In this document: one piece after another, positions 1 to 64,000 of the stretch
Layout of the letters: each line of letters opens with the position of its first letter
Numbering within the stretch: position 1 is the stretch's first letter
Assembly: GCA_038741495.1 (NCBI GenBank)
Contig: JAVYKX010000001.1
Span: 180,918 to 244,917 of the forward strand
Length of the DNA: 64,000 nucleotides
Source of the DNA: Thermofilum sp.
Lineage (GTDB): Archaea; Thermoproteota; Thermoprotei; Thermofilales; Thermofilaceae
Direction of reading: 5' to 3'
Position numbers and translations under genes: made by a program
The notes under the pieces: model-generated
Databases searched by the model: none
What the model was told of the DNA's origin: nothing
Seen by the model: the letters and a program-made list of their open reading frames with translations, nothing else

Positions 1-717
1 AGCTGCAAGCCTCTCGTTAAAGTACCTACTTATTGCTTTCTTGGCTTTACTTACAACCTGCTCCGCTACATCGATACCGTCTCTGAACTCCAAAATGCCG
101 TAGACCGATATATCTTTCACATCTCCGAGGTAGAATATATCGAACCTGAACTTGCCTTTCACGATTGAGGTAGCTGAGGTGCCGTAAAGCCTAACGATCT
201 CGAGCAGCCGCGCAGGTTCCTCGCTGCAGCTGCCGTAGCTTTCAACCAGGAATCCCTGCGAAGTTATCACACCTGCGAATTTGACGTCGGGTGCCACGAG
301 AATCACATCACTGAGCTTAGCTAGCGGCGGCGGCTCTTCCTCGAGAGAGGGCTTGGGTTGGAGAGTAGGGGGAGGTCTAGTCTCAATAGGCCTGGTAAGC
401 CGTCTTTCCAAAACGGCTGTACGGCCCTCTAAACTCGTAATCTTAGATTCGAGCTGCGTGATCTTCTCCAGCACTGGTGCTATGTTTATCTTACTAATCG
501 ATTCCTGAATTTCCTTGAATTGATTTGTGAGAATTTCTAAACGCTTATTCACTTCATCATCTCTTTCAGGCTTAATATTCTTAAAAAAGTACCTAATCGA
601 GTAAAGAAAGCCGACCAGAAGCCCGAGAGAGATGCTGAAATTTATCAAGAGCAGCGTGACGTAAGCAGATTCTGATATCTGCCCTACTGCCAGAAAGCGG
701 CCAGCTACCTCGAGCAT
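1..717 (-). CDS. Membrane-anchored coiled-coil protein with possible Roadblock/LC7-like C-terminal domain (partial)
   Basis: The frame opens at an ATG at 717 and stays open for 239 codons to the left edge, so the C-terminus is missing. Residues about 19-40 form one transmembrane helix (VTLLLINFSISLGLLVGFLY). A charged segment follows, then an amphipathic stretch (about 60-105) suited to a coiled coil, then a proline-rich linker (about 113-130). The end is an alpha/beta domain with a strand-turn-strand pattern (AGVITSQGFLVESYG) that looks like Roadblock/LC7 folds. It lies 48 nt after the minus-strand gene at 766-2223, so the two are probably co-transcribed. Seen: helix, coiled coil and open frame. 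Inferred: the Roadblock-like fold. I cannot name a function. Confidence 0.7.
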   Translation of the reverse strand, partial: MLEVAGRFLAVGQISESAYVTLLLINFSISLGLLVGFLYSIRYFFKNIKPERDDEVNKRLEILTNQFKEIQESISKINIAPVLEKITQLESKITSLEGRTAVLERRLTRPIETRPPPTLQPKPSLEEEPPPLAKLSDVILVAPDVKFAGVITSQGFLVESYGSCSEEPARLLEIVRLYGTSATSIVKGKFRFDIFYLGDVKDISVYGILEFRDGIDVAEQVVSKAKKAISRYFNERLAA

Positions 718-765
718 TACTTTCTCTTCAGTGATTTTTCCACATTATCCTAATATTTTTAATCG

Positions 766-2223
766 CTAGAAATGCCTGAAGGGGGTGCGCCTGAACCCTA
801 TAGTAGGGTAGAGCGAGGTTATCTCTTCGATGAGAACTGCAACCTCTGGCGTGAACTTCGGCGATGCTTCAGAGATTGCTTTCTCGAAGGCGCGTTTAGC
901 TGGAGAGCCTCCTGCTATTAGCTTGTCAGCTTTCCCAGCTATCTCGAGGAGCGTTGTCCTGTCGAGGTACTTTAACACGTTGAGGAACTCGGAGTCCAGG
1001 CTTTCGATAGCTTCCTGCGGGTAGCCTGAGAGTCTTGAGAGGAGGCTAACAGCCTCTTCCAGGGAAAGTGGAGGGATGTAGAAAACGAGAGTGTTCTCAG
1101 GGCTGAGCCCCTGCGGGATGGCTCCGTGCTCGTGGAAAAGAACTATTTTCGCGGCGCATTTGCCAACGCTTAGGATGCGCGTCCGGAGAGCTTGCTCGTC
1201 CTCCAGAGAGAGTCCCAGTAGCAGCAAGTAGCTGTACTTGCCTTTAAGGCACTCCTCTAGCACTAGAGACGTGTATGGTTTGAGATCTTCGAATAAGAGG
1301 TCTTCCGCGCTCTTCCTCTTCTCCCTGGGGGGAGGTGTTTTCACGCTTAAGCTCAAGCGGCGCGGCTGGTGCCAACCCGGGGTAGCTGCAAGCGATGCTA
1401 GCCCCGAAGCTGCGGCTACCGTGAGAACTTGTCTACCCAGCTCGAGCAGCGGTGTGTTCGCGCCGTAAAGTGCGGGAACGCTGAGAAGAAGAGGTGCGGC
1501 GATAGAAGAGCGTACTCTGCCTACCTCCTCCGCGAGGAGAGCTGACAGAAGCGCTGACGCGGCTAGCATCGTATAGCTTGCTGCCATGTAGGGGTCTTTC
1601 AGGAGCTTCTCCAGAAGTGCTAGGTAGAACTGACCCACGTTAACTACATCGAAGGGTGTTTTATCCAGTAGTGCAGCTAAACCACCGGGGACTCTGACCA
1701 AGCTGCATAGCCAGGTATCGCCAGGCAGCAGGAAACCCGACAAGACGAATACTTGTGATGAGAACACTAGTCCCGTCGCCGCTGCAGCGCGCGGTTCCTC
1801 TGCCGATGAGAGAGCGTAGAGGAGTCCGAGCAGCGCTGCTGCGTAACCGCCGCTTACGAGCATGAACACTGAGAGCAGCTGTAGGAATAGAGCCGAGTGC
1901 CAGCTTTGTAACCCCTTGTAAACCACCAGGAGGAGCACGGGAGTGAACAGGAGCAGCATTTTCAAGCCCCCGCCCAGGTACAGGCTTGCGCCGATGACAA
2001 CGGACGAGATGAGAGGGCTGAGGTTCGGAGAAAGCGCTGAGAGGCCTGCAAGGAGAGGGAGGAGCGAGGCTTCAATCCCTACTAGCGAGCAGAAAGTGAG
2101 GTAGGCAAGGCTGCTCGCGAGCGCCGCAGCAATCCGTGGGATCAAAGAAGCTCCCCGCAACGCGACCAGCTTTCCGGAGAGCGGTTCGAAGCTTATATTG
2201 ATAACCACCAGAGCAATACTCAC
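766..2223 (-). CDS. Polytopic membrane protein with C-terminal AAA-like domain lacking a P-loop
   Basis: This is a 485-residue protein with a GTG start (MSIALVV). Residues about 1-290 hold roughly nine or ten hydrophobic segments. A basic linker (about 295-310) leads to a soluble domain of about 170 residues. That domain ends like the lid of AAA+ ATPases: IPPLSLEEAVSLLSRLSG, then LDRTTLLEIAGKADKL, then a final helix pair. Where Walker A would be expected the sequence is YSYLLLLGLSLEDEQA, with no GxxxxGKT, so ATP binding is unlikely. It precedes the coiled-coil membrane protein on the same strand. The AAA-like reading is inferred from pattern only. I do not recognise the family. Confidence 0.7.
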   Translation of the reverse strand: MSIALVVINISFEPLSGKLVALRGASLIPRIAAALASSLAYLTFCSLVGIEASLLPLLAGLSALSPNLSPLISSVVIGASLYLGGGLKMLLLFTPVLLLVVYKGLQSWHSALFLQLLSVFMLVSGGYAAALLGLLYALSSAEEPRAAAATGLVFSSQVFVLSGFLLPGDTWLCSLVRVPGGLAALLDKTPFDVVNVGQFYLALLEKLLKDPYMAASYTMLAASALLSALLAEEVGRVRSSIAAPLLLSVPALYGANTPLLELGRQVLTVAAASGLASLAATPGWHQPRRLSLSVKTPPPREKRKSAEDLLFEDLKPYTSLVLEECLKGKYSYLLLLGLSLEDEQALRTRILSVGKCAAKIVLFHEHGAIPQGLSPENTLVFYIPPLSLEEAVSLLSRLSGYPQEAIESLDSEFLNVLKYLDRTTLLEIAGKADKLIAGGSPAKRAFEKAISEASPKFTPEVAVLIEEITSLYPTIGFRRTPFRHF

Positions 2224-2340
2224 TCTAAAAGGTCACGGAGTGGCCGCAGGAGCTTTCAGCCTGCTTAAGCAGATTACTCCGTGGAAGCTCCAGCAACTAG
2301 CTGGAGAAAAGCGTATTAGGATCTATGCGGAAGCTTCGCC

Positions 2341-3429
2341 GTGCTGAAGCTTAAGCGTCTTCTCAGCGAGGTCGAGTCGAAGCAGCTCGATGCGGTGGCT
2401 GTATTTTCTCCTTCTAATGTGCTCTACTTAACCTCCTCTGACGCCCCGAGCGCAGTTCTGGTCTTCAGGAGCGGCGAGGTAATCTCGCTAGCCCCGAGGC
2501 TAGAGTACCTCAGAGCTCTCGAAGAAGTGAGTGTCGGTGAGGTTTACACGTTTTCGAGAGTTGGCGAGTTGAGCGAGTACGAGAAAGCTATCCCGGGTGA
2601 CGTGTACGAAGCTATAGCGTCGGTAGTGCGAGAAAGGGGGGCGAGGAGAGTGGGGGTTGCCGGCGCTTCGCTGGAAACGAGGCAGAAGCTTGCCGAAAAG
2701 CTGGGTGTCGAGCTTACCGATTTCTCGAAGGAACTCCAGCGGCTGAGGCGTGTAAAGGATGAGGAGGAGCTCAAGGTTATGCGTAACGCGGTAGCGCTCG
2801 CCGAGGAGGCGATGCGCCTCGCTATCGATAGCCTCGAAAGAGGTGTGACTGAGCTCGAGGTGCTCGCGCGAGTACTCTCGTTTTTAGCGCGGAGGGGGTC
2901 CGGCCTACCTTTCACCCCGATCATAGCTTTCGGCGATCACTCCGCTCACCCTCACGCTAAACCTCAAGGGCGCGCGCTGAGAGAGGGGGACCTGGTTAAG
3001 ATAGACCTTGGTGCGCGTGTCGATGGGTACTGCTCCGACATAACGCGGACGCTGGTCTTCGGGAAACCTTCGCCCAAGCAGGAGCGTCTCTTGAGGGCTG
3101 TCAGGAGAGCTCAGGAAGCGGCTATAGAAGCTGTTAGAAGCGGTGCACCCGCGAAGGACGTTTACGGGAAAGCTTACAGCGCGCTCAAGGAGGAGGGCCT
3201 CAGCGCGTATTTCAACCACGGGCTTGGGCACGGTGTAGGAGTAGACATTCACGAGCCTCCAGCGCTCAACGCGGAGAGCGAGGAGTTCCTCTTAGCGGGA
3301 GACGTGGTGACGATCGAGCCGGGAGTGTATCTAGCTGGCTACGGAGGGGTCAGGATAGAGGACATGGTTCTAGTCCTCGAAGACGGCCACGAGTGCTTAA
3401 CCCACTTTGCTAAAGACCCGGTAATATAA
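2341..3429 (+). CDS. pepQ: Xaa-Pro aminopeptidase / prolidase (M24B)
   Basis: This cytoplasmic metallopeptidase removes residues next to proline. It is 362 residues long, normal for archaeal PepQ. The N-terminal creatinase-like domain covers about 1-130. The pita-bread catalytic domain follows with all five expected metal ligands: D222 (KIDLGARVDGY), D233 (CSDITRTL), H297 (HGLGHGVG), E326 (IEPGVY) and E340 (RIEDM). The start is a GTG at 2341. It is the first gene of a plus-strand run with DUF99 and mtnA and lies opposite the minus-strand gene ending its promoter side at 2223. Recycling of proline-containing peptides is the family role. Exact substrate preference cannot be read from sequence. 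Confidence 0.93.
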   Translation: MLKLKRLLSEVESKQLDAVAVFSPSNVLYLTSSDAPSAVLVFRSGEVISLAPRLEYLRALEEVSVGEVYTFSRVGELSEYEKAIPGDVYEAIASVVRERGARRVGVAGASLETRQKLAEKLGVELTDFSKELQRLRRVKDEEELKVMRNAVALAEEAMRLAIDSLERGVTELEVLARVLSFLARRGSGLPFTPIIAFGDHSAHPHAKPQGRALREGDLVKIDLGARVDGYCSDITRTLVFGKPSPKQERLLRAVRRAQEAAIEAVRSGAPAKDVYGKAYSALKEEGLSAYFNHGLGHGVGVDIHEPPALNAESEEFLLAGDVVTIEPGVYLAGYGGVRIEDMVLVLEDGHECLTHFAKDPVI

Positions 3430-3460
3430 GCGCTCCGGAGATCTTTTTCTGGTGAATTGA

Positions 3461-4081
3461 ATGGGGTGCTCGGGCTTCGTCAAGCCGGCTTTCCGCGTGC
3501 TCGGAGTAGCGGAGTGCTTCAGGAAGAGTCAGGCTCGCTCGGTAGTGGCTGCCGTCTCCTACAGGAGGGACCGCGTGATCGACGGTGTGTACTTGACCTT
3601 CTTCAATGTGGGGGGCTTAGACGCCACAGAGAAAATCATTTCCCTGGTGCGCGAGAGCGGTAGGAAAGACTTTAATGTGATTATGGTGAACGGGTGCGTG
3701 CTATCCTGGTTCAACGTGCTCGACCTCAAGAAAATCCACGAAGGGACAGGGATTCCGGTGATGTGCTTAACTTACGAAGAGTCGAGTGGCCTCGAGCGCT
3801 TCATCAAGGAGTACTTTCCCGGCGATACCGCGAGGATGAGAATGTACCTCGACCTCGGCGAGAGGGAGCTAGTGTACGTGAGAGCGGCTAGGAGCTACGT
3901 TTACGTCAGGTACCAGGGCTTAACCGCCGAGGACGTTAGGAAGATTCTCGACTCGACGACGCTCACCGGAAGAGTGCCAGAGCCTCTTCGCACAGCCCAG
4001 ACCATCGCTAGAGCAGTTCACAGCTTTCTCGAATCTCGGTTTCCCGAGGTTCTCGGCACGCGCTTCTCGCAGCCGGCCTAG
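3461..4081 (+). CDS. DUF99 / UPF0215 family protein (endonuclease dU-like)
   Basis: This 206-residue protein matches the archaeal DUF99 (UPF0215) family. It opens with VKPAFRVLGVAECF, has a central hydrophobic strand VIMVNGCVLSWFNVLD followed by TGIPVMCLTYE, and ends with a helical segment (AQTIARAVHSF). DUF99 proteins are relatives of endonuclease V and have been linked to cleavage at deoxyuridine. Whether this one is a nuclease is inference. The ATG at 3461 is preceded by GGTGA at a suitable distance. It lies 31 nt after the prolidase gene, probably in the same transcript, and its stop is followed by a TATA-like CTTTAAG and then mtnA. Confidence 0.75.
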   Translation: MGCSGFVKPAFRVLGVAECFRKSQARSVVAAVSYRRDRVIDGVYLTFFNVGGLDATEKIISLVRESGRKDFNVIMVNGCVLSWFNVLDLKKIHEGTGIPVMCLTYEESSGLERFIKEYFPGDTARMRMYLDLGERELVYVRAARSYVYVRYQGLTAEDVRKILDSTTLTGRVPEPLRTAQTIARAVHSFLESRFPEVLGTRFSQPA

Positions 4082-4144
4082 CGCTAGCTTTAAGCCATTT
4101 CCGCGTGGGAGCTATCTCAAAGAACTAGGCTTCAGGTTAGCGGT

Positions 4145-5191
4145 ATGTTGAACCTTCCACGTACTCTCGAGTGGAGGGATGGTAAGCTCGCGTTCATCGA
4201 CCAGACCAAACTCCCTGATGAGCTGGTGTATATTGTAACAAATGATTGGCGGAGAGTTGCCGAGGCGATTAAGCGTCTGGAGATAAGAGGGGCTCCAGCC
4301 ATAGGCGTAGCTGCAGCCTATGCGCTTGCTCTGTACGCATACCACTCCCGGGAGGATGATGCGGAGAGCTTCCTCCAGCACCTCGAAGAGGTTGCGAGCG
4401 CTTTGAAATCTACCAGACCCACAGCGGTGAACCTTTTCTGGGCTGTTGAGCGTGTTCTCGCTGCAGCTAAGGCTTCAAGCGACGCAGAGGAGGCGCGGAG
4501 AGCTGTGATCAGGGAGGCTATGGCGATACACAGAGAGGATGAGGAGGCGAACAGGAAGATAGGAGAGTTGGGAGAGCGGCTGATAAGCGACGGAGATACC
4601 ATAATCACCGTGTGCAATGCTGGCTCACTTGCGACCAGCTACTGGGGTACTGCTACAGCACCGATGTACGTCGCGAAAGAGCGGGGTAAGAGCTTTAGGG
4701 TGATTGCTCTGGAGACTAGGCCCTTCCTTCAGGGCGCTCGGCTAACTGCGTGGGAGCTCTCGAGAGCCGGCATCGAGGTCGTAGTAGCGACGGACAACAG
4801 CATCGGGATACTCGCCGAGAAGGAGAGGATAGATCTCGCTCTCGTTGGCGCCGATAGAATTACCCGTCTAGGGTATGTGGCTAACAAGCTCGGAACGTAC
4901 CCTCTCGCCCTAGTCAGCAGGGTGCACAACATCCCGTTCTACGTTGCGGCGCCGACGAGTACCGTTGACCTACGCTCTGCTGGCCCTGGGGACTTCGAGA
5001 TCGAGAAGCGCAGCCCGGAGGAAGTGCTTTACGTTAAAGGAATCCGCATAGCCCCTGAAGGCGTCACAGCAATTTACTACGCGTTCGACATTACGCCGCC
5101 CCAGCTTGTAACGGGCATAATAACGGAGCGCGGCATTGCCTATCCTCCCTACAGCAAGAGCTTGATCTCAATTCTCGGGGCCGGAAACTAA
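4145..5191 (+). CDS. mtnA: S-methyl-5-thioribose-1-phosphate isomerase (MtnA / eIF2B-alpha-like)
   Basis: This enzyme converts methylthioribose-1-phosphate to methylthioribulose-1-phosphate in methionine salvage. The 348-residue protein has the family signatures: RGAPAIGVAAAYAL (from R48), the catalytic cysteine C157 in TVCNAGSLAT, ETRPFLQGARLTAWEL (190-205), and the catalytic aspartate D237 in GADRI. Cys plus Asp separate MtnA from true eIF2B subunits, but the related ribose-1,5-bisphosphate isomerase of archaeal AMP metabolism shares this fold and remains possible. The DPR-type GxxT signature and length fit MtnA better. The ATG at 4145 follows AGGTTAGCGGT. A TATA-like CTTTAAG lies at about 4088. 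Confidence 0.85.
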   Translation: MLNLPRTLEWRDGKLAFIDQTKLPDELVYIVTNDWRRVAEAIKRLEIRGAPAIGVAAAYALALYAYHSREDDAESFLQHLEEVASALKSTRPTAVNLFWAVERVLAAAKASSDAEEARRAVIREAMAIHREDEEANRKIGELGERLISDGDTIITVCNAGSLATSYWGTATAPMYVAKERGKSFRVIALETRPFLQGARLTAWELSRAGIEVVVATDNSIGILAEKERIDLALVGADRITRLGYVANKLGTYPLALVSRVHNIPFYVAAPTSTVDLRSAGPGDFEIEKRSPEEVLYVKGIRIAPEGVTAIYYAFDITPPQLVTGIITERGIAYPPYSKSLISILGAGN

Positions 5192-5226
5192 GGTGAGCAC
5201 TTTACTCTTGGGAGGGAGCATTTCTA

Positions 5227-5237
5227 CTTTATAAAAA
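5227..5237 (+). promoter_or_regulatory. TATA box of the gene at 5286
   Basis: CTTTATAAAAA sits about 55 nt before the ATG at 5286. With an archaeal spacing of about 25 nt, transcription would start near 5258 and leave a short leader ending in GAGGGG, a good ribosome-binding site. Confidence 0.55.
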
Positions 5238-5285
5238 AAGACACCGATAATATTCCCCCGCGGCAGCGGTATTTCGAGGGGTTTA

Positions 5286-5708
5286 ATGGGGGCTGTCAAG
5301 GCCATCCGGTTGAGGAGTCTGCGCGACCTAGTCCATGTGCTTAGCGTCAGCCAGATCCCGCTTGTCCACCACATAGGGCTAGATGGGCTCCACGTGTACT
5401 TCGTGCCTATCGCTCTTTCAAGCGACTCAAGCGTGATTTACTTTTACGCCTCGCAAACACCGCTGGAAGGAGGCTTCCTCCTCTTCAACAACTTCACTGG
5501 CGAGGTCACCGTCTCCGAGCGGTGGGTATCCGACTCCAAGCACATCGTCATCCCCATAGTTGAGGTGGATGGCCAGAACATCTTCTCCGAGAAAATTCTC
5601 CTGAAGGAGCTTTTGAAGACCGAGCGCAAAGAGCAGGCGCGCCAAGCCCAGGACGAGCGCGAAAACAGGGAGGGTCGCAGCCTCGTCCCCGCAGAGGCCA
5701 GGCGGTGA
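5286..5708 (+). CDS. Conserved-looking hypothetical protein
   Basis: This is a 140-residue soluble protein that I do not recognise. Residues 1-100 read as a compact alpha/beta domain (LVHVLSVSQIPLVHHIGLDGLHVYFVPI, split here by two strands, then VIYFYASQ and HIVIPIVEVDG). The last 35 residues are highly charged and probably disordered or helical (LLKTERKEQARQAQDERENR). It has its own TATA box and a GAGGGG ribosome-binding site just before the ATG. It stands where S17 and L14 would normally sit upstream of L24, but nothing in it resembles either. No membrane segment or cysteine motif is visible. Confidence 0.65.
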   Translation: MGAVKAIRLRSLRDLVHVLSVSQIPLVHHIGLDGLHVYFVPIALSSDSSVIYFYASQTPLEGGFLLFNNFTGEVTVSERWVSDSKHIVIPIVEVDGQNIFSEKILLKELLKTERKEQARQAQDERENREGRSLVPAEARR

Positions 5709-5770
5709 GGAGAGACCTAGGTTCTCCTCACTAGAAGTTCTCAGCTTCATCCGCAAAGGATAGGGCACTA

Positions 5771-5780
5771 AGTTTAAAAG
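5771..5780 (+). promoter_or_regulatory. TATA box of the L24-SecY operon
   Basis: AGTTTAAAAG lies 48 nt before the ATG of L24. Transcription would begin near 5800. This implies the spc-type operon has its own promoter here and does not continue from S17-L14. Confidence 0.5.
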
Positions 5781-5818
5781 ATCTACATGCTGATGCGTCG
5801 AACGTGACTGGTGGTCTA

Positions 5819-6190
5819 ATGAGCAGGGCTCTCTCTTCACAGCCCAGGAAGGTAAGGAAGAGGATGGTGTACAGCCTACCGCTTCATAAACGGTCGAAAC
5901 GGATCGTAGCGCCTTTGTCTCCGGAGCTTCGCGAAAAGTACCGCGTGAAAAGAGTTAGAGTTAGGAAAGGCGACAGGGTTCTCATCCTCCGCGGGTCGTT
6001 CAAGGGGCATGAAGGCAGAGTTACAGGTGTTGACGTGAAGCGAGAGAGAATCTTCGTCGAGGGTGCTGTTCTCAGGAAGTCTGATGGCACGGAGGTTCCA
6101 TACCCTATTCACCCCTCTAAGGTTCAAGTTGTAGAGCTCGATCTCTCGGATCCCAGGCGCAGGGAGGAAATCGAGAAGAGAGCGAGGTGA
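5819..6190 (+). CDS. rpl24: Large-subunit ribosomal protein L24 (uL24)
   Basis: This primary-binding protein of the large subunit contacts the 5' domain of 23S rRNA. It has the archaeal N-terminus ([20 protein letters not shown]), the typical [11 protein letters not shown] segment and a KOW motif ([19 protein letters not shown]). I chose the ATG at 5819 because GGTGGT lies just before it and [11 protein letters not shown] matches archaeal L24 starts. An in-frame GTG at 5804 would add five residues and could be used on a leaderless message. It opens a 12-gene operon through secY. S17 and L14, which usually precede it, are absent. Confidence 0.95.
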
Positions 6191-6196
6191 CGGGGT

Positions 6197-6958
6197 TTGA
6201 GCCGCAAAGTCAAGGGGTCTCTCAGGCACCTCAGAGTGAGCGTAGCCCCACCCCACTGGCCCATACCCCGGAAGGAGCGTGTGTGGACTGTTAAGCCCAG
6301 CCCGGGTCCCCACTCGCTGCTATCATGCATACCCTTAGGGATCCTTCTCCGAGATTTCCTCGGCTACACGACCACTATGAGGGAGACTAGGCGCGTGCTC
6401 GCGGAGCGCACTGTCCTGGTTGACGGAAGGGTGGTTACAGACTACAAGTTCCCGGTCGGACTCATGGACGTCGTGCAGATCGTACCAGAGGGTAAGTTCT
6501 ACAGAGTGGTTCCCGACAAGTCCCGGAAGCTGACTTTAGCAGAGATAGGTGAAGAGGAGGCGCACCTAAAGCTCCTCAGAGTAAGGAGGAAGACGATGGT
6601 GAGAGACGGTAACATCCAGCTAACCTTCCACGATGGGAGAAACTACCTCGTCCGCGTTAAGGATCCAGGCAATCCTGTCGAGGCTCCGTACAGCACTTTC
6701 GATGTAGTGCTCTTCGACCTTAAGTCGAAAAGCATACTTGAGCACATCCCTTTCGAGAAAGGGGTTTTGGCGATCGTCGTGGAAGGCAGGAACACGGGCT
6801 TTCTAGGCCGCATAGAGGATATTCAAACAATCTTCAAGCGCCGAGACTCTCTCATCACGCTTAAGGCCCAGAGCGGTGAAGTAGCTCGTACAGTAGCCGA
6901 GTACGTGTTCCCAGTGGGAAGGGATAAGCCGCGGGTCACGGTGGGGGTTAAACCATGA
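6197..6958 (+). CDS. rps4e: Small-subunit ribosomal protein S4e
   Basis: S4e is an archaeal/eukaryotic protein of the 30S body. The 253 residues include the N-terminal S4e block (RHLRVSVAPPHWPIPRKERV), an S4-like RNA-binding segment (RETRRVLAERTVLVDGRVV) and a C-terminal KOW-like region (VVEGRNTGFLGRIEDIQ). Translation appears to begin at a TTG at 6197, six bases after the L24 stop; GGGG just upstream serves as ribosome-binding site. The stop overlaps the L5 start in an ATGA-type junction, which indicates coupled translation. Confidence 0.95.
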   Translation: MSRKVKGSLRHLRVSVAPPHWPIPRKERVWTVKPSPGPHSLLSCIPLGILLRDFLGYTTTMRETRRVLAERTVLVDGRVVTDYKFPVGLMDVVQIVPEGKFYRVVPDKSRKLTLAEIGEEEAHLKLLRVRRKTMVRDGNIQLTFHDGRNYLVRVKDPGNPVEAPYSTFDVVLFDLKSKSILEHIPFEKGVLAIVVEGRNTGFLGRIEDIQTIFKRRDSLITLKAQSGEVARTVAEYVFPVGRDKPRVTVGVKP

Positions 6959-7500
6959 GCGGTAAGGTCCCTTACCTTGATGTAGGGCACCCGATGAGAA
7001 GAGTCTTCGTAAGTAAAGTGGTCGTCAACATCGGGGTCGGCGAGAGCGGCGAAAGGCTGGCGAAGGCCGCGAAGCTTCTCGAAACGCTCACGGGTCAGAA
7101 GCCGTCCTTCAGGAGGGCTAGGAAGTCTATCAAGGAGTTTGGCGTAAAGAAAGGCGAGAACATCGCAGTGATGGTGACCTTGAGGGGCGAGAAGGCTATC
7201 TCGTTCCTTAAGAGGGCTTTCGCTGCTGTTGAGAACAAGATAAGCGAGCGAAGCATCGATAAGCATGGCAACTTCTCCTTCGGTGTGAAGGAGCATATAC
7301 TGCTCCCTGGGGTGAAGTATGACCCAGAAGTAGGCATCTTCGGCTTCAACGTGGTGGTTGCTATGGCGCGGCCCGGCTTCAGGGTGGCGCTGCGGCGGCG
7401 GAAGAGGTCCAAAGTCCCTCTTAGGCACAGGGTGACTAAAGAGGAAACGATAGCTTACCTCGAGAAGGTTCTAGGCGTCAAGGTTGTTAGAGGTAGGTGA
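6955..7500 (+). CDS. rpl5: Large-subunit ribosomal protein L5 (uL5)
   Basis: L5 binds 5S rRNA and helps form the central protuberance. The 181-residue protein contains the L5 core: [20 protein letters not shown] near the N-terminus, [22 protein letters not shown] for rRNA contact (split here), and [23 protein letters not shown] toward the end. The ATG overlaps the S4e stop by four bases. It is followed five bases later by the short S14 gene, as in other archaeal spc operons. Confidence 0.95.
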
Positions 7501-7505
7501 ACCGT

Positions 7506-7670
7506 ATGGGGAAGATCCGCGCGCCGAAGAAGAGGAAGATGGGTAAGGGCAGCAGGCGCTGCACTAGGTGTGGTACTCACGAAGCTATTATAAGGATGTA
7601 CGGGCTCAACCTCTGCAGGCGTTGCTTCAGGGAGGTTGCCGAGCAGATAGGTTTCAAGAAGTACTCTTAG
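7506..7670 (+). CDS. rps14: Small-subunit ribosomal protein S14, zinc-binding type (uS14)
   Basis: This is a 54-residue protein translated from the ATG at 7506 to the TAG at 7668. It carries the zinc ribbon of the short S14 form: C19-x2-C22 in RRCTRCGTH and C37-x2-C40 in [10 protein letters not shown]. The end, EQIGFKKYS, is typical for S14. The N-terminus ([15 protein letters not shown]) is strongly basic. It sits between L5 and S8 exactly where archaeal operons place S14, five bases after L5 and eleven before S8. Confidence 0.95.
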
Positions 7671-7681
7671 GGGTGGTCTTC

Positions 7682-8071
7682 ATGATGATGGACACTCTGG
7701 CTAACGCGATGGCGTCCATCAAGAATGCCGAAATGAAAGGTAAGCGGGAATGCGTAATCTACCCTGCTTCAAACCTCATTGCCTCCGTGCTGAACATCAT
7801 GCAGAAGCACGGCTACATAGACGGGTATGAGTTCGTGAACGATGGGAGAGGGGGTAAGTTCGTGGTCAAGTTAAACGGGCGCATTAACGATTGCGGTGTC
7901 GTAAAGCCTAGGTTCTCGGTGAAGAAGGACGGCTACGCGGAGTGGGAGCGCCAGTACCTACCCTCGAGGGACATAGGGATCCTAATAGTATCCACTCCGA
8001 GCGGCGTGATGTCGCACCGAGAGGCTAGGGAGAAGGGTGTCGGTGGAGTCCTGCTGGCTTACGTTTACTAG
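7682..8071 (+). CDS. rps8: Small-subunit ribosomal protein S8 (uS8)
   Basis: S8 binds the central domain of 16S rRNA and nucleates 30S assembly. From the first of three tandem ATGs (7682, 7685, 7688) the protein is 129 residues, the normal archaeal length. DTLANAMASIKNAEMKG begins it, and the C-terminal RNA-binding signature is STPSGVMSHREAREKGVGG. GGGTGGT just upstream is the ribosome-binding site. Longer readings of this frame run back through S14 and are not credible. Confidence 0.95.
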   Translation: MMMDTLANAMASIKNAEMKGKRECVIYPASNLIASVLNIMQKHGYIDGYEFVNDGRGGKFVVKLNGRINDCGVVKPRFSVKKDGYAEWERQYLPSRDIGILIVSTPSGVMSHREAREKGVGGVLLAYVY

Positions 8072-8082
8072 AGGTGGTGCTC

Positions 8083-8481
8083 ATGGGAAGTGGCAGGCCT
8101 CAGCTGGATGAGGAGGTGGAGAGAGCTCTCGAAGTGAGAGAGAGGATCAAGTCTAAGAAGCCCGAGTTCGTGAGGATGAACTCCTGGCGTCTCGAGCGGT
8201 TAGACGACTCGTGGAGGAGCCCCCGCCGCTCTCTCGACAACAAGATCAGGCTTCAGCGAAAGGGTTTCCCGCCCATGGTTAAAGTAGGCTACAGGGGGCC
8301 TGCGCTGGCGAGAGGCCTTCACCCCTCCGGCTTCGAGGAGGTACTCGTGCATAACGTCAAAGATCTCGAGCGCATTGACCCCAAGAGGCAGGCCGTGAGG
8401 ATTGCCGCTACAGTCGGCAGAAGGAAGAGGGCGGAGATTTTAAAGAGGGCTGAAGAGTTGGGCATCACCGTGCTGAACTAA
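8083..8481 (+). CDS. rpl32e: Large-subunit ribosomal protein L32e
   Basis: This eukaryote-type large-subunit protein carries the L32e core: FVRMNSWRLERLDDSWRSPR, then RRKGFPP-type KGFPPMVKVGYRGP and ARGLHPSGFEEVLVHN. GAGGTGGT precedes the ATG at 8083, which supports that start. An in-frame GTG at 8074 would add three residues. Twelve bases separate it from S8 and fourteen from L19e. Confidence 0.93.
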   Translation: MGSGRPQLDEEVERALEVRERIKSKKPEFVRMNSWRLERLDDSWRSPRRSLDNKIRLQRKGFPPMVKVGYRGPALARGLHPSGFEEVLVHNVKDLERIDPKRQAVRIAATVGRRKRAEILKRAEELGITVLN

Positions 8482-8495
8482 AGAGGTGGGGAAGA

Positions 8496-8951
8496 GTGGA
8501 TCTGAGGCTTGCGCGCAGGCTTGCGGCTGAGATCCTCGGGGTCGGGGAGAGCCGCGTATGGATCGACCCCGAGAAAGCTGAGGACGTCGCAGCAGCCATT
8601 AGCAAGGATGATGTGAGGAGGCTGATTAAAGCTGGAGCGATTTCTGTACGCCCAGCCAGCACGCCTTCTAGAGGTAGGGCGCGGGCAAGGCATGAGAAGA
8701 GGAGGAAGGGTCGTGGCCGGGGACCTGGGAGCAAGAAGGGTCCCAAGGTCGATGAAAAGAGGCTCTGGATCCTGAGGGTTCGCGCTCAGAGGAAGCTGCT
8801 AAAGGAGCTTAAGAGTAAGGGGCTCATAGACACGAAGACGTTGCGTAGAGTGTACCGCCTCGTGAAGGGAGGCTTCTTCCGCAGTAGGGCTCACCTGAAG
8901 CTTTACCTTCAGGAGCACGGGCTTCTGAAAGAGGGGAGTGCGAGTGGCTAG
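8496..8951 (+). CDS. rpl19e: Large-subunit ribosomal protein L19e
   Basis: L19e forms an inter-subunit contact in archaeal and eukaryotic ribosomes. The 151 residues include [20 protein letters not shown], the linker [20 protein letters not shown], the glycine-rich [11 protein letters not shown] and the C-terminal helix region [20 protein letters not shown]. It starts with GTG after GAGGTGGGGAAGA, and its stop overlaps the L18 start by eight bases. Confidence 0.95.
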
Positions 8952-9543
8952 AGGGCCGCGCTACAGGGTTGCTCTAAAAAGGAGGAGAGAGGGAAAGACT
9001 AACTACTACAAGAGAAGGAAGCTGATCCTCTCTGGGAAACCGAGGCTTGTCGTCAGGGTACTCTCCAGGGTAGCTGTGGTTCAAATCCTTAAGGCTGATC
9101 CCAAGGGCGACGTGACCATCGTGGCAGCGCACTCTAACGAGCTGAGGAAGTACGGCTGGAAGGCTTCGCGGAAGAACACGCCAGCGCTTTACCTGCTCGG
9201 TCTCCTCGCCGCGCTAAAAGCTAAGAGTAAGGGCGTGGAGGAGGCTGTAGTTGACATAGGTCTTCACAGACCGGTTAAGGGTGCGCGGGTGTTCGCCGCG
9301 GTGAAAGGCGCTTTAGACGGCGGCTTATCGATACCTGTGGGGGAGGAGGTGCTTCCCTCCGACGACAGAATTCGAGGTGAGCACATCGCTAGCTATGCAG
9401 CGCTGCTTAAGGAGAGGAGCGAGGACGAGTTCAGATTAAGGTTCTCGAGCTACCTGGCGCAGGGGCTGGACCCCGAGAAGCTACCAGAGCACTTTGACGA
9501 AGTTAAGCAGAGGATTCTCAGCGCTTTTGCGGAGCGTTTATAA
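8944..9543 (+). CDS. rpl18: Large-subunit ribosomal protein L18 (uL18)
   Basis: L18 binds 5S rRNA with L5. The archaeal form is recognised by [35 protein letters not shown] and the C-terminal [20 protein letters not shown] chose the GTG at 8944 because GAGGGGAGTG precedes it and MARGPRYRV is the usual beginning. The GTG at 8938 would add two residues. It overlaps the end of L19e and is followed by S5 23 bases later. Confidence 0.94.
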
Positions 9544-9566
9544 GCGGAACCTCGAGCGGGTAGGGG

Positions 9567-10193
9567 GTGGTGGGTATCGCTGCGCGGAGCGAGTGGGTTC
9601 CCAGAACGGAGCTAGGCAGGCTCGTGGCAGAGGGGAAAATAAGGAGCATGGAGGAGGTGTTTGCCAGGAAGCTGCCGATAAAGGAGGTGGAGATAGTCGA
9701 CGCGCTGCTTCCCGACTTGCGCTTTGAGGTGCTCAGCGTTAACTTCGTTCAGAGGCAGACAGACTCGGGCGAGGTCAGTCAGTACCAGGTTACGGTTGCT
9801 GTCGGGAACGAGAACGGCTACGTAGGTGTCGGCATGGGCAAGTCTAGGCAGATCGGGATGGCTATCGAGAAGGCTGTGAGGAACGCTAAGCTCAACATAG
9901 TTCCCGTCAGGCGGGGCTGCGGAAGCTGGGAGTGCCTCTGCGGGGAACCTCACAGTATTCCCTTCAGAGTCGAGGGGAAGAGTGGGAGCGTTCGAGTGGT
10001 ACTCCTTCCTGCACCGAAGGGAGTCGGGCTCGTTGCCTCGGACACGGCGAAGGTTGTTCTAAGGCTGGCGGGGATAAAGGATATCTGGACTCGCGCTTTC
10101 GGGGAGACGAGGACGACTCACAATATGGCTAAGAGCGTGTACGAGGCACTTAAAATGACTTACAAGTTCTACACGCCAGATATCTGGAGCTAA
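9567..10193 (+). CDS. rps5: Small-subunit ribosomal protein S5 (uS5)
   Basis: S5 lies at the mRNA entry and helps decoding fidelity. The 208-residue archaeal form shows a double-stranded-RNA-like N-domain (VTVAVGNENGYVGVGMGKSR) and the C-terminal fold with RVVLLPAPKGVGLVASDTAK and KDIWTRAFGETRTTHNMAK. GTAGGGGGTG precedes the GTG start at 9567. Two cysteines sit close together in CGSWECLCG, as in many archaeal S5 proteins. Confidence 0.95.
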   Translation: MVGIAARSEWVPRTELGRLVAEGKIRSMEEVFARKLPIKEVEIVDALLPDLRFEVLSVNFVQRQTDSGEVSQYQVTVAVGNENGYVGVGMGKSRQIGMAIEKAVRNAKLNIVPVRRGCGSWECLCGEPHSIPFRVEGKSGSVRVVLLPAPKGVGLVASDTAKVVLRLAGIKDIWTRAFGETRTTHNMAKSVYEALKMTYKFYTPDIWS

Positions 10194-10203
10194 GGTGTGC
10201 GTA

Positions 10204-10674
10204 ATGGGTCTCCTGCTGGTCGTCAGGCTGAGAGGGTCTCCTGACAGGCGACCCGAAGAGGAGAAAGCTCTATCGCTCCTGAGGCTGCATAAGCCATACC
10301 ACGCCGTTCTGCTCCGCGACACACCCGACGTTAGAGGCATGCTGAAAAGAACACTTGAGAACGTGGTCACGTACGGCGAGCCCGATAAAGACACGCTCGT
10401 TGAACTTCTGCGTAAAAGGGGCAGAATCGCCGGGAACAAGCCGTTGACAGAGGATTACCTTAAGACTCTCGGCTTTTCCTCCTTCGAGGAGCTTGCTGAC
10501 GCCCTCCTGGCTGGAAAGATTTCCCCAGAGGATATACCAGGGCTTAAACCTGTATTCAGGCTTAGACCCCCCTCAGGCGGTTTTCGAGGAACTCTCAGGA
10601 AGAATATCGGCGCGGGAGGAGAGTGCGGCTATAGAGGCTCACGGATAAACGAGCTTGTGCGCAGGATGATTTAA
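10204..10674 (+). CDS. rpl30: Large-subunit ribosomal protein L30 (uL30)
   Basis: The archaeal long L30 (156 residues from the ATG at 10204) contains LLVVRLRGSPDRRPEEEKAL, LRLHKPYHAVLLRDTPDVRG and a C-terminal PPSGGFRGTLRKNIGAGGE. The GTG at 10195 lies in the same frame, but TAAGGTGTGCGTA just before the ATG serves better as a ribosome-binding region. After this gene there is a 66-base spacer with a TATA-like element before L15. Confidence 0.94.
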   Translation: MGLLLVVRLRGSPDRRPEEEKALSLLRLHKPYHAVLLRDTPDVRGMLKRTLENVVTYGEPDKDTLVELLRKRGRIAGNKPLTEDYLKTLGFSSFEELADALLAGKISPEDIPGLKPVFRLRPPSGGFRGTLRKNIGAGGECGYRGSRINELVRRMI

Positions 10675-10696
10675 GCGCTCTTTCCATACTTTGGGA

Positions 10697-10706
10697 AAAT
10701 TAAATA
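10697..10706 (+). promoter_or_regulatory. Possible internal promoter before L15-SecY
   Basis: AAATTAAATA stands in the only sizeable gap of the operon, about 40 nt before L15, and a run of T upstream could slow the previous transcript. It may let L15 and SecY be transcribed separately. This is inferred from position and base composition. Confidence 0.4.
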
Positions 10707-10740
10707 ACCCGCTGCTAGCTGGCAGTCGGGGTGCGTCGCC

Positions 10741-11193
10741 TTGGTGGTTAGGCGGGAGAAGAAGAGCAAGTACTACCGTGGTAGCAGGACGTGCGGGTGG
10801 GGTCGAGTAGCGCAGCACCGTAGGAGCGGCAGGAAAGGCGGGCGGGGGCGGGTCGGCTACCACAAGCACAAGTGGAGCTGGGCTGTCAAGTACGCACCAG
10901 ACTGGTACGGCCGCCATGGCTTCACGCAGCCTCCCAACCTAGTCGCCAAGTGGGTGACAATGAACGTGGGGGAGCTGGACGAGAAAGTTGAGGAGCTTGT
11001 GCGGCAAGGCGTAGCTGTAAAGGTTGGCGACGAGTACCACGTAGACCTGCTGAAGCTGGGTGTTAACAAGCTCACCGGAGAAGGTAGAGTTACGAGGAAG
11101 CTTGTAGTGAAGACGATTGCCGCTACGAAGAAAGCTGTCGCTAAAATCGAGCAGGCGAATGGTAGAGTTATTACTTCAGCGGTGGAGCGGTAA
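10741..11193 (+). CDS. rpl15: Large-subunit ribosomal protein L15 (uL15)
   Basis: L15 is a late-assembling large-subunit protein. The 150 residues show the archaeal N-terminus VVRREKKSKYYRGSRTCGWG, the glycine-rich RRSGRKGGRGRVGYHKHKWS, and VDLLKLGVNKLTGEGRVTRK. The start is a TTG at 10741 with the alternative GTG three bases later. Its stop overlaps the secY start as TAATG, so the two are translationally coupled. Confidence 0.94.
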   Translation: MVVRREKKSKYYRGSRTCGWGRVAQHRRSGRKGGRGRVGYHKHKWSWAVKYAPDWYGRHGFTQPPNLVAKWVTMNVGELDEKVEELVRQGVAVKVGDEYHVDLLKLGVNKLTGEGRVTRKLVVKTIAATKKAVAKIEQANGRVITSAVER

Positions 11194-12629
11194 TGAGCTG
11201 GTCCGAGAGAGTAAGCGTCCTTTTCCGCCTACTGCCTGAGGTCAGCAAGCCGGCTAGGAGGCCCACTCTCGGTGAGCGCCTGTTCTGGACGGGTGTAGTG
11301 CTCATAGCGTACCTCACCATGGGTCAGATTCCGCTCTACGGAATCCCCCGTGAAGCAGGGGGCTTAGGCCCGCTAGAAGTTCTCAGGGTAGTGATGGCGT
11401 CGAGGAGGGGGACGCTCGTCGAGCTAGGGATCGGGCCGATCGTCACTGCCGGCATAGTATGGCAACTGCTCGTCGGCGGCAAAATAGTGAACTTGGATCT
11501 CACAACTCCCGCCGGCAGGAGAGCATTCGCGGGTCTTCAGAAGCTTACAGCCATCCTCTTCGCAGCTATCGAAGCTGGAGCGTTCGTTCTGGGAGGAGTC
11601 TACGGTGTGCTGACCGCGACGCAGCAGCTGCTCGTCTTCTCGCAGCTTCTCGCGGCTAGCGTGATCATCATCCTGCTCGACGACCTACTGGAGAAGGGTT
11701 GGGGTATAGGCAGCGCGGTCAGCTTATTCATAGCAGCTGGGGTAGCGCAGCAGATATTCTGGGAGCTCTTCAGCCCGATAGCGGTGGATGACGGCCTTTA
11801 CTACGGCTTCTTCCCGTCTTTAATCGCCGCTACAGCCAGCTATGCGACTACGGGCAACTCCACTCTGCTGAAAATACTGGTTGTTAGGCCTCACGGATAC
11901 CCAGATTTCGTGAGCTTCATTTCGATGGTGCTTCTGCTCCTGTTCCTGGCCTTTCTCGAGAGCGCTAAGATTACCATCCCCGTCTCTAGCGCCCGTTTCG
12001 GAGGTGCGAGGGCCAGGATACCCCTGAAGCTGCTCTACGTCTCGGTGATACCGGTAATACTCGTTGGAGCGCTTTACGCTAACATCGTGATGCTTACCCA
12101 GGTTCTCTGGCCCCGAATTAACCCTGCGAACACCAATCCCGTGTTGAACCTTATAGCGATGTACAACTACACCAGCCATGGTACGGTTCCGCTTCCAGGA
12201 TCCTTCGTCTACTACATCAGCGCTCCGAGAAGCCTCGGCGCAGCGCTCGCGGATCCTGTTCATACACTCCTCTACGCGCTTTTCTACATTCTCTTCTGCG
12301 TTCTTTTCGGCGCGGCTTGGATCATCACTTCCGGAATGGACCCAGAGACCCAGGCAGAGCAGCTGGCTAAGGCGGAGCTGCAGATACCTGGCTTCAGGAA
12401 GAGTGAGAAGGTTATCGCTTCCATCTTGAAGCGCTACATCTGGGCCTTAACGATATTCAGCAGCATCGTAGTCGGTCTCGTCGCCGTGCTGAGCGACATA
12501 CTGAGAGCGATGGGCGGTGGGACGGGAATACTCCTACTCGTCGGAATCACTATGCAGTACTACTCTATCCTTGCTCGCGAAAGAGCGCTAGAGATGTACC
12601 CAACCCTTGCTCGATTCTTCCGAGAGTAA
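11193..12629 (+). CDS. secY: Preprotein translocase subunit SecY (Sec61 alpha)
   Basis: SecY is the pore of the membrane protein translocon. The 478-residue protein has about ten transmembrane helices. Family blocks include LGIGPIVTAGIVWQLLVG (plug and helix 2 region), DDLLEKGWGIGSAVSLFIA, ESAKITIPVSSARFGG before the cytosolic loop, and SGMDPETQAEQLAKAELQIPG followed by SDILRAMGGGTGILL near the end. It closes the spc-type operon as in most archaea and is followed by a hairpin with a T tract. Confidence 0.97.
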   Translation: MSWSERVSVLFRLLPEVSKPARRPTLGERLFWTGVVLIAYLTMGQIPLYGIPREAGGLGPLEVLRVVMASRRGTLVELGIGPIVTAGIVWQLLVGGKIVNLDLTTPAGRRAFAGLQKLTAILFAAIEAGAFVLGGVYGVLTATQQLLVFSQLLAASVIIILLDDLLEKGWGIGSAVSLFIAAGVAQQIFWELFSPIAVDDGLYYGFFPSLIAATASYATTGNSTLLKILVVRPHGYPDFVSFISMVLLLLFLAFLESAKITIPVSSARFGGARARIPLKLLYVSVIPVILVGALYANIVMLTQVLWPRINPANTNPVLNLIAMYNYTSHGTVPLPGSFVYYISAPRSLGAALADPVHTLLYALFYILFCVLFGAAWIITSGMDPETQAEQLAKAELQIPGFRKSEKVIASILKRYIWALTIFSSIVVGLVAVLSDILRAMGGGTGILLLVGITMQYYSILARERALEMYPTLARFFRE

Positions 12630-12635
12630 GGCACC

Positions 12636-12673
12636 GCGGGCTTTGAGAGTAGAGCCCCGCTGATAGATTTTTT
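12636..12673 (+). terminator. Hairpin and T tract after secY
   Basis: GCGGGCT (12636-12642) can pair with AGCCCCGC (12653-12660), leaving one bulged base. A run of six T follows at 12668-12673. Archaeal polymerase stops mainly at the T tract, so this is a likely end of the ribosomal-SecY transcript. Confidence 0.6.
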
Positions 12674-12729
12674 ACTCGCATCTACTTCGAGCAATGCTGA
12701 TTCATCAAGCACCTCTGGCGGCAGCAATC

Positions 12730-12739
12730 TTTTAATATA
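12730..12739 (+). promoter_or_regulatory. TATA box of the winged-helix gene
   Basis: TTTTAATATA lies about 35 nt before the ATG at 12768, and GGAGGTTAG lies between them as a ribosome-binding site. Confidence 0.5.
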
Positions 12740-12767
12740 ACGACACTGGAGGTTAGGGCGAAACACT

Positions 12768-12980
12768 ATGCCGAGGAAGGTTACCGATAAGGTGCTCAGC
12801 AGGAAGAAGATGATATACGAGTACCTCAAGAAGCAGGGACCTATACCTACTGTAGAGATCGTGAGGGACCTGGGTTTATCGCACAGCCAGGTGTTCTACA
12901 TCCTTAGGCTACTGCTCCGGGAAGGAAAGGTCAGGGAGGAGCGCCGAGGAAAGATGGCTTACTGGGTGGCAGTTGAATAG
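12768..12980 (+). CDS. Small winged helix-turn-helix protein
   Basis: This 70-residue basic protein is almost entirely one winged-helix domain. A first helix (KKMIYEYLKKQG) is followed by the helix-turn-helix PTVEIVRDLGLSHSQVFYILRLLLREG and a wing VREERRGKMAYWVAV. It has no effector or dimerisation domain. It has its own TATA box and GGAGG site and stands between secY and the SPOUT methylase gene. It could be a transcription regulator or a ribosome-associated protein like S25e, which has the same fold. Neither can be decided from sequence. Confidence 0.75.
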   Translation: MPRKVTDKVLSRKKMIYEYLKKQGPIPTVEIVRDLGLSHSQVFYILRLLLREGKVREERRGKMAYWVAVE

Positions 12981-13016
12981 ATAAGTTAGCGCTATTCCAC
13001 AAGCTTGGTGAGCGCA

Positions 13017-13109
13017 ATGGGCGGCAGGCAGAGGACAACGATCTTCATGGAGAAGAAGAGGGAGCTTACCAAGGAACAGCGGGAAAAGGCCAAAGCCGGG
13101 GGTAAGTAG
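13017..13109 (+). CDS. Candidate 30-residue basic protein
   Basis: A complete frame from the ATG at 13017 to the TAG at 13107 encodes 30 residues: MGGRQRTTIFMEKKREL, then a lysine/glutamate-rich end KEQREKAKAGGK. GGTGAGC just upstream is a plausible ribosome-binding site. The MGG start and charged helix recall the N-terminal tail of crenarchaeal ribosomal protein S25e, but the winged-helix body of S25e does not follow in any frame. It lies 36 nt after the winged-helix gene and 47 nt before the SPOUT gene. It could equally be a chance frame. Confidence 0.35.
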   Translation: MGGRQRTTIFMEKKRELTKEQREKAKAGGK

Positions 13110-13156
13110 CCCAGAACGCTTTCGGCGCTGGAGCTGCTAAAAGCTCGTGCATCTCC

Positions 13157-13978
13157 ATGAACTGGCCTCCCCCGAAGCCGCGGATCAGGAGAGCTGTAGC
13201 GGTACCTTCCTCGACTTTCTGCCAGCTCAAGGAGCCGGCCCGCACGCTCCACGCGGCTTTTCTCGCGCGGGCCTTGGCAATCTTCCGCGTGGAGGAAGTT
13301 TTCATCTACGAGGAGTCATCTATCCGCTGCAGCTGGCTCTCAAAGATCCTGCGAGCTTTTGAGACTCCTCAGTACTTGAGACGGTTGCTCGTTCCGCAGG
13401 ACGAAGATCTGAGGTTCATAGGGATGGCTCCCCCGCTAGCTATACCTAGCCACCAGCTGCGCGGCGAAAACCTTCCCTACCGGGAGGGCGTTGTCCTGCG
13501 TAGAAAGCGGGGAATGGTCGAGGTAGAGGCTGGGCTCGGCGAGCCTATCACGGCGAGGGGGACGGCTGAGCCCGGTAGTAGGGTAACACTCCTGAGGGAG
13601 GGGGACGGCTGGGTTGTTGCCGGTTATAACTCGCTGAATGTCTACTGGGGTTACAGGGTGTTCTGCTTCAACAGCCTGAGAGAGCTGCTCGACAAAACTA
13701 AGGATGACTACCTCACTGTACTCACGTCGAGGTACGGGGTACCCTTCCGCGAGCTCAGGGGCAGAATTGAGGAGGAAGCGAGGAGGAGAGGTATGCTTCT
13801 GCTGGTTTTCGGAACCTGGAATAGGGGCCTTCACGAGATAGCTAGAAGGGAAGGCTTTAACCTGGAAGCTTTCTCAAGTCTGGTGGTCAACGTGGCGCCC
13901 CTTCAGGGAACCAGGACTATAAGAACGGAGGAAGCCGTCATGATAGCTCTCTCCCTGCTGAACGACCTGCTTCAGTGA
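13157..13978 (+). CDS. SPOUT-family RNA methyltransferase (COG2106)
   Basis: This 273-residue protein belongs to the archaeal SPOUT group that sits just upstream of L3 in many genomes. The N-terminal Rossmann-like part has LHAAFLARALAIFRVEEVFIY. An OB-like insert covers about 95-160 (GVVLRRKRGMVEVEAGL, GSRVTLLREGD). The C-terminal knot that binds S-adenosylmethionine includes LLLVFGTWNRGLHEIA and VNVAPLQGTRTIRTEEAV. A role in rRNA methylation is inferred from family and position. The start chosen is the ATG at 13157, but upstream in-frame alternatives cannot be excluded. Confidence 0.85.
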   Translation: MNWPPPKPRIRRAVAVPSSTFCQLKEPARTLHAAFLARALAIFRVEEVFIYEESSIRCSWLSKILRAFETPQYLRRLLVPQDEDLRFIGMAPPLAIPSHQLRGENLPYREGVVLRRKRGMVEVEAGLGEPITARGTAEPGSRVTLLREGDGWVVAGYNSLNVYWGYRVFCFNSLRELLDKTKDDYLTVLTSRYGVPFRELRGRIEEEARRRGMLLLVFGTWNRGLHEIARREGFNLEAFSSLVVNVAPLQGTRTIRTEEAVMIALSLLNDLLQ

Positions 13979-14028
13979 CCTCTCGGCCTACACTGAGCTA
14001 CCGCGTCAAGCTGCGTGGCGAGTAAAAG

Positions 14029-14037
14029 CTTTATAAA
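14029..14037 (+). promoter_or_regulatory. TATA box of the L3-L4-L23-L2 operon
   Basis: CTTTATAAA lies about 45 nt before the TTG start of L3, and GGTGAGGCG lies just before the start. Transcription would begin near 14058. Confidence 0.55.
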
Positions 14038-14076
14038 GTGTGAATCGCTCAAGCCTCGCGCGTTTGGTGAGGCGCC

Positions 14077-15078
14077 TTGGCTAAGGGACACAGACCTCGC
14101 AGAGGCTCGCGTGCTTACTGGCCCAGGAAGAGAGCGCGGAGCATCGTAGCGCGGGTTAGAAGATGGCCGGTGACGGATGAAGTTAGGCTACTAGGCTTCG
14201 CCGGCTACAAAGTGGGCATGCTCCACATAGTGGGCGTAGAGATGCAAAAGAGCAGTCCATTCTACGGCCAGGAGCGGGTGTACGCAGCAACGGTACTTGA
14301 GGTGCCACCGTTGAGGGTAGTGGGTGTTCGGCTCTACGGTAGGACACCTTACGGGCTCAAAGCGCTGGGCGAGGTCTGGGCTAAGGAGATCCCAGAGGAC
14401 CTCGAGAGAGTGTTCACGACACCTAAGGAGAGTAAGTCCTTCGAAGAACAGCTGAAGAAAGTAGAGGGATTGAAACCGAAGGTGGAGCACGTGCGGGTTA
14501 TCGTCGCTACGCAACCTAGGTTGACAGGGATAGGGAAGAAGAAGCCTGAGGTTTTCGAAATCGCTGTAGGTGGTCCTGGACCCAAAGCTTTGGAGTACGC
14601 ACTGAGCTTGCTAGGCAAGGAAGTTAGCGTGTCGGAGGTATTCAAAGAGGGTGACTACTGTGATGTCATTACGGTGACGAGGGGGAAGGGGCTCCAGGGA
14701 GTTGTAAAGAGGTACGGTGTTGCTCAGATGCCGAGGTGGCATAAGCACAGGAAAGGGCACCGCAGGATAGGGAGCGTTGGCCCGAAGAAGCCTGCTGTGA
14801 TGTTCTATACGCCGTTCGCGGGCCAGACCGGCTTCCACCAGAGGACGGAGTACAACAAGCCGATTTTGAAGATAGGCGACATAGCTAGGGAAAACATTAA
14901 CCCGCCGGGAGGCTGGCCGCACTACGGTCTCATCCGGAGCACTTACGTCGTGGTAAAGGGCAGCATCCCTGGCCCACCCAAGAGGCTTGTGAAGCTCAGG
15001 CTGCCCGTGAGGTTGCTGAAGAAAGCGGAGGTTCCCAAAGTCGTTTATATAAGCACGCAGCCGTGGCCGCCTAGGTGA
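14077..15078 (+). CDS. rpl3: Large-subunit ribosomal protein L3 (uL3)
   Basis: L3 is an early-assembly protein near the peptidyl-transferase centre. The 333 residues include the archaeal N-terminus GHRPRRGSRAYWPRKRARS, the FAGYKVGMLHIVG strand, the central VTRGKGLQGVVKRYGVAQMP and the extended loop PGGWPHYGLIRSTYVVVKGS. Translation begins at a TTG at 14077 after GGTGAGGCG. It overlaps the start region of L4 and leads a four-gene S10-type operon that ends with L2. Confidence 0.96.
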   Translation: MAKGHRPRRGSRAYWPRKRARSIVARVRRWPVTDEVRLLGFAGYKVGMLHIVGVEMQKSSPFYGQERVYAATVLEVPPLRVVGVRLYGRTPYGLKALGEVWAKEIPEDLERVFTTPKESKSFEEQLKKVEGLKPKVEHVRVIVATQPRLTGIGKKKPEVFEIAVGGPGPKALEYALSLLGKEVSVSEVFKEGDYCDVITVTRGKGLQGVVKRYGVAQMPRWHKHRKGHRRIGSVGPKKPAVMFYTPFAGQTGFHQRTEYNKPILKIGDIARENINPPGGWPHYGLIRSTYVVVKGSIPGPPKRLVKLRLPVRLLKKAEVPKVVYISTQPWPPR

Positions 15079-15083
15079 TCGAG

Positions 15084-15872
15084 ATGGCGGAGCTAAAGCT
15101 TGCCTCTTTAAGTGTTCCCGTGTATAGCCTGCAGGGTGAAGTCACGGGAGAGGTAAAACTACCAAAGGTCTTCGAAACGCCCTTAAGGAAGGACTTGATT
15201 CGAAGGGCATTCCTGTCGGCTTTCACGGCGAGGCTCCAACCGAAAGGCACCGATCCCCTCGCTGGCCTTCGCACTACCGCGGAGAGCCTGGGGGTGGGGC
15301 ACGGTATTGCGCGCGTAGCGAGAATTAAGGGAGGTTTACGCGCTGCGCGCGTCCCCCAAGCTGTTAAGGGAAGAAGGGCTCATCCCCCTAAGGTTGAGAA
15401 GAAGCTTCACGAGCGAATAAACAAGCGCGAGAGGCTGCTTGCGCTGATGTCGGCGATAGCTGCGACTGCTATACGCCCCGTTGTTGAGGCCAGGGGGCAC
15501 CTAGTTCCCGAGAAGCCGCTACCAATAGTCGTGGATAACTCTCTCGAGGAGGTTTCCAGGACAGCGGACCTTCGCGGTGTGTTGGAAAAGCTTGGGCTTT
15601 GGAGGGATGTGGAGAGGGCACAGCGCGGTACGCGCGTCAGGGCGGGTAAGGGTAAGATGAGGGGGAGGAGGTACAAGGTGCCGGTCAGTATTCTGATAGT
15701 TGTTAGTGACAGCGGCAAGGGGATTTTGAAAGCTGCCAGGAACCTGCCGGGTGTCACTGTGAGAACCGCTAAGACTGTCTCCGTCATGGACTTAGCTCCT
15801 GGCGGGCACCCCGGCCGCCTCACAATTTACACGGTGAGAGCTCTGGAGGAGATAAGGGAGAGGTTCGGGTGA
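15084..15872 (+). CDS. rpl4: Large-subunit ribosomal protein L4 (uL4)
   Basis: L4 lines the peptide exit tunnel. The archaeal form is recognised by FETPLRKDLIRRAFLSAF, the long extension loop SLGVGHGIARVARIKGG with RVPQAVKGRRAHPPKVEK, and the C-terminal VMDLAPGGHPGRLTIYT. I chose the ATG at 15084 because GTGATCGAG directly before it resembles a ribosome-binding site. A GTG at 15075 in the same frame would overlap the L3 stop and add three residues. L23 follows six bases after the stop. Confidence 0.95.
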   Translation: MAELKLASLSVPVYSLQGEVTGEVKLPKVFETPLRKDLIRRAFLSAFTARLQPKGTDPLAGLRTTAESLGVGHGIARVARIKGGLRAARVPQAVKGRRAHPPKVEKKLHERINKRERLLALMSAIAATAIRPVVEARGHLVPEKPLPIVVDNSLEEVSRTADLRGVLEKLGLWRDVERAQRGTRVRAGKGKMRGRRYKVPVSILIVVSDSGKGILKAARNLPGVTVRTAKTVSVMDLAPGGHPGRLTIYTVRALEEIRERFG

Positions 15873-15878
15873 TCGGGA

Positions 15879-16139
15879 ATGAGTGGTAGAGCAGTTATAG
15901 TGAAGCCTCTTCTAACCGAGAAGACGCTGCGTCTGCTAGAGGAGAACAACACGCTGGCTTTCATCGTGGACAGGCGGGCTACTAAGCAGCAGATTCGCGA
16001 AGAAGTTGAGAGGCTTTTCGGAGTGAAAGTGGAGAAAGTTAACACGCTCATCACCCCTAGAGGCGAGAAGAAAGCCTACGTAAAGCTCAAGAAAGAGTAC
16101 TCTGCATCCGAGGTAGCGACTCGGATGGGTCTAGTGTGA
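15879..16139 (+). CDS. rpl23: Large-subunit ribosomal protein L23 (uL23)
   Basis: L23 lies at the exit of the peptide tunnel and is a docking site for SRP and other factors. The 86 residues show [21 protein letters not shown], then the RREV-like helix [20 protein letters not shown] and the end [20 protein letters not shown]. Length and sequence fit archaeal L23. It lies between L4 and L2, as usual. Confidence 0.95.
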
Positions 16140-16153
16140 TGGGGTGATGTGCT

Positions 16154-16897
16154 GTGGGCAAGAGGCTACTCGTTCAGCGTAGAGGTCGCGGAAGCTCGGT
16201 GTTCCGGAACCCCGGCTGGAAGAAGGTGGCTCCAGCCAGGTACCCTACCTACAATGCTGAGGAATTCCGCTCTAAGGTTCTAACAGGAGTTGTCGAGGAG
16301 CTCGTCCACGAACCAGGGCGCGGAGTCCCCTTGGCTATCGTTAAGCTGGAGAACGGTGTGAGGTTCGCGATGATTCCTCCAGAAGGCCTCGCCGTAGGTC
16401 AGAGGATATACTACGGGGCTAGCGCGCCTACCGTGCTGGGCAGCATCGTAGCTATAGGAAACGTGCCTGAGGGTACGATGGTCTGCAATATTGAAGTTCG
16501 CCCTGGAGATGGAGGAAAGCTCGCGAGGAGCAGTGGCGCCTACGCTCTGGTGCTCGCTCACTCTGGAGGGAAGACTCTGATCCAGCTTCCTTCGAGGAAA
16601 GTGAAGGAGGTTGAGAGCGATGCGCGCGTAACGATCGGCATTGTGGCTGGCGGTGGCCGCGTGGAGAAGCCTTTCCTCAAAGCGGGCAAGGTTTACCACC
16701 TCTCTAAGTCCAAGTCCTTCAAGTATCCTACCGTGCGAGGCAAGGCGATGTCACCGTACGCGCACCCAGCGGGAGGTGGATCCCACCCCAAGGGCTTAAC
16801 GCCAGCTCCGCGAAACGCTCCTCCAGGGCAGAAGGTCGGCCACATCGCCCCGAGGAGGACGGGGAGGAAGAAGGGAGCCTCCAGGTCTCCAGCGTAG
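16154..16897 (+). CDS. rpl2: Large-subunit ribosomal protein L2 (uL2)
   Basis: L2 supports subunit association and peptidyl transfer. The 247 residues include QRRGRGSSVFRNPGWKK, the SH3-like barrel (RIYYGASAPTVLGSIVAIG, split here) and the conserved C-terminal loop MSPYAHPAGGGSHPKGLTPA. The last residues RTGRKKGASRSPA are basic. The GTG at 16154 is preceded by GGGGTGATG. S19, L22 and S3 would normally follow. Here a T-rich terminator and a convergent flavoprotein gene follow instead. Confidence 0.96.
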   Translation: MGKRLLVQRRGRGSSVFRNPGWKKVAPARYPTYNAEEFRSKVLTGVVEELVHEPGRGVPLAIVKLENGVRFAMIPPEGLAVGQRIYYGASAPTVLGSIVAIGNVPEGTMVCNIEVRPGDGGKLARSSGAYALVLAHSGGKTLIQLPSRKVKEVESDARVTIGIVAGGGRVEKPFLKAGKVYHLSKSKSFKYPTVRGKAMSPYAHPAGGGSHPKGLTPAPRNAPPGQKVGHIAPRRTGRKKGASRSPA

Positions 16898-16931
16898 CAC
16901 TCCAGCGGTAGGCAATCGAGAGCTCAAGTCC

Positions 16932-16966
16932 AGCTTTTACACTTTCTTTTAATTTTTCCTCTTTTC
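16932..16966 (+). terminator. T-rich termination region after L2
   Basis: Several pyrimidine tracts (CAGCTTTTACACTTTC, then TTTTAATTTTTCC and CTCTTTTC) follow the L2 stop by about 35 nt. Archaeal RNA polymerase terminates at such tracts, so the L3-L2 transcript most likely ends here. The same gap must also end the convergent flavoprotein transcript. Confidence 0.6.
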
Positions 16967-17005
16967 ACATTAAAACAAATTTACTCTTAGATTTTCAGAT
17001 TTATG

Positions 17006-18163
17006 TTAACTGATCGCTTTCAGCAGCCTGCTCTCCATCGTCGTAAGGAAGCTTCCTGCGATCTTCCCCTTAATGTCTCTCATCACGAAGCTCTCGATCA
17101 TCATCTTCGTCACGTAGGGCGTCTTGCCGAAAGATACCCTTTTTTCCCACACTAAGATGGCTTTGTCGAAGCCTAGTGAAACCAGTGACTTCGGTCTGGA
17201 AGCTAGGAATATGGGCTTGTGCGTTAGTACTGGTTTTCCGCCTTTAACCTGGAGGGCGATGTTTTTCGCAGCAGTCTTGCCCTGCAGTATCGCTTCCTCC
17301 GCCATCTTCATTGCGCAGTCAGTGTCGAATGCGAAGTGGTTCAAGTCCCCGACAACGTAGACGTTGTCGTAACCAGGTATCTGAAGGTTAGGCTTAACAA
17401 CGATCCATCTGCCTCTCCCAACTCTCTCGACTTTACCCGTTAACTCTATTGGTGACGCGCGGACGCCGAGCGACCAGATGATCAAGTCGCAGGGAATTTT
17501 TTCTCCTCCCTCAACGTGTACCTCGCCCTCCGCCACCTTGACGACCCCCTTACCCTTGACGATGTTCGCCCCCCTGGACGAGAGGAACTTCTCCGCAACC
17601 TCAGACGCCTTTAAGTTATTCAGCGTGGGAAGCAGATTAGGCATTTTCTCGATAAGAGTTACTTTGCCTGGGCCGTAAACCTCCACAAGCTCGCCCGCAA
17701 CTTCCACTCCCGTTAGCCCCCCGCCTGCAACGCATAGCCGGTCGGGGTTCTTTCTCAACACGTCGATCATGCGCAAGTAGTCTTCAAGCCTCCAAGCAGG
17801 TACAGCCAGCTCGGAGCCGGGAATTCCGTAGTACTCTGTAGTAGCGCCGGCTGCGAGAACCAGGTAGTCGTACTCCTCTTCTCGACCATCAGCGAGAACT
17901 AGCTTTCTCCTCTCAATGTCGACCAACGAGGCTTCCCCCCTGATGAAGGTCACTCGAAGCCTTCTCGCAATGGCCTGGTAGCTCTCACTGATCTCCTCTA
18001 CCTTTTTCTTCCCAGAAAGTATGTAGGGTAGCGAAGGCAGGTAAGCGAACCTGTCGCTCTTATCTACAAGGATGATTTCGCCCTTGTCTCCTAACTCGCT
18101 GGAAAGAGTCTTGGCGGCGTAGTATCCGCCGAACCCGCCTCCGACGATGAGTATCCTTGTCAT
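17006..18163 (-). CDS. NADH dehydrogenase-like FAD-dependent oxidoreductase (NDH-2 family)
   Basis: This 385-residue membrane-associated flavoprotein probably passes electrons from NAD(P)H to quinone. It shows the FAD dinucleotide motif ILIVGGGFGGYYAAK (G8-G13), the second nucleotide motif LCVAGGGLTGVEVAGE near 145-158, and the C-terminal FAD contact VYVVGDLNHF (G272-D273). The paired cysteines of sulfide:quinone oxidoreductases are not evident, so NDH-2 is the better call. An SQR-like activity is still possible. It stands alone on the minus strand between L2 and S19, where it interrupts a very conserved ribosomal gene order. Its promoter TATA (GTTTATTC on the minus strand) lies near 18200. 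Confidence 0.82.
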   Translation of the reverse strand: MTRILIVGGGFGGYYAAKTLSSELGDKGEIILVDKSDRFAYLPSLPYILSGKKKVEEISESYQAIARRLRVTFIRGEASLVDIERRKLVLADGREEEYDYLVLAAGATTEYYGIPGSELAVPAWRLEDYLRMIDVLRKNPDRLCVAGGGLTGVEVAGELVEVYGPGKVTLIEKMPNLLPTLNNLKASEVAEKFLSSRGANIVKGKGVVKVAEGEVHVEGGEKIPCDLIIWSLGVRASPIELTGKVERVGRGRWIVVKPNLQIPGYDNVYVVGDLNHFAFDTDCAMKMAEEAILQGKTAAKNIALQVKGGKPVLTHKPIFLASRPKSLVSLGFDKAILVWEKRVSFGKTPYVTKMMIESFVMRDIKGKIAGSFLTTMESRLLKAIS

Positions 18164-18315
18164 CGGAGATTACAACAAATGTCGAGCATATGTAGAGTGA
18201 TGAATAAACCACGATAATTTTTGTAAGGAGACAGAAACATAATTGATCGTAATAAGTATCGCCGCCACCGCTTCCATCCCGCCGGCCGCGAAGCGCGCCC
18301 TCACGGGGCAGCAAT

Positions 18316-18324
18316 ACTTAAATT
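18316..18324 (+). promoter_or_regulatory. TATA box of the S19-L11-L1-L10 operon
   Basis: ACTTAAATT lies 30 nt before the ATG of S19, which predicts a transcript start near 18345 and a leader of about ten bases. The rest of the 190-base divergent spacer (18164-18353) holds the flavoprotein promoter and no gene I can support. Confidence 0.5.
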
Positions 18325-18353
18325 GGCTTGCGATAAGGGAGGGCAGGTTAGCC

Positions 18354-18779
18354 ATGGAGAGCACCTCCAAGTTCATGTATAGGGGGTACACGCTAGAAGA
18401 GCTTACCAGAATGCCGCTGGAGAAGCTAGCGGTGCTGTTCCCAGCGAGACAGAGACGCAGCTTAAGGAGGACGCTGATCGAGGGGAAAAGCGAGGAGCAC
18501 TTAAAGCTCCTGGAAAAGATAAGGAGAGCTAAAAAGGCTGTCGAGGGGGGCAAGAAGCAGCCTGTCATCAGGACTCACTTGAGAGACTTCGTGATACTGC
18601 CGGAGATGGTTGGACTCACGATTCACGTGTACAACGGCAAGGAGTTCGTCCCGGTGGAGATAACTCCCGAGAGGATTGGCCACTACCTCGGAGAGTTTGC
18701 TCAGACCACGAAGAAAGTTGAGCACGGTGAGCCTGGACTTAAGGCTACGAGATCTTCGATGTTCGTAGCAATGAAATAG
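18354..18779 (+). CDS. rps19: Small-subunit ribosomal protein S19 (uS19)
   Basis: S19 sits in the 30S head next to S13. The 141 residues carry the archaeal N-terminus [20 protein letters not shown] and the S19 core: [38 protein letters not shown] and [21 protein letters not shown] chose the ATG at 18354 because archaeal S19 begins with this segment. A start at 18243 would add 37 residues with no family counterpart. It normally follows L2; here it leads an operon with L11. Confidence 0.95.
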
Positions 18780-18789
18780 GTGAGCTGGG

Positions 18790-19290
18790 TTGTCGAAGAG
18801 CTTGAAAACGTTCACCTTCCTGGTGGAGGGGGGTAAAGCTACGGCCGGCCCGCCCATAGGTCCAGCGCTCGGGCCACTGGGCCTTAATGTAATGCAGGTT
18901 GTCAAGAAGATCAACGAGCTCACGCAGGAGTACGCGGGGATGAGGGTACCCGTAAAGGTCGTTGTCGACACGGAGAAGAAGACTTTCGAGGTGGAGGTGG
19001 GGACGCCGACAACCGCCGCTTTGATAATCAAGGAGCTGAAAGTCGAGAAGGGCGCGCACCAGTCCACTAAAGAGTGGGTCGGCAACCTCTCGCTAGAGCA
19101 GGTTGTGAAGATTGCGAAGATAAAGATGAAGGATATCGGGGCTAAAACTCTGAAAGCCGCTGTAAAGGCGGTGGCGGGGACTTCTCAGAGCATGGGCGTC
19201 CGGATCGACGGGAAGCCTCCTAAGGTATTTATTAAGGACCTTGAGAGCGGGGTCTACGACGAGCTGCTCGAGAAGTACGCGAGAGGGTGA
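18790..19290 (+). CDS. rpl11: Large-subunit ribosomal protein L11 (uL11)
   Basis: L11 forms the base of the stalk and the GTPase-associated centre. The 166 residues have the signature VEGGKATAGPPIGPALGPLG, LNVMQVVKKINELT, and the C-terminal rRNA-binding domain with KIKMKDIGAKTLKAAVKAVAG and TSQSMGVRIDGK. It starts with a TTG ten bases after the S19 stop and overlaps the L1 start. The L11-L1-L10 order is standard; being fused to S19 is not. Confidence 0.95.
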   Translation: MSKSLKTFTFLVEGGKATAGPPIGPALGPLGLNVMQVVKKINELTQEYAGMRVPVKVVVDTEKKTFEVEVGTPTTAALIIKELKVEKGAHQSTKEWVGNLSLEQVVKIAKIKMKDIGAKTLKAAVKAVAGTSQSMGVRIDGKPPKVFIKDLESGVYDELLEKYARG

Positions 19291-19970
19291 GAGATGTGAG
19301 CGCGCAGGAGCTTTACTCTCTGAGCGAACTCAAGGAGGCGATCGAGAGCGCGATAAAGCGAGCCCGTAAGAGAAGGTTTACCCAAAGCGTTGAGATGATC
19401 ATCGTGCTCCGCGATATAGACATGAAGAAGCCTGAAAACAGGTTGAACATAAGCGTGGCTCTCCCCCATCCTCCCGCTTCCAAGCCGGCGAAAGTAGCTG
19501 TTATAGCTGCCGGAGATTTAGCGCTGAAGGCCAAGGAGGCGGGCGCAGACCTCGTGCTGGACCGGGATGGCTTAGAGAAGATTGCTTCCAGCAAGAGGGG
19601 GGCGAGAAAGCTCGCCAGGGAGTACGACTTCTTCCTAGCTCAGCCGGACCTTATGGTTCTGATCGGTAGGCTGCTGGGTAAGTACCTCGGCCCTCGGGGT
19701 AAGATGCCGCAGCCCGTCCCGCCAAACGCTCCTGTAGCTCCGCTTATCGATAGGTTAAGGCGCTCTGTCAGGATCAGGACTCGCGAGCAGCCCCAGATCG
19801 GATGCCGCATAGGAACCGAGAACCAGCCTGTCGACGAGCTTGCGGAGAATGCGCGGGCGGTGCTGGACGAGGTTCTGAAGAAGATCCCCGCGCACAACAT
19901 CGCGAGAATATTCTTTAAAGTGACGATGGGCCCGCCAGTCGCGGTTGCTAAGAAGGTGGCTGCGAGATGA
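19287..19970 (+). CDS. rpl1: Large-subunit ribosomal protein L1 (uL1)
   Basis: L1 forms the mobile L1 stalk and in archaea often represses its own operon by binding mRNA. The 227 residues include KRRFTQSVEMIIVLRDIDMK, domain II with ASKPAKVAVIAAGDLALKAK, and LGKYLGPRGKMPQPVPPNA. GTGs at 19287 and 19296 are both possible starts. The first overlaps the L11 stop by four bases. I see no clear copy of an L1-binding site in the short S19 leader. Confidence 0.95.
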   Translation: MRDVSAQELYSLSELKEAIESAIKRARKRRFTQSVEMIIVLRDIDMKKPENRLNISVALPHPPASKPAKVAVIAAGDLALKAKEAGADLVLDRDGLEKIASSKRGARKLAREYDFFLAQPDLMVLIGRLLGKYLGPRGKMPQPVPPNAPVAPLIDRLRRSVRIRTREQPQIGCRIGTENQPVDELAENARAVLDEVLKKIPAHNIARIFFKVTMGPPVAVAKKVAAR

Positions 19971-20857
19971 GCTTGCAGAGGGTTGTCGAGAAAGCGCAGC
20001 TGTCTAGAGCTAGGCAGCGGAAGCAGAGAATGCTTCAGGAGTACATCTCGCTGCTTAAGAGCAACAGCTACTACCTTATAGCGGATATCGTGGGTTTACC
20101 CACATCGGTCATAAAGAGCTCGAGGAGCATTCTCGAGGAGAGGGGCAGCCGCCTCAAAGTGGTGAAGAACACCGTTTTCCTTATCGCTCTGAAGCAAACG
20201 GGGAGAGTGGTCGAAGGTGTCGAGAAGCTACTCCGGGGGCAGAATGCCGTTATCTTCACTAACGAGAACCCCTTCGAGATAATGCTCTTCCTCGAGAAGC
20301 AGAAGATCGTCCGCGAGGCTAGAGCCGGCGATATCGCGACGAACGACATTGTGATCCCGGCCGGCAACACCGGCATGTCTCCGGGGCCTATTCTGAGCCT
20401 TTTCGGCAAGCTCAAGGTGCCTACGAGAATCGAGGAGGGCAGCATCTACGTGGCGAAAGACACTGTTGTCGCGAAGGCGGGGGACGTCATAACTCCGGAG
20501 CTGGCTGAGCTGCTTAACAAGCTGGGGATCAAGCCCATCGAGAGCAAGCTCAGGATTAAAGCTATCTGCATGGACCACAGGCTGGTTACTCCCGACCAGG
20601 TGATCCTCGAGCCGAAGCGCTACGAGGAAAGCCTGAGGGAGGCTTACGCCCAGGCTTTCAACCTAGCGGTTAACGCCGCTATGCCGCTGCCCGAGGTGGT
20701 CGGCCTCCTGGTTCGCCGTGCTCGCGCGGAGGCGTTGGCGGTGGCAGCTGAAGCGGCAATAGTGACTCCGGAGACTGCACCACTAGTGCTCGCAAAGGCC
20801 GAGGCAGCGGCTAAGGCACTCTACGAAGCTGTAAGGCGGAGGAACCCCTCTCTTTGA
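19967..20857 (+). CDS. rpl10: Large-subunit stalk protein L10 (P0), without acidic C-terminal tail
   Basis: L10 carries the stalk that recruits translation GTPases. The N-terminal rRNA-binding domain (RGSRLKVVKNTVFLIALKQ), the archaeal insertion (VIPAGNTGMSPGPILSLFGK) and the stalk helices that bind L12 dimers (AYAQAFNLAVNAAMPLPEV, then alanine-rich RARAEALAVAAEAAIVTPET) are present. At 296 residues it ends in YEAVRRRNPSL. The lysine/glutamate-rich tail ending in a GLGALFG-like sequence, present in most archaeal P0 proteins, is absent. The L12 gene, usually next, is also absent. Confidence 0.94.
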   Translation: MSLQRVVEKAQLSRARQRKQRMLQEYISLLKSNSYYLIADIVGLPTSVIKSSRSILEERGSRLKVVKNTVFLIALKQTGRVVEGVEKLLRGQNAVIFTNENPFEIMLFLEKQKIVREARAGDIATNDIVIPAGNTGMSPGPILSLFGKLKVPTRIEEGSIYVAKDTVVAKAGDVITPELAELLNKLGIKPIESKLRIKAICMDHRLVTPDQVILEPKRYEESLREAYAQAFNLAVNAAMPLPEVVGLLVRRARAEALAVAAEAAIVTPETAPLVLAKAEAAAKALYEAVRRRNPSL

Positions 20858-20869
20858 GCTTTCAGCGCA

Positions 20870-20879
20870 GATTTAATAA
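20870..20879 (+). promoter_or_regulatory. TATA box of alaS
   Basis: GATTTAATAA lies 37 nt before the ATG of alaS, consistent with a start near 20900 and a short leader. Confidence 0.45.
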
Positions 20880-20915
20880 GAGGAAGTTTTAACGGCTAGG
20901 GCTGCGGGGCCGCGA

Positions 20916-23648
20916 ATGGAGGAGGAATTCCTTAACCTGCCGTTCTTCGTCGAGAATGGCTGGATTAAAAAGACCTGTAAAGTTTGCGGAAGGACTTTCT
21001 GGACGCTCGATCCTGACAGGGAGGTTTGCGGCGATCAACCCTGCGAGGAGTACTCCTTCATAGGCGAGAGGGTAGGCGCCGCTGTAAGCTCGCCCAGCGA
21101 GGTCAGAGCTAGGTTTATCGACTTCTTTAGCAGGCGGGGCCACACCCCCGTGAGGAGATACCCCGTTGTAGCACGCTGGCGCGAAGACGTTTACCTCGTC
21201 GGGGCCTCTATCTACGATTTCCAGCCGTGGGTGACGGAGGGCGTGGTGCCGCCGCCCGCAAACCCTCTCGTAATTTCTCAGCCGAGTATCAGGCTCACGG
21301 ATCTAGAGAACGTGGGCAGGACTGGCAGGCACTTCACCGGCTTCGAAATGATGGCGCACCACGCTTTCAACATCGGCGGAATCAACGTGTACTGGGCCAA
21401 CGAGACGGTTGAGTACGCTTACGAGCTATTCACAAAAAGCTACGGGGTGAACCCCAGGGAGATAACCTTCATTTTCGACGTTTGGAGCGGTGGTGGGAAC
21501 GCTGGAGAGGACTACGAGGTAATTGTGAGAGGCTTAGAGGTGGCTACCCTCGTTTTCATGCACTACAGGGTGCTTCCCGACGGCAGCTTTTCACCGATGC
21601 GGAACAGGATCGTTGATACTGGGTATGGGCTCGAGAGGATCTACTGGCTCCTCACAGGCAGCTTCAACGCTTACGAATCGATCTTTCAGCCTTTCATCAC
21701 CTACCTACGCAGTGAGACTGGAGTGGCCCAGCCTCCCAGGGATCTCGGCCTAAGCCTAGCTAGGAAGAGCGGCGTACTGGACTACAAGAACCCCCTCGCT
21801 GCCGAGAAGCTCCTCAAAGAGATATCCCAAAGGCTCGGAATGAGCTACGAAGACGTGAAGCAGATTCTCGAGCCCAACGAGGCTATCTACGCTCTAGCTG
21901 ATCACACGCGCACTCTCGCCTGGATGATCGGGGACGGTGTCGTGCCGTCCAACAGCGGCGCAGGGTACTTGGCAAGGCTGCTTATCAGGAGGAGCTTAAG
22001 GCTTAAGCGCCGTCTCGGCCTGGAGGTCCCCCTGTCGGAGCTCGTAGCTAAGCAAGTCGAGATCTGGTCGAGCGACTTTCCAGAGCACCTCGAGGTTCTG
22101 GACGAGATAGTCGACATCGTCGATCACGAAGAGGAAAGGTTTAGGGAGACGCTCGAAAGGGGCAGGAAGGCGCTCTCAAGCATCCTGAGCGAGTACGAGT
22201 CGAGGGGGCTGAAGCAGATTCCAGCTGAAGAGATGCTCAAGCTCTACGAGTCCCTCGGGCTGCCTCCAGAGGTTGTGGCCGAGGAGGCTAAAGCCAGGGA
22301 GCTGGACGTGGATGTCACCGGCTTCTACGCTAAGCTCGCGGAGCTCAGGAGCAGAGCTGCACCCGCTCAGGCAGTTCCCGCCGCTCCTCTCGTCGACCCG
22401 CAGCTCTTGGAGAGCTTTCCTCCAACGAAGGTTTTGTATTACGAGAACGAGAAGCTAGAGAGGTTCAAGGCGCGTGTCTTGGGCGTGCTTCTCGGCCGCT
22501 ACGTGATTCTTGACCGCACAGCATTCTACCCCACAGGAGGAGGGCAGCTCTACGACCAGGGAGTTCTATCCTTTAACGGGAGGATCTGCCGCGTGGAGGA
22601 GGTGAGGAAAGTGGGCAACGTAGTGCTCCATGCTTGTTCGGGAGACTTGCCTCCGGTCGGCAGCGAGGTTGAGGGCATAGTGGACATGGAGAGGAGGCTT
22701 GCTCTCATGAGACACCACACAGCCACTCACATAGTGCTAGGTGCTCTGAGAAGGGTACTCGGCAGGCACGTCTGGCAGGCTGGAGCCCAGAAGACGCCCG
22801 AGAGCGTGCGCTTCGACTTCACGCACCACAAGCCTGTGACACCCGAGCAGGCGCGAGAGATCGAGATCCTCGCCAACCGGGTTGTCATGGAGAACAGAAG
22901 AGTCAGGAAGGTGTTCCTGGGGCGCACCGAGGCAGAGCAGAAGTACGGCTTCACGCTGTACCAGGGGGGAGCAGTCCCCGAGCCTGTCCTGCGGGTTGTA
23001 GAGATAGAGGGTTGGGATGCCGAAGCGTGCGGTGGTCTCCACTGCGACTACACTGGAGAGGTAGGCCCCATCAAGATCCTGGGCTTCGACAGAATCCAGG
23101 ATGGTGTTGTCAGAGTCACTTTCTGCGCCGGGCTCGCGGCTTTGAACTACATCAGGGAAACTGAGGAGAAGCTCAAAGAGCTCTGCAGAAACCTGGAAGT
23201 ACCCTGCGACAAGTCCGTGGAGCGTGTGAGAGAGCTCAAGGAGCAGGTCGAGAGGCTGGAGAAGGAGGTTAAGCGGTTACGGGAGGAGATCGCTAAAGGT
23301 GGTCTCCCGCGGAGGGAGTTCACACTGGGGAGCCCGCCTAAAGCCGTGAAGGCGGTAATCGTAGAATCGGGAGATACGCCGCCGCGCGAAGCTGCGACCT
23401 CGCTCGGGAGGAGCTATCCGGGGAGCATAGTTCTCGCCTACAACGCTAGAGGCGATATCGCGCTCAAGGTGGCGGACGACCTCCTTGAGGAGTTTGATGC
23501 CCGCGAGCTCGGTAAGGCTCTCTGCGAGAGGTTAGGGGGCAAGGGTGGCGGAGTTAGGGACCTGTTCCAGGGTAAAGTGGAGAACACCGCGAACCTCGAG
23601 GACGCCTTCAGAGCCGCCGTGGAGCAGGCTCTGAGCAAGCAGGGCTAA
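20916..23648 (+). CDS. alaS: Alanyl-tRNA synthetase, archaeal type
   Basis: This enzyme charges tRNA-Ala. The 910-residue protein begins with the archaeal zinc-ribbon extension (KTCKVCGRTFWTLDPDREVC). The class II catalytic core follows (FTGFEMMAHHAFNIGG, NRIVDTGYGLERIYW). The editing domain has H601-x3-H605 in RHHTATHIVLGA and the zinc ligands in EACGGLHCDYTG (C705, H709). A coiled coil (about 765-800) leads to the C-terminal domain ending in CERLGGKGGGVRDLFQGK. It is complete and single-copy in the window. Confidence 0.97.
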   Translation: MEEEFLNLPFFVENGWIKKTCKVCGRTFWTLDPDREVCGDQPCEEYSFIGERVGAAVSSPSEVRARFIDFFSRRGHTPVRRYPVVARWREDVYLVGASIYDFQPWVTEGVVPPPANPLVISQPSIRLTDLENVGRTGRHFTGFEMMAHHAFNIGGINVYWANETVEYAYELFTKSYGVNPREITFIFDVWSGGGNAGEDYEVIVRGLEVATLVFMHYRVLPDGSFSPMRNRIVDTGYGLERIYWLLTGSFNAYESIFQPFITYLRSETGVAQPPRDLGLSLARKSGVLDYKNPLAAEKLLKEISQRLGMSYEDVKQILEPNEAIYALADHTRTLAWMIGDGVVPSNSGAGYLARLLIRRSLRLKRRLGLEVPLSELVAKQVEIWSSDFPEHLEVLDEIVDIVDHEEERFRETLERGRKALSSILSEYESRGLKQIPAEEMLKLYESLGLPPEVVAEEAKARELDVDVTGFYAKLAELRSRAAPAQAVPAAPLVDPQLLESFPPTKVLYYENEKLERFKARVLGVLLGRYVILDRTAFYPTGGGQLYDQGVLSFNGRICRVEEVRKVGNVVLHACSGDLPPVGSEVEGIVDMERRLALMRHHTATHIVLGALRRVLGRHVWQAGAQKTPESVRFDFTHHKPVTPEQAREIEILANRVVMENRRVRKVFLGRTEAEQKYGFTLYQGGAVPEPVLRVVEIEGWDAEACGGLHCDYTGEVGPIKILGFDRIQDGVVRVTFCAGLAALNYIRETEEKLKELCRNLEVPCDKSVERVRELKEQVERLEKEVKRLREEIAKGGLPRREFTLGSPPKAVKAVIVESGDTPPREAATSLGRSYPGSIVLAYNARGDIALKVADDLLEEFDARELGKALCERLGGKGGGVRDLFQGKVENTANLEDAFRAAVEQALSKQG

Positions 23649-23682
23649 TGGTTTTATCTCCCTCTTTTCGAGGCTTGAGATT

Positions 23683-24036
23683 GTGAAGAGAATCAGCCCG
23701 CGTGAGCAGAGACGCTTGCTCGAGAGGATGGGCTTAAGCGTGAAGAGCCTAGACAACGTTCTGGAAGTGCAGATCCGCTTACCCGATCGCGTAATCACCC
23801 TGCGTAACCCGGCGGTCAGCGTGATAGAGGTAAAGGGAGGTGGGAGAATATACCAAGTGTCGGGGGAGGAGGTGGAGTCCCCTCTTGCTCCCCAGCTCGA
23901 GGTAAGCGAGGAGGATGTCCAGCTCGTCGCGGCTCAAGCGAACTGCAGCCTTGAGGAGGCGAGAGCCGCTCTCCGAGAGGCTGGAGGCGATATCGCGAAA
24001 GCTATTCTTCTGGCATCCTCGAGGAAAAGCTCGTAG
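23683..24036 (+). CDS. nac: Nascent polypeptide-associated complex protein (NAC alpha)
   Basis: Archaeal NAC is a homodimer that binds nascent chains at the exit tunnel. The 117 residues show a NAC domain (KRISPREQRRLLERMGLSV, then LPDRVITLRNPAVSVIEVKG with IYQVSGEEV) and a C-terminal UBA domain (EEDVQLVAAQANCSLEEARA, GGDIAKAILLAS). The start is a GTG 34 nt after the alaS stop, so it may share the alaS transcript. The two domains are joined by a short proline-containing linker. Confidence 0.93.
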   Translation: MKRISPREQRRLLERMGLSVKSLDNVLEVQIRLPDRVITLRNPAVSVIEVKGGGRIYQVSGEEVESPLAPQLEVSEEDVQLVAAQANCSLEEARAALREAGGDIAKAILLASSRKSS

Positions 24037-24056
24037 CAGTAGCTGCGTGAGCCGGA

Positions 24057-24644
24057 ATGCTGACGAGGTTTAAGGAAAAGTTCGCGGTAATCCTGGACTG
24101 GCTCTACCGGCTACTTGAGCCTCTTAACTTGCCGCCCAACGCTGTGACGCTAGCAGGGCTAGCCGCATGCTTCGCCGGGTACGCCGCGCTCAGGCTAGGC
24201 TTCTTCGAGCTGCTCGTCGCGCTCTTCGCTCTCTCGTGCTTGGCCGACGCGCTCGACGGTTACATAGCGCGCAAGAGGAATGCAGCATCGACCTTCGGAG
24301 CATTCCTCGACTCCGTCACAGACCGCATCGAAGACGCCGTCTTCGGGATCGCGCTCTACGACATAGGGCTTCTCAGCCAGCACGAGGCTTTCTTCCTGAT
24401 CACTGGCTTCTTCATGGTGAGCTACGCGAGGTCTAGGGGAGAAAGCCTCGGGGTACCTATGGCGGGAGTGGGCTTTGCGGAGAGGGCTGAGAGGCTTGTC
24501 TTAATCTTCTTAGCCCTTTTGCTGTCACGCTTCTGGTGGGCTGCTGCTAGGGCGACTGTGCTGGTGCTCTTCGCCGCCACCTACTTTACCGTTTTGCAGA
24601 GAGTTGCGCACGCTTACAAGCAGCTGAGGGTGCGTAGAGCATGA
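24057..24644 (+). CDS. CDP-alcohol phosphatidyltransferase (archaetidylinositol phosphate synthase type)
   Basis: This is a six-helix integral membrane enzyme that transfers a phospho-archaeol group from CDP-archaeol to a polar alcohol. The 195 residues contain the complete catalytic motif DxxDGxxARx8Gx3Dx3D: D64, D67-G68, A71-R72, G81, D85 and D89. Archaeal enzymes of this size that use inositol-3-phosphate are called AIP synthases; the substrate here is inferred from family size only. The stop overlaps the start of rtcA by four bases. It follows NAC closely. Confidence 0.85.
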   Translation: MLTRFKEKFAVILDWLYRLLEPLNLPPNAVTLAGLAACFAGYAALRLGFFELLVALFALSCLADALDGYIARKRNAASTFGAFLDSVTDRIEDAVFGIALYDIGLLSQHEAFFLITGFFMVSYARSRGESLGVPMAGVGFAERAERLVLIFLALLLSRFWWAAARATVLVLFAATYFTVLQRVAHAYKQLRVRRA

Positions 24645-25696
24645 TCGAGATAGACGGTTCCTTCGGGGAGGGAGGGGGTCAGCTACTACGCTACAGCGTG
24701 GCGCTAGCAGCGCTGCTCGGTACCCCGATACGCGTATACAACATCCGCGCAAAGAGGGACAACCCGGGGCTCAGGCCCCAGCACCTTTCCGCGGTTAAAC
24801 ACATCGCCGAGCTAGTGGGCGCTAGAGTGGAGGGGCTGAAGGTAGGCTCAACTGAGATAAAGCTGTTTCCGCAGCGAGCTAAGGTGAGAGGTGGAAGGTA
24901 CACCGTAGACATAGGTACTGCAGGCAGTGTCACTTTGTTCCTGCAGGCCACCTTGCCGGTTCTGCTGAACTCTGACGGCCGAGTCGAGCTTGAGGTGCGC
25001 GGTGGAACGAGCGTGCGGTGGAGCCCACCGTACCGCTACTTCGAGAATGTCCTCCTGCACCTCCTGCAGCTTTTCGGCGCGAGAGTCAGCGCAAGGGTAC
25101 TGAGAGAGGGTTTCTACCCGGAGGGCGGGGGGATCGTTCGTGTCGTCGTTGATCCATCCTACCCGATGACTAGTGTTGACCTCTCGCGGCCTGGAGAGCC
25201 CTCCCCGGTTGAGGGAGTGTCCTATGTCTCAAATCTTCCTTGCCACATCGCAGAAAGGCAGGCGTCCAGTGCACGGGAAATTCTTCTCGGGCGCGGTTTC
25301 GAGGTAAAAAATATCGAGGTCTTGTGCAATGTTCCCTCGATCGGCCGCGGGAGCGGTATAGTTCTATGGTCTAGGGTCGGCAGGTCGGTGGTCGGCGGCG
25401 ACTCTATCGGCGAGAAGGGTAAGCCTGCCGAGCAGGTTGGCAGGGAGGCGGCGGAAAGCCTTGCGGGTACGCTGAGTAAGGGGGTTCCTGTAGATCCCCA
25501 CGCGTCAGACAACCTTGTGATCTACATGGCTCTAGCCAGCGGCGAATCCACTATCCTCACCACGGAGCTGACGTCCCACGCGGAAACAGCTCTGATGCTC
25601 TGCAGGGAAATTACTGGTGCGAGCTTTAAAGTCGAGAAAGTGGAGCGCGGCGTCAGGATCTCCGTTAAAGGAATCGGCTACGGCTCCCGAGCCTGA
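24641..25696 (+). CDS. rtcA: RNA 3'-terminal phosphate cyclase
   Basis: RtcA uses ATP to convert RNA 3'-phosphates to 2',3'-cyclic phosphates. The 351 residues include DGSFGEGGGQLLRYSVALA, RAKRDNPGLRPQHLSAVKH, FYPEGGGIVRVVVDP and the active-site segment PVDPHASDNLVIYMALASG with the likely adenylated histidine H287. It overlaps the lipid synthase start by four bases and, at its 3' end, overlaps the convergent SAM hydroxide adenosyltransferase gene by 32 bases. Confidence 0.94.
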   Translation: MIEIDGSFGEGGGQLLRYSVALAALLGTPIRVYNIRAKRDNPGLRPQHLSAVKHIAELVGARVEGLKVGSTEIKLFPQRAKVRGGRYTVDIGTAGSVTLFLQATLPVLLNSDGRVELEVRGGTSVRWSPPYRYFENVLLHLLQLFGARVSARVLREGFYPEGGGIVRVVVDPSYPMTSVDLSRPGEPSPVEGVSYVSNLPCHIAERQASSAREILLGRGFEVKNIEVLCNVPSIGRGSGIVLWSRVGRSVVGGDSIGEKGKPAEQVGREAAESLAGTLSKGVPVDPHASDNLVIYMALASGESTILTTELTSHAETALMLCREITGASFKVEKVERGVRISVKGIGYGSRA

Positions 25697-26471
25697 TGAC
25701 CACGACGTCTCCGACACTCAGCCCGAAGGTGCCGGCGGCGTTTCCCTGGTTTATGGCAAGTTCTAGGAACCCGCAGCTATTGATGAGGGCTAGGGGCTCG
25801 CCCACCCCTACTTCCCCGAATGTCTCCCTGAAAGGCACCTCCACGCTTCTTCCCGGGAGCTCGAGAGAGAGGTCCCCCTCCCCCGCGAGGTACTTGCTCA
25901 CTAGCTCGCGGCGAACGTTGAGAGCGACATTCCCGAACCTGTCGACGTGGATAACCCGGCTGATCACGGTTTCCCCCTCTACCACGGGAGACCAGGCGGG
26001 TAGTCTCGCGGGGTCAGCGCACTCCCTACCAAAACTGCCTGGACTTCCCCCGCACGCCAGAGCAGCCGCAACAGGGCCGAAGATATCGCGGCCGTGGAAA
26101 GTGCGCGAGCTTTTCCTCGACTGCGGCGGGTTTTCGATCACCCATGCCCTAAAGGGTGGATCTCTCTCGGCAGCGCACACTAAAAGCCCGTTATCTGGTC
26201 CGACGAACCAGTAGTTCGCGCTCCTCACCACTAGAGGCCTCCTCTGCGTTCCCACGCCGGGGTCGACCACGGCAAGGAAAACTGTCCCCGGTGGGAAGTC
26301 GTCGAAGCAGCAAGAGAGAATGTAGCAGCCGGTTAGCAGAGACCACGGCGGAACCTCGTGAGTTATGTCGATGATCTCCGCGTCAGGGCAGATGCTTTTC
26401 ACTGTAGCTTTCACAGCTGCAACGTAGTAGTCTCTAGTGCCGAAGTCGGATAGAAAAGCGACTAGCCCCAC
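25665..26471 (-). CDS. S-adenosylmethionine hydroxide adenosyltransferase (DUF62)
   Basis: This family hydrolyses S-adenosylmethionine to adenosine and methionine; fluorinase and chlorinase are relatives. The 268-residue protein has FLSDFGTRDYYVAAVKA, the aspartate motif VVDPGVGTQRRPLV, FVGPDNGLL and TFHGRDIFGPVAA, then a C-terminal beta domain (VIHVDRFGNVALNV). The Asp-Arg-His set of the hydrolases appears complete. The start is a GTG at 26471, 24 nt after the half-size TFS gene, and the two are probably co-transcribed. The 3' end overlaps rtcA on the other strand. Confidence 0.9.
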   Translation of the reverse strand: MGLVAFLSDFGTRDYYVAAVKATVKSICPDAEIIDITHEVPPWSLLTGCYILSCCFDDFPPGTVFLAVVDPGVGTQRRPLVVRSANYWFVGPDNGLLVCAAERDPPFRAWVIENPPQSRKSSRTFHGRDIFGPVAAALACGGSPGSFGRECADPARLPAWSPVVEGETVISRVIHVDRFGNVALNVRRELVSKYLAGEGDLSLELPGRSVEVPFRETFGEVGVGEPLALINSCGFLELAINQGNAAGTFGLSVGDVVVIRLGSRSRFL

Positions 26472-26495
26472 CCCGGCCCCCCGCGAAGGGGTATG

Positions 26496-26783
26496 CTACT
26501 CGCCTTCCTCGGTTTCCTCGCTCGCCATGGTTTCGAGGAAAACCTCGTAGTACTCTTCCTTCAACTGCCTCCGCTCCTCCTCACTTGCGCCGCCCGCTGC
26601 CGCGGTGAATATGGAAACCTTCGTGCGCTTCTCCTCTGAGATTTCTTCCTTTGCGGCGTAGCCCTCCAGCTTCTTAGCCTTAACCTCGTAGCCACAAGCC
26701 TGGCAGACGAGGTGCAGTTTACCATCCCTCCTCTTGGGTAGCATAAGACCTCCACACTTCGGGCAGAATTCCACGATCCTCAC
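26496..26783 (-). CDS. TFS/RPB9-like N-terminal zinc ribbon protein, lacking the cleavage domain
   Basis: The 95-residue protein starts like archaeal TFS (RpoM): FCPKCGGLMLPKR with C7-x2-C10 and VCQACGYEV with C27-x2-C30, one zinc ribbon that docks on RNA polymerase. After residue 35 a basic linker and an acidic tail (EYYEVFLETMASEETEEGE) follow. The second zinc ribbon of full TFS, with the DE pair that stimulates transcript cleavage, is absent. It may be an RPB9-like polymerase subunit or an inhibitor-type TFS. It begins at a GTG and shares a transcript with the DUF62 gene. Confidence 0.8.
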   Translation of the reverse strand: MRIVEFCPKCGGLMLPKRRDGKLHLVCQACGYEVKAKKLEGYAAKEEISEEKRTKVSIFTAAAGGASEEERRQLKEEYYEVFLETMASEETEEGE

Positions 26784-26889
26784 ACCCCCGTAATGTGGGG
26801 TTAAAGCGCGCTTAAACTAGTATATTAGATTTTCCATCGGTCCGCACCCTTCCCCGCAGCCCCTCCTCAGCCCGGGCCGGGCCTCAGTG

Positions 26890-26899
26890 ACTTTTTAAG
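26890..26899 (+). promoter_or_regulatory. TATA box of the THUMP gene, leaderless arrangement
   Basis: CTTTTTAAGC lies about 25 nt before the GTG at 26922, so transcript and coding start nearly coincide. On the other strand, a similar element (AGTTTAAGCG, near 26812) serves the TFS-like gene. Confidence 0.5.
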
Positions 26900-26921
26900 C
26901 TGCTTATCGCCAGCGTCAACC

Positions 26922-27491
26922 GTGCTTAGGGATTTCAACCTGGTGGTTTCCACGTACCGCCAAAGAGAGAATGACTGCATAGCCGAGCTGTGGTACTTTG
27001 CAAGAGAAATAGGGGATAAAGAGCTGGACGCCAGCCGAAGTGGTCTCCCAGCGCTCATTCTCGCGAAAACGAGCCTTGACCCGGAGGTTTTCGCAGCAAA
27101 AGCTAGGGAGAGGATTCTCGAAAACCCCTGGTACTTCCGCTACGTCTTGAAGATCGTGCCAATCCAGCAAGTAGTTGAAGCCAGGATCGAAGAGATGGTT
27201 AACGCTGCGCAGCGGCTCTCAGAGCTCAGGCTCAGACCAGCGGATACGTTCAAGGTTGAGGCGCGGATTCGCCTCTCCGAGCTCACTCGAGATAAAGTGG
27301 TTGAAGCTATCGCCTCGGTAATCCACAACAAGGTGAACCTCACGAACCCGGACAAGGTGGTCCTGGTAGAGGTTATTGGGAACCTGGCCGGAGTCTCAGT
27401 AATCTCTCCAGAGCTGATAGTTTCCGTGGAGAGGTTGCGGAGAGAAGCTCGCAAGGCTTCGCGTAGACTCAACGCTGAACCTCTAGAGTGA
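26922..27491 (+). CDS. THUMP domain RNA-binding protein
   Basis: This is a 189-residue protein of the archaeal THUMP-only family (COG1818, related to Tan1). The N-terminal half has FNLVVSTYRQRENDCIAELW, a pattern typical of the NFLD-like domain before THUMP. The THUMP fold covers about 85-180: RRILENPWYFRYVLKIVPIQ, TFKVEARIRLSELTRDKVVE and VVLVEVIGNLAGVSVISPE. Yeast Tan1 acts with a tRNA acetyltransferase; the same role here is inference. It is leaderless, and its 3' end overlaps the convergent Cgi121-like gene by 23 bases. Confidence 0.85.
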   Translation: MLRDFNLVVSTYRQRENDCIAELWYFAREIGDKELDASRSGLPALILAKTSLDPEVFAAKARERILENPWYFRYVLKIVPIQQVVEARIEEMVNAAQRLSELRLRPADTFKVEARIRLSELTRDKVVEAIASVIHNKVNLTNPDKVVLVEVIGNLAGVSVISPELIVSVERLRREARKASRRLNAEPLE

Positions 27492-28020
27492 GCAGGGCTG
27501 CTCTAGCGCGAAGTGTTCTCGCGGTGGCTTCGCGCAGCTTCTCCGGGTTATCACTTTTCAGGTTAAAGTACTCGGCGTAGTGCTTGACCCAACCATCCCC
27601 TTGGACAGCGTGCAGCTTAAAGCCTCTCCGCAGGGAGAACTCCCGTATCTTGCTCTCGAGAGCCTTGGGGTCCCGGAGAGTCAGGCAGATGAGGCCTAGC
27701 TGCCTACCTGGCTTTTCAGCGAGTAGCGAAACAGCACTTCTGATGTTCCGCTCTCCGAGCAAGTACAGGAGAACTTCGATCTCCAGCCACTCGGAGATCA
27801 TTGTCCGGGCTAGGTATGCTCTAACGGCGTACATGCAGGGCGAGAGAAGCACGTCCTCGGGTGGAACCAGCTCGCAGGAGGAGAGCACTACAACCCACTC
27901 GTCTCTGTCGAGGATGCTTCTCAGCTGCTGCGCAAGCTCCCTGGGTGCTACTTCCACCGGTGAACTTAAGCATAGGGTGAAGAGCGAGCACTTCGCGCCC
28001 TTAACCTTGAACTGCCGCAC
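27469..28020 (-). CDS. KEOPS complex subunit Cgi121-like protein
   Basis: KEOPS makes t6A37 in tRNA; Cgi121 binds Bud32 and helps hold the tRNA CCA end. The 183 residues carry the Cgi121 pattern: a strand-rich N-terminal half, a helix with YAVRAYLARTMISEWLEIEV, the typical LLYLLGERNIRSAVSLLA and then GLICLTLRDPKALESKIREF. Weak overall conservation in this family lowers my certainty. No other KEOPS gene (Kae1, Bud32, Pcc1) is in the window. It begins at a GTG and is divergent from ABCE1. Confidence 0.7.
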   Translation of the reverse strand: MRQFKVKGAKCSLFTLCLSSPVEVAPRELAQQLRSILDRDEWVVVLSSCELVPPEDVLLSPCMYAVRAYLARTMISEWLEIEVLLYLLGERNIRSAVSLLAEKPGRQLGLICLTLRDPKALESKIREFSLRRGFKLHAVQGDGWVKHYAEYFNLKSDNPEKLREATARTLRARAALLTLEVQR

Positions 28021-28067
28021 GGGAGGTGGTTGGCTCTGAACCGTAAAAACGCTTCTCAGGCGCGCGT

Positions 28068-28080
28068 GGAGGTTAAAAAA
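28068..28080 (+). promoter_or_regulatory. Promoter element of ABCE1, leaderless arrangement
   Basis: GAGGTTAAAAAAG lies about 25 nt before the GTG at 28101, so the ABCE1 message is likely leaderless or nearly so. Confidence 0.4.
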
Positions 28081-28100
28081 GGGTCTTTCTTACAAGCTGT

Positions 28101-29906
28101 GTGCGCCTCGCTGTAGTTGAAAGGTCGCTGTGCAAGCCCAAGAAGTGCAACTTGGAGTGCGTCCGCTTCTGCCCTATCAACAGGACAGGCTCTAAGTGTG
28201 TTTGGCTCGACGAAGCCGATGGGAAGGCAAGGATCTCGGAGGAGCTTTGCGTCGGCTGCGGGATCTGCGTGAAGAAGTGTCCCTTTACGGCCATCACGGT
28301 AGTAAATCTCCCGGAAAAGCTCTCGCGTTATCTCGTGCACCGCTACGGACCCAACGGTTTCGAGCTATTCAAGCTGCCCGTACCGAAAGAGGGGCTCTCG
28401 CTGGGCATCCTGGGCAGCAACGGCGTCGGCAAATCTACCGCCTTGAAAATACTGTCGGGGCAGCTCAAGCCCAACCTCGGCAGAGTTGACGGTGAGGCGA
28501 GCTGGGACGAGGTCATCGACTTCTTCAAGGGCTCCGAGCTTCAACCATACATGCAGAAGCTGGCCAACGGGAAGCTTCGCGCCGTCCTGAAACCCCAGGC
28601 GATAGATCCTCTCCGCAAGTTGAAACTCAGCGTGGGGGAGGCTCTGGCTAAGGTCGACGAGCGTGGTGCAGCTCGCGAGGTCGGAGGCGCTCTAGGTCTT
28701 CTTGAGATCTGGGACAGGCCACTGAGCTATCTCAGCGGAGGAGAGCTGCAGAAAGTCGCCATAGCGGCTGCTGTTTTACGCGACGCGCAAGTGTACCTTT
28801 TCGACGAGCCCTCAAGCTACCTTGACGTGCGTGAAAGGCTGCGTGTGGCAGGCCTCATTAGGAGTCTTGTTCGACCAGGAGTCTACGTGATAGTGGTTGA
28901 GCACGATCTAGCGGTGCTGGACTATGTTTCCGACATCGTGTCGATCTTCTACGGGGAGCCGGGAGCCTACGGCGTAGTCGGCCTAGTGAAGGGGGCTAGG
29001 GCCGCGATAAACGCGTACATCGAGGGCTACATAAGAGAAGAGAACGTGCGCTTTAGAGACTACCGGATAGAGTTCCACGAGCACCCACCCCCTGTCCAGT
29101 GGCCCTCGGAGTCCGTGATCATGCGGTGGAGTTCTCTCGAAAAGACTCTGGGAGACTTTCAGCTGCGCGTCGGCGAGGGGGCACTCCACAAGGGGGAAGT
29201 TCTCGGCATAGTAGGCCCTAACGGCATAGGTAAGACGACTTTCGTGAGGATGATCGTTGGGGAGCTGGAGCCGGATTCGGGCTGGGTTGAGAGGCCGGGA
29301 ACCCTCACGCTGAGCTATAAACCCCAGTTCCTGGGAGAAGTGAAGCTCGAGGGGTCTGTGAGAGAGTACTTCAAAGAGAGTGGTGTGAACTTTGAGTCCA
29401 GCGTGCTTCAGTCAGAGCTCTTCAAACCGCTCCGCATAGCTCCTCTTCTCGACAGCCAGCTCGCTGAGCTGAGCGGGGGAGAGCTTCAGCGAGTTCTCGT
29501 CGCTGCCGCCCTCGGTAGGGAGGCTAGCATATACCTCCTCGACGAGCCTATGGCGTACCTGGATGTGGAGCAGCGTTACGCAGTCGCGAGAGTTGTGAAG
29601 AGGCTTACTGCAGAGAGAGGAGCTGCGACCTTGGTCGTAGAGCATGATGTCGTCGCCGTGGATTTTCTCTCCACAACTTTAATGGTCTTTACAGGCATTC
29701 CTGGTAAGAGGGGCGAGGGATCTTCCCCGGTGGACATGAGGAAGGGGATGAATGCTTTCCTGAGGGAGGTAGATCTAACGTTCCGGAGGGATCCCCAGAC
29801 GAAGCGTCCAAGAATCAACAAGCCCGGGTCGTGGCTGGACCGCTACCAGAAGGAGGTTCTCAAGGAGTACTATTACGCTGTGCTTGAGGAGAAGGAGGAG
29901 AGGTGA
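28101..29906 (+). CDS. rli1: Ribosome recycling ATPase ABCE1/Rli1
   Basis: ABCE1 splits ribosomes after termination. The 601-residue protein has the N-terminal iron-sulfur domain with two [4Fe-4S] motifs (CKPKKCNLECVRFCP and CVGCGICVKKCP), then two ABC domains: Walker A GILGSNGVGKST and GIVGPNGIGKTT, signatures LSGGELQKVAIAAA and LSGGELQRVLVAAA, and Walker B YLFDEPSSYLD and YLLDEPMAYLD. The hinge follows each domain. All catalytic motifs are intact. It begins with a GTG and stands alone on the plus strand. Confidence 0.97.
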   Translation: MRLAVVERSLCKPKKCNLECVRFCPINRTGSKCVWLDEADGKARISEELCVGCGICVKKCPFTAITVVNLPEKLSRYLVHRYGPNGFELFKLPVPKEGLSLGILGSNGVGKSTALKILSGQLKPNLGRVDGEASWDEVIDFFKGSELQPYMQKLANGKLRAVLKPQAIDPLRKLKLSVGEALAKVDERGAAREVGGALGLLEIWDRPLSYLSGGELQKVAIAAAVLRDAQVYLFDEPSSYLDVRERLRVAGLIRSLVRPGVYVIVVEHDLAVLDYVSDIVSIFYGEPGAYGVVGLVKGARAAINAYIEGYIREENVRFRDYRIEFHEHPPPVQWPSESVIMRWSSLEKTLGDFQLRVGEGALHKGEVLGIVGPNGIGKTTFVRMIVGELEPDSGWVERPGTLTLSYKPQFLGEVKLEGSVREYFKESGVNFESSVLQSELFKPLRIAPLLDSQLAELSGGELQRVLVAAALGREASIYLLDEPMAYLDVEQRYAVARVVKRLTAERGAATLVVEHDVVAVDFLSTTLMVFTGIPGKRGEGSSPVDMRKGMNAFLREVDLTFRRDPQTKRPRINKPGSWLDRYQKEVLKEYYYAVLEEKEER

Positions 29907-29914
29907 CGCGATAA

Positions 29915-29924
29915 AGCTTATAAG
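29915..29924 (+). promoter_or_regulatory. TATA box of alba
   Basis: AGCTTATAAG lies about 60 nt before the ATG at 29979, which predicts a leader of roughly 30 nt. Confidence 0.55.
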
Positions 29925-29978
29925 ACGAGGCTTCAAAGTAAGCCCTGCACAAGAAAAACCATCTTGAGAGTGATCGAG

Positions 29979-30257
29979 ATGGCGGCAGAGATTGGAACGG
30001 TCTACGTCGGTAACAAGCCGACTAGCAGCTACGTCTTAGCTGCAGTGACTCAGTTCACCAGCGGTAGCAAGAGGGTAGTGCTCAAGGCCAGAGGAAGAGC
30101 TATCTCCCGCGCTGTCGACGCTGCGGAGCTCATCAAAAGGTTCCTTGGCGGGAAAGTGGAGATCGGAAAAATCAGCATCGGCAGCGAGAGGGTTGGAGAG
30201 GCGGGCAAGGAGCGCCAAGTATCCACCATAGAGATCGAGTTGATAAGAACAGAGTAG
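29979..30257 (+). CDS. albA: Chromatin protein Alba
   Basis: Alba is the abundant DNA- and RNA-binding protein of Thermoproteota chromatin. The 92 residues from the ATG at 29979 contain GTVYVGNKPTSSYVLAAVTQ, the basic loop VVLKARGRAISRAVDAAEL and the C-terminal beta-hairpin GKERQVSTIEIELIRTE. The lysine that Sir2 deacetylates in Sulfolobus would align near GNKPTSSY, but this is not certain. GTGATCGAG right before the ATG resembles the ribosome-binding region of L4, and I prefer this start over the GTG at 29964. Confidence 0.94.
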   Translation: MAAEIGTVYVGNKPTSSYVLAAVTQFTSGSKRVVLKARGRAISRAVDAAELIKRFLGGKVEIGKISIGSERVGEAGKERQVSTIEIELIRTE

Positions 30258-30313
30258 TCTAGCCGCGAAGAGCCTCTGAGTTTTTCTCAGTTATTTATTT
30301 CAAAGCAGATCCT

Positions 30314-32140
30314 GTGGGAACACTTATGAGCGTACTTGTCCGACTTCTTGCTGACAGCCCCCTTCTACCCCAGAACCGGAAAGCAAGCATCTCTTTCAAA
30401 ATCAGCAACAAGGGAGGAGATCTTCTGAGCGGCACTCCGTACATTGTCGTGAGGCGGCCCCCCTCTAGCGAACCGGCCTTGTACGCGGTATTCGACGAAA
30501 TCAGCATACCTCCATCGGGAGAAGCTACGCTGAGCGTCGACCTTGACCTGATCGGCTTAGAGGGCGAAATAGAGGTCGAGGCAAGCTACGAGAGCGAGGG
30601 GAAGGTTCTCGCATCGGACTCCCGCCGCTTCTACGTTTACAGCGAGGGACCCCCGATACACGTAGCATTTGTATGGCATTTTCACCAGGCTCCCCAGTTC
30701 CGTCCTAGCGGTGTCTACAAAGACGAGTGGCCTTTCCTGCACGTTTACAACGGAAGCTTTTACGGCTACAAGGGAGGGCCTTACAGTGTCCACGTGCAGC
30801 TTCACCAGCGGGTTCCGGGCTGGAGGGACGTAGATCACTTTTCCCCTTCCTTACTCGAGCAGTGGGTCAACGCCGTCGAGAGAGGCTACCGTACAGCGGA
30901 GATCAGCGTCCCGCCTGGAGACGCGAGGGTCTTAGCGGTCAAGGAGGTTCTTGATTCTGCGAGAGCCATAGCTGCAGAGGGTGGTGCAGAGCTGCTGGGA
31001 AGCGTATACGCGCACACGATTCTAGGCTTCCTGCTCCAGGAGTCCGAGAAGCGAGGTATAGGTAGGCTGGCCAGGTTTCTCATAAGCTGGGAGCTGCAGG
31101 AGGGGTTGAGGATAGTTCAACAGGTGCTCGGGAATCGCCCGCGAGGCGTGTGGACTCCCGAGATGTTCTGGCACATGCACCTCGTAAAGATATACAGGGA
31201 GAGTGGAGTAGAGTACACCGTTCTCTGCGAGCAGCACTTCAACCAGGCGAGCGGCGACAAGGGTACGATCTATGAGCCTTACATCGTTAGAGACGAGGAA
31301 GGAAACGAGATCGTAGTTTTCTTCAGGGATTTAGCGCTAAGCGACTGGATAAGCTTTAAAGCGGACTTCAAGAGTGTTGAAGAAGCCGAGGAGGCAGCCT
31401 GGAATTTCGTAATCGAGCTAGCTAAGAGGAGAGCGGCAGCACCCGGCGGCATCGTTGTCGTGGCTCTCGACGGTGAAAACTGGATGATAATGCCGGACTA
31501 CAGGCGCTACGGGCCGTTCTTCCTAGAGAAGCTCGCTCTGCTGATTACGCGTAGCAGTATCATAAAGGTCACCACCCTGAGCGAATACCTGAGGCATCGC
31601 CCGCCCACGAAGGTTCTCAGGTATATTCCTGCCGGCTCGTGGATCAGGCTCTCGGATGCCCAGTGGGTCGGGGGAGTTAAGTCTGAGACCTGGGCGGAGG
31701 TTATGAGCCGCTTGGAGCCGGTGGAAGCTCTGCTCGAATCCCTCGGCGAAGATCAGCTGAAGATTCTCCTCCAGAACAGAGTCGAGCCCGTATACAGCGT
31801 GTTTAAGGCAGCGGCGATATCCCTGGACAGCGACTTCTACTGGTACGGCGAGCTCGAGAAAGAGAGAAGCTTCGTCATAGAATGGGCGAGAGAAGCTGAA
31901 AAGCTCGCGCTTTCACTCCTCTCGAGCGTAAGGGCGGAGGTTCGCAAGCTCAACGAGCACCTACTTGAAGTTAAGCTGGTAAACCCCACTGAGCTGCGCT
32001 TAAGCTTCTCCATCAAGGCTGGTGCGGACAGTCTAGCGGTGTTTCTGGAGCCCTCGTCCGAGAAGAGAATCTTCTTTGAAGTGCACAGTACCCCTCTAGA
32101 GCTGAGGGCCGGTGGGTTAACACTAGCTCGCCTGGCTTAG
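30314..32140 (+). CDS. Glycoside hydrolase family 57 protein
   Basis: GH57 enzymes are archaeal alpha-amylases, amylopullulanases, branching enzymes and 4-alpha-glucanotransferases. The 608-residue protein has an N-terminal beta domain (about 1-115), then the catalytic barrel beginning at VAFVWHFHQAPQFRP. The likely nucleophile is E283 (GVWTPEMFWH) and the likely acid/base D386 (ALDGENWMIM). A C-terminal beta domain ends it. The start is a GTG at 30314; the ATG at 30326 is an alternative. TTATTTATT at about 30290 is a probable TATA box. No signal peptide is visible, which suggests cytoplasmic glycogen or maltodextrin use. Exact activity is not readable. Confidence 0.88.
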   Translation: MGTLMSVLVRLLADSPLLPQNRKASISFKISNKGGDLLSGTPYIVVRRPPSSEPALYAVFDEISIPPSGEATLSVDLDLIGLEGEIEVEASYESEGKVLASDSRRFYVYSEGPPIHVAFVWHFHQAPQFRPSGVYKDEWPFLHVYNGSFYGYKGGPYSVHVQLHQRVPGWRDVDHFSPSLLEQWVNAVERGYRTAEISVPPGDARVLAVKEVLDSARAIAAEGGAELLGSVYAHTILGFLLQESEKRGIGRLARFLISWELQEGLRIVQQVLGNRPRGVWTPEMFWHMHLVKIYRESGVEYTVLCEQHFNQASGDKGTIYEPYIVRDEEGNEIVVFFRDLALSDWISFKADFKSVEEAEEAAWNFVIELAKRRAAAPGGIVVVALDGENWMIMPDYRRYGPFFLEKLALLITRSSIIKVTTLSEYLRHRPPTKVLRYIPAGSWIRLSDAQWVGGVKSETWAEVMSRLEPVEALLESLGEDQLKILLQNRVEPVYSVFKAAAISLDSDFYWYGELEKERSFVIEWAREAEKLALSLLSSVRAEVRKLNEHLLEVKLVNPTELRLSFSIKAGADSLAVFLEPSSEKRIFFEVHSTPLELRAGGLTLARLA

Positions 32141-32148
32141 CGCCGGAT

Positions 32149-32158
32149 ACTTTTTTTT
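32149..32158 (+). terminator. T tract after the GH57 gene
   Basis: A run of eight T lies nine bases after the GH57 stop, long enough to end an archaeal transcript. Confidence 0.5.
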
Positions 32159-32185
32159 GACCCGGCTTTTCACGGTTTACGCGAT

Positions 32186-33547
32186 ATGAGCGAGGAGACC
32201 GAGCACGCAAGAATGACCGCAATCACGCTGGCTATGGAGGGTATCCGCGCAGCAGATCCAGTTCGTGTCATCAAAGATTACCTGCGTTTTTCCGGTGAAG
32301 AGGTGGTGCTCCGCGACGGTACCAGGCTTCCCGTGAGAGGACGGGTAATAGTCGTGGGAGCGGGCAAGGCTACGGGGGGTATGGCTAAGGGCCTTGAGGA
32401 GGTTCTCGGCGATAGAATTAGCGGCGGCGTGATAGCAATCCCCGAGGCATTAGCCGTGGAGTATGCCAGGGAGCTCAGGAGGGTTGAGGTCGTCCCCTCC
32501 ACGCACCCGAAGACGTCAGAGAAGAGCTTCGAGGCCGCGCGCCGCGTTCTCGAAGCGGTCAAAGGGGTTCGGGAGGACGATCTAGTGATAGCCCTCTTCT
32601 CGGGTGGTGGGAGCGCTCTACTCGAGCACCCGGTTGAGGGTGTATCCATCGAAGATATAGCTGAAACCAGCATGTTGCTGATGAGGGCAGGTGCCGACAT
32701 TTTCGAGCTTAACACGGTGCGAAAGCACCTATCGAAGATTAAAGGAGGCTGGCTCGCTAGGCACGTCTACCCGGCCTCCTGCCTAGCTTTGATGATTTCT
32801 GACGTTATAGGCGATAGGATGGATACTATCGCGTCAGGCCCCACGGTTCCTGACCCTACAACGTTCCAGGATGCACTCGCTATAATAGGGAAGTACCAGC
32901 TGCTAGACAAGGTTCCTCGAGCTGTGCTCGAGTACCTGAGAGCGGGAGTTGAAGGAAGGGTTCCCGAAACGCCTAAGCCGGGCGACAAGGTGTTCGACCG
33001 CGTTGTGAACAGGGTCGTTGCTAGTAACAGGATTTCTCTCGAGGCTATGGCCGAGAAAGCCAGAGCTATGGGTTACAGCGTGATAATCCTCTCGTCTATG
33101 CTCGAGGGAGAGGCCCGGGAGGTTGGCAAGGTAGTCGCGGCTATAGCTAAGGAGATAAGAGCGCATGGCCGTCCGCTGCAGCCTCCCGCAGTCGTTCTGC
33201 TTGGAGGCGAAACCACGGTGACTGTAAAGGGGGACGGGCTGGGCGGGAGGAACCAGGAACTAGCTCTATCCGCTGCCATTGCTCTACGCGGCTGGGATCG
33301 AGTGGTCGTGCTTTCCGTGGGTAGCGATGGAAGGGACGGGCCCACCGACGCTGCCGGAGCAGTAGTTGACGGCTACACGTACGGGAGAGCGCTCGAGCTA
33401 GGGCTCAAGCCCGAAGAGTTCCTGAACCGCAACGATAGCTACAGCTTCTTCAAGAAGGTTGGAGGACACGTGTTTACAGGGTACACCGGTACTAACGTCA
33501 ACGACTTCGTAGTAGTTGTAGTGGAAAAAGAGAAAGTTTGGGACTAG
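32186..33547 (+). CDS. gck: Glycerate 2-kinase (MOFRL family)
   Basis: This enzyme makes 2-phosphoglycerate from glycerate, for example in the non-phosphorylative Entner-Doudoroff branch. The 453 residues show the N-terminal domain with VIVVGAGKATGGMAKGLEEV, VIALFSGGGSALLEHPVEG and NTVRKHLSKIKGGWLAR, and the C-terminal MOFRL domain with LLGGETTVTVKGDGLGGRNQ and VGSDGRDGPTDAAGAVVDG. All family blocks are intact. It follows the GH57 gene after a T tract. With GH57 it hints at sugar breakdown through glycerate, but the other pathway enzymes are not here. Confidence 0.92.
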   Translation: MSEETEHARMTAITLAMEGIRAADPVRVIKDYLRFSGEEVVLRDGTRLPVRGRVIVVGAGKATGGMAKGLEEVLGDRISGGVIAIPEALAVEYARELRRVEVVPSTHPKTSEKSFEAARRVLEAVKGVREDDLVIALFSGGGSALLEHPVEGVSIEDIAETSMLLMRAGADIFELNTVRKHLSKIKGGWLARHVYPASCLALMISDVIGDRMDTIASGPTVPDPTTFQDALAIIGKYQLLDKVPRAVLEYLRAGVEGRVPETPKPGDKVFDRVVNRVVASNRISLEAMAEKARAMGYSVIILSSMLEGEAREVGKVVAAIAKEIRAHGRPLQPPAVVLLGGETTVTVKGDGLGGRNQELALSAAIALRGWDRVVVLSVGSDGRDGPTDAAGAVVDGYTYGRALELGLKPEEFLNRNDSYSFFKKVGGHVFTGYTGTNVNDFVVVVVEKEKVWD

Positions 33548-33563
33548 AAGCAGCCCCAGGGCT

Positions 33564-33986
33564 CTAGAACCGCCTGGGCCGCCTTCCCTGGAATCTCGGC
33601 CTTCTATCCTCGTAAGTCCTAGCAGAAACGTTGTTCTCGGTGTTGATGCTCGGTATTTCTTCTCCAGACGGTTGGAGGGTTCCGTACCGACCTAGCCCAA
33701 GCCTCAGGGAACCTCGATACAGCGAAACATAGCCGTTCATTAGAGAGAGCGTCGAGCCTAGGAGCTCGCGGAACTTGTCTATCTCGTCATCCCAAGCTGT
33801 GAGCAGTATGACGCCAGTATCATCGCCCACTAGTACATCTGCCACCCTGTGCTCGGCACCATCTCTTCTAGAGACTATGCTTTTCTCCTCTCCGACCTCT
33901 AAAACCTTGAAGGTTACGGAGAACTTACGAGTTCCCGGGTTTATCTCCGCGATCTTCACCTTCTTCAGGTCTCCACTTCTTTCCAT
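33564..33986 (-). CDS. ssb: Single-stranded DNA-binding protein, crenarchaeal OB-fold type
   Basis: This 140-residue protein resembles Sulfolobus SSB: one OB fold (about 5-105; KVKIAEINPGTRKFSVTFKV, VADVLVGDDTGVILLTAWDD, GYVSLYRGSLRLGLGRYG) followed by a flexible, arginine-rich tail (YEDRRPRFQGRRPRRF). The aromatic residues expected to stack on DNA (F23, W64, Y86) are present. Its promoter reads toward 33987-34040 on the minus strand (CCTTATATGC). The end lies 16 nt from the convergent glycerate kinase stop. Confidence 0.87.
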   Translation of the reverse strand: MERSGDLKKVKIAEINPGTRKFSVTFKVLEVGEEKSIVSRRDGAEHRVADVLVGDDTGVILLTAWDDEIDKFRELLGSTLSLMNGYVSLYRGSLRLGLGRYGTLQPSGEEIPSINTENNVSARTYEDRRPRFQGRRPRRF

Positions 33987-34071
33987 TCACTTTCTCTCGT
34001 GCCTTCTGCAGGCGCAAGCGACTGCAGCAGTATTAGCATATAAGGCTTGTGCTTTTCCCGCAGAGGGCAGC

Positions 34072-35103
34072 TCAGCGGCCTCTGAAGTACCTGATCAGCA
34101 GGGCTCTCATCATAAGCACGGTCGCGTAAATGCCCCGGATCAGGAACCCTCTCCTCTCCAGCTCCCCATCGCTCACAACCTTAATCCTGCGAACGATCGC
34201 CCTGGAGACGAGGTGCTTTCTCAGGTTTCTAAGAACCTTTACGATAGCGCTAATGTAGGCTGATGCTTCCCCGCTTCTTCCGGCGAAAGCGAGCACAACC
34301 GCGTTGAGGTAGCCCAGGTAGGTGGTCAGCAGGAGGCTGAAAACCATGTTGAAAGTGTCCAGGTTCTTGACCGTGTTCAGAAGCCTGTTCCTGAAGCCGA
34401 AGTAGAGCTTCTCGTAGCTCAACCTCTTGGCAAGCCTATCTTCGTGCCAGACGCGCGCCCTGGGCTCGAAGAGTATCTCATAACCCCTCAACCTGAGCCT
34501 CCAGCTGTAGTCTGTGTCGTCGTCGTAGATGAAGTACGTGTCGTCGAAGCCCATCACCTCGAAGTACGCTCTCTTCCGAGTGATCATCGCTGCGGAGGAA
34601 GAGGCGAACAGGAGCATGGGCCGCTTAAACAGGTTCGAGTCCCAGCCGTAAGCCGACAGCCAGGTGCCGGTGCTGTCCACCCCCAAGCCCGTGTGGTCCA
34701 TCCTACCCGTGTTGCTCATTGACACGACCTTCGCTTGCACGGCTCCTACACGGGGGCTCGACGAGATAGCCTCTACGAGGTAGCTTAACCAGTCGGGCTC
34801 TACAACCACGTCGTTGTCTAGGAAGACCACGTACTCCGACCTCGGGTCGCTCGCGAGAACACCTACGTTATGCGAGGCCGCGGCTCCTATATTCGCATCA
34901 AAGTGGACGAGCTTGATCTTCAAACCGCTTTCCTCCCTGAACTGCTGAACAAGCTCCTCGATACGGTCCGTTAGAGAGTCAACGACTATAACCTCGTAGT
35001 TCGGGTAAGTCGTCTTCAGAAGGGAGCTTAAACAGCGCTTCAAGGTCTCGAGAGACTTGTAGTTGATAACGACTACGCTCACTAGCGGTGGGTCTCCCAT
35101 CAC
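34072..35103 (-). CDS. Family 2 glycosyltransferase
   Basis: This 343-residue protein is a GT-A fold glycosyltransferase. The N-terminal domain shows VSVVVINYKSLETLKRCLSS, the nucleotide-binding VIVVDSLTDR, the insertion region NIGAAASHNVG and the metal site VVFLDNDVVVEPDWLSYL (DND). IYDDDTDYSWRLRLRGYEIL carries the catalytic aspartate region. A hydrophobic segment near 255-280 could anchor it to the membrane. It is divergent from the flippase-like gene at 35153, sharing a 49-base promoter region. Rhamnosyl-type activity in cell-surface glycan synthesis is a guess from family resemblance. Confidence 0.88.
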   Translation of the reverse strand: MMGDPPLVSVVVINYKSLETLKRCLSSLLKTTYPNYEVIVVDSLTDRIEELVQQFREESGLKIKLVHFDANIGAAASHNVGVLASDPRSEYVVFLDNDVVVEPDWLSYLVEAISSSPRVGAVQAKVVSMSNTGRMDHTGLGVDSTGTWLSAYGWDSNLFKRPMLLFASSSAAMITRKRAYFEVMGFDDTYFIYDDDTDYSWRLRLRGYEILFEPRARVWHEDRLAKRLSYEKLYFGFRNRLLNTVKNLDTFNMVFSLLLTTYLGYLNAVVLAFAGRSGEASAYISAIVKVLRNLRKHLVSRAIVRRIKVVSDGELERRGFLIRGIYATVLMMRALLIRYFRGR

Positions 35104-35152
35104 GAGGCAATTCCGGTAAAACCTTTTTTATCTTCGCTGCATTTGGAATTCT

Positions 35153-36241
35153 ATGAAGGTGGAGCGGAGGCGAGCTCGCCGCGCTATTTTTCTTCTACAA
35201 GTATTCATCGTTACCGCGCTCGCCGCGTACATTGCGAAGGACTTCGACATCTACGATTTCATTTACGCGTTGAGAGCGTTAGACCTTGCGGACCTAGTAC
35301 CCATAGTGATTTTCGAAGTTCTATACTACTTTTCCAACGCGCTGGCTTTCTGGTTCCTTAGCAGGAAGAGGTTTGGGCTAAGCTTTAGCGAAGCTTATGG
35401 AGCCTCAATGATGTCGTGGCTGGTCGATATCCTTCTGCCATCCGCTTTCATCGAAGGAGACCTCGCCAGAATCTTCTTCTTAAAGACAAAGTCCGACTGG
35501 GCAAGCGCTATCAGCTACACGCTTTTCTTCCGCCTCCTCATAAGCTCTACACTGGTGTTTTTCATAGCTTTTTCCTCCCTGCTGGCGTTAAACATGCTAT
35601 ACCTCTACTCGAGCGTAGCCTTGTTCTACGTGCTTACAGTTCCTCTCGGAGTTCTCCTATCCGCAGCAATGTGGGTTGTCGTCTTCAAGCCTATGATTCT
35701 AAAGAGCTGGATTGTCAGAGCTTCAGCGAGATTCCTGAGGGGCGAGGCCTTAAAGAAGTTCGAGAGAGATCTCGGAGAGTTTCTCGCAAAAGTACAGGAT
35801 TCTGCTCGCGACTTCAACCCTTCCAACCCCCACCTCCTCGCCGCGCTAGCTGCGCTCATGCTGCAGTGGATTAGCGGCATCTTCACCCCGTACTTCTCTT
35901 TAAGAGCTGCAGGGGTCGAAATCAACCCCATTCTCATAGCTCCCGGCTACACGGTGCTCACCGTATTCTCTCTTGCCTCGGTGGGAGTCCCCTTCATGCT
36001 CGGCAGCGTAGACAGCGCTCTAGTCACTCTCTACCTACTACTTCGAGTTCCGAAGGAGAGAGCTCTCCTGGCGACGCTGGTTGGACGCGGCATCACGGTG
36101 ATCACGACGCTGGCGCTCATCTACCCTGTTGGCGTCGTCTACATCAAGAGAACATTCTCGACGAGCAACCTGGAGGAGGTGAGAGCCACGTTGAGGAGAA
36201 TCTCCACCGAGTACGGGGTCAGGATCCCGCTAGTAGGTTAG
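35153..36241 (+). CDS. Flippase-like membrane protein (lysylphosphatidylglycerol synthase TM-like, UPF0104)
   Basis: This 362-residue polytopic protein has about eight transmembrane segments. The UPF0104/LPG-synthase TM pattern is seen in LVDILLPSAFIEGDLARIFF (family PxxxGexxR region), FRLLISSTLVFFIAFSSLLA and GITVITTLALIYPVGVVYI. Bacterial relatives move or modify phospholipids; archaeal ones are often next to glycosyltransferases, as here, which suggests lipid-linked glycan handling. That role is inference. CCTTTTTATC about 25 nt before the ATG is a probable TATA box. Confidence 0.8.
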   Translation: MKVERRRARRAIFLLQVFIVTALAAYIAKDFDIYDFIYALRALDLADLVPIVIFEVLYYFSNALAFWFLSRKRFGLSFSEAYGASMMSWLVDILLPSAFIEGDLARIFFLKTKSDWASAISYTLFFRLLISSTLVFFIAFSSLLALNMLYLYSSVALFYVLTVPLGVLLSAAMWVVVFKPMILKSWIVRASARFLRGEALKKFERDLGEFLAKVQDSARDFNPSNPHLLAALAALMLQWISGIFTPYFSLRAAGVEINPILIAPGYTVLTVFSLASVGVPFMLGSVDSALVTLYLLLRVPKERALLATLVGRGITVITTLALIYPVGVVYIKRTFSTSNLEEVRATLRRISTEYGVRIPLVG

Positions 36242-36242
36242 C

Positions 36243-36572
36243 CTAAGTTCTCCTGCTCAAAGCTTTCAGCTCCTTCATCACTCGCTGCTTCACAGCCTCG
36301 TCGAGAATCGAGCTCGCGTCCTTAAGCCCTGAGAGCGTCATAACCGCTAACACGTGCGAACAGAAGCCTTTGCTCTCGAAGCCCTTGCACGTGCACGCGA
36401 ACCTACCGCCCTCGTACTTTACGAGGTGCTTACTGTTCCTACCTATGACGTAGTACATGTAGGGGCTAATCTTCACAACCCTCCCTTCGCTGAGAAGCCA
36501 CGCTGCCTTGTTGATTATCTTCATCATCGCTTGCTGCCCCTCCGAGGACTTCTGCGTATTAACTTCCGTCAT
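36243..36572 (-). CDS. SWIM zinc-finger protein
   Basis: The 109-residue protein carries a SWIM domain, CxCx8CxH in FACTCKGFESKGFCSHVLAV, with the usual preceding beta strands (YYVIGRNSKHLVKYEGG). SWIM domains bind DNA or proteins; archaeal single-domain members are uncharacterised. Helices flank the finger on both sides (MMKIINKAAWLLSEGR and EAVKQRVMKELKALS). The true start may be one of the internal ATGs near residue 16. The stop lies two bases from the convergent flippase-like gene stop. Confidence 0.8.
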   Translation of the reverse strand: MTEVNTQKSSEGQQAMMKIINKAAWLLSEGRVVKISPYMYYVIGRNSKHLVKYEGGRFACTCKGFESKGFCSHVLAVMTLSGLKDASSILDEAVKQRVMKELKALSRRT

Positions 36573-36612
36573 CTCGCAGGGTTTATTACGCGAGGACTTA
36601 TTAGCGTAGCGT

Positions 36613-37122
36613 ATGCGGCGCGTAGCCGTGGTATCCGACTCTCACGATAGAGTCGATAACCTGAGGAGGTTCGCGGAGGAAGCGCGGAGAGAAGCTGTAG
36701 AGGCGGTGATCCACGCCGGCGATATAGTATCGCCTTTTGCCCTCCGCGAGCTCAAGGGCTTTAAGATTTACGCGGTTTTCGGCAACAACGACGGGGAGAA
36801 GCTCCTCCTAAGCAGGGTGGCCGGAGAGCTTGGAGCCACTCTGGTAGAGCAGCCTCTCTTCACTTCTATTGGTGGCCGCGACGTAGCTGTCGTGCACGGT
36901 GCGAGTTCTCCAGAATTGACGGCGAAGCTCGTGGAAGCGCTAGCCAGGAGCAATCTCTTCAGCATCGTAGTTTATGGGCACACTCACAAGCTAGATGTTA
37001 GACGAGTGGGTGAAACTCTCGTGGTAAACCCGGGAACCCTCTCCGGCTACCTTGCGGACAGGGCAACCTACGCGCTCGTAGACCTGGATACGCTCGAAGT
37101 GGAGATAGTCGAGGTTGATTAA
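36613..37122 (+). CDS. YfcE/MJ0936-type metallophosphoesterase
   Basis: This 169-residue phosphodiesterase has the complete metal-binding set: VVSDSHDRVDN, IHAGDIVSPFAL, VFGNNDGEK, VVHGASSPEL and VVYGHTHKLDVRR. The NPGTLSGY segment is typical of the MJ0936 group, which hydrolyses phosphodiesters such as bis-pNPP in vitro. The physiological substrate is unknown. It is divergent from the SWIM gene and starts a tight plus-strand operon with IMPase (no gap) and TatD. Confidence 0.9.
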   Translation: MRRVAVVSDSHDRVDNLRRFAEEARREAVEAVIHAGDIVSPFALRELKGFKIYAVFGNNDGEKLLLSRVAGELGATLVEQPLFTSIGGRDVAVVHGASSPELTAKLVEALARSNLFSIVVYGHTHKLDVRRVGETLVVNPGTLSGYLADRATYALVDLDTLEVEIVEVD

Positions 37123-37968
37123 GTGGAAGCCGGGAAGCTTCTCAGCGCGCTGAGGGAGGCCGCTCGTAGAGCGGGGGAGGCGGCGCTCTCGGTTAGAGAG
37201 CAGGGGCTCGGCGGGGAGGTTGTAGGTATCGGGAAGAGCGGCGACGCGACTCTCAGGGGGGATTTGGCTGCTGAGAGGGCAGCGGTAGAATACATAGTAG
37301 AGAAGCTGGGAGATGTCGTGATCATCTCCGAAGAGATGGGGGTTGAAACCGCTGGGCGAGGAGATTTAACTGTGGTCGTCGACCCGATAGACGGGAGCAG
37401 GAACTACAAGCGCGGCAGCCCCCTTTTTACAGTTTCCATAGCGGCAGCCACCGGTACCTCACTCGACAGTGTAGTCGCCGGCGTGATTTACGCTCCAGCG
37501 CTCGGACTCGAGGTCTACGCCGTAAAGGGCGGTGGAGCCTACGCTAATGGTAGGAGAATCTCCGTGAAAGCCCCCGAGCGCGGAGATCTCGTGTTTGTCG
37601 GGGCAAGCCCTAAGGCGAGCTTTCTTCCATACGCTTTCATGCTCGAGCTATCGAAAAGGGGTCTCATCGCGAGAAGCTTGGGCGCTGCTAGCTACGAGAT
37701 GGCTTCGGTAGCTCTCGGTGCCGCCGACGGGTACATTGACGCGTGGGGGACTATGCGCGTAGTGGACATCGCGGCTGCCTACCTCGTTGTCCGCGAGGCT
37801 GGAGGGTGGGTTAGCGCACAGGGAAGGATGTGCGAGTCACCGTGCCTTTCTCTACAGGAACGGCTGAGCATCGTCGCTGCCGCTACCGGCAGCCTAGGGG
37901 CAGAGCTGCTGGACGCGTTACGGGAGGCGCTAGGTTTTTCGCTCAAAGACCCCCTCAGCCGCGGCTAG
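37123..37968 (+). CDS. Inositol monophosphatase family protein
   Basis: IMPase-family enzymes remove phosphate from inositol monophosphate; several archaeal ones also act on fructose-1,6-bisphosphate. The 281 residues include the lithium-sensitive core: VIISEEMGVE (metal glutamate), VVDPIDGSRNYKRG (metal aspartates) and YIDAWGTMRVVDIAAAYLVV. The start is a GTG directly after the phosphoesterase stop, so translation is coupled. In a cell that also has an FBP aldolase/phosphatase, inositol phosphate for archaetidylinositol is a likely substrate. Confidence 0.9.
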   Translation: MEAGKLLSALREAARRAGEAALSVREQGLGGEVVGIGKSGDATLRGDLAAERAAVEYIVEKLGDVVIISEEMGVETAGRGDLTVVVDPIDGSRNYKRGSPLFTVSIAAATGTSLDSVVAGVIYAPALGLEVYAVKGGGAYANGRRISVKAPERGDLVFVGASPKASFLPYAFMLELSKRGLIARSLGAASYEMASVALGAADGYIDAWGTMRVVDIAAAYLVVREAGGWVSAQGRMCESPCLSLQERLSIVAAATGSLGAELLDALREALGFSLKDPLSRG

Positions 37969-37971
37969 AAC

Positions 37972-38700
37972 ATGTTCGTCGACGCTCACGTGCACCTGCA
38001 CGAGTTCACTTTAAAGGAAGTAGAGGAGTTCATCGACTTGGGAGTTGTGCTGGTAGCGGTGAGCGATGACTATGACTCTTCTGTTAAAACTCTTGAGCTT
38101 CGCGACTTTTTCCCCGGCCGCGTCAAGGCGTGCGTCGGCATACACCCGTGGAAGATCCCTGCAGAGGGCGTCCCTGCCTCGCTTATAGATAGCTTGCTGG
38201 ATCTAGTCAGAGAGGCTGACTGCGTAGGGGAAGTAGGCGTTGACCTCAAGTTCGTACCAGAAACTTTCGAGGCACAGCGCGAAGCGTTCAGAGTTCTTGC
38301 CAGAGAGGCTGCAAAACTTGGGAAGCCCATCAACGTTCACGCTGCTGGCGCGTGGCAGGAGGCTCTCGCAGTGCTGGCGGAGCTTAATGCACCCAAAGCT
38401 TTATTGCACTGGTACACGGGCCCCGAGGGGCTGCTGCCGCTTCTCTCAGAGAGGGGGTACTTCGTCTCGATAAACCCGGCCGTGAAGATCCAGAGGAAGC
38501 ATCGGGATCTTGCCGCGAGGGTGGACCCCTCCATGCTTCTCACCGAGAGTGACGGCCCCTACGATTACAGGGGGCTGAAGCTAAGTCCCAGGCTAATACC
38601 TGAGCTCGTAGCGGATATCGCCGCTCTGAGAGGAGTAGCGTCCGCGGAGATCGCCAGCGTTGTCAGGGAAAACTTTAACCGGCTGTTTCCAAGAAAGTAG
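37972..38700 (+). CDS. TatD-like metal-dependent hydrolase
   Basis: This 242-residue TIM-barrel hydrolase of the TatD group shows FVDAHVHLHEFTLKE (metal histidines), VGIHPWKIP, CVGEVGVDLKFVPETF, the two histidines in PINVHAAGAWQEAL and ALLHWYTGPEG, and the aspartate in LLTESDGPYDYRG. TatD proteins are 3'-5' exonucleases or related hydrolases. It begins three bases after the IMPase stop. A box C/D sRNA begins within a few bases of its stop, so both may come from one transcript. Confidence 0.9.
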   Translation: MFVDAHVHLHEFTLKEVEEFIDLGVVLVAVSDDYDSSVKTLELRDFFPGRVKACVGIHPWKIPAEGVPASLIDSLLDLVREADCVGEVGVDLKFVPETFEAQREAFRVLAREAAKLGKPINVHAAGAWQEALAVLAELNAPKALLHWYTGPEGLLPLLSERGYFVSINPAVKIQRKHRDLAARVDPSMLLTESDGPYDYRGLKLSPRLIPELVADIAALRGVASAEIASVVRENFNRLFPRK

Positions 38701-38702
38701 CC

Positions 38703-38760
38703 TGGGCCTGATGACTACTTCCGGAGCTGACGAGTGATGTGAACTTACCCGGCTGACCCC
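38703..38760 (+). ncRNA. Box C/D sRNA (2'-O-methylation guide), double-guide type
   Basis: The order and spacing fit archaeal C/D guide RNAs exactly. Box C is TGATGA at 38709-38714. Guide 1 is CTACTTCCGGAG (12 nt). Box D' is CTGA at 38727-38730. A four-base spacer follows. Box C' is TGATGT at 38735-38740. Guide 2 is GAACTTACCCGG (12 nt). Box D is CTGA at 38753-38756. GGG before box C can pair with CCCC after box D. Guide 2 is complementary to CCGGGUAAGUUC, which I recognise from memory as the conserved helix 71 region of 23S rRNA. The D+5 rule predicts methylation of the last G of GGG, about G1950 in E. coli numbering. I could not place the guide 1 target. Confidence 0.85.
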
Positions 38761-38812
38761 TTAGCGCGCTAACGCTTTTATTCAGCTATGCTGCTTCTGC
38801 TCTCGGGAGGAA

Positions 38813-39583
38813 ATGAGGGTCGAGGATTTAGGAGGTTATAAGTTGGTTGTACGCAGAGACGTGCGGCTGAGGAAAGGGGTTCTCGTGCAGGGGTTACCGG
38901 GAATAGGGCTAGTCGGTAAGATTGCTGTAGACTATATCATCGCTAACCTGCACCTACCGCTCTTTGCGGAGCTTTTCGGGCCCGGGCTGCTGCTCCCCGT
39001 AGGTAACGCGGGTGTTTTCGTCGACGGCTCGGGGGTTCTGCGCCTACCTTCGTACAAGTTCTACCTCCTTGAGCGGGACTCAGGAGACGTGGTCTTCCTT
39101 ACGAGCGAAGTTCAGCCGGTGAGCTGGGGGCAGTACGATGTTGCTGAAAGGGTACTGGACTACTTTGTACGGATAGGAGGTAGGGAGGTTATAGGGGTTT
39201 GCGGCACTTCATCGGAGAGCGAGGAGATCGAAGTCTACTACGCTCTAGCCGGAGACCTCGACGAGAAGAGGTTTGAGGCACTTAATCTCAAGAAGAGCTC
39301 GGGAGGCACTATCACCGGTGCGTGCGGCCTCCTCCCGGCGCTGGCAGCTATGCGGGGTCTCTCAGGCTACGTCATCATGGGGAGCACGAATACCTCTGAG
39401 CCCAACCCTGCTGCTGCGCGGGAAGTCATAGTAGCTCTCTCGAAGCTCTTAGGTATTGAGGTGAACCTTGAGGACCTGGATAGGATGATCAAGGAGGTGA
39501 GGAGCCGCGAAGAAATAGCGAAGAAGCTGCTAGAGCAAATGGAGAGGAGGCCGGAGCCCAGTCTCCCCTCCTGGTACGTTTAA
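38813..39583 (+). CDS. PAC2 / proteasome assembly chaperone-like protein (COG1938)
   Basis: This 256-residue cytosolic protein belongs to the archaeal PAC2-like family, which binds immature proteasomes in some organisms. It shows VLVQGLPGIGLVGKIAVDYI, FAELFGPGLLLPVGNAG, ERVLDYFVRIGGREVIGVCG and the glycine-rich ITGACGLLPALAAMRGLSGY, followed by a C-terminal helical region (MIKEVRSREEIAKKLLEQME). No proteasome gene is in the window. GGGAGGA precedes the ATG, and CTTTTATTC near 38775 is a probable TATA box. Confidence 0.85.
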   Translation: MRVEDLGGYKLVVRRDVRLRKGVLVQGLPGIGLVGKIAVDYIIANLHLPLFAELFGPGLLLPVGNAGVFVDGSGVLRLPSYKFYLLERDSGDVVFLTSEVQPVSWGQYDVAERVLDYFVRIGGREVIGVCGTSSESEEIEVYYALAGDLDEKRFEALNLKKSSGGTITGACGLLPALAAMRGLSGYVIMGSTNTSEPNPAAAREVIVALSKLLGIEVNLEDLDRMIKEVRSREEIAKKLLEQMERRPEPSLPSWYV

Positions 39584-39640
39584 CTTTCTGCATTGAATCC
39601 TTAGGGAAGAGAGCTCCTCTAGTTTTAATATTAATACGCT

Positions 39641-39650
39641 TTTATAAAAG
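39641..39650 (+). promoter_or_regulatory. TATA box of FBP aldolase/phosphatase
   Basis: TTTATAAAAG lies in an AT-rich gap about 85 nt before the ATG. A second candidate (TTTTAATA, 39653-39660) follows. The transcript start would lie near 39668, inside the inverted repeat listed next. Confidence 0.5.
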
Positions 39651-39660
39651 AGTTTTAATA

Positions 39661-39689
39661 AGTAAGTGAGGAGAGTACATAAACTTACT
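39661..39689. promoter_or_regulatory. Inverted repeat over the predicted transcription start of fbp
   Basis: AGTAAGT (39661-39667) and ACTTACT (39683-39689) form a perfect seven-base inverted repeat separated by 15 bases. Its place just after the TATA box suits a repressor site controlling a gluconeogenic gene, or a stem in the leader RNA. Function is inferred. Confidence 0.4.
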
Positions 39690-39727
39690 AAGGCAGCTTT
39701 AAGTCTACGTGCGAGAGTTAAGGTTCG

Positions 39728-40828
39728 ATGAGAGTAACTGTCAGCCTGATTAAGGCGGACATAGGTGGCCTCGCGGGGCACGCCGTAGTACACCCCAAGC
39801 TGGAGGAGCTTGCGAGGAAGAAGCTTCAGGAGGCTAAGGAGACGGGCCTTCTCATCGACTACTACGTCTACCACGCGGGGGATGACCTGCAACTCCTGAT
39901 GACCCACACAAAGGGTGAGAACAACCCCGAGATACACAAGCTAGCTTGGGATACTTTCGTGGAAGCTACCGAGAAGGTGAGTAAGCCTTTAAAGCTCTAC
40001 GGTGCTGGGCAGGACCTTCTCAGTGATACTTTCTCCGGGAACATTAAGGGTATGGGCCCTGGAGCGGCTGAGATGGAGTTTGAGGAGCGTAGGAGCGAGC
40101 CCATACTGGTTTTCTCCGCAGACAAGACCGAGCCGGGAGCTTGGAACTTCAAGCTCTACAAGATCTTCGCTGACCCGTTCAACACAGCAGGGCTTGTAAT
40201 CGACCCGTCGATGCACGACGGATTCATCTTTGATGTCCTCGACCTCCTAGAGGGAGCCAGCGTCCTGCTGAACACTCCAGAAGAGTCCTACGACCTGCTC
40301 GCGCTTATCGGGACGCCGGGCCGCTACGTCATCAGCAAAGTCTACCGGAAGTCTGATAGGGAGGTTGCAGCCTCCGCCTCGGTAACAAGGTTATCTTTAA
40401 TCGCCGGCCGATACGTCGGCAAGGATGATCCCGTGCTTATCGTCCGCGCTCAGCACGGCTTCCCGGCGGTTGGCGAGGTTCTTGAAGCCTTCGCGTTCCC
40501 GCACCTTGTTGCCGGATGGATGCGGGGAAGCCACCACGGACCCTTGATGCCTGTAAGCCTGAAAGACGCTAAGTGCACGAGGTTTGACGGGCCTCCTCGC
40601 GTGGTAGGTCTCGGTTTCCAGCTGCACAACGGGATCCTCGAAGGGCCGGTCGACCTCTTCGACGATCCAGCTTTCGACTACACGAGGAGGATGGCCGCGG
40701 AGATCGCGGATTACATGCGCAGGCACGGCCCCTTCATGCCGCACAGGCTCGGCCCAGAGGAGATGGAGTACACGACACTCCCCGGCGTTCTCGAGAAGCT
40801 GAGAACGAGATTTCAGAAAAGCAGGTAG
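39728..40828 (+). CDS. fbp: Fructose-1,6-bisphosphate aldolase/phosphatase
   Basis: This bifunctional archaeal enzyme makes fructose-1,6-bisphosphate from triose phosphates and then dephosphorylates it, which drives gluconeogenesis one way. The 366 residues have the class V FBPase signatures: MRVTVSLIKADIGGLAGHAV, YVYHAGDDLQLLMTH, LVFSADKTEPGAWNFKLYKI, FADPFNTAGLVIDPSMHDGF and GWMRGSHHGPLMPVSL. It is complete. The long AT-rich leader with an inverted repeat suggests regulation. Confidence 0.97.
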   Translation: MRVTVSLIKADIGGLAGHAVVHPKLEELARKKLQEAKETGLLIDYYVYHAGDDLQLLMTHTKGENNPEIHKLAWDTFVEATEKVSKPLKLYGAGQDLLSDTFSGNIKGMGPGAAEMEFEERRSEPILVFSADKTEPGAWNFKLYKIFADPFNTAGLVIDPSMHDGFIFDVLDLLEGASVLLNTPEESYDLLALIGTPGRYVISKVYRKSDREVAASASVTRLSLIAGRYVGKDDPVLIVRAQHGFPAVGEVLEAFAFPHLVAGWMRGSHHGPLMPVSLKDAKCTRFDGPPRVVGLGFQLHNGILEGPVDLFDDPAFDYTRRMAAEIADYMRRHGPFMPHRLGPEEMEYTTLPGVLEKLRTRFQKSR

Positions 40829-40847
40829 CAAGAGCTCGTCGAGCTGC

Positions 40848-42122
40848 CTACAGGAAACTTGTTTTTTCCACTAGTATTTCCTCGAAGGAGATGGGGTTCA
40901 ACTTAAAGGAGCCAGCCATGATTATCATACCCTCCTTTGGCTCCACTGTAGTAAACACTCTCATTGTCTTGCCCGCTGGGTCAAGGGAAGTAACTATGCC
41001 CAGGCCTTCAAGGTACTTTTCTCTACTCGAGAACGCTACCACATTGTAAAGGATTTCTGATCCCGAGAGGATGTGTACCTCGCTGGCGGAGAACATCGCC
41101 TTCAGGAGCTCGACGTCTCTTTTCGGAGCCTCGTCAGTGAAGAGTATCAGGGAGTTCTCAACCCTCTCTGCGAACTTCACCCTGCTCCCCAGGAAGCTCT
41201 CGGCTTTTTTCACCTCGTCAGAGCTTAGAGGAATTCCGTTGAATAGCAGGGTGAAGAGTAGCCTGTACTTGTCAAGGGTCACTATCCGCTCTAGAGCTCC
41301 CGAGAACCAGCGCCTATAGAGGTACCGCCTGTACTCTCTCCTTTCCTCCCTACTTCTCCTTCGCAGAACGCTCGGAGAGTCCACGCGAACAGAGGGGAAA
41401 AGCCCCGAGATAGGCTTGTAAACCTGCGAAAGCTCCTCTTCAGCCCCCACGAAAACGATGAAGTCGGGCTGCAGCGCTAGAGCTTCCGTTAGCTTGAGCT
41501 CCCGGCCACCCCACTCGTGCACCCAGCCAGCAGTATCCACCAGCACAGTATCAGCGCCAAGCGCTTCAGCTTTCCGCGAAAGGAGTAGGGCCCCCACGAC
41601 AGCTCTGTGGAGGAGGCCTGCCGGTGTGAAAGACCCGATGAAGAATCCATCTTCGAAAGCTACGCTGCTGAGGGAAACAGCGGGCCGCTCTGCGAGCCCC
41701 ATCCCTAGCGCTCCCGGCGGGCCTATGCTCTTCTGCCCAACGTCAGCATCTATCACAGCTATTTTTCTGCCCCCCTCCCTCACCAAGGTGTTGAGGAGTA
41801 GCGTGGAGAATGCTGTTTTTCCTGAATCGATGTCGCCGACTACGAGTATGCGCTTCGGGCCCGTGGAGGCTATCTCCTCCGCGGCTTTAACCCAGCTCTC
41901 GGGAACCGTTCGCCCCCTTACGAACCAGAACTTGCCGTGCTCGAGGTCCACCTTAGCCTCCTCGCTCGCATAGAGGGGTAGAGCCCTGAAGGGCTCGACA
42001 GTGACAACTTCGCTCTCTTCGATTTCTGCGCCGAAAGAGTCGAGCTTGCCCTTAACCACCGTTACTTTCGAAGGCCCCTCCACCAGGAGCGTGTAGTCCC
42101 GGGGGATTTCCACGAGCGGCAT
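40848..42122 (-). CDS. Polynucleotide 5'-hydroxyl kinase, Clp1/Grc3 family
   Basis: The 424-residue protein has the three-part layout of archaeal Clp1: an N-terminal beta domain (about 1-80), a P-loop kinase domain and a C-terminal beta domain. Walker A is the Clp1-type VVGDIDSGKTAFSTLLLN; IAVIDADVGQKSIGPPGALG carries the Walker B and the lid-side motif, and TVLVDTAGWVHEWGG follows. Archaeal relatives phosphorylate RNA and DNA 5' ends. Together with RtcA in this window it marks RNA-end processing, but the genes are far apart. The 3' end lies 19 nt from the convergent fbp stop. Confidence 0.9.
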   Translation of the reverse strand: MPLVEIPRDYTLLVEGPSKVTVVKGKLDSFGAEIEESEVVTVEPFRALPLYASEEAKVDLEHGKFWFVRGRTVPESWVKAAEEIASTGPKRILVVGDIDSGKTAFSTLLLNTLVREGGRKIAVIDADVGQKSIGPPGALGMGLAERPAVSLSSVAFEDGFFIGSFTPAGLLHRAVVGALLLSRKAEALGADTVLVDTAGWVHEWGGRELKLTEALALQPDFIVFVGAEEELSQVYKPISGLFPSVRVDSPSVLRRRSREERREYRRYLYRRWFSGALERIVTLDKYRLLFTLLFNGIPLSSDEVKKAESFLGSRVKFAERVENSLILFTDEAPKRDVELLKAMFSASEVHILSGSEILYNVVAFSSREKYLEGLGIVTSLDPAGKTMRVFTTVEPKEGMIIMAGSFKLNPISFEEILVEKTSFL

Positions 42123-42197
42123 CGTCCCCTACGACTTTCGCGTCGCACTTATAACGTTACTCCGCAAGAACAGCTGGGCGAAGTGTGGTGCTTGGGA

Positions 42198-42887
42198 ATG
42201 ACGGGGATCCCGCTAGCCATACTGGCCGGGGGCGAGGGGCGGAGGCTAGGAGGCTCGTATAAAGCTAAGCTATGCCTCTGCGGCAAGCCCCTGCTCCTAC
42301 ATGTGCTCGAAAGCTTAGCACCTTCGTTCTCCCGAGTGATAATAGTCGTTCACGAAGAGAAGCAGAGAGAGGAGCTCAGCGGTCTCGTGGAGAGCGGGGC
42401 TGCTGTGGTGCGTGATTGCGTGGAGGTACGATCCCCGCTCGCAGGGATATACACTGCCGCGCATGAGTTCGCGAGAGGGTTTTTCGCCGTAGCACCTGTG
42501 GACACGCCTTTCCTGCGCCCCACTGCCTACAGCCGTATGCTGGTGCTGGCAAAGAACTACGACGCTGTGGTGCCGCTGTGGCCTAACGGCTACCTCGAGC
42601 CGCTCATTGCAATCTACCGTGCCGAGAAAGTTCTAGAGACCGCACCTACTCTCCTAGCGAAGGGCGACGGTAGAGTGCAAGCTCTACTAAAGAGCATTAG
42701 AAGCTACCTCGCCCCCGTAAGCGAGGTGTTCGATGACCCCGCTCTCGAAGCGTTTAACGTGAATACTCGCCACAATTTAGCGCGTGCGGAGGCCATCTGC
42801 TCGGGTAAGGATGGGTACCTCCACCACGCGGCAGCCGCTGAGAGTCCAGGCTTTCACCGAGCCTCCGGAGCGGATAAGCCACAGTAA
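42198..42887 (+). CDS. mobA: Molybdenum cofactor guanylyltransferase MobA-like protein
   Basis: MobA attaches GMP to molybdopterin. The 229 residues from the ATG at 42198 show LAILAGGEGRRLGGSYKAKL (nucleotide and phosphate binding), VVRDCVEVRSPLAGIYTAAH and APVDTPFLRPTAY (metal aspartate). AOR-type enzymes use non-nucleotide pterin, so the target may be another enzyme or the protein may have a related nucleotidyltransferase role. A GTG at 42183 is an alternative, since CTTATAACG near 42152 would give a leaderless start there. The last 37 codons overlap the convergent JAMM gene by 111 bases. Confidence 0.8.
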   Translation: MTGIPLAILAGGEGRRLGGSYKAKLCLCGKPLLLHVLESLAPSFSRVIIVVHEEKQREELSGLVESGAAVVRDCVEVRSPLAGIYTAAHEFARGFFAVAPVDTPFLRPTAYSRMLVLAKNYDAVVPLWPNGYLEPLIAIYRAEKVLETAPTLLAKGDGRVQALLKSIRSYLAPVSEVFDDPALEAFNVNTRHNLARAEAICSGKDGYLHHAAAAESPGFHRASGADKPQ

Positions 42888-43214
42888 ACCTGCTCTCCGC
42901 ATACCCAGCACATCTAGTGGTGAAGGTCGGCTTTCTCCGCTAGCGTGAGCGTGGAAGATCCCTACTAATTCGAGCCCTTTCTCCGCGATCTGAGCTATAG
43001 CGCTCAGCACGCTTTCTGGACGCGCCTCAAAAAAGCCCGGCCGACGAACCGCTTCAACCGGCACGAGCTCTCTCACCGCGACGAAACCCTCGGTCATCTT
43101 TCCCCCTAGGAGGTATACTTCCCCCGGCTCGGTGGACAGCAGACGGTTGAGGAGGGCTTCGTCGACCATAACAGCCCGTACTCCTGAAGTTTGAGAAACA
43201 CCTTTCGCGCACAC
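42777..43214 (-). CDS. JAMM/MPN+ metalloprotease
   Basis: The 145-residue protein contains the full JAMM zinc site: glutamate E32 in PGEVYLLGG, and H88-x-H90-x7-S98-x2-D101 in GIFHAHASGESRPSPLDVLG. Archaeal single-domain JAMM proteases release ubiquitin-like SAMP/MoaD proteins from targets or precursors. Here MoaD with a free GG end is encoded 4.5 kb away in the same metal-cofactor locus, so MoaD-type conjugates are plausible substrates. That is inference. The gene begins at a GTG 12 nt after the M42 peptidase stop and overlaps the mobA 3' end by 111 bases. Confidence 0.85.
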   Translation of the reverse strand: MCAKGVSQTSGVRAVMVDEALLNRLLSTEPGEVYLLGGKMTEGFVAVRELVPVEAVRRPGFFEARPESVLSAIAQIAEKGLELVGIFHAHASGESRPSPLDVLGMRRAGLLWLIRSGGSVKAWTLSGCRVVEVPILTRADGLRTR

Positions 43215-43226
43215 GCTCAGCTTAGC

Positions 43227-44249
43227 TCACCGCTCTTCCGTGGGCCAAGGGTTCTCTATGATTAACCGGAGCAGCTGCACTGCGAGGTCAATATCTTTCT
43301 TGAAGGCGACCGAAGCTGGCGTGTGAATGTACCTGACGGGGACCGAGATAGCTGAAGTTTCAGCACCCCTCGTAATGAAGCTCCCGCTGTCAGTCGCGCT
43401 GTAAGGCGATACCTGCAGCTGGTAGGGGATCGACCTCTCCTCGGCAAGCTGGCGAATATGGCTGACAAGCCTCGTTGATGCGATAATTCCTCTATCCACT
43501 ACCCTGATAGCGGGGCCTTTTCCGGTAACCGTGATACTCCTATCCTCAGGCACGCCGGGAATATCGTTAGCAATCGTTCCCTCAACTGCGATCGCGTAGT
43601 TGGGTTCTAGCTCGTGAGCTAGAACGCTCGCACCCCTCAAACCCACCTCCTCCTGGACCGTAAAAGCTACTGCCACGCTGCCCTCCTCTACCGCCTTCGC
43701 GTTCCTAAGGGCTTCAAGCAGCGCGTAACAGCCCACGCGGTCATCGAGAGCCTTTCCGATGACCCTTCCACCAGCCTCCCTATAGTTACCGACGAATGAC
43801 ACCGGAGTTCCAACGTTCACCCCCATGGCGTGGGCCTCCTCCCTAGAGGAAGCACCTATGTCGATGAAGAGGTCCTCGAACGCGAGAGGCACCTGCGCAG
43901 AACCCTTGCCGTGAGGAGGCTGCGCGCCGAAAACCCCGAAAACATCCTCCTTGGCTCCCATTACGATAACCTCTTTCCCGAGGGCGACCTCGGGAGACAC
44001 CCCGCCCAGGGGGGCTACGCGGAGGAAACCCTTCTCGTCGATGTGACGGACCACGAACCCCACCTCGTCCATGTGAGCTGCGATGACCATGAGGGGCCTT
44101 CCATCACCGAGGATGACGTAAACGTTCCCCAGAGAGTCGACGACGGGCTCGAATCCCATTTCCTCGAGCTCCTCGAAGATGATCTCTCTCACACGCTCCT
44201 CGAAGCCTGAAGGCGCTGGGGCGTTCACGAGGCGTGACAGCAGGCTCAT
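43227..44249 (-). CDS. M42 family aminopeptidase (TET/endoglucanase-like)
   Basis: M42 peptidases form large tetrahedral (TET) complexes that trim peptides. Metal ligands are visible: H in VIAAHMDEVGFVV, D in GKALDDRVGCYALLEAL, the catalytic EE in FTVQEEVGLRGA, and the later ligands in IAVEGTIANDIPG and the C-terminal PVRYIHTPASVAFK. I chose the ATG at 44249 (MSLLSRLVNAPAPSGFEE) because it matches the family start. The frame extends upstream to 44297. It is followed directly by the JAMM gene, and both are likely one transcript. Confidence 0.92.
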   Translation of the reverse strand: MSLLSRLVNAPAPSGFEERVREIIFEELEEMGFEPVVDSLGNVYVILGDGRPLMVIAAHMDEVGFVVRHIDEKGFLRVAPLGGVSPEVALGKEVIVMGAKEDVFGVFGAQPPHGKGSAQVPLAFEDLFIDIGASSREEAHAMGVNVGTPVSFVGNYREAGGRVIGKALDDRVGCYALLEALRNAKAVEEGSVAVAFTVQEEVGLRGASVLAHELEPNYAIAVEGTIANDIPGVPEDRSITVTGKGPAIRVVDRGIIASTRLVSHIRQLAEERSIPYQLQVSPYSATDSGSFITRGAETSAISVPVRYIHTPASVAFKKDIDLAVQLLRLIIENPWPTEER

Positions 44250-44324
44250 AGCGCTTGGAATTGCAGGAAGAGCTAGAAATATTTTGGTTCTAAGCACTTT
44301 CTGCCGCGGGTCTTAAGCAGTGAG

Positions 44325-44348
44325 CGATATGTTTATATAAAAATATCG
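44325..44348. promoter_or_regulatory. 24-bp near-perfect palindrome enclosing the AOR TATA box
   Basis: CGATAT (44325-44330) and ATATCG (44343-44348) flank TTTATATAAA (44332-44341), itself a palindrome and the TATA box. Only one base pair (44331/44342) breaks full symmetry. A protein bound here would block TBP. The CG-bounded, ATAT-rich halves and the 24-bp span resemble the bacterial ModE operator as I remember it. A ModE-like gene lies at 47948. The ATG of AOR is 36 nt downstream. Confidence 0.65.
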
Positions 44349-44384
44349 TAAACCTTTTTACTCGGAGAAGCGCCAGAAACCACG

Positions 44385-46235
44385 ATGAAGGGAGGCTACG
44401 TCAACCGAATTCTTTTCGTGAACCTGAGCGATGGCACAATCCGGACTGAGCCCGTTGACCCGGCTGTTGCGGAGAAGTACATAGGAGGGAAGGGCTACGC
44501 GCTATACGTCTTCTACAGGCGGTACCTGAAGGAGTACATCGCGAAGGGAATATCCCCCAGAGACATCGACCCGCTGGGCCCGGAGAACGTGCTATTTCTC
44601 GGCACAGGCCCTGTGACCGGTATCGCCGGAGCTCCCGCACCCGGCAGGTACCACGCGATGGCTTTGAGGTCGCCGCTCACGGGCTCGGTGGGCAGCGCAA
44701 ACAGCGGAGGCGAATTCGGACCCTACCTGAAGTTCGCAGGCTACGACATGATTTTCATCGAGGGGGCTGCCGAGAAGCCTGTCTACATCGAGATTGTGGA
44801 TGGACACGTGGACATTAAGGATGCTTCGGATCTATGGGGCAGGAACGTTTTCGACACGACGAGAGTCTTGAAAGGTAGGGTGAAGGGCAAGAACGTGAGC
44901 GTCGCCTGTATTGGCCCAGCTGGCGAGAACCAGGTGCTCTTCGCCTGTATTATGAATGACGAGCACAGAGCTGCCGGCAGAACTGGCCTCGGCGCCGTCA
45001 TGGGCAGCAAGAAGCTGAAAGCCATCGTGGTCTCCGGCGAGCAGAGGCCCGAGGTCGCCAACCCCGAAGGCTTCCGCGAGCTATCGAAGCAGCTCGTCGA
45101 GCGCATGAGGAAGAACCCCGTGACGGGCGAGGGCCTGCCGAAGTACGGGACAGCGATCCTAGTCAACATCATCAACCAGGCAGGCGCGCTCCCGTTCAAG
45201 AACTGGCAGTTCGGCTACAACCCGGAGGCGGACAAGATCAGCGGTGAAACCCTCGAGAAGACTTACCTGATCGGGAGGAGGCCCTGCTGGGGCTGCCAGA
45301 TCGGCTGCGGCCGAGTGACGAAGGTTCCGAGCGGCCCCTACCAGATTCTCTACAGCGAAGGGCCCGAGTACGAGAGCATCTGGGCTCTCGGGAACTCTAC
45401 GGGAGTGATGGAGCTAGACGCAGTGGTGAAAGCGAACCACTTGTGCGACGAGCTCGGCATCGACCCCATCAGCATGGGCTCCACGATTGCCTGTGCGATG
45501 GAGCTCTACGAGAAGGGTTACATACCTGCTGAGGACCTCCAAGGCCTCGACATGCGCTTCGGGAACGCGGCGGCGCTCGTTGAGAGCATTTGGAGGACCG
45601 CATACAAGGCCGGGTTCGGCGCTAAGCTTGCTCTCGGCAGCAGGCGCTTAGCCGAGATGTACGGTGCGCCGGAGCTCTCAATGAGCGTTAAAGGCCTCGA
45701 GATGCCCGCTTACGACCCCAGGGGTGCTAAGGGTATAGGCCTCAACTATGCTACGGCGAACAGGGGAGGCTGCCACGTAACTGGTTACACGATCTCTCCG
45801 GAGATACTTGGAATACCGCAGAAGATTGACCCGCTAACGCCCGAAGGGAAGGCTTTCTGGACGAAGATCTTCCAGGATCTCACGAGCGTCGTGAACAGCG
45901 CGGTGAACTGCTTGTTCACCACATTCGAGATCGGCGCTAAGGATTACGCTGCATTGTTCAACACTATCGCTGGCTTTAACTTCACAGAGAATGATGTGCT
46001 CACGATTGGAGAGAGGATCTACAACCTTGAGAGGTACATAATGTCTCTCTACGGTTTCTCTGCTAAGGACGACACGCTGCCGCCGAGGCTCACGAAGGAG
46101 CCTATGCCCGAGGGGCCTGCAAAGGGCCAAGTGGTCGAGCTGGACAGGATGCTCAAGGAGTACTACGAGCTCAGGGGCTGGGTTAACGGCGTCCCGACCA
46201 AGGAGAAGCTGCAGCAGCTGGGCATCGAGCTCTAG
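44385..46235 (+). CDS. aor: Aldehyde:ferredoxin oxidoreductase (tungstopterin enzyme)
   Basis: AOR-family enzymes oxidise aldehydes to acids with ferredoxin, using a tungsten bis-pterin and one [4Fe-4S] cluster. The 616-residue protein begins with GYVNRILFVNLSDGTIR and has the pterin-binding GTGPVTGIAGAPAPGRYHAM and AAGRTGLGAVMGSKKLKAI. Cluster cysteines are C301, C304 and C308 (CWGCQIGC) and C509 (NCLFTTFE). Which member of the family (AOR, FOR, GAPOR, WOR) it is cannot be settled from sequence. It is followed after 15 nt by a convergent polyferredoxin. Confidence 0.95.
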   Translation: MKGGYVNRILFVNLSDGTIRTEPVDPAVAEKYIGGKGYALYVFYRRYLKEYIAKGISPRDIDPLGPENVLFLGTGPVTGIAGAPAPGRYHAMALRSPLTGSVGSANSGGEFGPYLKFAGYDMIFIEGAAEKPVYIEIVDGHVDIKDASDLWGRNVFDTTRVLKGRVKGKNVSVACIGPAGENQVLFACIMNDEHRAAGRTGLGAVMGSKKLKAIVVSGEQRPEVANPEGFRELSKQLVERMRKNPVTGEGLPKYGTAILVNIINQAGALPFKNWQFGYNPEADKISGETLEKTYLIGRRPCWGCQIGCGRVTKVPSGPYQILYSEGPEYESIWALGNSTGVMELDAVVKANHLCDELGIDPISMGSTIACAMELYEKGYIPAEDLQGLDMRFGNAAALVESIWRTAYKAGFGAKLALGSRRLAEMYGAPELSMSVKGLEMPAYDPRGAKGIGLNYATANRGGCHVTGYTISPEILGIPQKIDPLTPEGKAFWTKIFQDLTSVVNSAVNCLFTTFEIGAKDYAALFNTIAGFNFTENDVLTIGERIYNLERYIMSLYGFSAKDDTLPPRLTKEPMPEGPAKGQVVELDRMLKEYYELRGWVNGVPTKEKLQQLGIEL

Positions 46236-46250
46236 ACCAAGAGCCTAAAC

Positions 46251-47630
46251 TTAAGTTATAAGGATTTCTTTTTTAGTTATTTGCTGAGTTATTTCTCTCA
46301 CGAGGCTATCGGCCTTGCACTTGCTACAGAGGTATAGCCCATCCACCGCTCGCTCAGGAGCTCTCTTCTCACGAAGTCTTTTCTCTAAGGCCTTAATCTT
46401 GGTGAGAGGGCCTATTGGTGCACCGCACACTCTGCAGCGGGCGACATCGCTGCGTACAAGCGTCGAGTATCTGCCGGCAAGAGTCTCGGCGGCAGCTTTT
46501 TTCTCGAGGGTTATTGCCGCCTCAGGGCATACTCTAGCACAGGTACTGCATCCTAAGCAGAGCGAGGAGGTGAAGAGTAAGCTCACGCTCTCAGCATCTT
46601 CAAGGTACTTCACCGCTTTCGTGGGGCATGCGCTGGCGCACGCTCCGCAGAGCGAGCACTTCTCGCTATCTACTCTTATACTGAAGAGTGGCAACAGGCG
46701 TAGCTTCGTTTCAGCCACTTTAAGCTCGAAGCTCGAGGCCAGAAGGGGTAGGGTATGCCGCGTCGCCTCCAAGGCTCTAAGAGGCCCGCCTAACACCTCT
46801 TCAGCCTCGCTGATAAGCTCAAGGTGCTGTCTAGCCGCCAGCCTCTTGTCGCAATCTTCTCTAGCGCAGAGGAACTCTATGCTAACCCCTTTTAGCTTCG
46901 CGTAGAGGTACTCGTGCAGCCGAAAGCTGGCAATGCAAGGTACTTCGAAGATAAGCGCCCTGTCGCCAGATTTCTCGTAAGCGGCTCCACGGCTTCTTGA
47001 GCAGGCTGCTATTATTTTTCTCAGGCCTTTCTCCGCAGCTTTCTCGATCAAAAGCCTCACGGCTGTAGGCGGCACTGCAGGCTGGTAGAGCAAGCCCGAG
47101 GGACAGCTGCTCGTACAAGCACCGCAGCCTACACATTTTTCTCGAATAGCTTCCGGGGGCTTGCCCTTTAAAGCCGAGTACGGGCAAGCTGGCAGGCAGA
47201 GAGAGCAGTGCCTGAGGTACCCGCACGTCTTCGTATCGACGTCAACCAGAGGTGTGTACCGGAGAGCTAGGCTAAGGCCTCTCTTCACGAGGTCGCGCCG
47301 GCTAAGTTCCCTCCCGACATCTACTGTGACGTGAAGCACGTACTTCGAAGCTTCCTCCAGGTACTCTCCCCAGAGCTCTATGAGGTCCTCCAAGCTTAGA
47401 GAGGAGAGAGATGTGTCCCTTTTCTCATCGATGAAGCGGATTCTCGGCCAGCGCGCCCCAACGCGCTCAAGCTCCACGTAGAAGTTTTCCCAGAACTCGG
47501 CGCTGCCAGGAGAACCTATAACGAGCACGCCGTCAGCATCCTCGGCAAGCTCCGCGATGCTGTAAATATCCTCGGCGGCTTTCTCCTCGCTGCTGAGAGC
47601 GAATACCCGGATATCCGCCATGCCAGCCAC
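46251..47630 (-). CDS. Polyferredoxin-type 4Fe-4S protein with MvhD-like segment
   Basis: The 459-residue protein holds four ferredoxin-like cysteine sets: HCSLCLPACP, CVGCGACTSSCP, CSLCGACASACP and CLGCSTCARVCP, each able to hold a [4Fe-4S] cluster. Two more CxxC pairs (CRVCG, CSKC) near the end could bind zinc or iron. A middle region (IAACSRSRG, IEFLCAREDCDKRLA) recalls MvhD-type proteins that pass electrons to heterodisulfide reductase-like partners. No membrane helix is seen. Placed tail to tail with AOR, it is a likely electron carrier for it, by inference. It starts at a GTG at 47630 or an ATG nine bases later. Confidence 0.82.
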   Translation of the reverse strand: MAGMADIRVFALSSEEKAAEDIYSIAELAEDADGVLVIGSPGSAEFWENFYVELERVGARWPRIRFIDEKRDTSLSSLSLEDLIELWGEYLEEASKYVLHVTVDVGRELSRRDLVKRGLSLALRYTPLVDVDTKTCGYLRHCSLCLPACPYSALKGKPPEAIREKCVGCGACTSSCPSGLLYQPAVPPTAVRLLIEKAAEKGLRKIIAACSRSRGAAYEKSGDRALIFEVPCIASFRLHEYLYAKLKGVSIEFLCAREDCDKRLAARQHLELISEAEEVLGGPLRALEATRHTLPLLASSFELKVAETKLRLLPLFSIRVDSEKCSLCGACASACPTKAVKYLEDAESVSLLFTSSLCLGCSTCARVCPEAAITLEKKAAAETLAGRYSTLVRSDVARCRVCGAPIGPLTKIKALEKRLREKRAPERAVDGLYLCSKCKADSLVREITQQITKKEILIT

Positions 47631-47652
47631 GCTCTATCGGCGAGCTCCTAGA

Positions 47653-47666
47653 AGATAATTTTATCT
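47653..47666. promoter_or_regulatory. Symmetric TATA element between divergent polyferredoxin and MoaD genes
   Basis: AGATAA-TT-TTATCT is a perfect 14-bp palindrome. It lies about 25-30 nt from both start codons (47630 on minus, 47689 on plus), so one TBP site could fire both leaderless transcripts. Confidence 0.5.
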
Positions 47667-47688
47667 GCGTCCAGCAATTTTCAAGGTT

Positions 47689-47961
47689 GTGGTTAAAGTA
47701 AAGTTTCTGCTCTTCGCTACCCTCCGCGAGAAGTACGGGAGGAAAGAGGTTCTCGTAGATTGCGACGGCACCCTCGCCGATGCTGTGAGAAGAGCCTCAG
47801 AAATTCTGGGGCCTGAGTTCTACGGAGAGGTCTTCTCGGATAGCGAGGTGCGCAGGGATAGAATCATCCTGGTGAACGGTAGGCACGTTCAGTTCGCTAA
47901 GACCGAGGGGCTAGAGGAAGGTACTGTAGTCTCGATATTTCCCCCCATTGCGGGTGGCTGA
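47689..47961 (+). CDS. moaD: MoaD-family sulfur carrier protein
   Basis: MoaD carries a thiocarboxylate on its C-terminal glycine and donates sulfur to molybdopterin. Archaeal relatives (SAMPs) can also be attached to proteins like ubiquitin. The 90 residues show the beta-grasp pattern: KVKFLLFATLREKYG, then DAVRRASEILGPEF, IILVNGRHVQF and the end VVSIFPPIAGG with the required GG. The start is a GTG. It overlaps the ModE-like gene by 14 bases. With MobA and AOR it forms the pterin-cofactor part of this locus. Confidence 0.9.
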   Translation: MVKVKFLLFATLREKYGRKEVLVDCDGTLADAVRRASEILGPEFYGEVFSDSEVRRDRIILVNGRHVQFAKTEGLEEGTVVSIFPPIAGG

Positions 47962-48298
47962 TAGCTTGCTTAAGGTGAGGTACAAGATCTGGCTGGAGAG
48001 CGAAGGAGGTGTATCGATCGGAGAGGGCGGTATAGCTCTCCTCAGAGCCATAGATGAGGCTAAGTCTATCAGGGCTGCTGCCGAAAAGTTGGGAGTCTCC
48101 TACACTTTCGCATGGAACTACATCAGGCGTCTCGAGAGGGGTCTCGGCTGCAAGCTTGTAGTGGGTGTCAGGGGAGGGAGAGAGGGAGGGGGGGCTGAGC
48201 TCACGGAGGATGCAAGGCACCTGCTCACCCTTTTCGAAGAGGCGAAAGCCGCTGTCGACGGCATCGTCGTGAAGCTGAACTCCCGTAGTCTTGCGTAG
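47948..48298 (+). CDS. ModE-like winged-helix regulator without metal-binding domain
   Basis: The 116-residue protein matches the N-terminal DNA-binding domain of ModE: RYKIWLESEGGVSIGEGGIA, the helix-turn-helix SIRAAAEKLGVSYTFAWNYI and RLERGLGCKLVVGVRGGREG as wing, then ELTEDARHLLTLFEEAKAAV as dimer helix. The C-terminal molbindin (MOP) domain that senses molybdate or tungstate in bacterial ModE is missing. Sensing may depend on a separate protein. The exact start (GTGs near 47948-47951 or a TTG at 47963) is uncertain. It is translationally coupled to moaD. Confidence 0.82.
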   Translation: MRVADSLLKVRYKIWLESEGGVSIGEGGIALLRAIDEAKSIRAAAEKLGVSYTFAWNYIRRLERGLGCKLVVGVRGGREGGGAELTEDARHLLTLFEEAKAAVDGIVVKLNSRSLA

Positions 48299-48418
48299 GC
48301 TGTGGTTACATCAACGCTGCAGCTCCAAGGCAGCTGTATTTCACTATTTTTACATGCTTCTCGAAACGCTTTCAAGGACACCTGCGGCTTAAAGCTTCCT
48401 TAATCAACACTATTCGTG

Positions 48419-48427
48419 ATAAAAATC
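48419..48427 (+). promoter_or_regulatory. TATA box of carbamate kinase, leaderless arrangement
   Basis: GATAAAAAT lies about 30 nt before the GTG at 48454 and is flanked by TGAT and ATCA. The preceding spacer (48299-48418) has pyrimidine tracts that may end the moaD-modE transcript and no gene I can support. Confidence 0.45.
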
Positions 48428-48453
48428 ATAGGTATCATTAATAAACTGGGATT

Positions 48454-49374
48454 GTGGAGAAGCCCCTCATCGTCGTAGCGCTTGGAGGAAATGCACTGAT
48501 CAGGAGCGGGGAGAAGGGCACCTTCGAAGAGCAGTTATCGAACCTGCTTAGAGCCGCGCCAGCGATAGTCGAGGTTTCGCGCAGGTACAGGCTCGTGCTG
48601 ACTCACGGTAACGGTCCTCAAGTCGGGAACCTTTACCTTCAGCAGGAGCTCGTGCGCGAGGTTCCCGCAATGCCCCTCCATGCCTGCGTCGCTATGACTC
48701 AGAGCCTGATCGGCTACATGATCCAGCTAGCAGTAAGCTCCGTCGACCCCAGAGCCCGCGTCACCGTAGTGCCTACCCGTATTCTGGTCGATGAGCACGA
48801 CCCGGCCTTCAGCAACCCCACGAAGCCGATAGGCCCCTACTACTCTGAGAACGAGGCGAGAAGCCTGGCTGAGAGAGGTTGGGCAATCACCTACGTTCCG
48901 GGTCGCGGCTACCGGCGGGTCGTGCCTTCGCCGAGACCCGTTCGCGTAGTCGAGATCGATACGATCAGAGAGCTTGTGGGTAAAGCCGACATAGTGGTTG
49001 CCGCCGGGGGAGGAGGGATACCAGTGCTGGAGAAGGACGGGAGGATGGTGGGTACTGACGCCGTTATAGACAAGGACCTGGCGTCCTCCCTTCTCGCAAG
49101 GGAAATCGGGGCCGACAAGCTAGTCATCTTGACTGACGTAGAGGGGGTCTACCTGGATTTCGGGAAGCCGAACGCTAGGCTGGTTAGACGGCTATCCGTC
49201 TCCGAAGCTGAGGAGCTGCTGAAGAGCGGGTACTTTCCGCCGGGCAGCATGGGCCCCAAGGTGGAAGCGTGCATCAGCTTCTCCAAGTTCACAAGTCGTC
49301 CCTGCATTATAGGCAGCCTGGAGAAAGCGCTAGAGACCGTCGAAGGGCTCGCCGGCACCATCATACACGTGTGA
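48454..49374 (+). CDS. arcC: Carbamate kinase
   Basis: This amino-acid kinase interconverts carbamoyl phosphate plus ADP with carbamate plus ATP. The 306 residues contain IVVALGGNALIRSGEKG, LVLTHGNGPQVGNLYLQ, VVAAGGGGIPVLEKDG, AVIDKDLASSLLAREIGADK and GSMGPKVEACISF. In hyperthermophiles it can also supply carbamoyl phosphate for biosynthesis. No arginine deiminase or ornithine transcarbamylase gene is near. It starts with a GTG close behind its TATA box. Confidence 0.95.
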   Translation: MEKPLIVVALGGNALIRSGEKGTFEEQLSNLLRAAPAIVEVSRRYRLVLTHGNGPQVGNLYLQQELVREVPAMPLHACVAMTQSLIGYMIQLAVSSVDPRARVTVVPTRILVDEHDPAFSNPTKPIGPYYSENEARSLAERGWAITYVPGRGYRRVVPSPRPVRVVEIDTIRELVGKADIVVAAGGGGIPVLEKDGRMVGTDAVIDKDLASSLLAREIGADKLVILTDVEGVYLDFGKPNARLVRRLSVSEAEELLKSGYFPPGSMGPKVEACISFSKFTSRPCIIGSLEKALETVEGLAGTIIHV

Positions 49375-49380
49375 GTAGCT

Positions 49381-49453
49381 CTCCCGGCCTTTCTGGCCGA
49401 GCCCTGCCGCTGCTCGGCCTTACCCAGGGCAGTCCTAGCTCGCGCTGCGGGAG
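49381..49453. other. GC-rich spacer with several possible hairpins
   Basis: The 175-base gap after carbamate kinase contains CGGCC/GGCCG (49385-49389 and 49395-49399, five-base loop), GCCCTG/CAGGGC (49401-49406 and 49425-49430) and an outer pair CTCCCG/CGGGAG (49381-49386 and 49448-49453). The outer and first inner stems share two bases, so not all can form together. It may be a structured terminator or an RNA. I see no tRNA T-loop motif. Confidence 0.35.
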
Positions 49454-49549
49454 GTTCTAGAAATGCTCGAGAGGCGGTGGGGCGCGGGCAACGCATGGCG
49501 GTTTGCGGATTGAGCACTGCGCGGCTGACAGGCACCCTTAAATCGCCGT

Positions 49550-50584
49550 GTGGAGATGAAAATGCTGGTGGTTTCGATCGCTTCTCTGAGGGTAGGGGTG
49601 GTTCTCACATGTCTTGTAGTACTGCTGCTTCTCCCACCCATTCTTGCGCCAGGATCCAGGGATCCTGCTCTAAAGGTTGAGGAAGTCGTCGAGTACGACA
49701 TTAGAGGCTACTTTGTGCTAGTCAACAGGCACAACGTCACCATAAACGATTTCGTATACGTTGCTTTGCCGCAGAACACCACTACTCAAGAGAGCCGTGT
49801 CGTGCTCATCGAGCCGGAGCCTCTTAAGTACGTGCGCGACGAGGATGGAAACGTGTTCGCTATAGTTAGGGTGATGGCAACCCCCTCTGAGAAAGTTCGC
49901 GTGAATGTTCGCTTTCAAGTCCGCGTGACCGGCTACCGCATCAGCTGGGGTGCTACGCCGCCCGGCGCTTGGCCACCCTTCGAGGTCGTCGCTAGGTACA
50001 CTGGAAGGACGCTCTACTGGAACGTCTACAACACGACCCTAGTTAATCTGGCGTATAGAGTCGGCTTCGCCGATACTCCGCTGAATGTTGCCACGAAGCT
50101 GGCTACCTGGCTCGTCTCCAGGATCAGGTACCAGATAAACCTCGGCAGAGCTGGTAGCGACCACGCGGTCCGCTACGGCTATGGAGGCTACTTCGTGCAG
50201 GGAGATTGCGTCGAGGTAGCTGACGTCTACGTGACGATGGCCCGCTCGCTTGGACTACCCGCTAGGACGGCTTACGGTTTCCTGCTCAGCAGCTACTCGC
50301 AGGTAATGTGGCTCAACATGTCTACGGTTCAGGAGGAGGGGGAGGCTATCCTGAGGCACTGGGGTGGTCACATGTGGCCTCAGGTCTACATCCCGCCCTT
50401 CGGCTGGGTAGATGTGGACATGCTGGACGGCATGCAGCCTAACGTCGGTCTGTTCAGTGCTCGGCACATAGTCTTCGGCTTCGAGGAGACGAAGTACTAC
50501 GGCTCTGCGCTCACGAGCAGCTGCATACCGAGCTACCTAACTCTCGAGTACGTCGAGTACATTTTCGAGGGTAGGCGGGTATGA
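49550..50584 (+). CDS. Secreted or membrane-anchored transglutaminase-like protein
   Basis: The 344-residue protein has an N-terminal hydrophobic segment (about 8-32) that acts as a signal peptide or anchor. A beta-rich middle domain leads to a transglutaminase-like (papain-fold) domain at about 180-305: cysteine in QGDCVEVADVYVTMARSLGL, histidine in GGHMWPQVYIPPFG and aspartate in WVDVDMLDG. The Cys-His-Asp triad looks complete, so peptidase or amidase activity outside the cell is possible. Its stop overlaps the next gene start, and the two form a pair. Confidence 0.8.
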   Translation: MEMKMLVVSIASLRVGVVLTCLVVLLLLPPILAPGSRDPALKVEEVVEYDIRGYFVLVNRHNVTINDFVYVALPQNTTTQESRVVLIEPEPLKYVRDEDGNVFAIVRVMATPSEKVRVNVRFQVRVTGYRISWGATPPGAWPPFEVVARYTGRTLYWNVYNTTLVNLAYRVGFADTPLNVATKLATWLVSRIRYQINLGRAGSDHAVRYGYGGYFVQGDCVEVADVYVTMARSLGLPARTAYGFLLSSYSQVMWLNMSTVQEEGEAILRHWGGHMWPQVYIPPFGWVDVDMLDGMQPNVGLFSARHIVFGFEETKYYGSALTSSCIPSYLTLEYVEYIFEGRRV

Positions 50585-51762
50585 CCAGGGGGCGCTCGCT
50601 CGCTCTTCTAGCGGTGCTCCTCTTCGCGCTCGCGGCGGTTTCTAGAGAAGCGGCAGCTCAACCGAGCTACTGGCTTGCGCTCAACTTCAGGCTCACGTTC
50701 TACGGCAACGGGACCGTTCTCGTGGAGGAGCTCATCCACCCCTTCACACCGGAGGGGAAGAGCTTGCTGGAAGACAGGGAGGTGGAGAGCGATTTAAGGA
50801 ACTCGACAGCCGATCTGCTGCGCTACGTGCTTCTAATGTTCTCGGATCGCCCTGAAACTATCCTCTACCGCGTGGGACCTGTGCTCGATAAGCGGTATGG
50901 AGAGAGCGTTTACTGCGATATCACGGGTACAGGGAGCATGTCGAGGTTCTTGGGAGCTTACACGCTGACGGTTTACGTGTACCTTAACAGGAGCACCTTC
51001 GTTGAGGACCTCGGCGGTGGAGTCTACCGCGTTAGTATCCGGGATAGCTTCACGAGCATGGATCCTCGCAGCTGGATAGACGTTATAGCTTTCAGCTTCA
51101 GAGAGGGGGCGGCTCTGCTGGAGGTTGAATGGGCTCCAGAGTACGCTCGAGGGCCCGTCGAGAGGGGCGAGGGAGCTCTGCTCTGGATGAACACTAACGA
51201 GCTTGAAGCTCCCGACTTCTACATATTTACAGTAAAGCTGCCTGGCTTCAAGTACGCGGGAATACCGCCTGAAGTTGAAGCTTTCATAATGAGCGCGCGC
51301 TTAGAGGGCAGCAAAGCCACCGTAGTAGTGGTTAACAGGGGGGTTTCGAGCGGTTACGTGATCGTCTGGCTCAAAGGCGAGCAGGTTGACCAGGCTAGAA
51401 GAGTTTTCCTGAACCCGAAGGATAGAGTGGAAGTTACTTTCTCGGATGTGCCTCCTGGCAACCACACTGTGGTGCTGATATCTGGGACGAGCGCGATCGA
51501 CAGAAAGCTTCTCAGCACCGCAGCTGACGAGCTGAGGGCAGAGTTTCCGAGCCCCGAGGAGTGGTGGCGTTTAATCGTGCTTGCTGCTGCTCTCGGACTG
51601 GTTGCGGTGCTAGCAGTACTCCTCTTCAGAGCCCGCTCGCGGGCTAGCCCCACCCACACTCCGGAAGCTTCTCTCTCATCAGATTATTCGGCTCCGAGCG
51701 GCCCTTCTGTAAGGGCTCCTCAGGGTGCCCGCTTTTCCTTTGGAGGAGGAGAGCTGGAGTGA
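50581..51762 (+). CDS. Signal-peptide protein with C-terminal membrane anchor, partner of the transglutaminase-like protein
   Basis: The 393 residues begin with a clear signal peptide (SLALLAVLLFALAAVSREAAA). A beta-rich extracellular region with several NxS/T sites (NGTV, NSTA, NRST, NHTV) follows. A transmembrane helix at about 328-347 (LIVLAAALGLVAVLAVLLF) is followed by a basic stop and a serine/proline-rich cytosolic tail. I do not recognise the family. The four-base overlap with the upstream transglutaminase-like gene implies a joint task at the cell surface. Confidence 0.7.
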   Translation: MTRGRSLALLAVLLFALAAVSREAAAQPSYWLALNFRLTFYGNGTVLVEELIHPFTPEGKSLLEDREVESDLRNSTADLLRYVLLMFSDRPETILYRVGPVLDKRYGESVYCDITGTGSMSRFLGAYTLTVYVYLNRSTFVEDLGGGVYRVSIRDSFTSMDPRSWIDVIAFSFREGAALLEVEWAPEYARGPVERGEGALLWMNTNELEAPDFYIFTVKLPGFKYAGIPPEVEAFIMSARLEGSKATVVVVNRGVSSGYVIVWLKGEQVDQARRVFLNPKDRVEVTFSDVPPGNHTVVLISGTSAIDRKLLSTAADELRAEFPSPEEWWRLIVLAAALGLVAVLAVLLFRARSRASPTHTPEASLSSDYSAPSGPSVRAPQGARFSFGGGELE

Positions 51763-51821
51763 AGAGCGCAGCGTAGCGACTCATGCAGCACGTGTAAAGA
51801 AGAAAGCAGATTAGCGGTTCC

Positions 51822-53156
51822 CTAAGCCGTGTGCTTCGAGGTGTTTACTTCCCTGAAGAGGATGTAGGGGGTTCTTGTGGGGATGTCGACCTCCCACCAG
51901 TGTATATCGTAGACTTCTTTACCGATGGCGGCGATGTTGGTGATCATGCGAGGCAGGGCGTCCGCTATCCTCATCTTCCTTGCTGCGCCGACCACCTCGC
52001 CGTTCCTCACGATGAGTGTGGCGTCTCTAGTTATCGTCGAGAAGATTCCCTCCACGTAGTTCTGGAGCCGGGTGTACCAGTTGTTCGTAACTATAAGGCC
52101 GTTTTTCACCTCACGCAGCATTTCTTCGAGAGAGTGCTCTCCGGGTGTTACTTCAATCGTCCAAACCCGCGGTAGGATTAAGCCGGCGTTTCCTGTGCTG
52201 CTTGCACCGAACTTGGAAGCTGTTTTCGAGTTGTGGAGTATGTTCCTTAGGACTCCTTTCTCGATTATGGGCTTCGTGTACGTAGGTACACCTTCATCGT
52301 CGAAGGCCGTGGAGCCCGGTAGCTCAGCATTTCTTGGCGCGTCAATGATCGTTAACGCGTCAGAGGCAACTTTGTCTCCAACATCCTTGTTGATGAACAT
52401 TGAAGCTCCCATGAGTATTGACGACGCGCTCGCCATCTCGGCCACAATGTTGAAGAGGTTTCCAACAACCATGGGTGAGAGAATGATATCGTACTTGCCG
52501 GGTGGCACTTCCTCCTGGCTTCTGCTCTTCACCGCCAGGTCTGCCGCGGTAGCTGCAACCTCTTCGATCCTCTTGATGTCGTACCTCCTGCTTCCTAACG
52601 CCCACTGCCCAGAGCCCTCGCCGGCGAACGCCCTAATGTACATCTTCAGGCTCGTACCCTCTTCCTCAAGCTCAACCCCCTTGCTAGTGGCCAGAGCTTT
52701 CCTCTCGAGCGCCACCTGAAACATTCCCGCAAAGTGGTCGATCGGATGCCTCCTCGCAGTCTCGACTATAGCCTCGCTTACGCCGGAGGGGTCGTGCAGG
52801 ACCTCGAGGAGCTTTTTGTCCACAAGCCCCTCCAGGGGCTGAGGCTTAGGAGGCTCCGGCAGCGGTGCGTAGAGCATGGAGGGAGGAACTTTCGTGTGAA
52901 GTGCGTGGAGCTCCGCTATGATGCGCGCCGCCTCATCGGGTGAGGATAAGGGCACGCTTGTTCCGAGTATGCGCTGCTGCTTAGCCAGGTAGACGTGCGC
53001 TGTCCGCGTGGACCACCTCTGAATCACGCTAGGCTCGCTGTTGGCGAACTTCACCATGATGCTCTCTACGGACTCTGCGAGAACAGCCGCTTCTTCGAAG
53101 CCGGCTCTCAGAGCGCTATCCCTCAGCTTGATTGCCGCCTCGATGAGCTGGGTCAT
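51822..53156 (-). CDS. tldE: TldE/PmbA subunit of the TldD-TldE protease
   Basis: TldE pairs with TldD to form a heterodimeric protease that degrades unfolded peptides. The 444 residues show SVESIMVKFANSEPSVIQRW, MVVGNLFNIVAEMASASSIL, the typical ELPGSTAFDDEGVPTYTKPI and NIVTN-like LIVTNNWYTRLQNYVEG. The HExxxH motif of TldD is absent, as expected for TldE. Its ATG overlaps the TldD stop (TAATG), so synthesis is coupled. Confidence 0.92.
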   Translation of the reverse strand: MTQLIEAAIKLRDSALRAGFEEAAVLAESVESIMVKFANSEPSVIQRWSTRTAHVYLAKQQRILGTSVPLSSPDEAARIIAELHALHTKVPPSMLYAPLPEPPKPQPLEGLVDKKLLEVLHDPSGVSEAIVETARRHPIDHFAGMFQVALERKALATSKGVELEEEGTSLKMYIRAFAGEGSGQWALGSRRYDIKRIEEVAATAADLAVKSRSQEEVPPGKYDIILSPMVVGNLFNIVAEMASASSILMGASMFINKDVGDKVASDALTIIDAPRNAELPGSTAFDDEGVPTYTKPIIEKGVLRNILHNSKTASKFGASSTGNAGLILPRVWTIEVTPGEHSLEEMLREVKNGLIVTNNWYTRLQNYVEGIFSTITRDATLIVRNGEVVGAARKMRIADALPRMITNIAAIGKEVYDIHWWEVDIPTRTPYILFREVNTSKHTA

Positions 53157-54601
53157 TACGCGATCACCCTCAGCTGGATGTTTCTCAATCTAACGTTAGG
53201 TCCGCCGAACCACACGGGGACACCCTGCATCGGCTCACCCTTGCCGCACGTACCTGCGTAGAACGCGAGGTTCCTATCGGCGGCGTCCACGCTGCTGTAG
53301 AACGTCTTCGTAGTTATCTCGAGAACGGGGTTCTTCACCAGCCCCTTCAGCTCCCCGTTCTCAATTAGGTACGCCTCTAGGCCACCGTACCTCTGGCTCC
53401 ACCGCTCGTCATCGATGTTCCACTCCATGTAGCTCTTTATATAAACGCCGTACCTTACCCCCTCGATGAGCTCCTCGAGCGTGTGGTCTCCAGGCTTAAA
53501 GTACGTGTTCGCCATCCGTATTATCGGCTCGCTCGCGTAGTCCATCGCGCGCGCAGCAGCGTTGCTGCGAGTCTTGAAGACGCGCGCCGTCCACCTGTTG
53601 TGCAGAAACTCGTTTATCAACCCCTCCTTGTAGAGGTAGCGGGGGCGCGCCGGTACCCCCTCGTCGTCGTAAAGGTAGAAGCCGTTACTGCCTGGAATAG
53701 TGGGGTCGTCTATCACAGTGGCGTTCTCATTCCCGATCCTCTGCCCGAGCATGCTAGGCTTGATGAAGCTTTTACCTGCTTGAGCGGCTTCTCTTCCCAG
53801 AATTCTGTCAGCCTCACTCGGGTGACCGCAGCTCTCGTGAACCATCAAACCCACGATCTCACTCCCCACGACGACGTCCACCGGTCTATCTGTGGGTGGT
53901 GCTTTAGCTTCTAGGATTATTTTTTCGAAGGTTTTCACATCCTCGGGAAGGTAGCCGAGAACGTTCCACTTTTCAAACCACTCGTAACCTCCGGAAGCAG
54001 CGTGGGAGAAGAACCTCTGAACAGTCCCTTTCGAGGGTAGAGTGACCACCACGTTGTACCAAACGGAGACGCGGGGAACGCGGCTCCGTATGAAAGCCCC
54101 ATCGCTGTTTGCGATAACCTTCTCCTCAACGCTCTCCCCGATCGAAGTAGTGAGTGTTGCTACACGCGCCGTTTTAATCGCCGCGCTAGCGTGTTTCCAG
54201 AGGTCGGAGCAGTAACTGACCTTCTCCTCGATGCCGACGTCCTCAGGCCTCTTCTTCTCGATAACCTCGTACGAGGCGCGACCTACTTTCTCCTCGCTGA
54301 GCTCTATCGGGCTGCGCATAAGCCTGCCGTGGCTCCTAGCCTTGCTAAACGCTTCCTCGACTGCCTTCTTCACGGAATCCCACTCGAGCACGTTTGTGGA
54401 GGAGAAGCCCATAGCCCCGTCGGCTAGGACTCTGACTCCGATTCCTTCACTGAAGCTCTTCTCAGCACCTATGACCTCACCGTTCCTGGAAGCGAGACTG
54501 CTCCTGGAGGTCCGGTGGTACCTAGCTTCGGCGTACTTAGCTCCAAGACTCAGAGCGTAGTCCACTGCTTTCAAAACTATGTCTTCGTGCTGCCAAGGCA
54601 T
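53156..54601 (-). CDS. tldD: TldD metalloprotease subunit
   Basis: TldD carries the catalytic zinc. The 481 residues from the ATG at 54601 include SSRNGEVIGAEKS-type N-terminal blocks (SLASRNGEVIGAEKSFSEGI), the zinc motif IVGLMVHESCGHPSEADRIL (HExxxH), IPGSNGFYLYDDEGVPARP and the C-terminal FYAGTCGKGEPMQGVPVWFG with a further cysteine ligand. The frame runs upstream to 54763 into the adenylate kinase gene; that longer start is rejected because MPWQHEDIVLKAVDYAL matches the family start. CCTTTTTAGG in the 78-base divergent gap is a probable promoter element. Confidence 0.94.
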   Translation of the reverse strand: MPWQHEDIVLKAVDYALSLGAKYAEARYHRTSRSSLASRNGEVIGAEKSFSEGIGVRVLADGAMGFSSTNVLEWDSVKKAVEEAFSKARSHGRLMRSPIELSEEKVGRASYEVIEKKRPEDVGIEEKVSYCSDLWKHASAAIKTARVATLTTSIGESVEEKVIANSDGAFIRSRVPRVSVWYNVVVTLPSKGTVQRFFSHAASGGYEWFEKWNVLGYLPEDVKTFEKIILEAKAPPTDRPVDVVVGSEIVGLMVHESCGHPSEADRILGREAAQAGKSFIKPSMLGQRIGNENATVIDDPTIPGSNGFYLYDDEGVPARPRYLYKEGLINEFLHNRWTARVFKTRSNAAARAMDYASEPIIRMANTYFKPGDHTLEELIEGVRYGVYIKSYMEWNIDDERWSQRYGGLEAYLIENGELKGLVKNPVLEITTKTFYSSVDAADRNLAFYAGTCGKGEPMQGVPVWFGGPNVRLRNIQLRVIA

Positions 54602-54679
54602 GCACCCCTGCCACGCTTTCCGAGTAAATATTCTTTGCTCAAAACGAACCTTTTTAGGCGTTAGGAGAGCTGATGCGCG

Positions 54680-55333
54680 ATGCGGCTCGTACTCATAGGT
54701 CCTCCTGGCGTCGGCAAAGGCACGTACGCGCAGGCGATTTCGCACCAGTACAGGATACCGCACATCTCTACCGGGGATATCTTCAGAGAGGAGGTGAAGC
54801 GGGGCAGCGAGCTCGGTAGAGCGGTTAAGGTCTACCTTGAGCGCGGCCTCCTGGTGCCCGACGATATCGTCATAGAAGTCGTTAAGGCGCGTCTATCGCG
54901 GGAGGACTGCAGGGAGGGTTTCATACTGGACGGCTTTCCCAGAACTGTGCAGCAGGCGGAAGCGCTTGAGGCCTTTGCCCCTCCCGACTTGGCGATTAAC
55001 TTCACAGCGGACGATAACGTGATCGTTGAGCGGCTAAGTGGAAGGAGAGTCTGCCCGCGGTGCGGCGCCATATTCCACGTCAAGTACATGCCGCCACGCT
55101 TCCCAGGCCTCTGCGACAAGTGCGGAGCACCTCTGATCGTCAGGCACGATGACAAACCCGAAGTTATAACGGAGCGGTTGAGAGTCTACCGAGAACAGTT
55201 CACCCCCATAATCGAGTTTTACGAAAAGCGGCGGCGCCTCGTAACGGTAGTCGCGAACGAGCAAGCCCCTCAGGTGATCCCCAAAGTAATCGCACTCATC
55301 GAGGAATGGAGGAGGAGTAGGAATCCCTCCTGA
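54680..55333 (+). CDS. adk: Adenylate kinase with zinc-binding lid
   Basis: Adenylate kinase balances AMP, ADP and ATP. The 217 residues have the P-loop LIGPPGVGKGTYAQAIS, AMP-binding HISTGDIFREEVKRG, GFILDGFPRTVQQAEAL and a long lid with four cysteines C-x2-C-x16-C-x2-C (VCPRCGAIFH and LCDKCGAPL), the zinc lid of Gram-positive and many thermophilic enzymes. Crenarchaea usually carry a short, lidless AdkA. This one may therefore be of bacterial origin, or an old archaeal variant. Its 3' end overlaps the convergent membrane protein gene by 38 bases. Confidence 0.94.
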   Translation: MRLVLIGPPGVGKGTYAQAISHQYRIPHISTGDIFREEVKRGSELGRAVKVYLERGLLVPDDIVIEVVKARLSREDCREGFILDGFPRTVQQAEALEAFAPPDLAINFTADDNVIVERLSGRRVCPRCGAIFHVKYMPPRFPGLCDKCGAPLIVRHDDKPEVITERLRVYREQFTPIIEFYEKRRRLVTVVANEQAPQVIPKVIALIEEWRRSRNPS

Positions 55334-55781
55334 GCGCCTCTGCGACGGTGAAGAGGTAAGTAAGCAGGGCTGCTACCGCTACTAGGGCAACGATGGGGGA
55401 GAGGGCTCTCGGAAGCATCTCCCTTACTAGCAGAGAGGGCGCTGCGATCATCAGCGCAGCCGCGTACACTAGAGTTACCCTGTGCAGCAGGGGGCCCGAC
55501 GCTTTTCCGCTCGAGTACAACCATAGCGCGTCGCGAAGGGCGAGTAGAGCAACTGAGCAAACGTAGGCAGCCAGGAAGGCACTCTCGCTTAAGGCAGCTA
55601 CCGTCACTAAAAGCGTGAAGCTTACTGCGACGATAGCATCTCCCAGTGCCACGTTTCTCAATCGAAGGGAAGCGAGGGAGCCGACCAGTCCAAGCACCGT
55701 GACGATTAGAAGCGCGTAGAGCGCAGTCTCCCCGCCGGCAGAGCCCGCTGCCAGGCTTGCGTAGTGTGCACCACTAAGCAA
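55296..55781 (-). CDS. Small polytopic membrane protein of the MoxR-DUF58 operon
   Basis: The 161-residue protein has about five hydrophobic helices (ALYALLIVTVLGLVGSLASL, AIVAVSFTLLVTVAALSESA, ALSPIVALVAVAALLTYLF) with short loops and no recognisable motif. Its start overlaps the DUF58 stop by eight bases, making it the last gene of a six- to eight-gene minus-strand operon. I do not recognise the family. Its end overlaps the adk 3' end. Confidence 0.7.
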   Translation of the reverse strand: MLSGAHYASLAAGSAGGETALYALLIVTVLGLVGSLASLRLRNVALGDAIVAVSFTLLVTVAALSESAFLAAYVCSVALLALRDALWLYSSGKASGPLLHRVTLVYAAALMIAAPSLLVREMLPRALSPIVALVAVAALLTYLFTVAEALRRDSYSSSIPR

Positions 55782-57009
55782 TCTGCCTCACCACCGCTAT
55801 TCCTCTACGTCCTCGGGCTCCCGTCCAAAGCCAGATGCTCCGCCCAGCGAGCCTCCTCAAGACACCCTTCATCCACACCTCTGTTAGCCTTTCAGCAACC
55901 TCTTCGTCTCTCAGGCTCGAGAACGGATTAACGGCTACGTAGATAGTACGGAAGCCTAGCCTTTCCAGCTCCCCGGCCACTGCGGTTCCCTGACGTTCCA
56001 CGAAGGGTGAGACGAGGATCACCAGAGAGCCGGTGGGAGAGAGGAAGGGAACAACCTTAGCGACAATATCTCTGGGGTCGGCGACCTGCCTGTGGGGGAG
56101 AACGTGCACGCTCGCTAGAGATGATAGTAACCTGAGGAAGTGGCCTTTACCGAAGCCCGGCTGCACCCAGTCCCGGTACCAGCCCACGACGAGCAGCGAG
56201 ACCCTGTGACCCCTCTTGTGGAGGTAGGCTGTGATCGAGGCTGCGGCAGCTACGAGATCCTCGAGTAGGTTTTCTGTCAACGCTCCCAGCAGCCGTCTCC
56301 CCGGCACCTCTAAAACTACGAGAACACTCGCAGAGCGCTCTTCAGCATAAAGGTTCACCATCAGCTTCTCGAACTTCGCGGTGGCTTTCCAGTTAACACG
56401 CCTGAGGCTACTACTCCTAGCCTCGCTGAGCTCTATGAACTCAAACCCTTCACCGCCCCTCTTTGAGGGGAAGTCCCCGAAGCCCGGCAGTGTTACGGAC
56501 TGCCTCAGGGGTAGCCAGAGGAGCCGCTGAACCGGGGGGAGAACTACCACGCTTTCAGCTTCGGGTACATCCCTGCTGGCTGGGAGCGTCAGGAACTCGT
56601 CCCATGCTCTCACGGTTAGGGGTCCAAAGTCAAACCTACCTCTCCTCGCGGCGTAGACCCGGTAGGAGAGCTGTTTCACTTCACCGGGCCTGAGCACGAC
56701 CAACTGCCTTGGCGATCCAGCGGAGACGGGCAAGCTCTGAGGCACTCTGTCCTCTACTTCCGCGAGCACAGTGCGAGAAGAAACATTCTCGACTACTAGA
56801 GTTACCGGAAGCTCATGGCCCAGGTTGACTCTTCGAGAAGGTAAAACCCTCTTCACTCTCAGTGCATCAGCGATTCCCTCACGTGAAGCAAGCCCCGCTA
56901 AGAGGGGCAGAAGCAGGGGGGCAGCGAACAGCGACAAGTACCACTTCTGGGTTAACGCAGAGAGCAGTAGAACTCCCGAAGCTAGCGGGAAAGAAACCCT
57001 CGCGCGCAT
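55774..57009 (-). CDS. DUF58 domain membrane protein
   Basis: DUF58 proteins are usually encoded next to MoxR ATPases and carry a von Willebrand A-like fold. The 411 residues begin with two hydrophobic segments (GVLLLSALTQKWYLSLFAAPL, split by a short loop), a beta domain (VTLVVENVSSRTVLAEVEDR) and the DUF58 hallmark SEARSSSLRRVNWKATAKFE followed by VNLYAEERSASVLVVLEVP. The MIDAS-like region then runs to GSLVILVSPFVERQGTAVAG. Start overlaps the MoxR stop by one base. A chaperone-substrate role with MoxR is family inference. Confidence 0.88.
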   Translation of the reverse strand: MRARVSFPLASGVLLLSALTQKWYLSLFAAPLLLPLLAGLASREGIADALRVKRVLPSRRVNLGHELPVTLVVENVSSRTVLAEVEDRVPQSLPVSAGSPRQLVVLRPGEVKQLSYRVYAARRGRFDFGPLTVRAWDEFLTLPASRDVPEAESVVVLPPVQRLLWLPLRQSVTLPGFGDFPSKRGGEGFEFIELSEARSSSLRRVNWKATAKFEKLMVNLYAEERSASVLVVLEVPGRRLLGALTENLLEDLVAAAASITAYLHKRGHRVSLLVVGWYRDWVQPGFGKGHFLRLLSSLASVHVLPHRQVADPRDIVAKVVPFLSPTGSLVILVSPFVERQGTAVAGELERLGFRTIYVAVNPFSSLRDEEVAERLTEVWMKGVLRRLAGRSIWLWTGARGRRGIAVVRQIA

Positions 57010-57971
57010 TACGCCCTCTCACTCGATCTGTACTCTCTCGGAACTTCCACCTTGCTTACAACCTCTCGCACTAGGTCTTCAGCGCTGAGCCCCCAAGCAA
57101 GTCCTTCAGCCCGGAGAACCAGCCTGTGGGCGAGAACCTCAACAGCGAGCTCTTTCACATCGTCAGGTAGCACGTAGTCGCGTCCCCTGATCAGCGCGAG
57201 CGCTCGAGCAGCTTTCATCAGCGTCTCGGAACCCCTCGGGCTGGCGCCCACCGCAACCTCCCTCAGCTCTCTGGTTTTCCTGGCTATTGAAACAATGTAC
57301 TCGAGAATCGAGCTGTCGACGTAGACTTCCTCTACTTGCCGCTGCAGCTCCAGGACCTCTTCCCTGGAGAGAACGCTCTTCACCTGCGGTGAATCCTGCC
57401 TCCTCAGTATTCGCCTCTTAAGTATCTCGACTTCCTCCTCGAAGCTAGGGTACCCTATGCTCACCTTCAGCATGAACCTGTCAAGCTGAGCTTCTGGGAG
57501 AGGGTAGGTTCCCTCGTACTCGATCGGGTTCAGCGTCGCTATAACCATGAAAGGCTCATCCACCTTGAAGGTCTGGCCATCGACGGTAACCTGCCTCTCC
57601 ATCATGACCTCGAGCAGGGCGGCCTGCGTCTTCGGCGGCGCGCGGTTGATCTCGTCGGCAAGCACAACGTTCGCGAATACCGGTCCTCTCCGAAACTTGA
57701 ATTCCCTCGCCGTGGGATCGTAGATGAAACTCCCCGTGATGTCAGCGGGAAGGAGGTCTGGCGTGAACTGTATTCTCTTAAAGGCGAGGTCGGTGGCTCT
57801 GGAGAAGGTCAGCGCTAGCAGGGTTTTCGCCATGCCGGGATAATCCTCTATCAACACGTGACCTCTGGCTAGCAGTGCAACGCAAAGTCTCTCAATAACT
57901 CGCTGCTTCCCGACGATGACCTGACCGACTTCCTCGAAAAGCTTCTCGAAAGTTTTACCGTAGTCTCTCAC
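57009..57971 (-). CDS. moxR: MoxR-family AAA+ ATPase
   Basis: MoxR ATPases act as chaperones that mature or insert cofactors in partner complexes, with DUF58/VWA proteins as adaptors. The 320 residues have Walker A in VLIEDYPGMAKTLLALTFSR, Walker B in ANVVLADEINRAPPKTQAAL, sensor 1 in VIATLNPIEYEGTYPLPEAQ and the arginine finger LDRFMLKV, then the lid domain with ASPRGSETLMKAARALA. All ATPase residues are intact. It begins at a GTG. It is the core of the operon 60771-55296. Confidence 0.93.
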   Translation of the reverse strand: MRDYGKTFEKLFEEVGQVIVGKQRVIERLCVALLARGHVLIEDYPGMAKTLLALTFSRATDLAFKRIQFTPDLLPADITGSFIYDPTAREFKFRRGPVFANVVLADEINRAPPKTQAALLEVMMERQVTVDGQTFKVDEPFMVIATLNPIEYEGTYPLPEAQLDRFMLKVSIGYPSFEEEVEILKRRILRRQDSPQVKSVLSREEVLELQRQVEEVYVDSSILEYIVSIARKTRELREVAVGASPRGSETLMKAARALALIRGRDYVLPDDVKELAVEVLAHRLVLRAEGLAWGLSAEDLVREVVSKVEVPREYRSSERA

Positions 57972-57993
57972 GTTTCACCGCCGGGCTTATGCG

Positions 57994-58266
57994 CTATTCA
58001 AATATCATTTTTTCCAGCTCTACATCGTCCTTAGCTTCCTTCACCGCCTTCACCAGCTCGTCGAGAGCGCTCTCATCCCCTTCTTCCACGCTCAAACCCA
58101 CCGCTCTCGCTCCAAGTGGACGCGCGCTTTCCGCAAGCAAGAGAGCGGCAAGCAGTGCTAAAGTGATCCAGGCCGCGGAGATTAGCTGAGGCACCTGCAG
58201 GGAGAGCAGGGACATCGCTACCGTTAAAGCGCAGAGCGTGGCAGCGATGATCCGAGGGCGCAGCAT
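57994..58266 (-). CDS. Small two-helix membrane protein
   Basis: The 90-residue protein has two hydrophobic helices (IIAATLCALTVAMSLLSLQV and SAAWITLALLAALLLAE) and a cytosolic acidic helix (LSVEEGDESALDELVKAVKE). No motif identifies it. It lies two bases after the DUF4129-like gene stop and 22 before moxR, where other MoxR operons often have a small membrane protein. I infer it is a structural subunit of the same complex. Confidence 0.65.
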   Translation of the reverse strand: MLRPRIIAATLCALTVAMSLLSLQVPQLISAAWITLALLAALLLAESARPLGARAVGLSVEEGDESALDELVKAVKEAKDDVELEKMIFE

Positions 58267-58268
58267 AT

Positions 58269-59150
58269 TTACACCACTTGCTCGCGAGAGAGCGCCCCGG
58301 AGATTTCAGATAAGGCTTCCTCCGCGGCGAGCTTATCCTCCGAGGTTACTGCGTGGTCGCTGTACCTGGCTTTCTCGAACAAGTTGGTAAGGGTGGTTAG
58401 AGCTTCCTTAGGTAGCCACGGGAAAGCGGTGTTGGCGCCCGCCATTATCTCCCTCGCGGTCATGTAACGCGTCACGGTAAAGCCCCTCTTCTCGAGGATT
58501 CTGCAAAAATCTTCGTATAGAGAGCATATCACCGCCCTAAGGTCCTCGCCCGCCCTTAAGCGCTCTAGCGCTACGGCTGCCACCTCTTTAACCTCTGCCG
58601 GACTCTCTGCGCGGCTGTAAACCTCCTCTTTGTACCTCAGCATGGCGACCGCAATCGCAACGATAGGGATCACGGCCAGAACTGCAGCCAACGCTGTGAG
58701 AGGTTGCTCGATAGTCCCGGCGCCCGCTGCTGAAGACACTAGCATAGCGGAGGTGGCGTTGGACAGCTGCTCTGTCATGTTCTGCTGCACTGCTCCGGGA
58801 AGACCTCCCACTTCTTCCACGCCAGCTGTCTCAGCTTCTCTTCTGAGCAGAAGCGCCAGGGCTATGAGGATCAGGAAGAGCACCTGAGTTAGCAGAGCGC
58901 TCCTCACGCGCCCCCAATCCTCAGCTTCTCGAGAGTAGGGCCGCCTTCTGAAGAGCTCGCGTAAAACGCTCGCTATGTAGCTGCTGTTGAGAGTAACACC
59001 TATGGAAAACATCGCGAGAAGAGCCACTCCAAGAATCTGCAGAGCCGTTGAGACATCCACCTCTCCCTCTATGCGCGCAGCGGAGGCTCCCGACGCCAGC
59101 GCTAAAGCTGCAGAAACGAAGGTCATCGCCAAGACGGTTGATCTACGCAT
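58269..59150 (-). CDS. DUF4129-like membrane protein
   Basis: The 293 residues show an N-terminal signal or helix, two or three further helices (VALLAMFSIGVTLNSSYIA, LLTQVLFLILIALALLL, ALAAVLAVIPIVAIAVAML) and a cytosolic domain. That domain (about 195-290) has the DUF4129 pattern: a helix with ICSLYEDFCRILEKRGF, then TAREIMAGANTAFPWLPKEA and LTNLFEKARYSDHAVTSED. DUF4129 proteins are common partners of MoxR, DUF58 and transglutaminase-like proteins. Its start overlaps the ArsA-like stop by one base. Confidence 0.8.
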   Translation of the reverse strand: MRRSTVLAMTFVSAALALASGASAARIEGEVDVSTALQILGVALLAMFSIGVTLNSSYIASVLRELFRRRPYSREAEDWGRVRSALLTQVLFLILIALALLLRREAETAGVEEVGGLPGAVQQNMTEQLSNATSAMLVSSAAGAGTIEQPLTALAAVLAVIPIVAIAVAMLRYKEEVYSRAESPAEVKEVAAVALERLRAGEDLRAVICSLYEDFCRILEKRGFTVTRYMTAREIMAGANTAFPWLPKEALTTLTNLFEKARYSDHAVTSEDKLAAEEALSEISGALSREQVV

Positions 59151-60052
59151 TAACAGTCACCGAGCTTCGAGGCTTTTACAACTTCGCAAACCACCTCCTC
59201 TTTGAGAAGCCCCCTCAACTCCTCAACACCGCGTGGTGAGCTCTCAAACAGGGGGATTCTGAAGAGAGGCGAGGAGACCGGTATTGATCCTCTCAGCTTC
59301 CTCTCTATCTCGCGGCTCTCCTCCCTTCTCTCGTCAAACATGTTCAGGAATACCCCTTTGAGCTCGATACCGGCTACCGAAAGCTCTCGAATAACTTTCA
59401 CCGCTACCGCGTAGTCCACGGGCATAGGTCTAGTCACGAGGAACGCTATATGGCTCTCGGACTTCAGAAACTCCAGCACGTCGTGGGCAAGCTTCCTCCA
59501 TGATTCGATCAGCTCCAGCGGTTCCGCGGCCCCGCTTCGAATCCTCTCGATAACGCCCTTCACCTTCAAGTACATCTTCGCCGCCTCGCTTAGGTGATCG
59601 TAGAACTCTTTCTCGATCTTCACCATACGCAGTCCTCCCCCTGTCGCCATCGTATCCCACACGAGAGCGTCGTAGCCACCTGCTCTAGCTTTCTCGTAAA
59701 CGTAGTAGAGCGTAAACTCTTCCACGATACCTGGCGCACCCGCAACGTAGTCGATTACCTCCCTTCCCACGGGAAAGATGCTGGACGCTACACGGTAAAC
59801 CTCGTCACCGAACCTCTGCTTCCACAGCTCTATTATGCTATCCTCAGTCAGCTGCTCAGCGTAAAGGTTCTCGGCGACTTTCACGGGGGCTGAAGGCACG
59901 TCTACAGCTAGCACGTCGGGGAGGGAGGGGACGAAATCCGTGGAGAGCAAAAGGACTCTATACCCTTTCTCTGCGAGCCTAACAGCCACCGCGCTTGAAA
60001 CCGTGGTCTTTCCAACACCCCCCTTCCCCCAGAAACTTAAAACCCTCACCAA
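59150..60052 (-). CDS. ArsA/Get3-type ATPase
   Basis: The 300-residue protein is a deviant P-loop ATPase: VLSFWGKGGVGKTTVSSAVA (Walker A with signature lysine), switch I aspartate in VLLLSTDFVPSLPDVLAV and switch II DALVWDTMATGGGLRMV. The ArsA half-size and the FLVTRPMPVDYAVAVKVIRE segment fit the Get3/ArsA group. The metal-binding cysteine pair of Get3 is not obvious. It leads the MoxR-DUF58 genes by overlap with DUF4129, which is unusual. It may help target or assemble the membrane subunits encoded next to it, by inference. Confidence 0.87.
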   Translation of the reverse strand: MVRVLSFWGKGGVGKTTVSSAVAVRLAEKGYRVLLLSTDFVPSLPDVLAVDVPSAPVKVAENLYAEQLTEDSIIELWKQRFGDEVYRVASSIFPVGREVIDYVAGAPGIVEEFTLYYVYEKARAGGYDALVWDTMATGGGLRMVKIEKEFYDHLSEAAKMYLKVKGVIERIRSGAAEPLELIESWRKLAHDVLEFLKSESHIAFLVTRPMPVDYAVAVKVIRELSVAGIELKGVFLNMFDERREESREIERKLRGSIPVSSPLFRIPLFESSPRGVEELRGLLKEEVVCEVVKASKLGDC

Positions 60053-60077
60053 GGATACCCCACTCTTACAGCTGCTT

Positions 60078-60572
60078 TCACAGGGTTCTATTAAATTTTG
60101 TAAGAGCGCCTTCTATCATAAGGAGGAGTCTTTTTCTCTCAGCGCCGAGAGCGTAGCCGCCCAGGCTACGCGAACCAACAACTCTGTGGCAGGGTATCAG
60201 CACCAGGACGGGGTTTCTCCCGAGAATCCGCCCCACTGCTCGCGGAACTAGACCAGTTCTCCTCGCTAGCTGCCCGTACGTGGATGTTTCGCCGTAAGGT
60301 ATCCTAAGAACTTCTCTGAAAACTCTCGAAGAAACCCCTTCCTCGGGTAGCCTGGGCCGGTAAGAGAATACGCGTCTTTCACCGCGCAGGTACTCCTGAA
60401 GTTCCTCCAGAAGGCTAGCCGCTAAATCTCCTCCCGCTGCGGGCTCCGCTATGCCAGGTAAGGGTGTGCGCGCGAGGAAATCTTCGGTGTGGAGAAGGAG
60501 CACTTCACGCTCGCGAACGGCTGCGCACAGCTTACCTAAGATTGTTTGCGCGCAAGCGACCTCAACGCTCAC
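60078..60572 (-). CDS. ogt: Methylated-DNA--protein-cysteine methyltransferase
   Basis: This suicide enzyme removes alkyl groups from O6-guanine. The 164 residues carry the active-site motif VLIPCHRVVGS with acceptor C128, the helix-turn-helix SSRVFREVLRIPYGETSTYG with QLARRTGLVPRAVGRILGRN (arginine finger R114 region), and GGYALGAERKRLLLMIEGA. It is complete. Its start overlaps the small upstream gene by 11 bases, and its stop lies 25 nt before the ArsA-like gene, so it may be part of the long minus-strand operon. Confidence 0.95.
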   Translation of the reverse strand: MSVEVACAQTILGKLCAAVREREVLLLHTEDFLARTPLPGIAEPAAGGDLAASLLEELQEYLRGERRVFSYRPRLPEEGVSSRVFREVLRIPYGETSTYGQLARRTGLVPRAVGRILGRNPVLVLIPCHRVVGSRSLGGYALGAERKRLLLMIEGALTKFNRTL

Positions 60573-60771
60573 TTAAGAACACCTTTATGTAGTCTCCCAC
60601 GACGGAAACCCTGTACCTTCTTTCAATGACTTTTAGGGCCTCTGTTACTTCTTCGCGCGAGTAACCCTTGGCGATCAAGTCCTCGATGAGAACCCTGCCA
60701 ACGTTATTTACCGCATCCCTGGCTGCGAGCTCAACTATGATCTCGGCGAGCTCTAAAACGCGGTGCTCCAC
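60562..60771 (-). CDS. Small hypothetical protein upstream of ogt
   Basis: The 69-residue protein is largely helical (VLELAEIIVELAARDAVNNV) and contains a possible winged-helix pattern: IEDLIAKGYSREEVTEALKV followed by two strands (YRVSVVGDYIKVFLSE). I do not recognise it. It overlaps ogt by 11 bases and is the first gene of the minus-strand operon. It could be a small regulator of that operon, but this is only suggested by fold and position. Confidence 0.6.
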   Translation of the reverse strand: MEHRVLELAEIIVELAARDAVNNVGRVLIEDLIAKGYSREEVTEALKVIERRYRVSVVGDYIKVFLSER

Positions 60772-60830
60772 GCTCCAGCACTACCAACGTGTCTGCTAAA
60801 AGTTTTTAGGGGCCCGTATTTTCTCGTGGC

Positions 60831-61979
60831 GTGTCTGCTGAGAGCCTGGCTGTAGTTACTCACGCTGCCCAGGTGCCTCGCGTCTCGATCATTATCCCTG
60901 CTTACCGCGGCGATAGCAGGCTGATAGAGCTGGCTAAAAGGGTTCTAGCCGACCCGTACCCGGCGAAAGAGCTCGTAATCGTGCTGGACGAGCCCCTGGC
61001 TAGCGTGGCTCAGCAGCTGGCTGAGCTGCAGGGCTGCAAGCTTTTGATAAGCCCGGTGAGGATGGGGAAAGTTAGAGCGCTCAACAGAGCTCTTAAGGAG
61101 TCTAAGGGGGATATCCTCATCCTCCTCGACGATGATGTTCTCATCGAGGATGAGGGCTTTATCTCGAAGATCGCCAACTCGATGAAACGCTACGATCTAG
61201 CAGATATAAAGAAAGTTATTGTTGGTGACTCTCTTCTAGCTAAGCTCGTCTACATCGAGTACGTGGCGGTGAACTTCGCGAGCAAGCTCATGGCGAAGTA
61301 CGCTGGCAGGACTTTAGCAATCAACGGCGCAGCTTTCGCGATAAAGAGAGAGGTTCTCGAGAAGCTGGGAGGTTTCCCCGCTACTCTCACGGAGGACTTC
61401 GACCTCGGCTTAAAGTGCTTTATAAGCGGCTGCAGCTTCACTTATATCGAGGAAACACACGTTTTGAACTTTCCTCCAGATAGCTGGGGGGAATGGCTCA
61501 AGCAGCGGAAGCGGTGGGCTGTCGGCGTTGCCGACTGGCTGAGAAGGAACTTCCACGCCATCCTTACGGCGGTGGTGGCTGCGCCGCACATCATCATCCC
61601 TAGCCTGCTCCTACTCGTTCCCTCTATAGCTACTTTCGCACTCACACTGGCTCTCTACAACTTCAGCGTGTACAAGGCTCTCTTGCTCGCACTCCTCTTG
61701 CTTGCTTCAGCCGTCTCCCAGGTGATCCCAGTAGCCACGGCCCTGACTGTTAACGTTCAGCTCCTGTACCTCGTGACGACAACACCCCTACTTGTAGCTC
61801 TCGCAGTCTTCGCGCTATGGCACGCAGCAGCTTCCAGAAGCCTTGGCCTCCGCTCAAGAGTGCTCTACTACCCGCTGTACCTCTTCGTCTACCAAACGCT
61901 GTGGCTGGTAATCCTGCTGGCAGGCTTCTTCAGAGTTATCGTTTTCCGAAAAACTAGCGTAGACGACTGGGTAGTGTAG
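60831..61979 (+). CDS. Membrane-bound processive-type family 2 glycosyltransferase
   Basis: The 382 residues resemble hyaluronan and cellulose synthases. The GT-A domain has RVSIIIPAYRGDSRLIELAK, the metal site DILILLDDDVLI (DDD), the acceptor-side aspartate in LTEDFDLGLKCF (TED) and the polymer-binding QRKRWAVGVADW (QxxRW). Four or five C-terminal helices (LLLLVPSIATFALTLALYNF to LYLFVYQTLWLVILLAGFF) anchor it. The GTG at 60831 is the start. The sugar and product are not readable. It is divergent from the small gene at 60771. Confidence 0.87.
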   Translation: MSAESLAVVTHAAQVPRVSIIIPAYRGDSRLIELAKRVLADPYPAKELVIVLDEPLASVAQQLAELQGCKLLISPVRMGKVRALNRALKESKGDILILLDDDVLIEDEGFISKIANSMKRYDLADIKKVIVGDSLLAKLVYIEYVAVNFASKLMAKYAGRTLAINGAAFAIKREVLEKLGGFPATLTEDFDLGLKCFISGCSFTYIEETHVLNFPPDSWGEWLKQRKRWAVGVADWLRRNFHAILTAVVAAPHIIIPSLLLLVPSIATFALTLALYNFSVYKALLLALLLLASAVSQVIPVATALTVNVQLLYLVTTTPLLVALAVFALWHAAASRSLGLRSRVLYYPLYLFVYQTLWLVILLAGFFRVIVFRKTSVDDWVV

Positions 61980-62018
61980 ACGGTTTCTCGACTAGAGTCG
62001 AAGACAACCTCGACAACG

Positions 62019-62027
62019 CTTAAATAC
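62019..62027 (+). promoter_or_regulatory. TATA box of the KipA-like/carboxylase operon
   Basis: CTTAAATAC lies about 35 nt before the ATG at 62058. Transcription would start near 62047, inside the inverted repeat listed next. Confidence 0.5.
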
Positions 62028-62030
62028 CAC

Positions 62031-62057
62031 ACAGGTGCAGCACCCTGCAGCACCTGT
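62031..62057. promoter_or_regulatory. Inverted repeat directly before the ATG of the carboxylase operon
   Basis: ACAGGTGC (62031-62038) and GCACCTGT (62050-62057) are perfect eight-base arms separated by 11 bases. The second arm ends one base before the ATG. A direct repeat of GCAGCACC overlaps it. It may be an operator over the transcript start or, if transcription starts earlier, a hairpin covering the start codon region. Confidence 0.5.
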
Positions 62058-62627
62058 ATGACGCTCGTAGTACGCTCAGCAAGCAAAGCCTTCATCGTGC
62101 CTAATCCCCTGCTCTCAGCAGATAAGTACCTTCACTCCGCAGCTAACGTGCTTTGCCTCAATCCGATCATGGCTCCCGCGATAGAGGTGGGGGGCGGGGA
62201 CCTTTTCCTCGAAACCGACACACCGGTGCTTGCAGCTGTAGCGGGAGAGGCTGATGTGAGCGCCGATGGCCGGAGAGTATCTTCGTGGGCGGCTGTCCGC
62301 TTCACTCGAAGCCTGGAGGTTCACGCAGGGAAGAAAGCTTACGTGTCTATTAAGGGGCTTCGCAGCGAGGCGGAGGGTAGAGCCCCCCTGCACAGCGGCC
62401 ACTCTCTAGCTCTCAACTCGACCGAGCTGGACGGTGTCGAGCCGCGCTTGCTTGCGGCGCTCAAGGCTCCCCCCTCCCTTAGGGGCGACGGAGGGGATTG
62501 GCTGCAGGCAGCTTCGAGGCTGCAGAGGTACCTTCAGTTCCTAGCGGATATCGTCCAGAGAGGTGCCGAGCTGGTGCGCGTAAACCTGGGAGGAGTTGAG
62601 TACGAAGCTTGGGTTCTCGAGCTCTAA
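62058..62627 (+). CDS. Short KipA/PxpC-like (biotin-dependent carboxyltransferase-domain) protein
   Basis: The 189-residue protein resembles the N-terminal part of KipA/PxpC, the cyclophilin-like domain also found in urea amidolyase: LNPIMAPAIEVGGGDLFLET, VLAAVAGEADVSADGRRVSS, a VHAGKKAYVSIKGL strand pair and a later GSRS-like HSGHSLALNSTEL. PxpC is about 300 residues; this is shorter and its second half is replaced by a helical region (WLQAASRLQRYLQFLADIVQ). It lies 12 nt before the acyl-CoA carboxylase gene. A function with that enzyme is inferred from position. My family call is tentative. Confidence 0.6.
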   Translation: MTLVVRSASKAFIVPNPLLSADKYLHSAANVLCLNPIMAPAIEVGGGDLFLETDTPVLAAVAGEADVSADGRRVSSWAAVRFTRSLEVHAGKKAYVSIKGLRSEAEGRAPLHSGHSLALNSTELDGVEPRLLAALKAPPSLRGDGGDWLQAASRLQRYLQFLADIVQRGAELVRVNLGGVEYEAWVLEL

Positions 62628-62639
62628 CAGGGACCGCTT

Positions 62640-64000
62640 ATGAGCGATAAGCTAGCGCGTCTACTTGAGCTCAGGAAGAGAGCTGAGGTTGCCGACCCAG
62701 CCGCTGCGCAGAAGCTGCGAGAGCAGGGTAAGCTCACGGCGTGGGAAAGGCTCAACCTGCTTCTCGATAGGGACTCCTTCGTTCCGATAGGGCGCTTCGT
62801 CCTGCACAGGGCTACGGCATTCGGCATGGAGTCTAGGAAAGCTTACGGGGACGGCGTGCTAGCTGGTCTTGGGACGGTTGACGGCAGAAAAGTGGCCGTG
62901 TACGCCCAGGATTTCACGTTCATGGGAGGTAGCGTAGGCGAAATGCACGCCTCTAAGATAGCTAGAGTGATCGAGCTCTCGCTGAAGATGGGCATCCCGC
63001 TGATTGGCCTCAATGAGTCGGGCGGTGCGAGGATACAGGAGGGTGTAGACTCCCTCAAGGGCTACGGCGAGATATTCTACAGGAACGTGCTCGCGAGCGG
63101 AGTGGTTCCTCAGATCGTCGCCATTCTCGGGCCCTGCGCCGGCGGCGCGGTTTACTCTCCGGCGCTGGCCGACTTCATAATCATGACTAGAGGCAGCTAC
63201 ATGTACATCACAGGCCCTAAGGTGGTGAAAGCCGCTGTCGGCGAGGACGTTACTCATGAGAGTCTCGGAGGAGCCGAGGTTCACGCCTCGAAGAGCGGGG
63301 TGGCGCACTTCGTCGTCGAGAGGGACGAGGATGCTATCCGCCTGATCAAGAAGCTTTTGAGCTACCTGCCCAGCAACAACGCTGAAGACCCACCCTTCCT
63401 TGACACCGGCGATGACCCGCTCCGGGAGGACGCGCAGCTGGACAGCGTGGTCCCCGACGACCCGGTGAAGCCTTACGACGTCCGCGAGGTCATCTCTAGA
63501 GTATTCGACGCGGGCTCTTTCCTCGAAGTGCACGTCCACTTCGCTCCCAGTGCGGTTGTAGGGTTCGCGCGGCTCGGAGGTTTCCCGGTCTGTGTAGTGG
63601 CTAACCAGCCGGCTTACATGGCTGGAAGCCTCGACATCGACTCGTCCGACAAGATTTCCAGGTTCGTGACCTTCTGCGACGCGTTCAACTTCCCAGTGAT
63701 AACGTTCGTGGACGTACCTGGTTTCTTGCCGGGCACTGTCCAGGAGCACGGCGGAGTGATACGCCACGGTGCCAAGATCATATACGCCTACTCCGACGCC
63801 ACCGTCCCCAAGCTCACCGTGATTCTGAGGAAAGCTTACGGCGGCGCTTACATCGCGATGGGCAGCAAGCACCTTGGCGCTGACTACGTCGTCGCGTGGC
63901 CCTCCGCCGAGATCGCGGTAATGGGACCGGAAGCAGCGATCGAGATAATCTACAGGAGGGAGCTCGAGAAGGCGCCTAACCCAGAAGAGTTGGTGAAGCA
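62640..64000 (+). CDS. pccB: Acyl-CoA (propionyl/acetyl-CoA) carboxylase, carboxyltransferase beta subunit (partial)
   Basis: The frame opens at the ATG at 62640 and continues to the right edge, showing 453 residues of an expected 510-530. It transfers carboxyl from carboxybiotin to acetyl- or propionyl-CoA. Visible blocks are KLTAWERLNLLLDRDSF, FMGGSVGEMHASKIARVIEL, IGLNESGGARIQEGVDSLKG, LGPCAGGAVYSPALADFIIM, the second half motif VDVPGFLPGTVQEHGGVIRH and KAYGGAYIAMGSKHLGADY. Both oxyanion-stabilising glycine pairs are present. The biotin carboxylase and biotin carrier are presumably downstream. It is co-transcribed with the KipA-like gene. Confidence 0.95.
   Translation, partial: MSDKLARLLELRKRAEVADPAAAQKLREQGKLTAWERLNLLLDRDSFVPIGRFVLHRATAFGMESRKAYGDGVLAGLGTVDGRKVAVYAQDFTFMGGSVGEMHASKIARVIELSLKMGIPLIGLNESGGARIQEGVDSLKGYGEIFYRNVLASGVVPQIVAILGPCAGGAVYSPALADFIIMTRGSYMYITGPKVVKAAVGEDVTHESLGGAEVHASKSGVAHFVVERDEDAIRLIKKLLSYLPSNNAEDPPFLDTGDDPLREDAQLDSVVPDDPVKPYDVREVISRVFDAGSFLEVHVHFAPSAVVGFARLGGFPVCVVANQPAYMAGSLDIDSSDKISRFVTFCDAFNFPVITFVDVPGFLPGTVQEHGGVIRHGAKIIYAYSDATVPKLTVILRKAYGGAYIAMGSKHLGADYVVAWPSAEIAVMGPEAAIEIIYRRELEKAPNPEELVK

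Follow-up and report, generated by a model that had tools for sequence, protein, structure and literature searches.

The analysed window, a stretch of 64,000 nucleotides from Thermofilum sp., an archaeon of hyperthermophile type, carries on its forward strand a gene for a TatD-family hydrolase (37972-38700, from gene call and synteny) and downstream of it a gene (38813-39583, from the same two kinds of evidence) that we take to be PAC2-like on general knowledge rather than a family search. The TatD stop codon TAG occupies 38698-38700, and immediately after it, on the same strand, lies a small guide RNA (38704-38759) which is almost certainly an archaeal double-guide box C/D sRNA and a candidate for directing 2'-O-methylation of 23S rRNA, as judged from its sequence, Rfam alignment, a family model and the conservation of the spacer. 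It is enclosed by a short GGG/CCC end stem (38704-38706/38757-38759), within which follow box C (UGAUGA, 38709-38714), guide 1 or D' guide (CTACTTCCGGAG / CUACUUCCGGAG, 38715-38726), box D' (CUGA, 38727-38730), the D'-C' spacer CGAG (38731-38734), box C' (GUGAUGU, 38734-38740), guide 2 or D guide (GAACTTACCCGG / GAACUUACCCGG, 38741-38752) and an exact box D (CUGA, 38753-38756). Across 19 homologues the TGA and GA of box C, the GA of box D' and the TGA of box C' are invariant, as is the core of box D. Box C is preceded by C and not by the consensus purine (CUGAUGA versus RUGAUGA), and box C' ends in T, not A, its first G also closing the four-base spacer. Boxes D' and C' lie close together, as in archaeal box C/D sRNAs generally. 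A sequence-only reading had already assigned the locus to this class, with boxes C, D', C' and D, two 12-nt guides and a four-base spacer; each of these elements is found at the coordinates given here, and the assignment stands when compared with the 23S gene of the organism itself and with its relatives.

The sRNA is a real, deeply conserved gene, and an ordinary one within a known class. It lies between the TatD and PAC2 homologues in all seven genus genomes (7/7), in which the two flanking proteins diverge by as much as about half (TatD identity falls to 48%) and the spacer between the two genes is about 116 to 443 bases long, the box cores and guides forming the clearly conserved block of these seven spacers. 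A covariance model built on sequence only gave one match in each of the 7/7 genus genomes and matches in 58/81 genomes of the class, a count in which many of the weakest matches are partial and may be other C/D sRNAs. The D guide with box D was found, at one mismatch or less, in 8/27 genomes of the order, and the exact C'-guide-D pattern, reaching into other orders, in 19 stretches among 84,980 species, of which 18/19 are labelled archaea (17 of Thermoprotei type and one Bathyarchaeota). The single non-archaeal match (L062) is on a contig labelled as a Deltaproteobacteria MAG and is probably misbinned.

A second, convergent box C/D sRNA is present in the same tatD-PAC2 spacer of several genus members (L096, L078, L105, L104 and L089), downstream of the first and on the opposite strand. 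The D guide of this second sRNA, GUACCAAACCG with some variants, matches 23S 2640 (GCGGUUUGGUAC) by complementarity, and its homologue in the genome of the window lies elsewhere (G000:C1, about 143400-143480).

Alignment of both guides to the organism's own 16S, 23S and tRNA genes, a check proposed with the sequence-only reading, places both on the 23S gene (L001:1501-4590), guide 2 pairing at 12/12 positions and guide 1 over 9 bp, with guide lengths inside 10-12 nt and the N+5 base paired in both cases. That reading had described guide 2 as fully complementary to helix 71 sequence of 23S rRNA and had predicted the methyl site at the third G of GGG, about E. coli G1950, and the pairing with the 23S gene agrees with both; it had been able to name no target for guide 1, for which one is now found 44 nt upstream of the guide 2 site, where helices 68 and 69 of this 23S meet.

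Guide 2 is complementary over its full length to CCGGGUAAGUUC / CCGGGTAAGTTC at 23S 2102-2113, and the complementarity holds in relatives, although in several genus members position 1 or 2, adjoining box D, is mismatched. Opposite the fifth guide base from box D stands G2106, the last G of the GGG, and the N+5 rule accordingly gives a predicted Gm at this position. With the conserved UAAC of helix 69 as the reference point (E. coli U1911 is 2067 in this 23S), we take G2106 to be E. coli G1950 in helix 71; here and throughout, E. coli numbers are presumed equivalents. Yeast Gm2288 was considered as a counterpart of E. coli G1950 and rejected, since we take it to correspond to about E. coli 1945.

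Guide 1 pairs over 9 bp, including one G.U, with CCGGGAGUA at 23S 2060-2068, on the 5' side of helix 69. Positions 3-11 are paired continuously, including the N+5 base, and positions 1, 2 and 12 are unpaired; the N+5 rule gives a predicted Gm at G2062, presumably about E. coli G1906 at the helix 68/69 junction. The target could be assigned from the D' guides of relatives, which read UACUCCCGG; the guide studied here (UACUUCCGG) is one transition away, giving the G.U pair. Relatives pair better, over 9-11 bp at the same 23S site, and when each guide was compared with its own genome's 23S, the D' N+5 base fell on G2062 (E. coli ~1906) in all Thermofilales genomes tested except one (G018). In a Desulfurococcaceae genome (G038), the 23S has CCGGGGGTAA for CCGGGAGTAA, and the guide compensates by carrying C in place of the U of the other guides; the N+5 base there is one position on, equivalent to G2063. 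The sRNA very probably guides two sugar methylations of the organism's own 23S rRNA, at sites separated by 44 bases. Among 33 tRNA loci, taken with flanks that include neighbouring genes, guide 1 gave partial matches only, of at most 10.5 of 12, which do not stand out from background. In two Desulfurococcaceae, G031 (L072, L074, L076) and G037 (L073, L075), the 23S helix 68-71 stretch matches only in separated pieces, which suggests that rRNA introns interrupt or adjoin the sites targeted by the sRNA.

Whether the CTGA and TGATGA boxes could be a chance run in a spacer that holds no RNA gene was weighed against simulation and family searches. The Rfam search at gathering thresholds returned no family match for the sRNA, and its folding energy is nothing unusual (z -0.2), as would be the case for chance boxes; an unusual folding energy is, however, not expected of C/D sRNAs. 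Membership in a specific Rfam C/D family fell short at 30.5 versus 37 bits for sR7, 27.6 versus 36 for sR9 and 20.1 versus 39 for sR28; ten archaeal C/D-box families (these three among them) and one yeast family nevertheless align at the same start with low score, the best E being 2.4e-5 for a 251-base search and all lying under gathering scores. Over both strands of the 64 kb there is a single strict C-D'-C'-D pattern; in 200 Markov-simulated windows the frequency per 64 kb is 0.0 when the pattern is strict and 0.01 when it is loose. Of the window's 12-mers, 36/127,978 have a perfect complement in the organism's own rRNAs, so that chance does not account for a guide matching at 12/12 positions within such a frame. 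Since the sRNA is, moreover, conserved throughout the genus and found widely in the class, a chance origin is scarcely credible.

Given a genuine box C/D sRNA, two other accounts of guide 1 deserve consideration. Its target might be 16S rRNA at 630 (CCGGGGGUA), with which it forms 9 consecutive pairs, two of them G.U, instead of 23S 2060. The relatives' guides fit the 23S site with no G.U, and the G038 guide changes along with its own 23S site, which makes a 16S target very improbable. It is also conceivable that guide 2 alone works and that guide 1 has decayed here into an empty or orphan guide, as its 9 bp with a G.U, its two mismatches adjoining D' and its replacement in other lineages would allow. 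The N+5 base still pairs, however, within a continuous run from position 3 to 11, and the same site is kept in all other genus members and in the related Thermofilales genomes having a 23S, except G018; we therefore regard a single-target sRNA as unlikely, and the double-guide reading is retained.

The pairing of the two guides varies between lineages. In Vulcanisaeta-type genomes guide 1 is replaced by a guide to the helix 69 loop, its N+5 base being an A, a site that we take to be about E. coli 1913, and G018 (L092 / L057) keeps the same D guide with a D' guide swapped for UACCGCCAGUGG, which is 12/12 complementary to 23S 2008. These replacements indicate that the coupling of the two guides is not fixed and that guide 2 is the stable half. 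A broader proposal, to which we give rather less than even weight, is that an sRNA coupling a helix 68/69 guide to a helix 71 guide is an ancient device for rRNA folding that selection has preserved in the Thermoproteota, with guide 2 nearly fixed and guide 1 either drifting by a single base or giving way to guides for other 23S sites in the vicinity.

The sRNA may be produced in either of two ways. A TATA-like CTTTAA (38673-38678, forward strand), a candidate promoter inside the TatD coding end, begins 35 nt ahead of box C, counted to the first base of the box. Of 35 distinct family members, 20 have a TATA-like hexamer beginning 29-35 nt ahead of the same box, with 1-8 in other bins (binomial p about 4e-8, to be taken only as a guide as the rows are related). 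This element at a conserved distance suggests that the sRNA can have its own promoter, which makes processing one of two possible routes. The distance from TatD to the sRNA ranges in other genus members from about 15 to over 200 nt. On its upstream side TatD directly adjoins other genes, which makes read-through into the sRNA possible, and processing from the TatD transcript is likewise possible; according to a review (PMC7994747), the majority of archaeal C/D sRNAs either arise by processing of longer transcripts or overlap the ends of coding regions.

The same genome encodes the protein machinery of such an RNP, with one gene for fibrillarin (PF01269, E 9.8e-99), one for Nop5 (PF01798, E 8.9e-77), these two matches being adjacent, and two L7Ae-family genes (PF01248, best E 1.3e-29), either of which could be L7Ae. 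The sRNA would be made from its own weak promoter in the tatD end or by trimming of an operon transcript, L7Ae would bind the C/D and C'/D' k-turns, and Nop5 and fibrillarin would join, giving an RNP that would 2'-O-methylate 23S rRNA at G2106 through guide 2 and at G2062 through guide 1. Since the two guides occupy 5' strands, guide 2 that of helix 71 and guide 1 that of helix 69, the sRNA would have to bind unfolded pre-rRNA, and it probably also aids folding of the 1906-1950 region.

With this locus the Thermofilales gain a comparison-supported sRNA gene, no C/D sRNA set having been found for the group in the literature searched, together with two exact methylation predictions in the 23S subunit interface and one clear case of guide-target co-variation usable for the study of guide evolution. 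The picture of how C/D sRNAs work is unchanged by it. The Rfam families sR7, sR9 and sR28 have the same box layout and length and align to 38704-38758, with scores below gathering, but their guides differ. As presented in the main text of Dennis et al. 2015 (PMC4644070), the C/D sRNA sets of Sulfolobus, Pyrobaculum, Thermoproteus and Ignicoccus follow the same box consensus, 10-12-nt guides and N+5 rule, and likewise include two guides to nearby rRNA sites and the archaeal 2'-O-methylation hotspot in helices 68-71, which that text names without the individual site. Unlike the archaeal sets as described there, the Thermofilum sequence scores above no Rfam family's gathering score. It is usual for the two guides of one sRNA to address sites no more than 100 nt apart (PMC7994747). 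The Haloarcula Gm1950 C/D sRNA (E. coli 1909, helix 69) has homologues in 25 archaeal genomes (Grosjean et al. 2008, PMC2584109); this 'G1950' was considered as a helix 71 site and rejected, as the Haloarcula numbering corresponds to E. coli 1909. Like guide 1 here, the Haloarcula sRNA carries a guide to the helix 69 region, and the position predicted for guide 1, E. coli ~1906, lies three bases from the Haloarcula site at E. coli 1909 (PMC2584109).

Follow-up and report, generated by a model that had tools for sequence, protein, structure and literature searches.

In anaerobic thermophilic archaea tungsten enzymes have a central place, and no described regulator of these enzymes in such organisms was found in our literature search. 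Studholme and Pau are said to have dealt with ModE in Archaea in 2003, where the likeness to the present case would be a ModE-type element and its regulator in archaea. In bacteria, the E. coli modA operator CGTTATATTGTCGCCTACATAACG spans 24 bp from CG to CG, and the published ModE consensus ATCGNTATATA-N6-TATATANCGAT has the same span (PMC545781). HTH-only ModE proteins are also known: the single-domain ModE of Desulfovibrio and Desulfotalea consists of the DNA-binding domain alone, its sensor is unknown, and the site predicted at Desulfovibrio mod operons is CGGTCACG-N14-CGTGACCG (PMC545781). In Methanosarcinales modE is linked to modABC and nitrogenase (PMC9765008). Regulation of a tungsten aldehyde oxidoreductase has been attributed to TaoR (Rajeev 2019 as cited in PMC11980592).

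The locus analysed here lies in a window of 64,000 nt of Thermofilum sp. DNA (the window being the whole stretch that was analysed). It resembles the E. coli ModE regulon (modA operator; moa operon) in its 24-bp CG-to-CG palindrome, the winged-helix fold of the putative regulator and a moaA target. It differs from it in that the archaeal regulator lacks TOBE/MOP domains, the main target would be a tungsten AOR whose promoter is of the archaeal TBP/TFB kind, and the scanned transporter-type genes carry no site. Unlike the Methanosarcinales ModE, the candidate targets here are AOR and Moco genes and the protein is HTH-only. It shares with the Desulfovibrio/Desulfotalea protein a DNA-binding domain standing alone, but the predicted Desulfovibrio site is unlike the Thermofilum element. 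With TaoR, as far as the citing paper describes it, the common point would be control of a tungsten aldehyde oxidoreductase; TaoR has a different DNA-binding domain plus a PBP-like domain, whereas the protein at 47948-48298 is of the HTH_1/ModE type without PBP. Computation showed that the operator is conserved, and gave the content of the regulon, its co-location with modE, the ModE fold and the BRE/TATA offsets; the features of the locus are collected in Table 1.

Table 1. Coordinates of the putative operator, promoter elements and genes at the AOR locus (window positions).
Feature	Position	Strand	Remarks
Operator-like palindrome, 24 bp, arms CGATAT/ATATCG	44325..44348	.	Conserved form CGATATTT-N8-AAATATCG
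Alternative BRE+TATA inside the palindrome, cgatatgTTTATATA	44325..44339	+	Score 12.2; predicted leader about 24 nt
Downstream BRE+TATA, conserved at AOR, cgtaaacCTTTTTAC	44347..44361	+	Score 8.2; predicts a nearly leaderless mRNA, with a leader of about 2 nt
Gene of an AOR-family tungsten enzyme, putative operator target	44385..46235	+	Domains AFOR_N and AFOR_C
moaD-like gene (ThiS/MoaD family), first in the moaD-modE pair	47689..47961	+	Directly between AOR and modE in several relatives
HTH-only ModE-like regulator, proposed operator binder	47948..48298	+	116 aa, read from a TTG start; 14-bp overlap with moaD

A sequence-only reading of this DNA had described a near-perfect 24-bp palindrome with one mismatch around the TATA box of AOR, and both the palindrome (CGATATGTTTATATAAAAATATCG, 11 of 12 pairs matched, single mismatch G7/A18) and the AOR start at 44385 are correct. 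Its comparison with the bacterial ModE operator is also borne out by the arms and by the CG-to-CG span, which is the 24 bp of E. coli modA and of the published consensus (PMC545781); the element is an inverted repeat whose arms are rich in T/A and whose CG ends lie 24 bp apart. No other 24-bp palindrome of the window has one bad pair or fewer, and Markov-shuffled windows contain 0.2 on average. Conservation aside, the bare palindrome is only mildly unusual, a few such being expected genome-wide. In the genome-wide tests, which were pattern searches, CGATAT-N12-ATATCG occurred once in the 1.6-Mb genome, at the AOR site, and there was no second match to the full AOR element at up to 3 mismatches anywhere in the Thermofilum sp. 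genome. The exact pattern misses the moaA site of the same genome, whose arms are CGTTAT/ATAACG. The palindrome stands far above chance because its arms are conserved across AOR orthologs and because a matrix built without AOR sites finds it.

An AOR ortholog was present in all 7 genomes of the genus (85-90% identity), and 4 further orthologs from other genera (52-78% identity) also have the 24-bp element. The conserved form lies 33-59 bp before the gene in 11/11 orthologs having upstream sequence (G004, where the contig is cut, is left out of this count). When the upstream regions of the genus were aligned they were found to diverge and to share little beyond the 24-bp element; across the AOR orthologs column conservation is 90-95% in the arms, 62% in the central 8 bp and about 50% in the flanks. 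A matrix made from non-AOR sites only recovered the site upstream of all 11 AOR orthologs, and among 22,000 shuffles 10 of these sites were reached by at most one and the G015 site by 20. An AOR-derived pattern had been used to gather the non-AOR sites in the first place, which makes the reverse test the cleaner one: an AOR-only matrix, applied to moaA genes picked by protein similarity, detected sites in 10 of 17 genomes from the order, Thermofilum sp. included. Comparison among relatives thus indicates that the palindrome at AOR is a functional, conserved regulatory element.

The moaA site of the window's genome is CGTTATACTCGATCGAGAATAACG, 32 nt upstream of the gene, and its arms are identical to those of the E. 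coli modA operator; across genomes the moaA sites lie 12-57 nt ahead of the start codon used. Further sites were found upstream of moeA in G017, of a second AOR-family gene (a paralog) in G022 and of molybdopterin oxidoreductases of relatives, and a domain check confirmed the domains of these target genes (AOR, moaA, moeA and molybdopterin oxidoreductases). At no more than one mismatch, CGATATTT-N8-AAATATCG has 10 matches in the genus, all beside AOR or molybdopterin-oxidoreductase genes, although at one of them (G016:C1:301009) the nearest gene is another, divergent one. The W-form pattern gave 18 genus matches vs 2 for the reversed control. In G003, which has no modE, there were 12 matches vs 3 for the control, and 3 of the 12 are a tandem copy. 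Matches that had 3 mismatches and lay far away from any Mo/W gene, such as G000:C3:62355 within an ORF, were treated as chance. The upstream scan found no site at the Thermofilum sp. genome's own molybdopterin oxidoreductases. The sequence-only reading had proposed looking for sites ahead of pterin and transport genes. The pterin side holds for moaA and moeA, with Mo/W enzyme genes in addition; the transport side does not, since the genus scan showed no operator-type site near SBP_bac_11 (Wtp-like) substrate-binding protein genes, the only transporter-type genes scanned. The reading of the element as a ModE-type operator is well supported.

The same reading had placed a ModE-like gene 3.6 kb from the palindrome in the same locus, and the ORF and the distance are as it said. 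Among solved structures the best sequence match of the encoded protein is ModE (2ijl 6e-8, 1o7l 2.9e-5). Its predicted fold (pLDDT 88) has E. coli ModE 1b9m as its nearest match, with Z 14.8 and an rmsd of 2.5 across 101 residues, and the next family, LysR domains, reaches Z 10.8 at most; sequence and fold thus agree on an N-terminal ModE-type winged helix. TIGR00637 (ModE domain) scores 69.5 bits, below the curated cut-off of 98.5, and matches 7/7 orthologs of the short ModE at E 0.001 or better. The motifs SYxFAW (recognition) and RGG (wing) are kept in all 7 and resemble SYKSAW and GGKGGGG of E. coli. The domain search detected the HTH only and none of the TOBE/MOP molybdate/tungstate-binding domains; because these C-terminal domains are absent we call the protein ModE-like rather than a full ModE. 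With no metal-binding domain in the short ModE, metal sensing by this protein, and with it direct tungsten or molybdenum dependence, is a candidate property only. A bacterial relative (L046, Syntrophaceae) lay on a fragment without informative context and was set aside.

In 9 genomes with informative context modE stands beside Mo/W genes, in the orders AOR-moaD-modE or AOR-modE, moaA-moaC-modE (G021, G023) or in a molybdopterin-oxidoreductase operon (G016); in G016 it is away from the AOR locus and the promoter of its operon bears the site. In G024 and G026 the short modE has other contexts. A moaA site is found in 8 of 9 genomes with short modE vs 2 of 8 without (Fisher p 0.013, uncorrected for relatedness and modest by count), and the two exceptions, with a moaA site and no short modE, are incomplete genomes. 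Counting against the main reading, no short modE was found in the site-bearing G005, G006 and G022 (57, 76 and 95% complete; in G006 AOR is at a contig end), and G017 has the short modE and a moeA site with a moaA lacking one. The protein at 47948-48298 is nonetheless the most likely binder of the palindrome. The moaD-modE promoter of the window (AGATAATTTTATCTG, 47653-47667) has a strong, nearly palindromic BRE/TATA and predicts a leaderless moaD mRNA; unlike in relatives with modE inside the AOR operon, no ModE-type site was found there. A polyferredoxin-like gene (46251-47630, minus strand), a possible electron partner of AOR, separates AOR from moaD-modE here and in G015 and G012, not in G011, G013, G014 and G016. 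A JAB-type (desampylase-like) protease gene (42777-43214) and the MoaD/SAMP-like gene share one neighbourhood and are close in relatives too.

For promoter positions a model was built from 130 upstream regions, with regions that bear site arms kept out of the training. It gave a BRE/TATA of about AGAAAgcTTTAWA with its start near -36, which would leave most mRNAs with almost no leader. In 9 of 11 AOR orthologs the predicted TATA starts +5 bp past the palindrome, and in the window the BRE of this downstream element shares the palindrome's terminal CG. At moaA and moeA the TATA is at +0, directly after the palindrome, and the right arm ATAACG doubles as BRE; the right arm is ATAACG in 8/8 cases where it serves as BRE vs 1/9 elsewhere. 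At molybdopterin-oxidoreductase genes the TATA is mostly 13-17 bp past the palindrome. The earlier claim that the palindrome encloses the AOR TATA box therefore holds in part: this genome has a strong TATA-like TTTATATA inside, but the conserved BRE/TATA of the relatives lies just downstream, and at AOR of G012, G006, G021 and G023 the inside box is weak or missing. By this model both starts may be possible for the Thermofilum sp. AOR. On the minus strand (44243-44348) the palindrome precedes the divergent M42 peptidase gene as well, and in that direction the core of the palindrome looks like a TATA (score 11.5); the M42 gene may have its own promoter near 44286.

Taken as a whole, the palindrome is in our judgement quite probably the operator of a ModE-type Mo/W-cofactor regulon bound by a short ModE-like homodimer; binding itself, the sign of regulation and the signal are what we infer. 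A homodimer of the 47948-48298 protein would place one winged helix on each CGATATTT half-site, and the same dimer would act at the promoters of AOR, moaA, moeA and the molybdopterin oxidoreductases and, in the majority of genomes, on its own operon as well. At AOR the site ends 2 bp into the BRE, upstream of TATA, and a bound dimer adjacent to TFB/TBP would more likely recruit them (activation); at moaA it would cover the BRE, which is the right half-site itself (repression). This assignment is favoured because published activators lie upstream of the BRE and repressors over BRE/TATA: the CopR motif directly upstream of BRE leads to activation (PMC7830388), and TrmBL1 activates from upstream while TrmB represses over BRE/TATA (PMC4706686). 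For AOR, activation would be somewhat the likelier sign, with repression keeping a good minority share. Lacking a metal-binding domain, the short ModE probably receives its signal, W/Mo or cofactor status, through another protein. We tentatively go further, in a bolder version to which we give perhaps one chance in three, and suggest a metal-blind ModE: a stand-alone DNA-binding domain that would run an archaeal tungsten-cofactor regulon by TFB/TBP docking, its half-site being the BRE at moaA. It would not bind the oxyanion itself but would be informed of cofactor or metal status by a separate partner, for instance the MoaD encoded alongside it or a sensor of the PBP type.

The same operator and protein could also act as a plain repressor, the dimer covering the AOR TATA/BRE, blocking TBP/TFB and being released when W or cofactor is available, which is the switch that the sequence-only reading had proposed. 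We regard this as a serious, if less probable, alternative: the best TATA in this genome is the one inside the palindrome, the sole good TATA of moaA in G021 and G023 is likewise inside, and the moaA sites cover the BRE fully. The blocking of TBP at an enclosed TATA is weakened, however, by the loss or weakness of the inside box in the relatives named above and by the downstream BRE/TATA kept at +5. One might also think of an AT-rich promoter palindrome of a generic kind, to which no regulator is dedicated, as archaeal TATA boxes are near-symmetric and a bare one-mismatch palindrome of 24 bp is not rare genome-wide; but what is conserved is the CG-ended arms and not the TATA core, and most of the close matches lie at Mo/W genes. 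On conservation and distribution we rejected this reading, which seems to us very improbable.

It is also conceivable, though unlikely, that the operator is bound by larger regulators in which a ModE-like HTH is fused to a PBP-like domain (PF12727). These could be direct sensors of tungstate or molybdate, and the short ModE would then be a partner of theirs or unrelated. Such fusion proteins occur in 7/7 genomes of the genus plus G020-G022, and in G022 AOR-family sites and a fusion protein are present where short modE was not found. In this genome one of them (L209; G000:C1:487504-490702) adjoins a Wtp-like binding-protein gene and is a candidate direct tungstate/molybdate sensor. Yet no fusion protein was found in G023, which has AOR and moaA sites; G020 carries one and has no moaA site; no such site was seen upstream of the scanned PBP-fusion or Wtp-like genes; and the fusion genes lie outside the site-bearing operons, the short modE inside them. 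The fusion class fits the site distribution less well than the short ModE. Another ModE-like HTH (L212, G000:C4:31183-31446) forms the C-terminal end of a 365-aa protein with, by eye, an N-terminal radical-SAM-like cysteine pattern.

The short ModE-like dimer, as the preferred binder, would give archaeal tungsten enzymes a candidate regulator protein whose site is defined, whose targets can be listed and from which clear predictions follow. With it comes the question of how metal is sensed by a ModE that lacks the sensor domain. The arrangement at these genes would represent a bacterial-type operator fitted to an archaeal promoter, with a half-site shared with the BRE.
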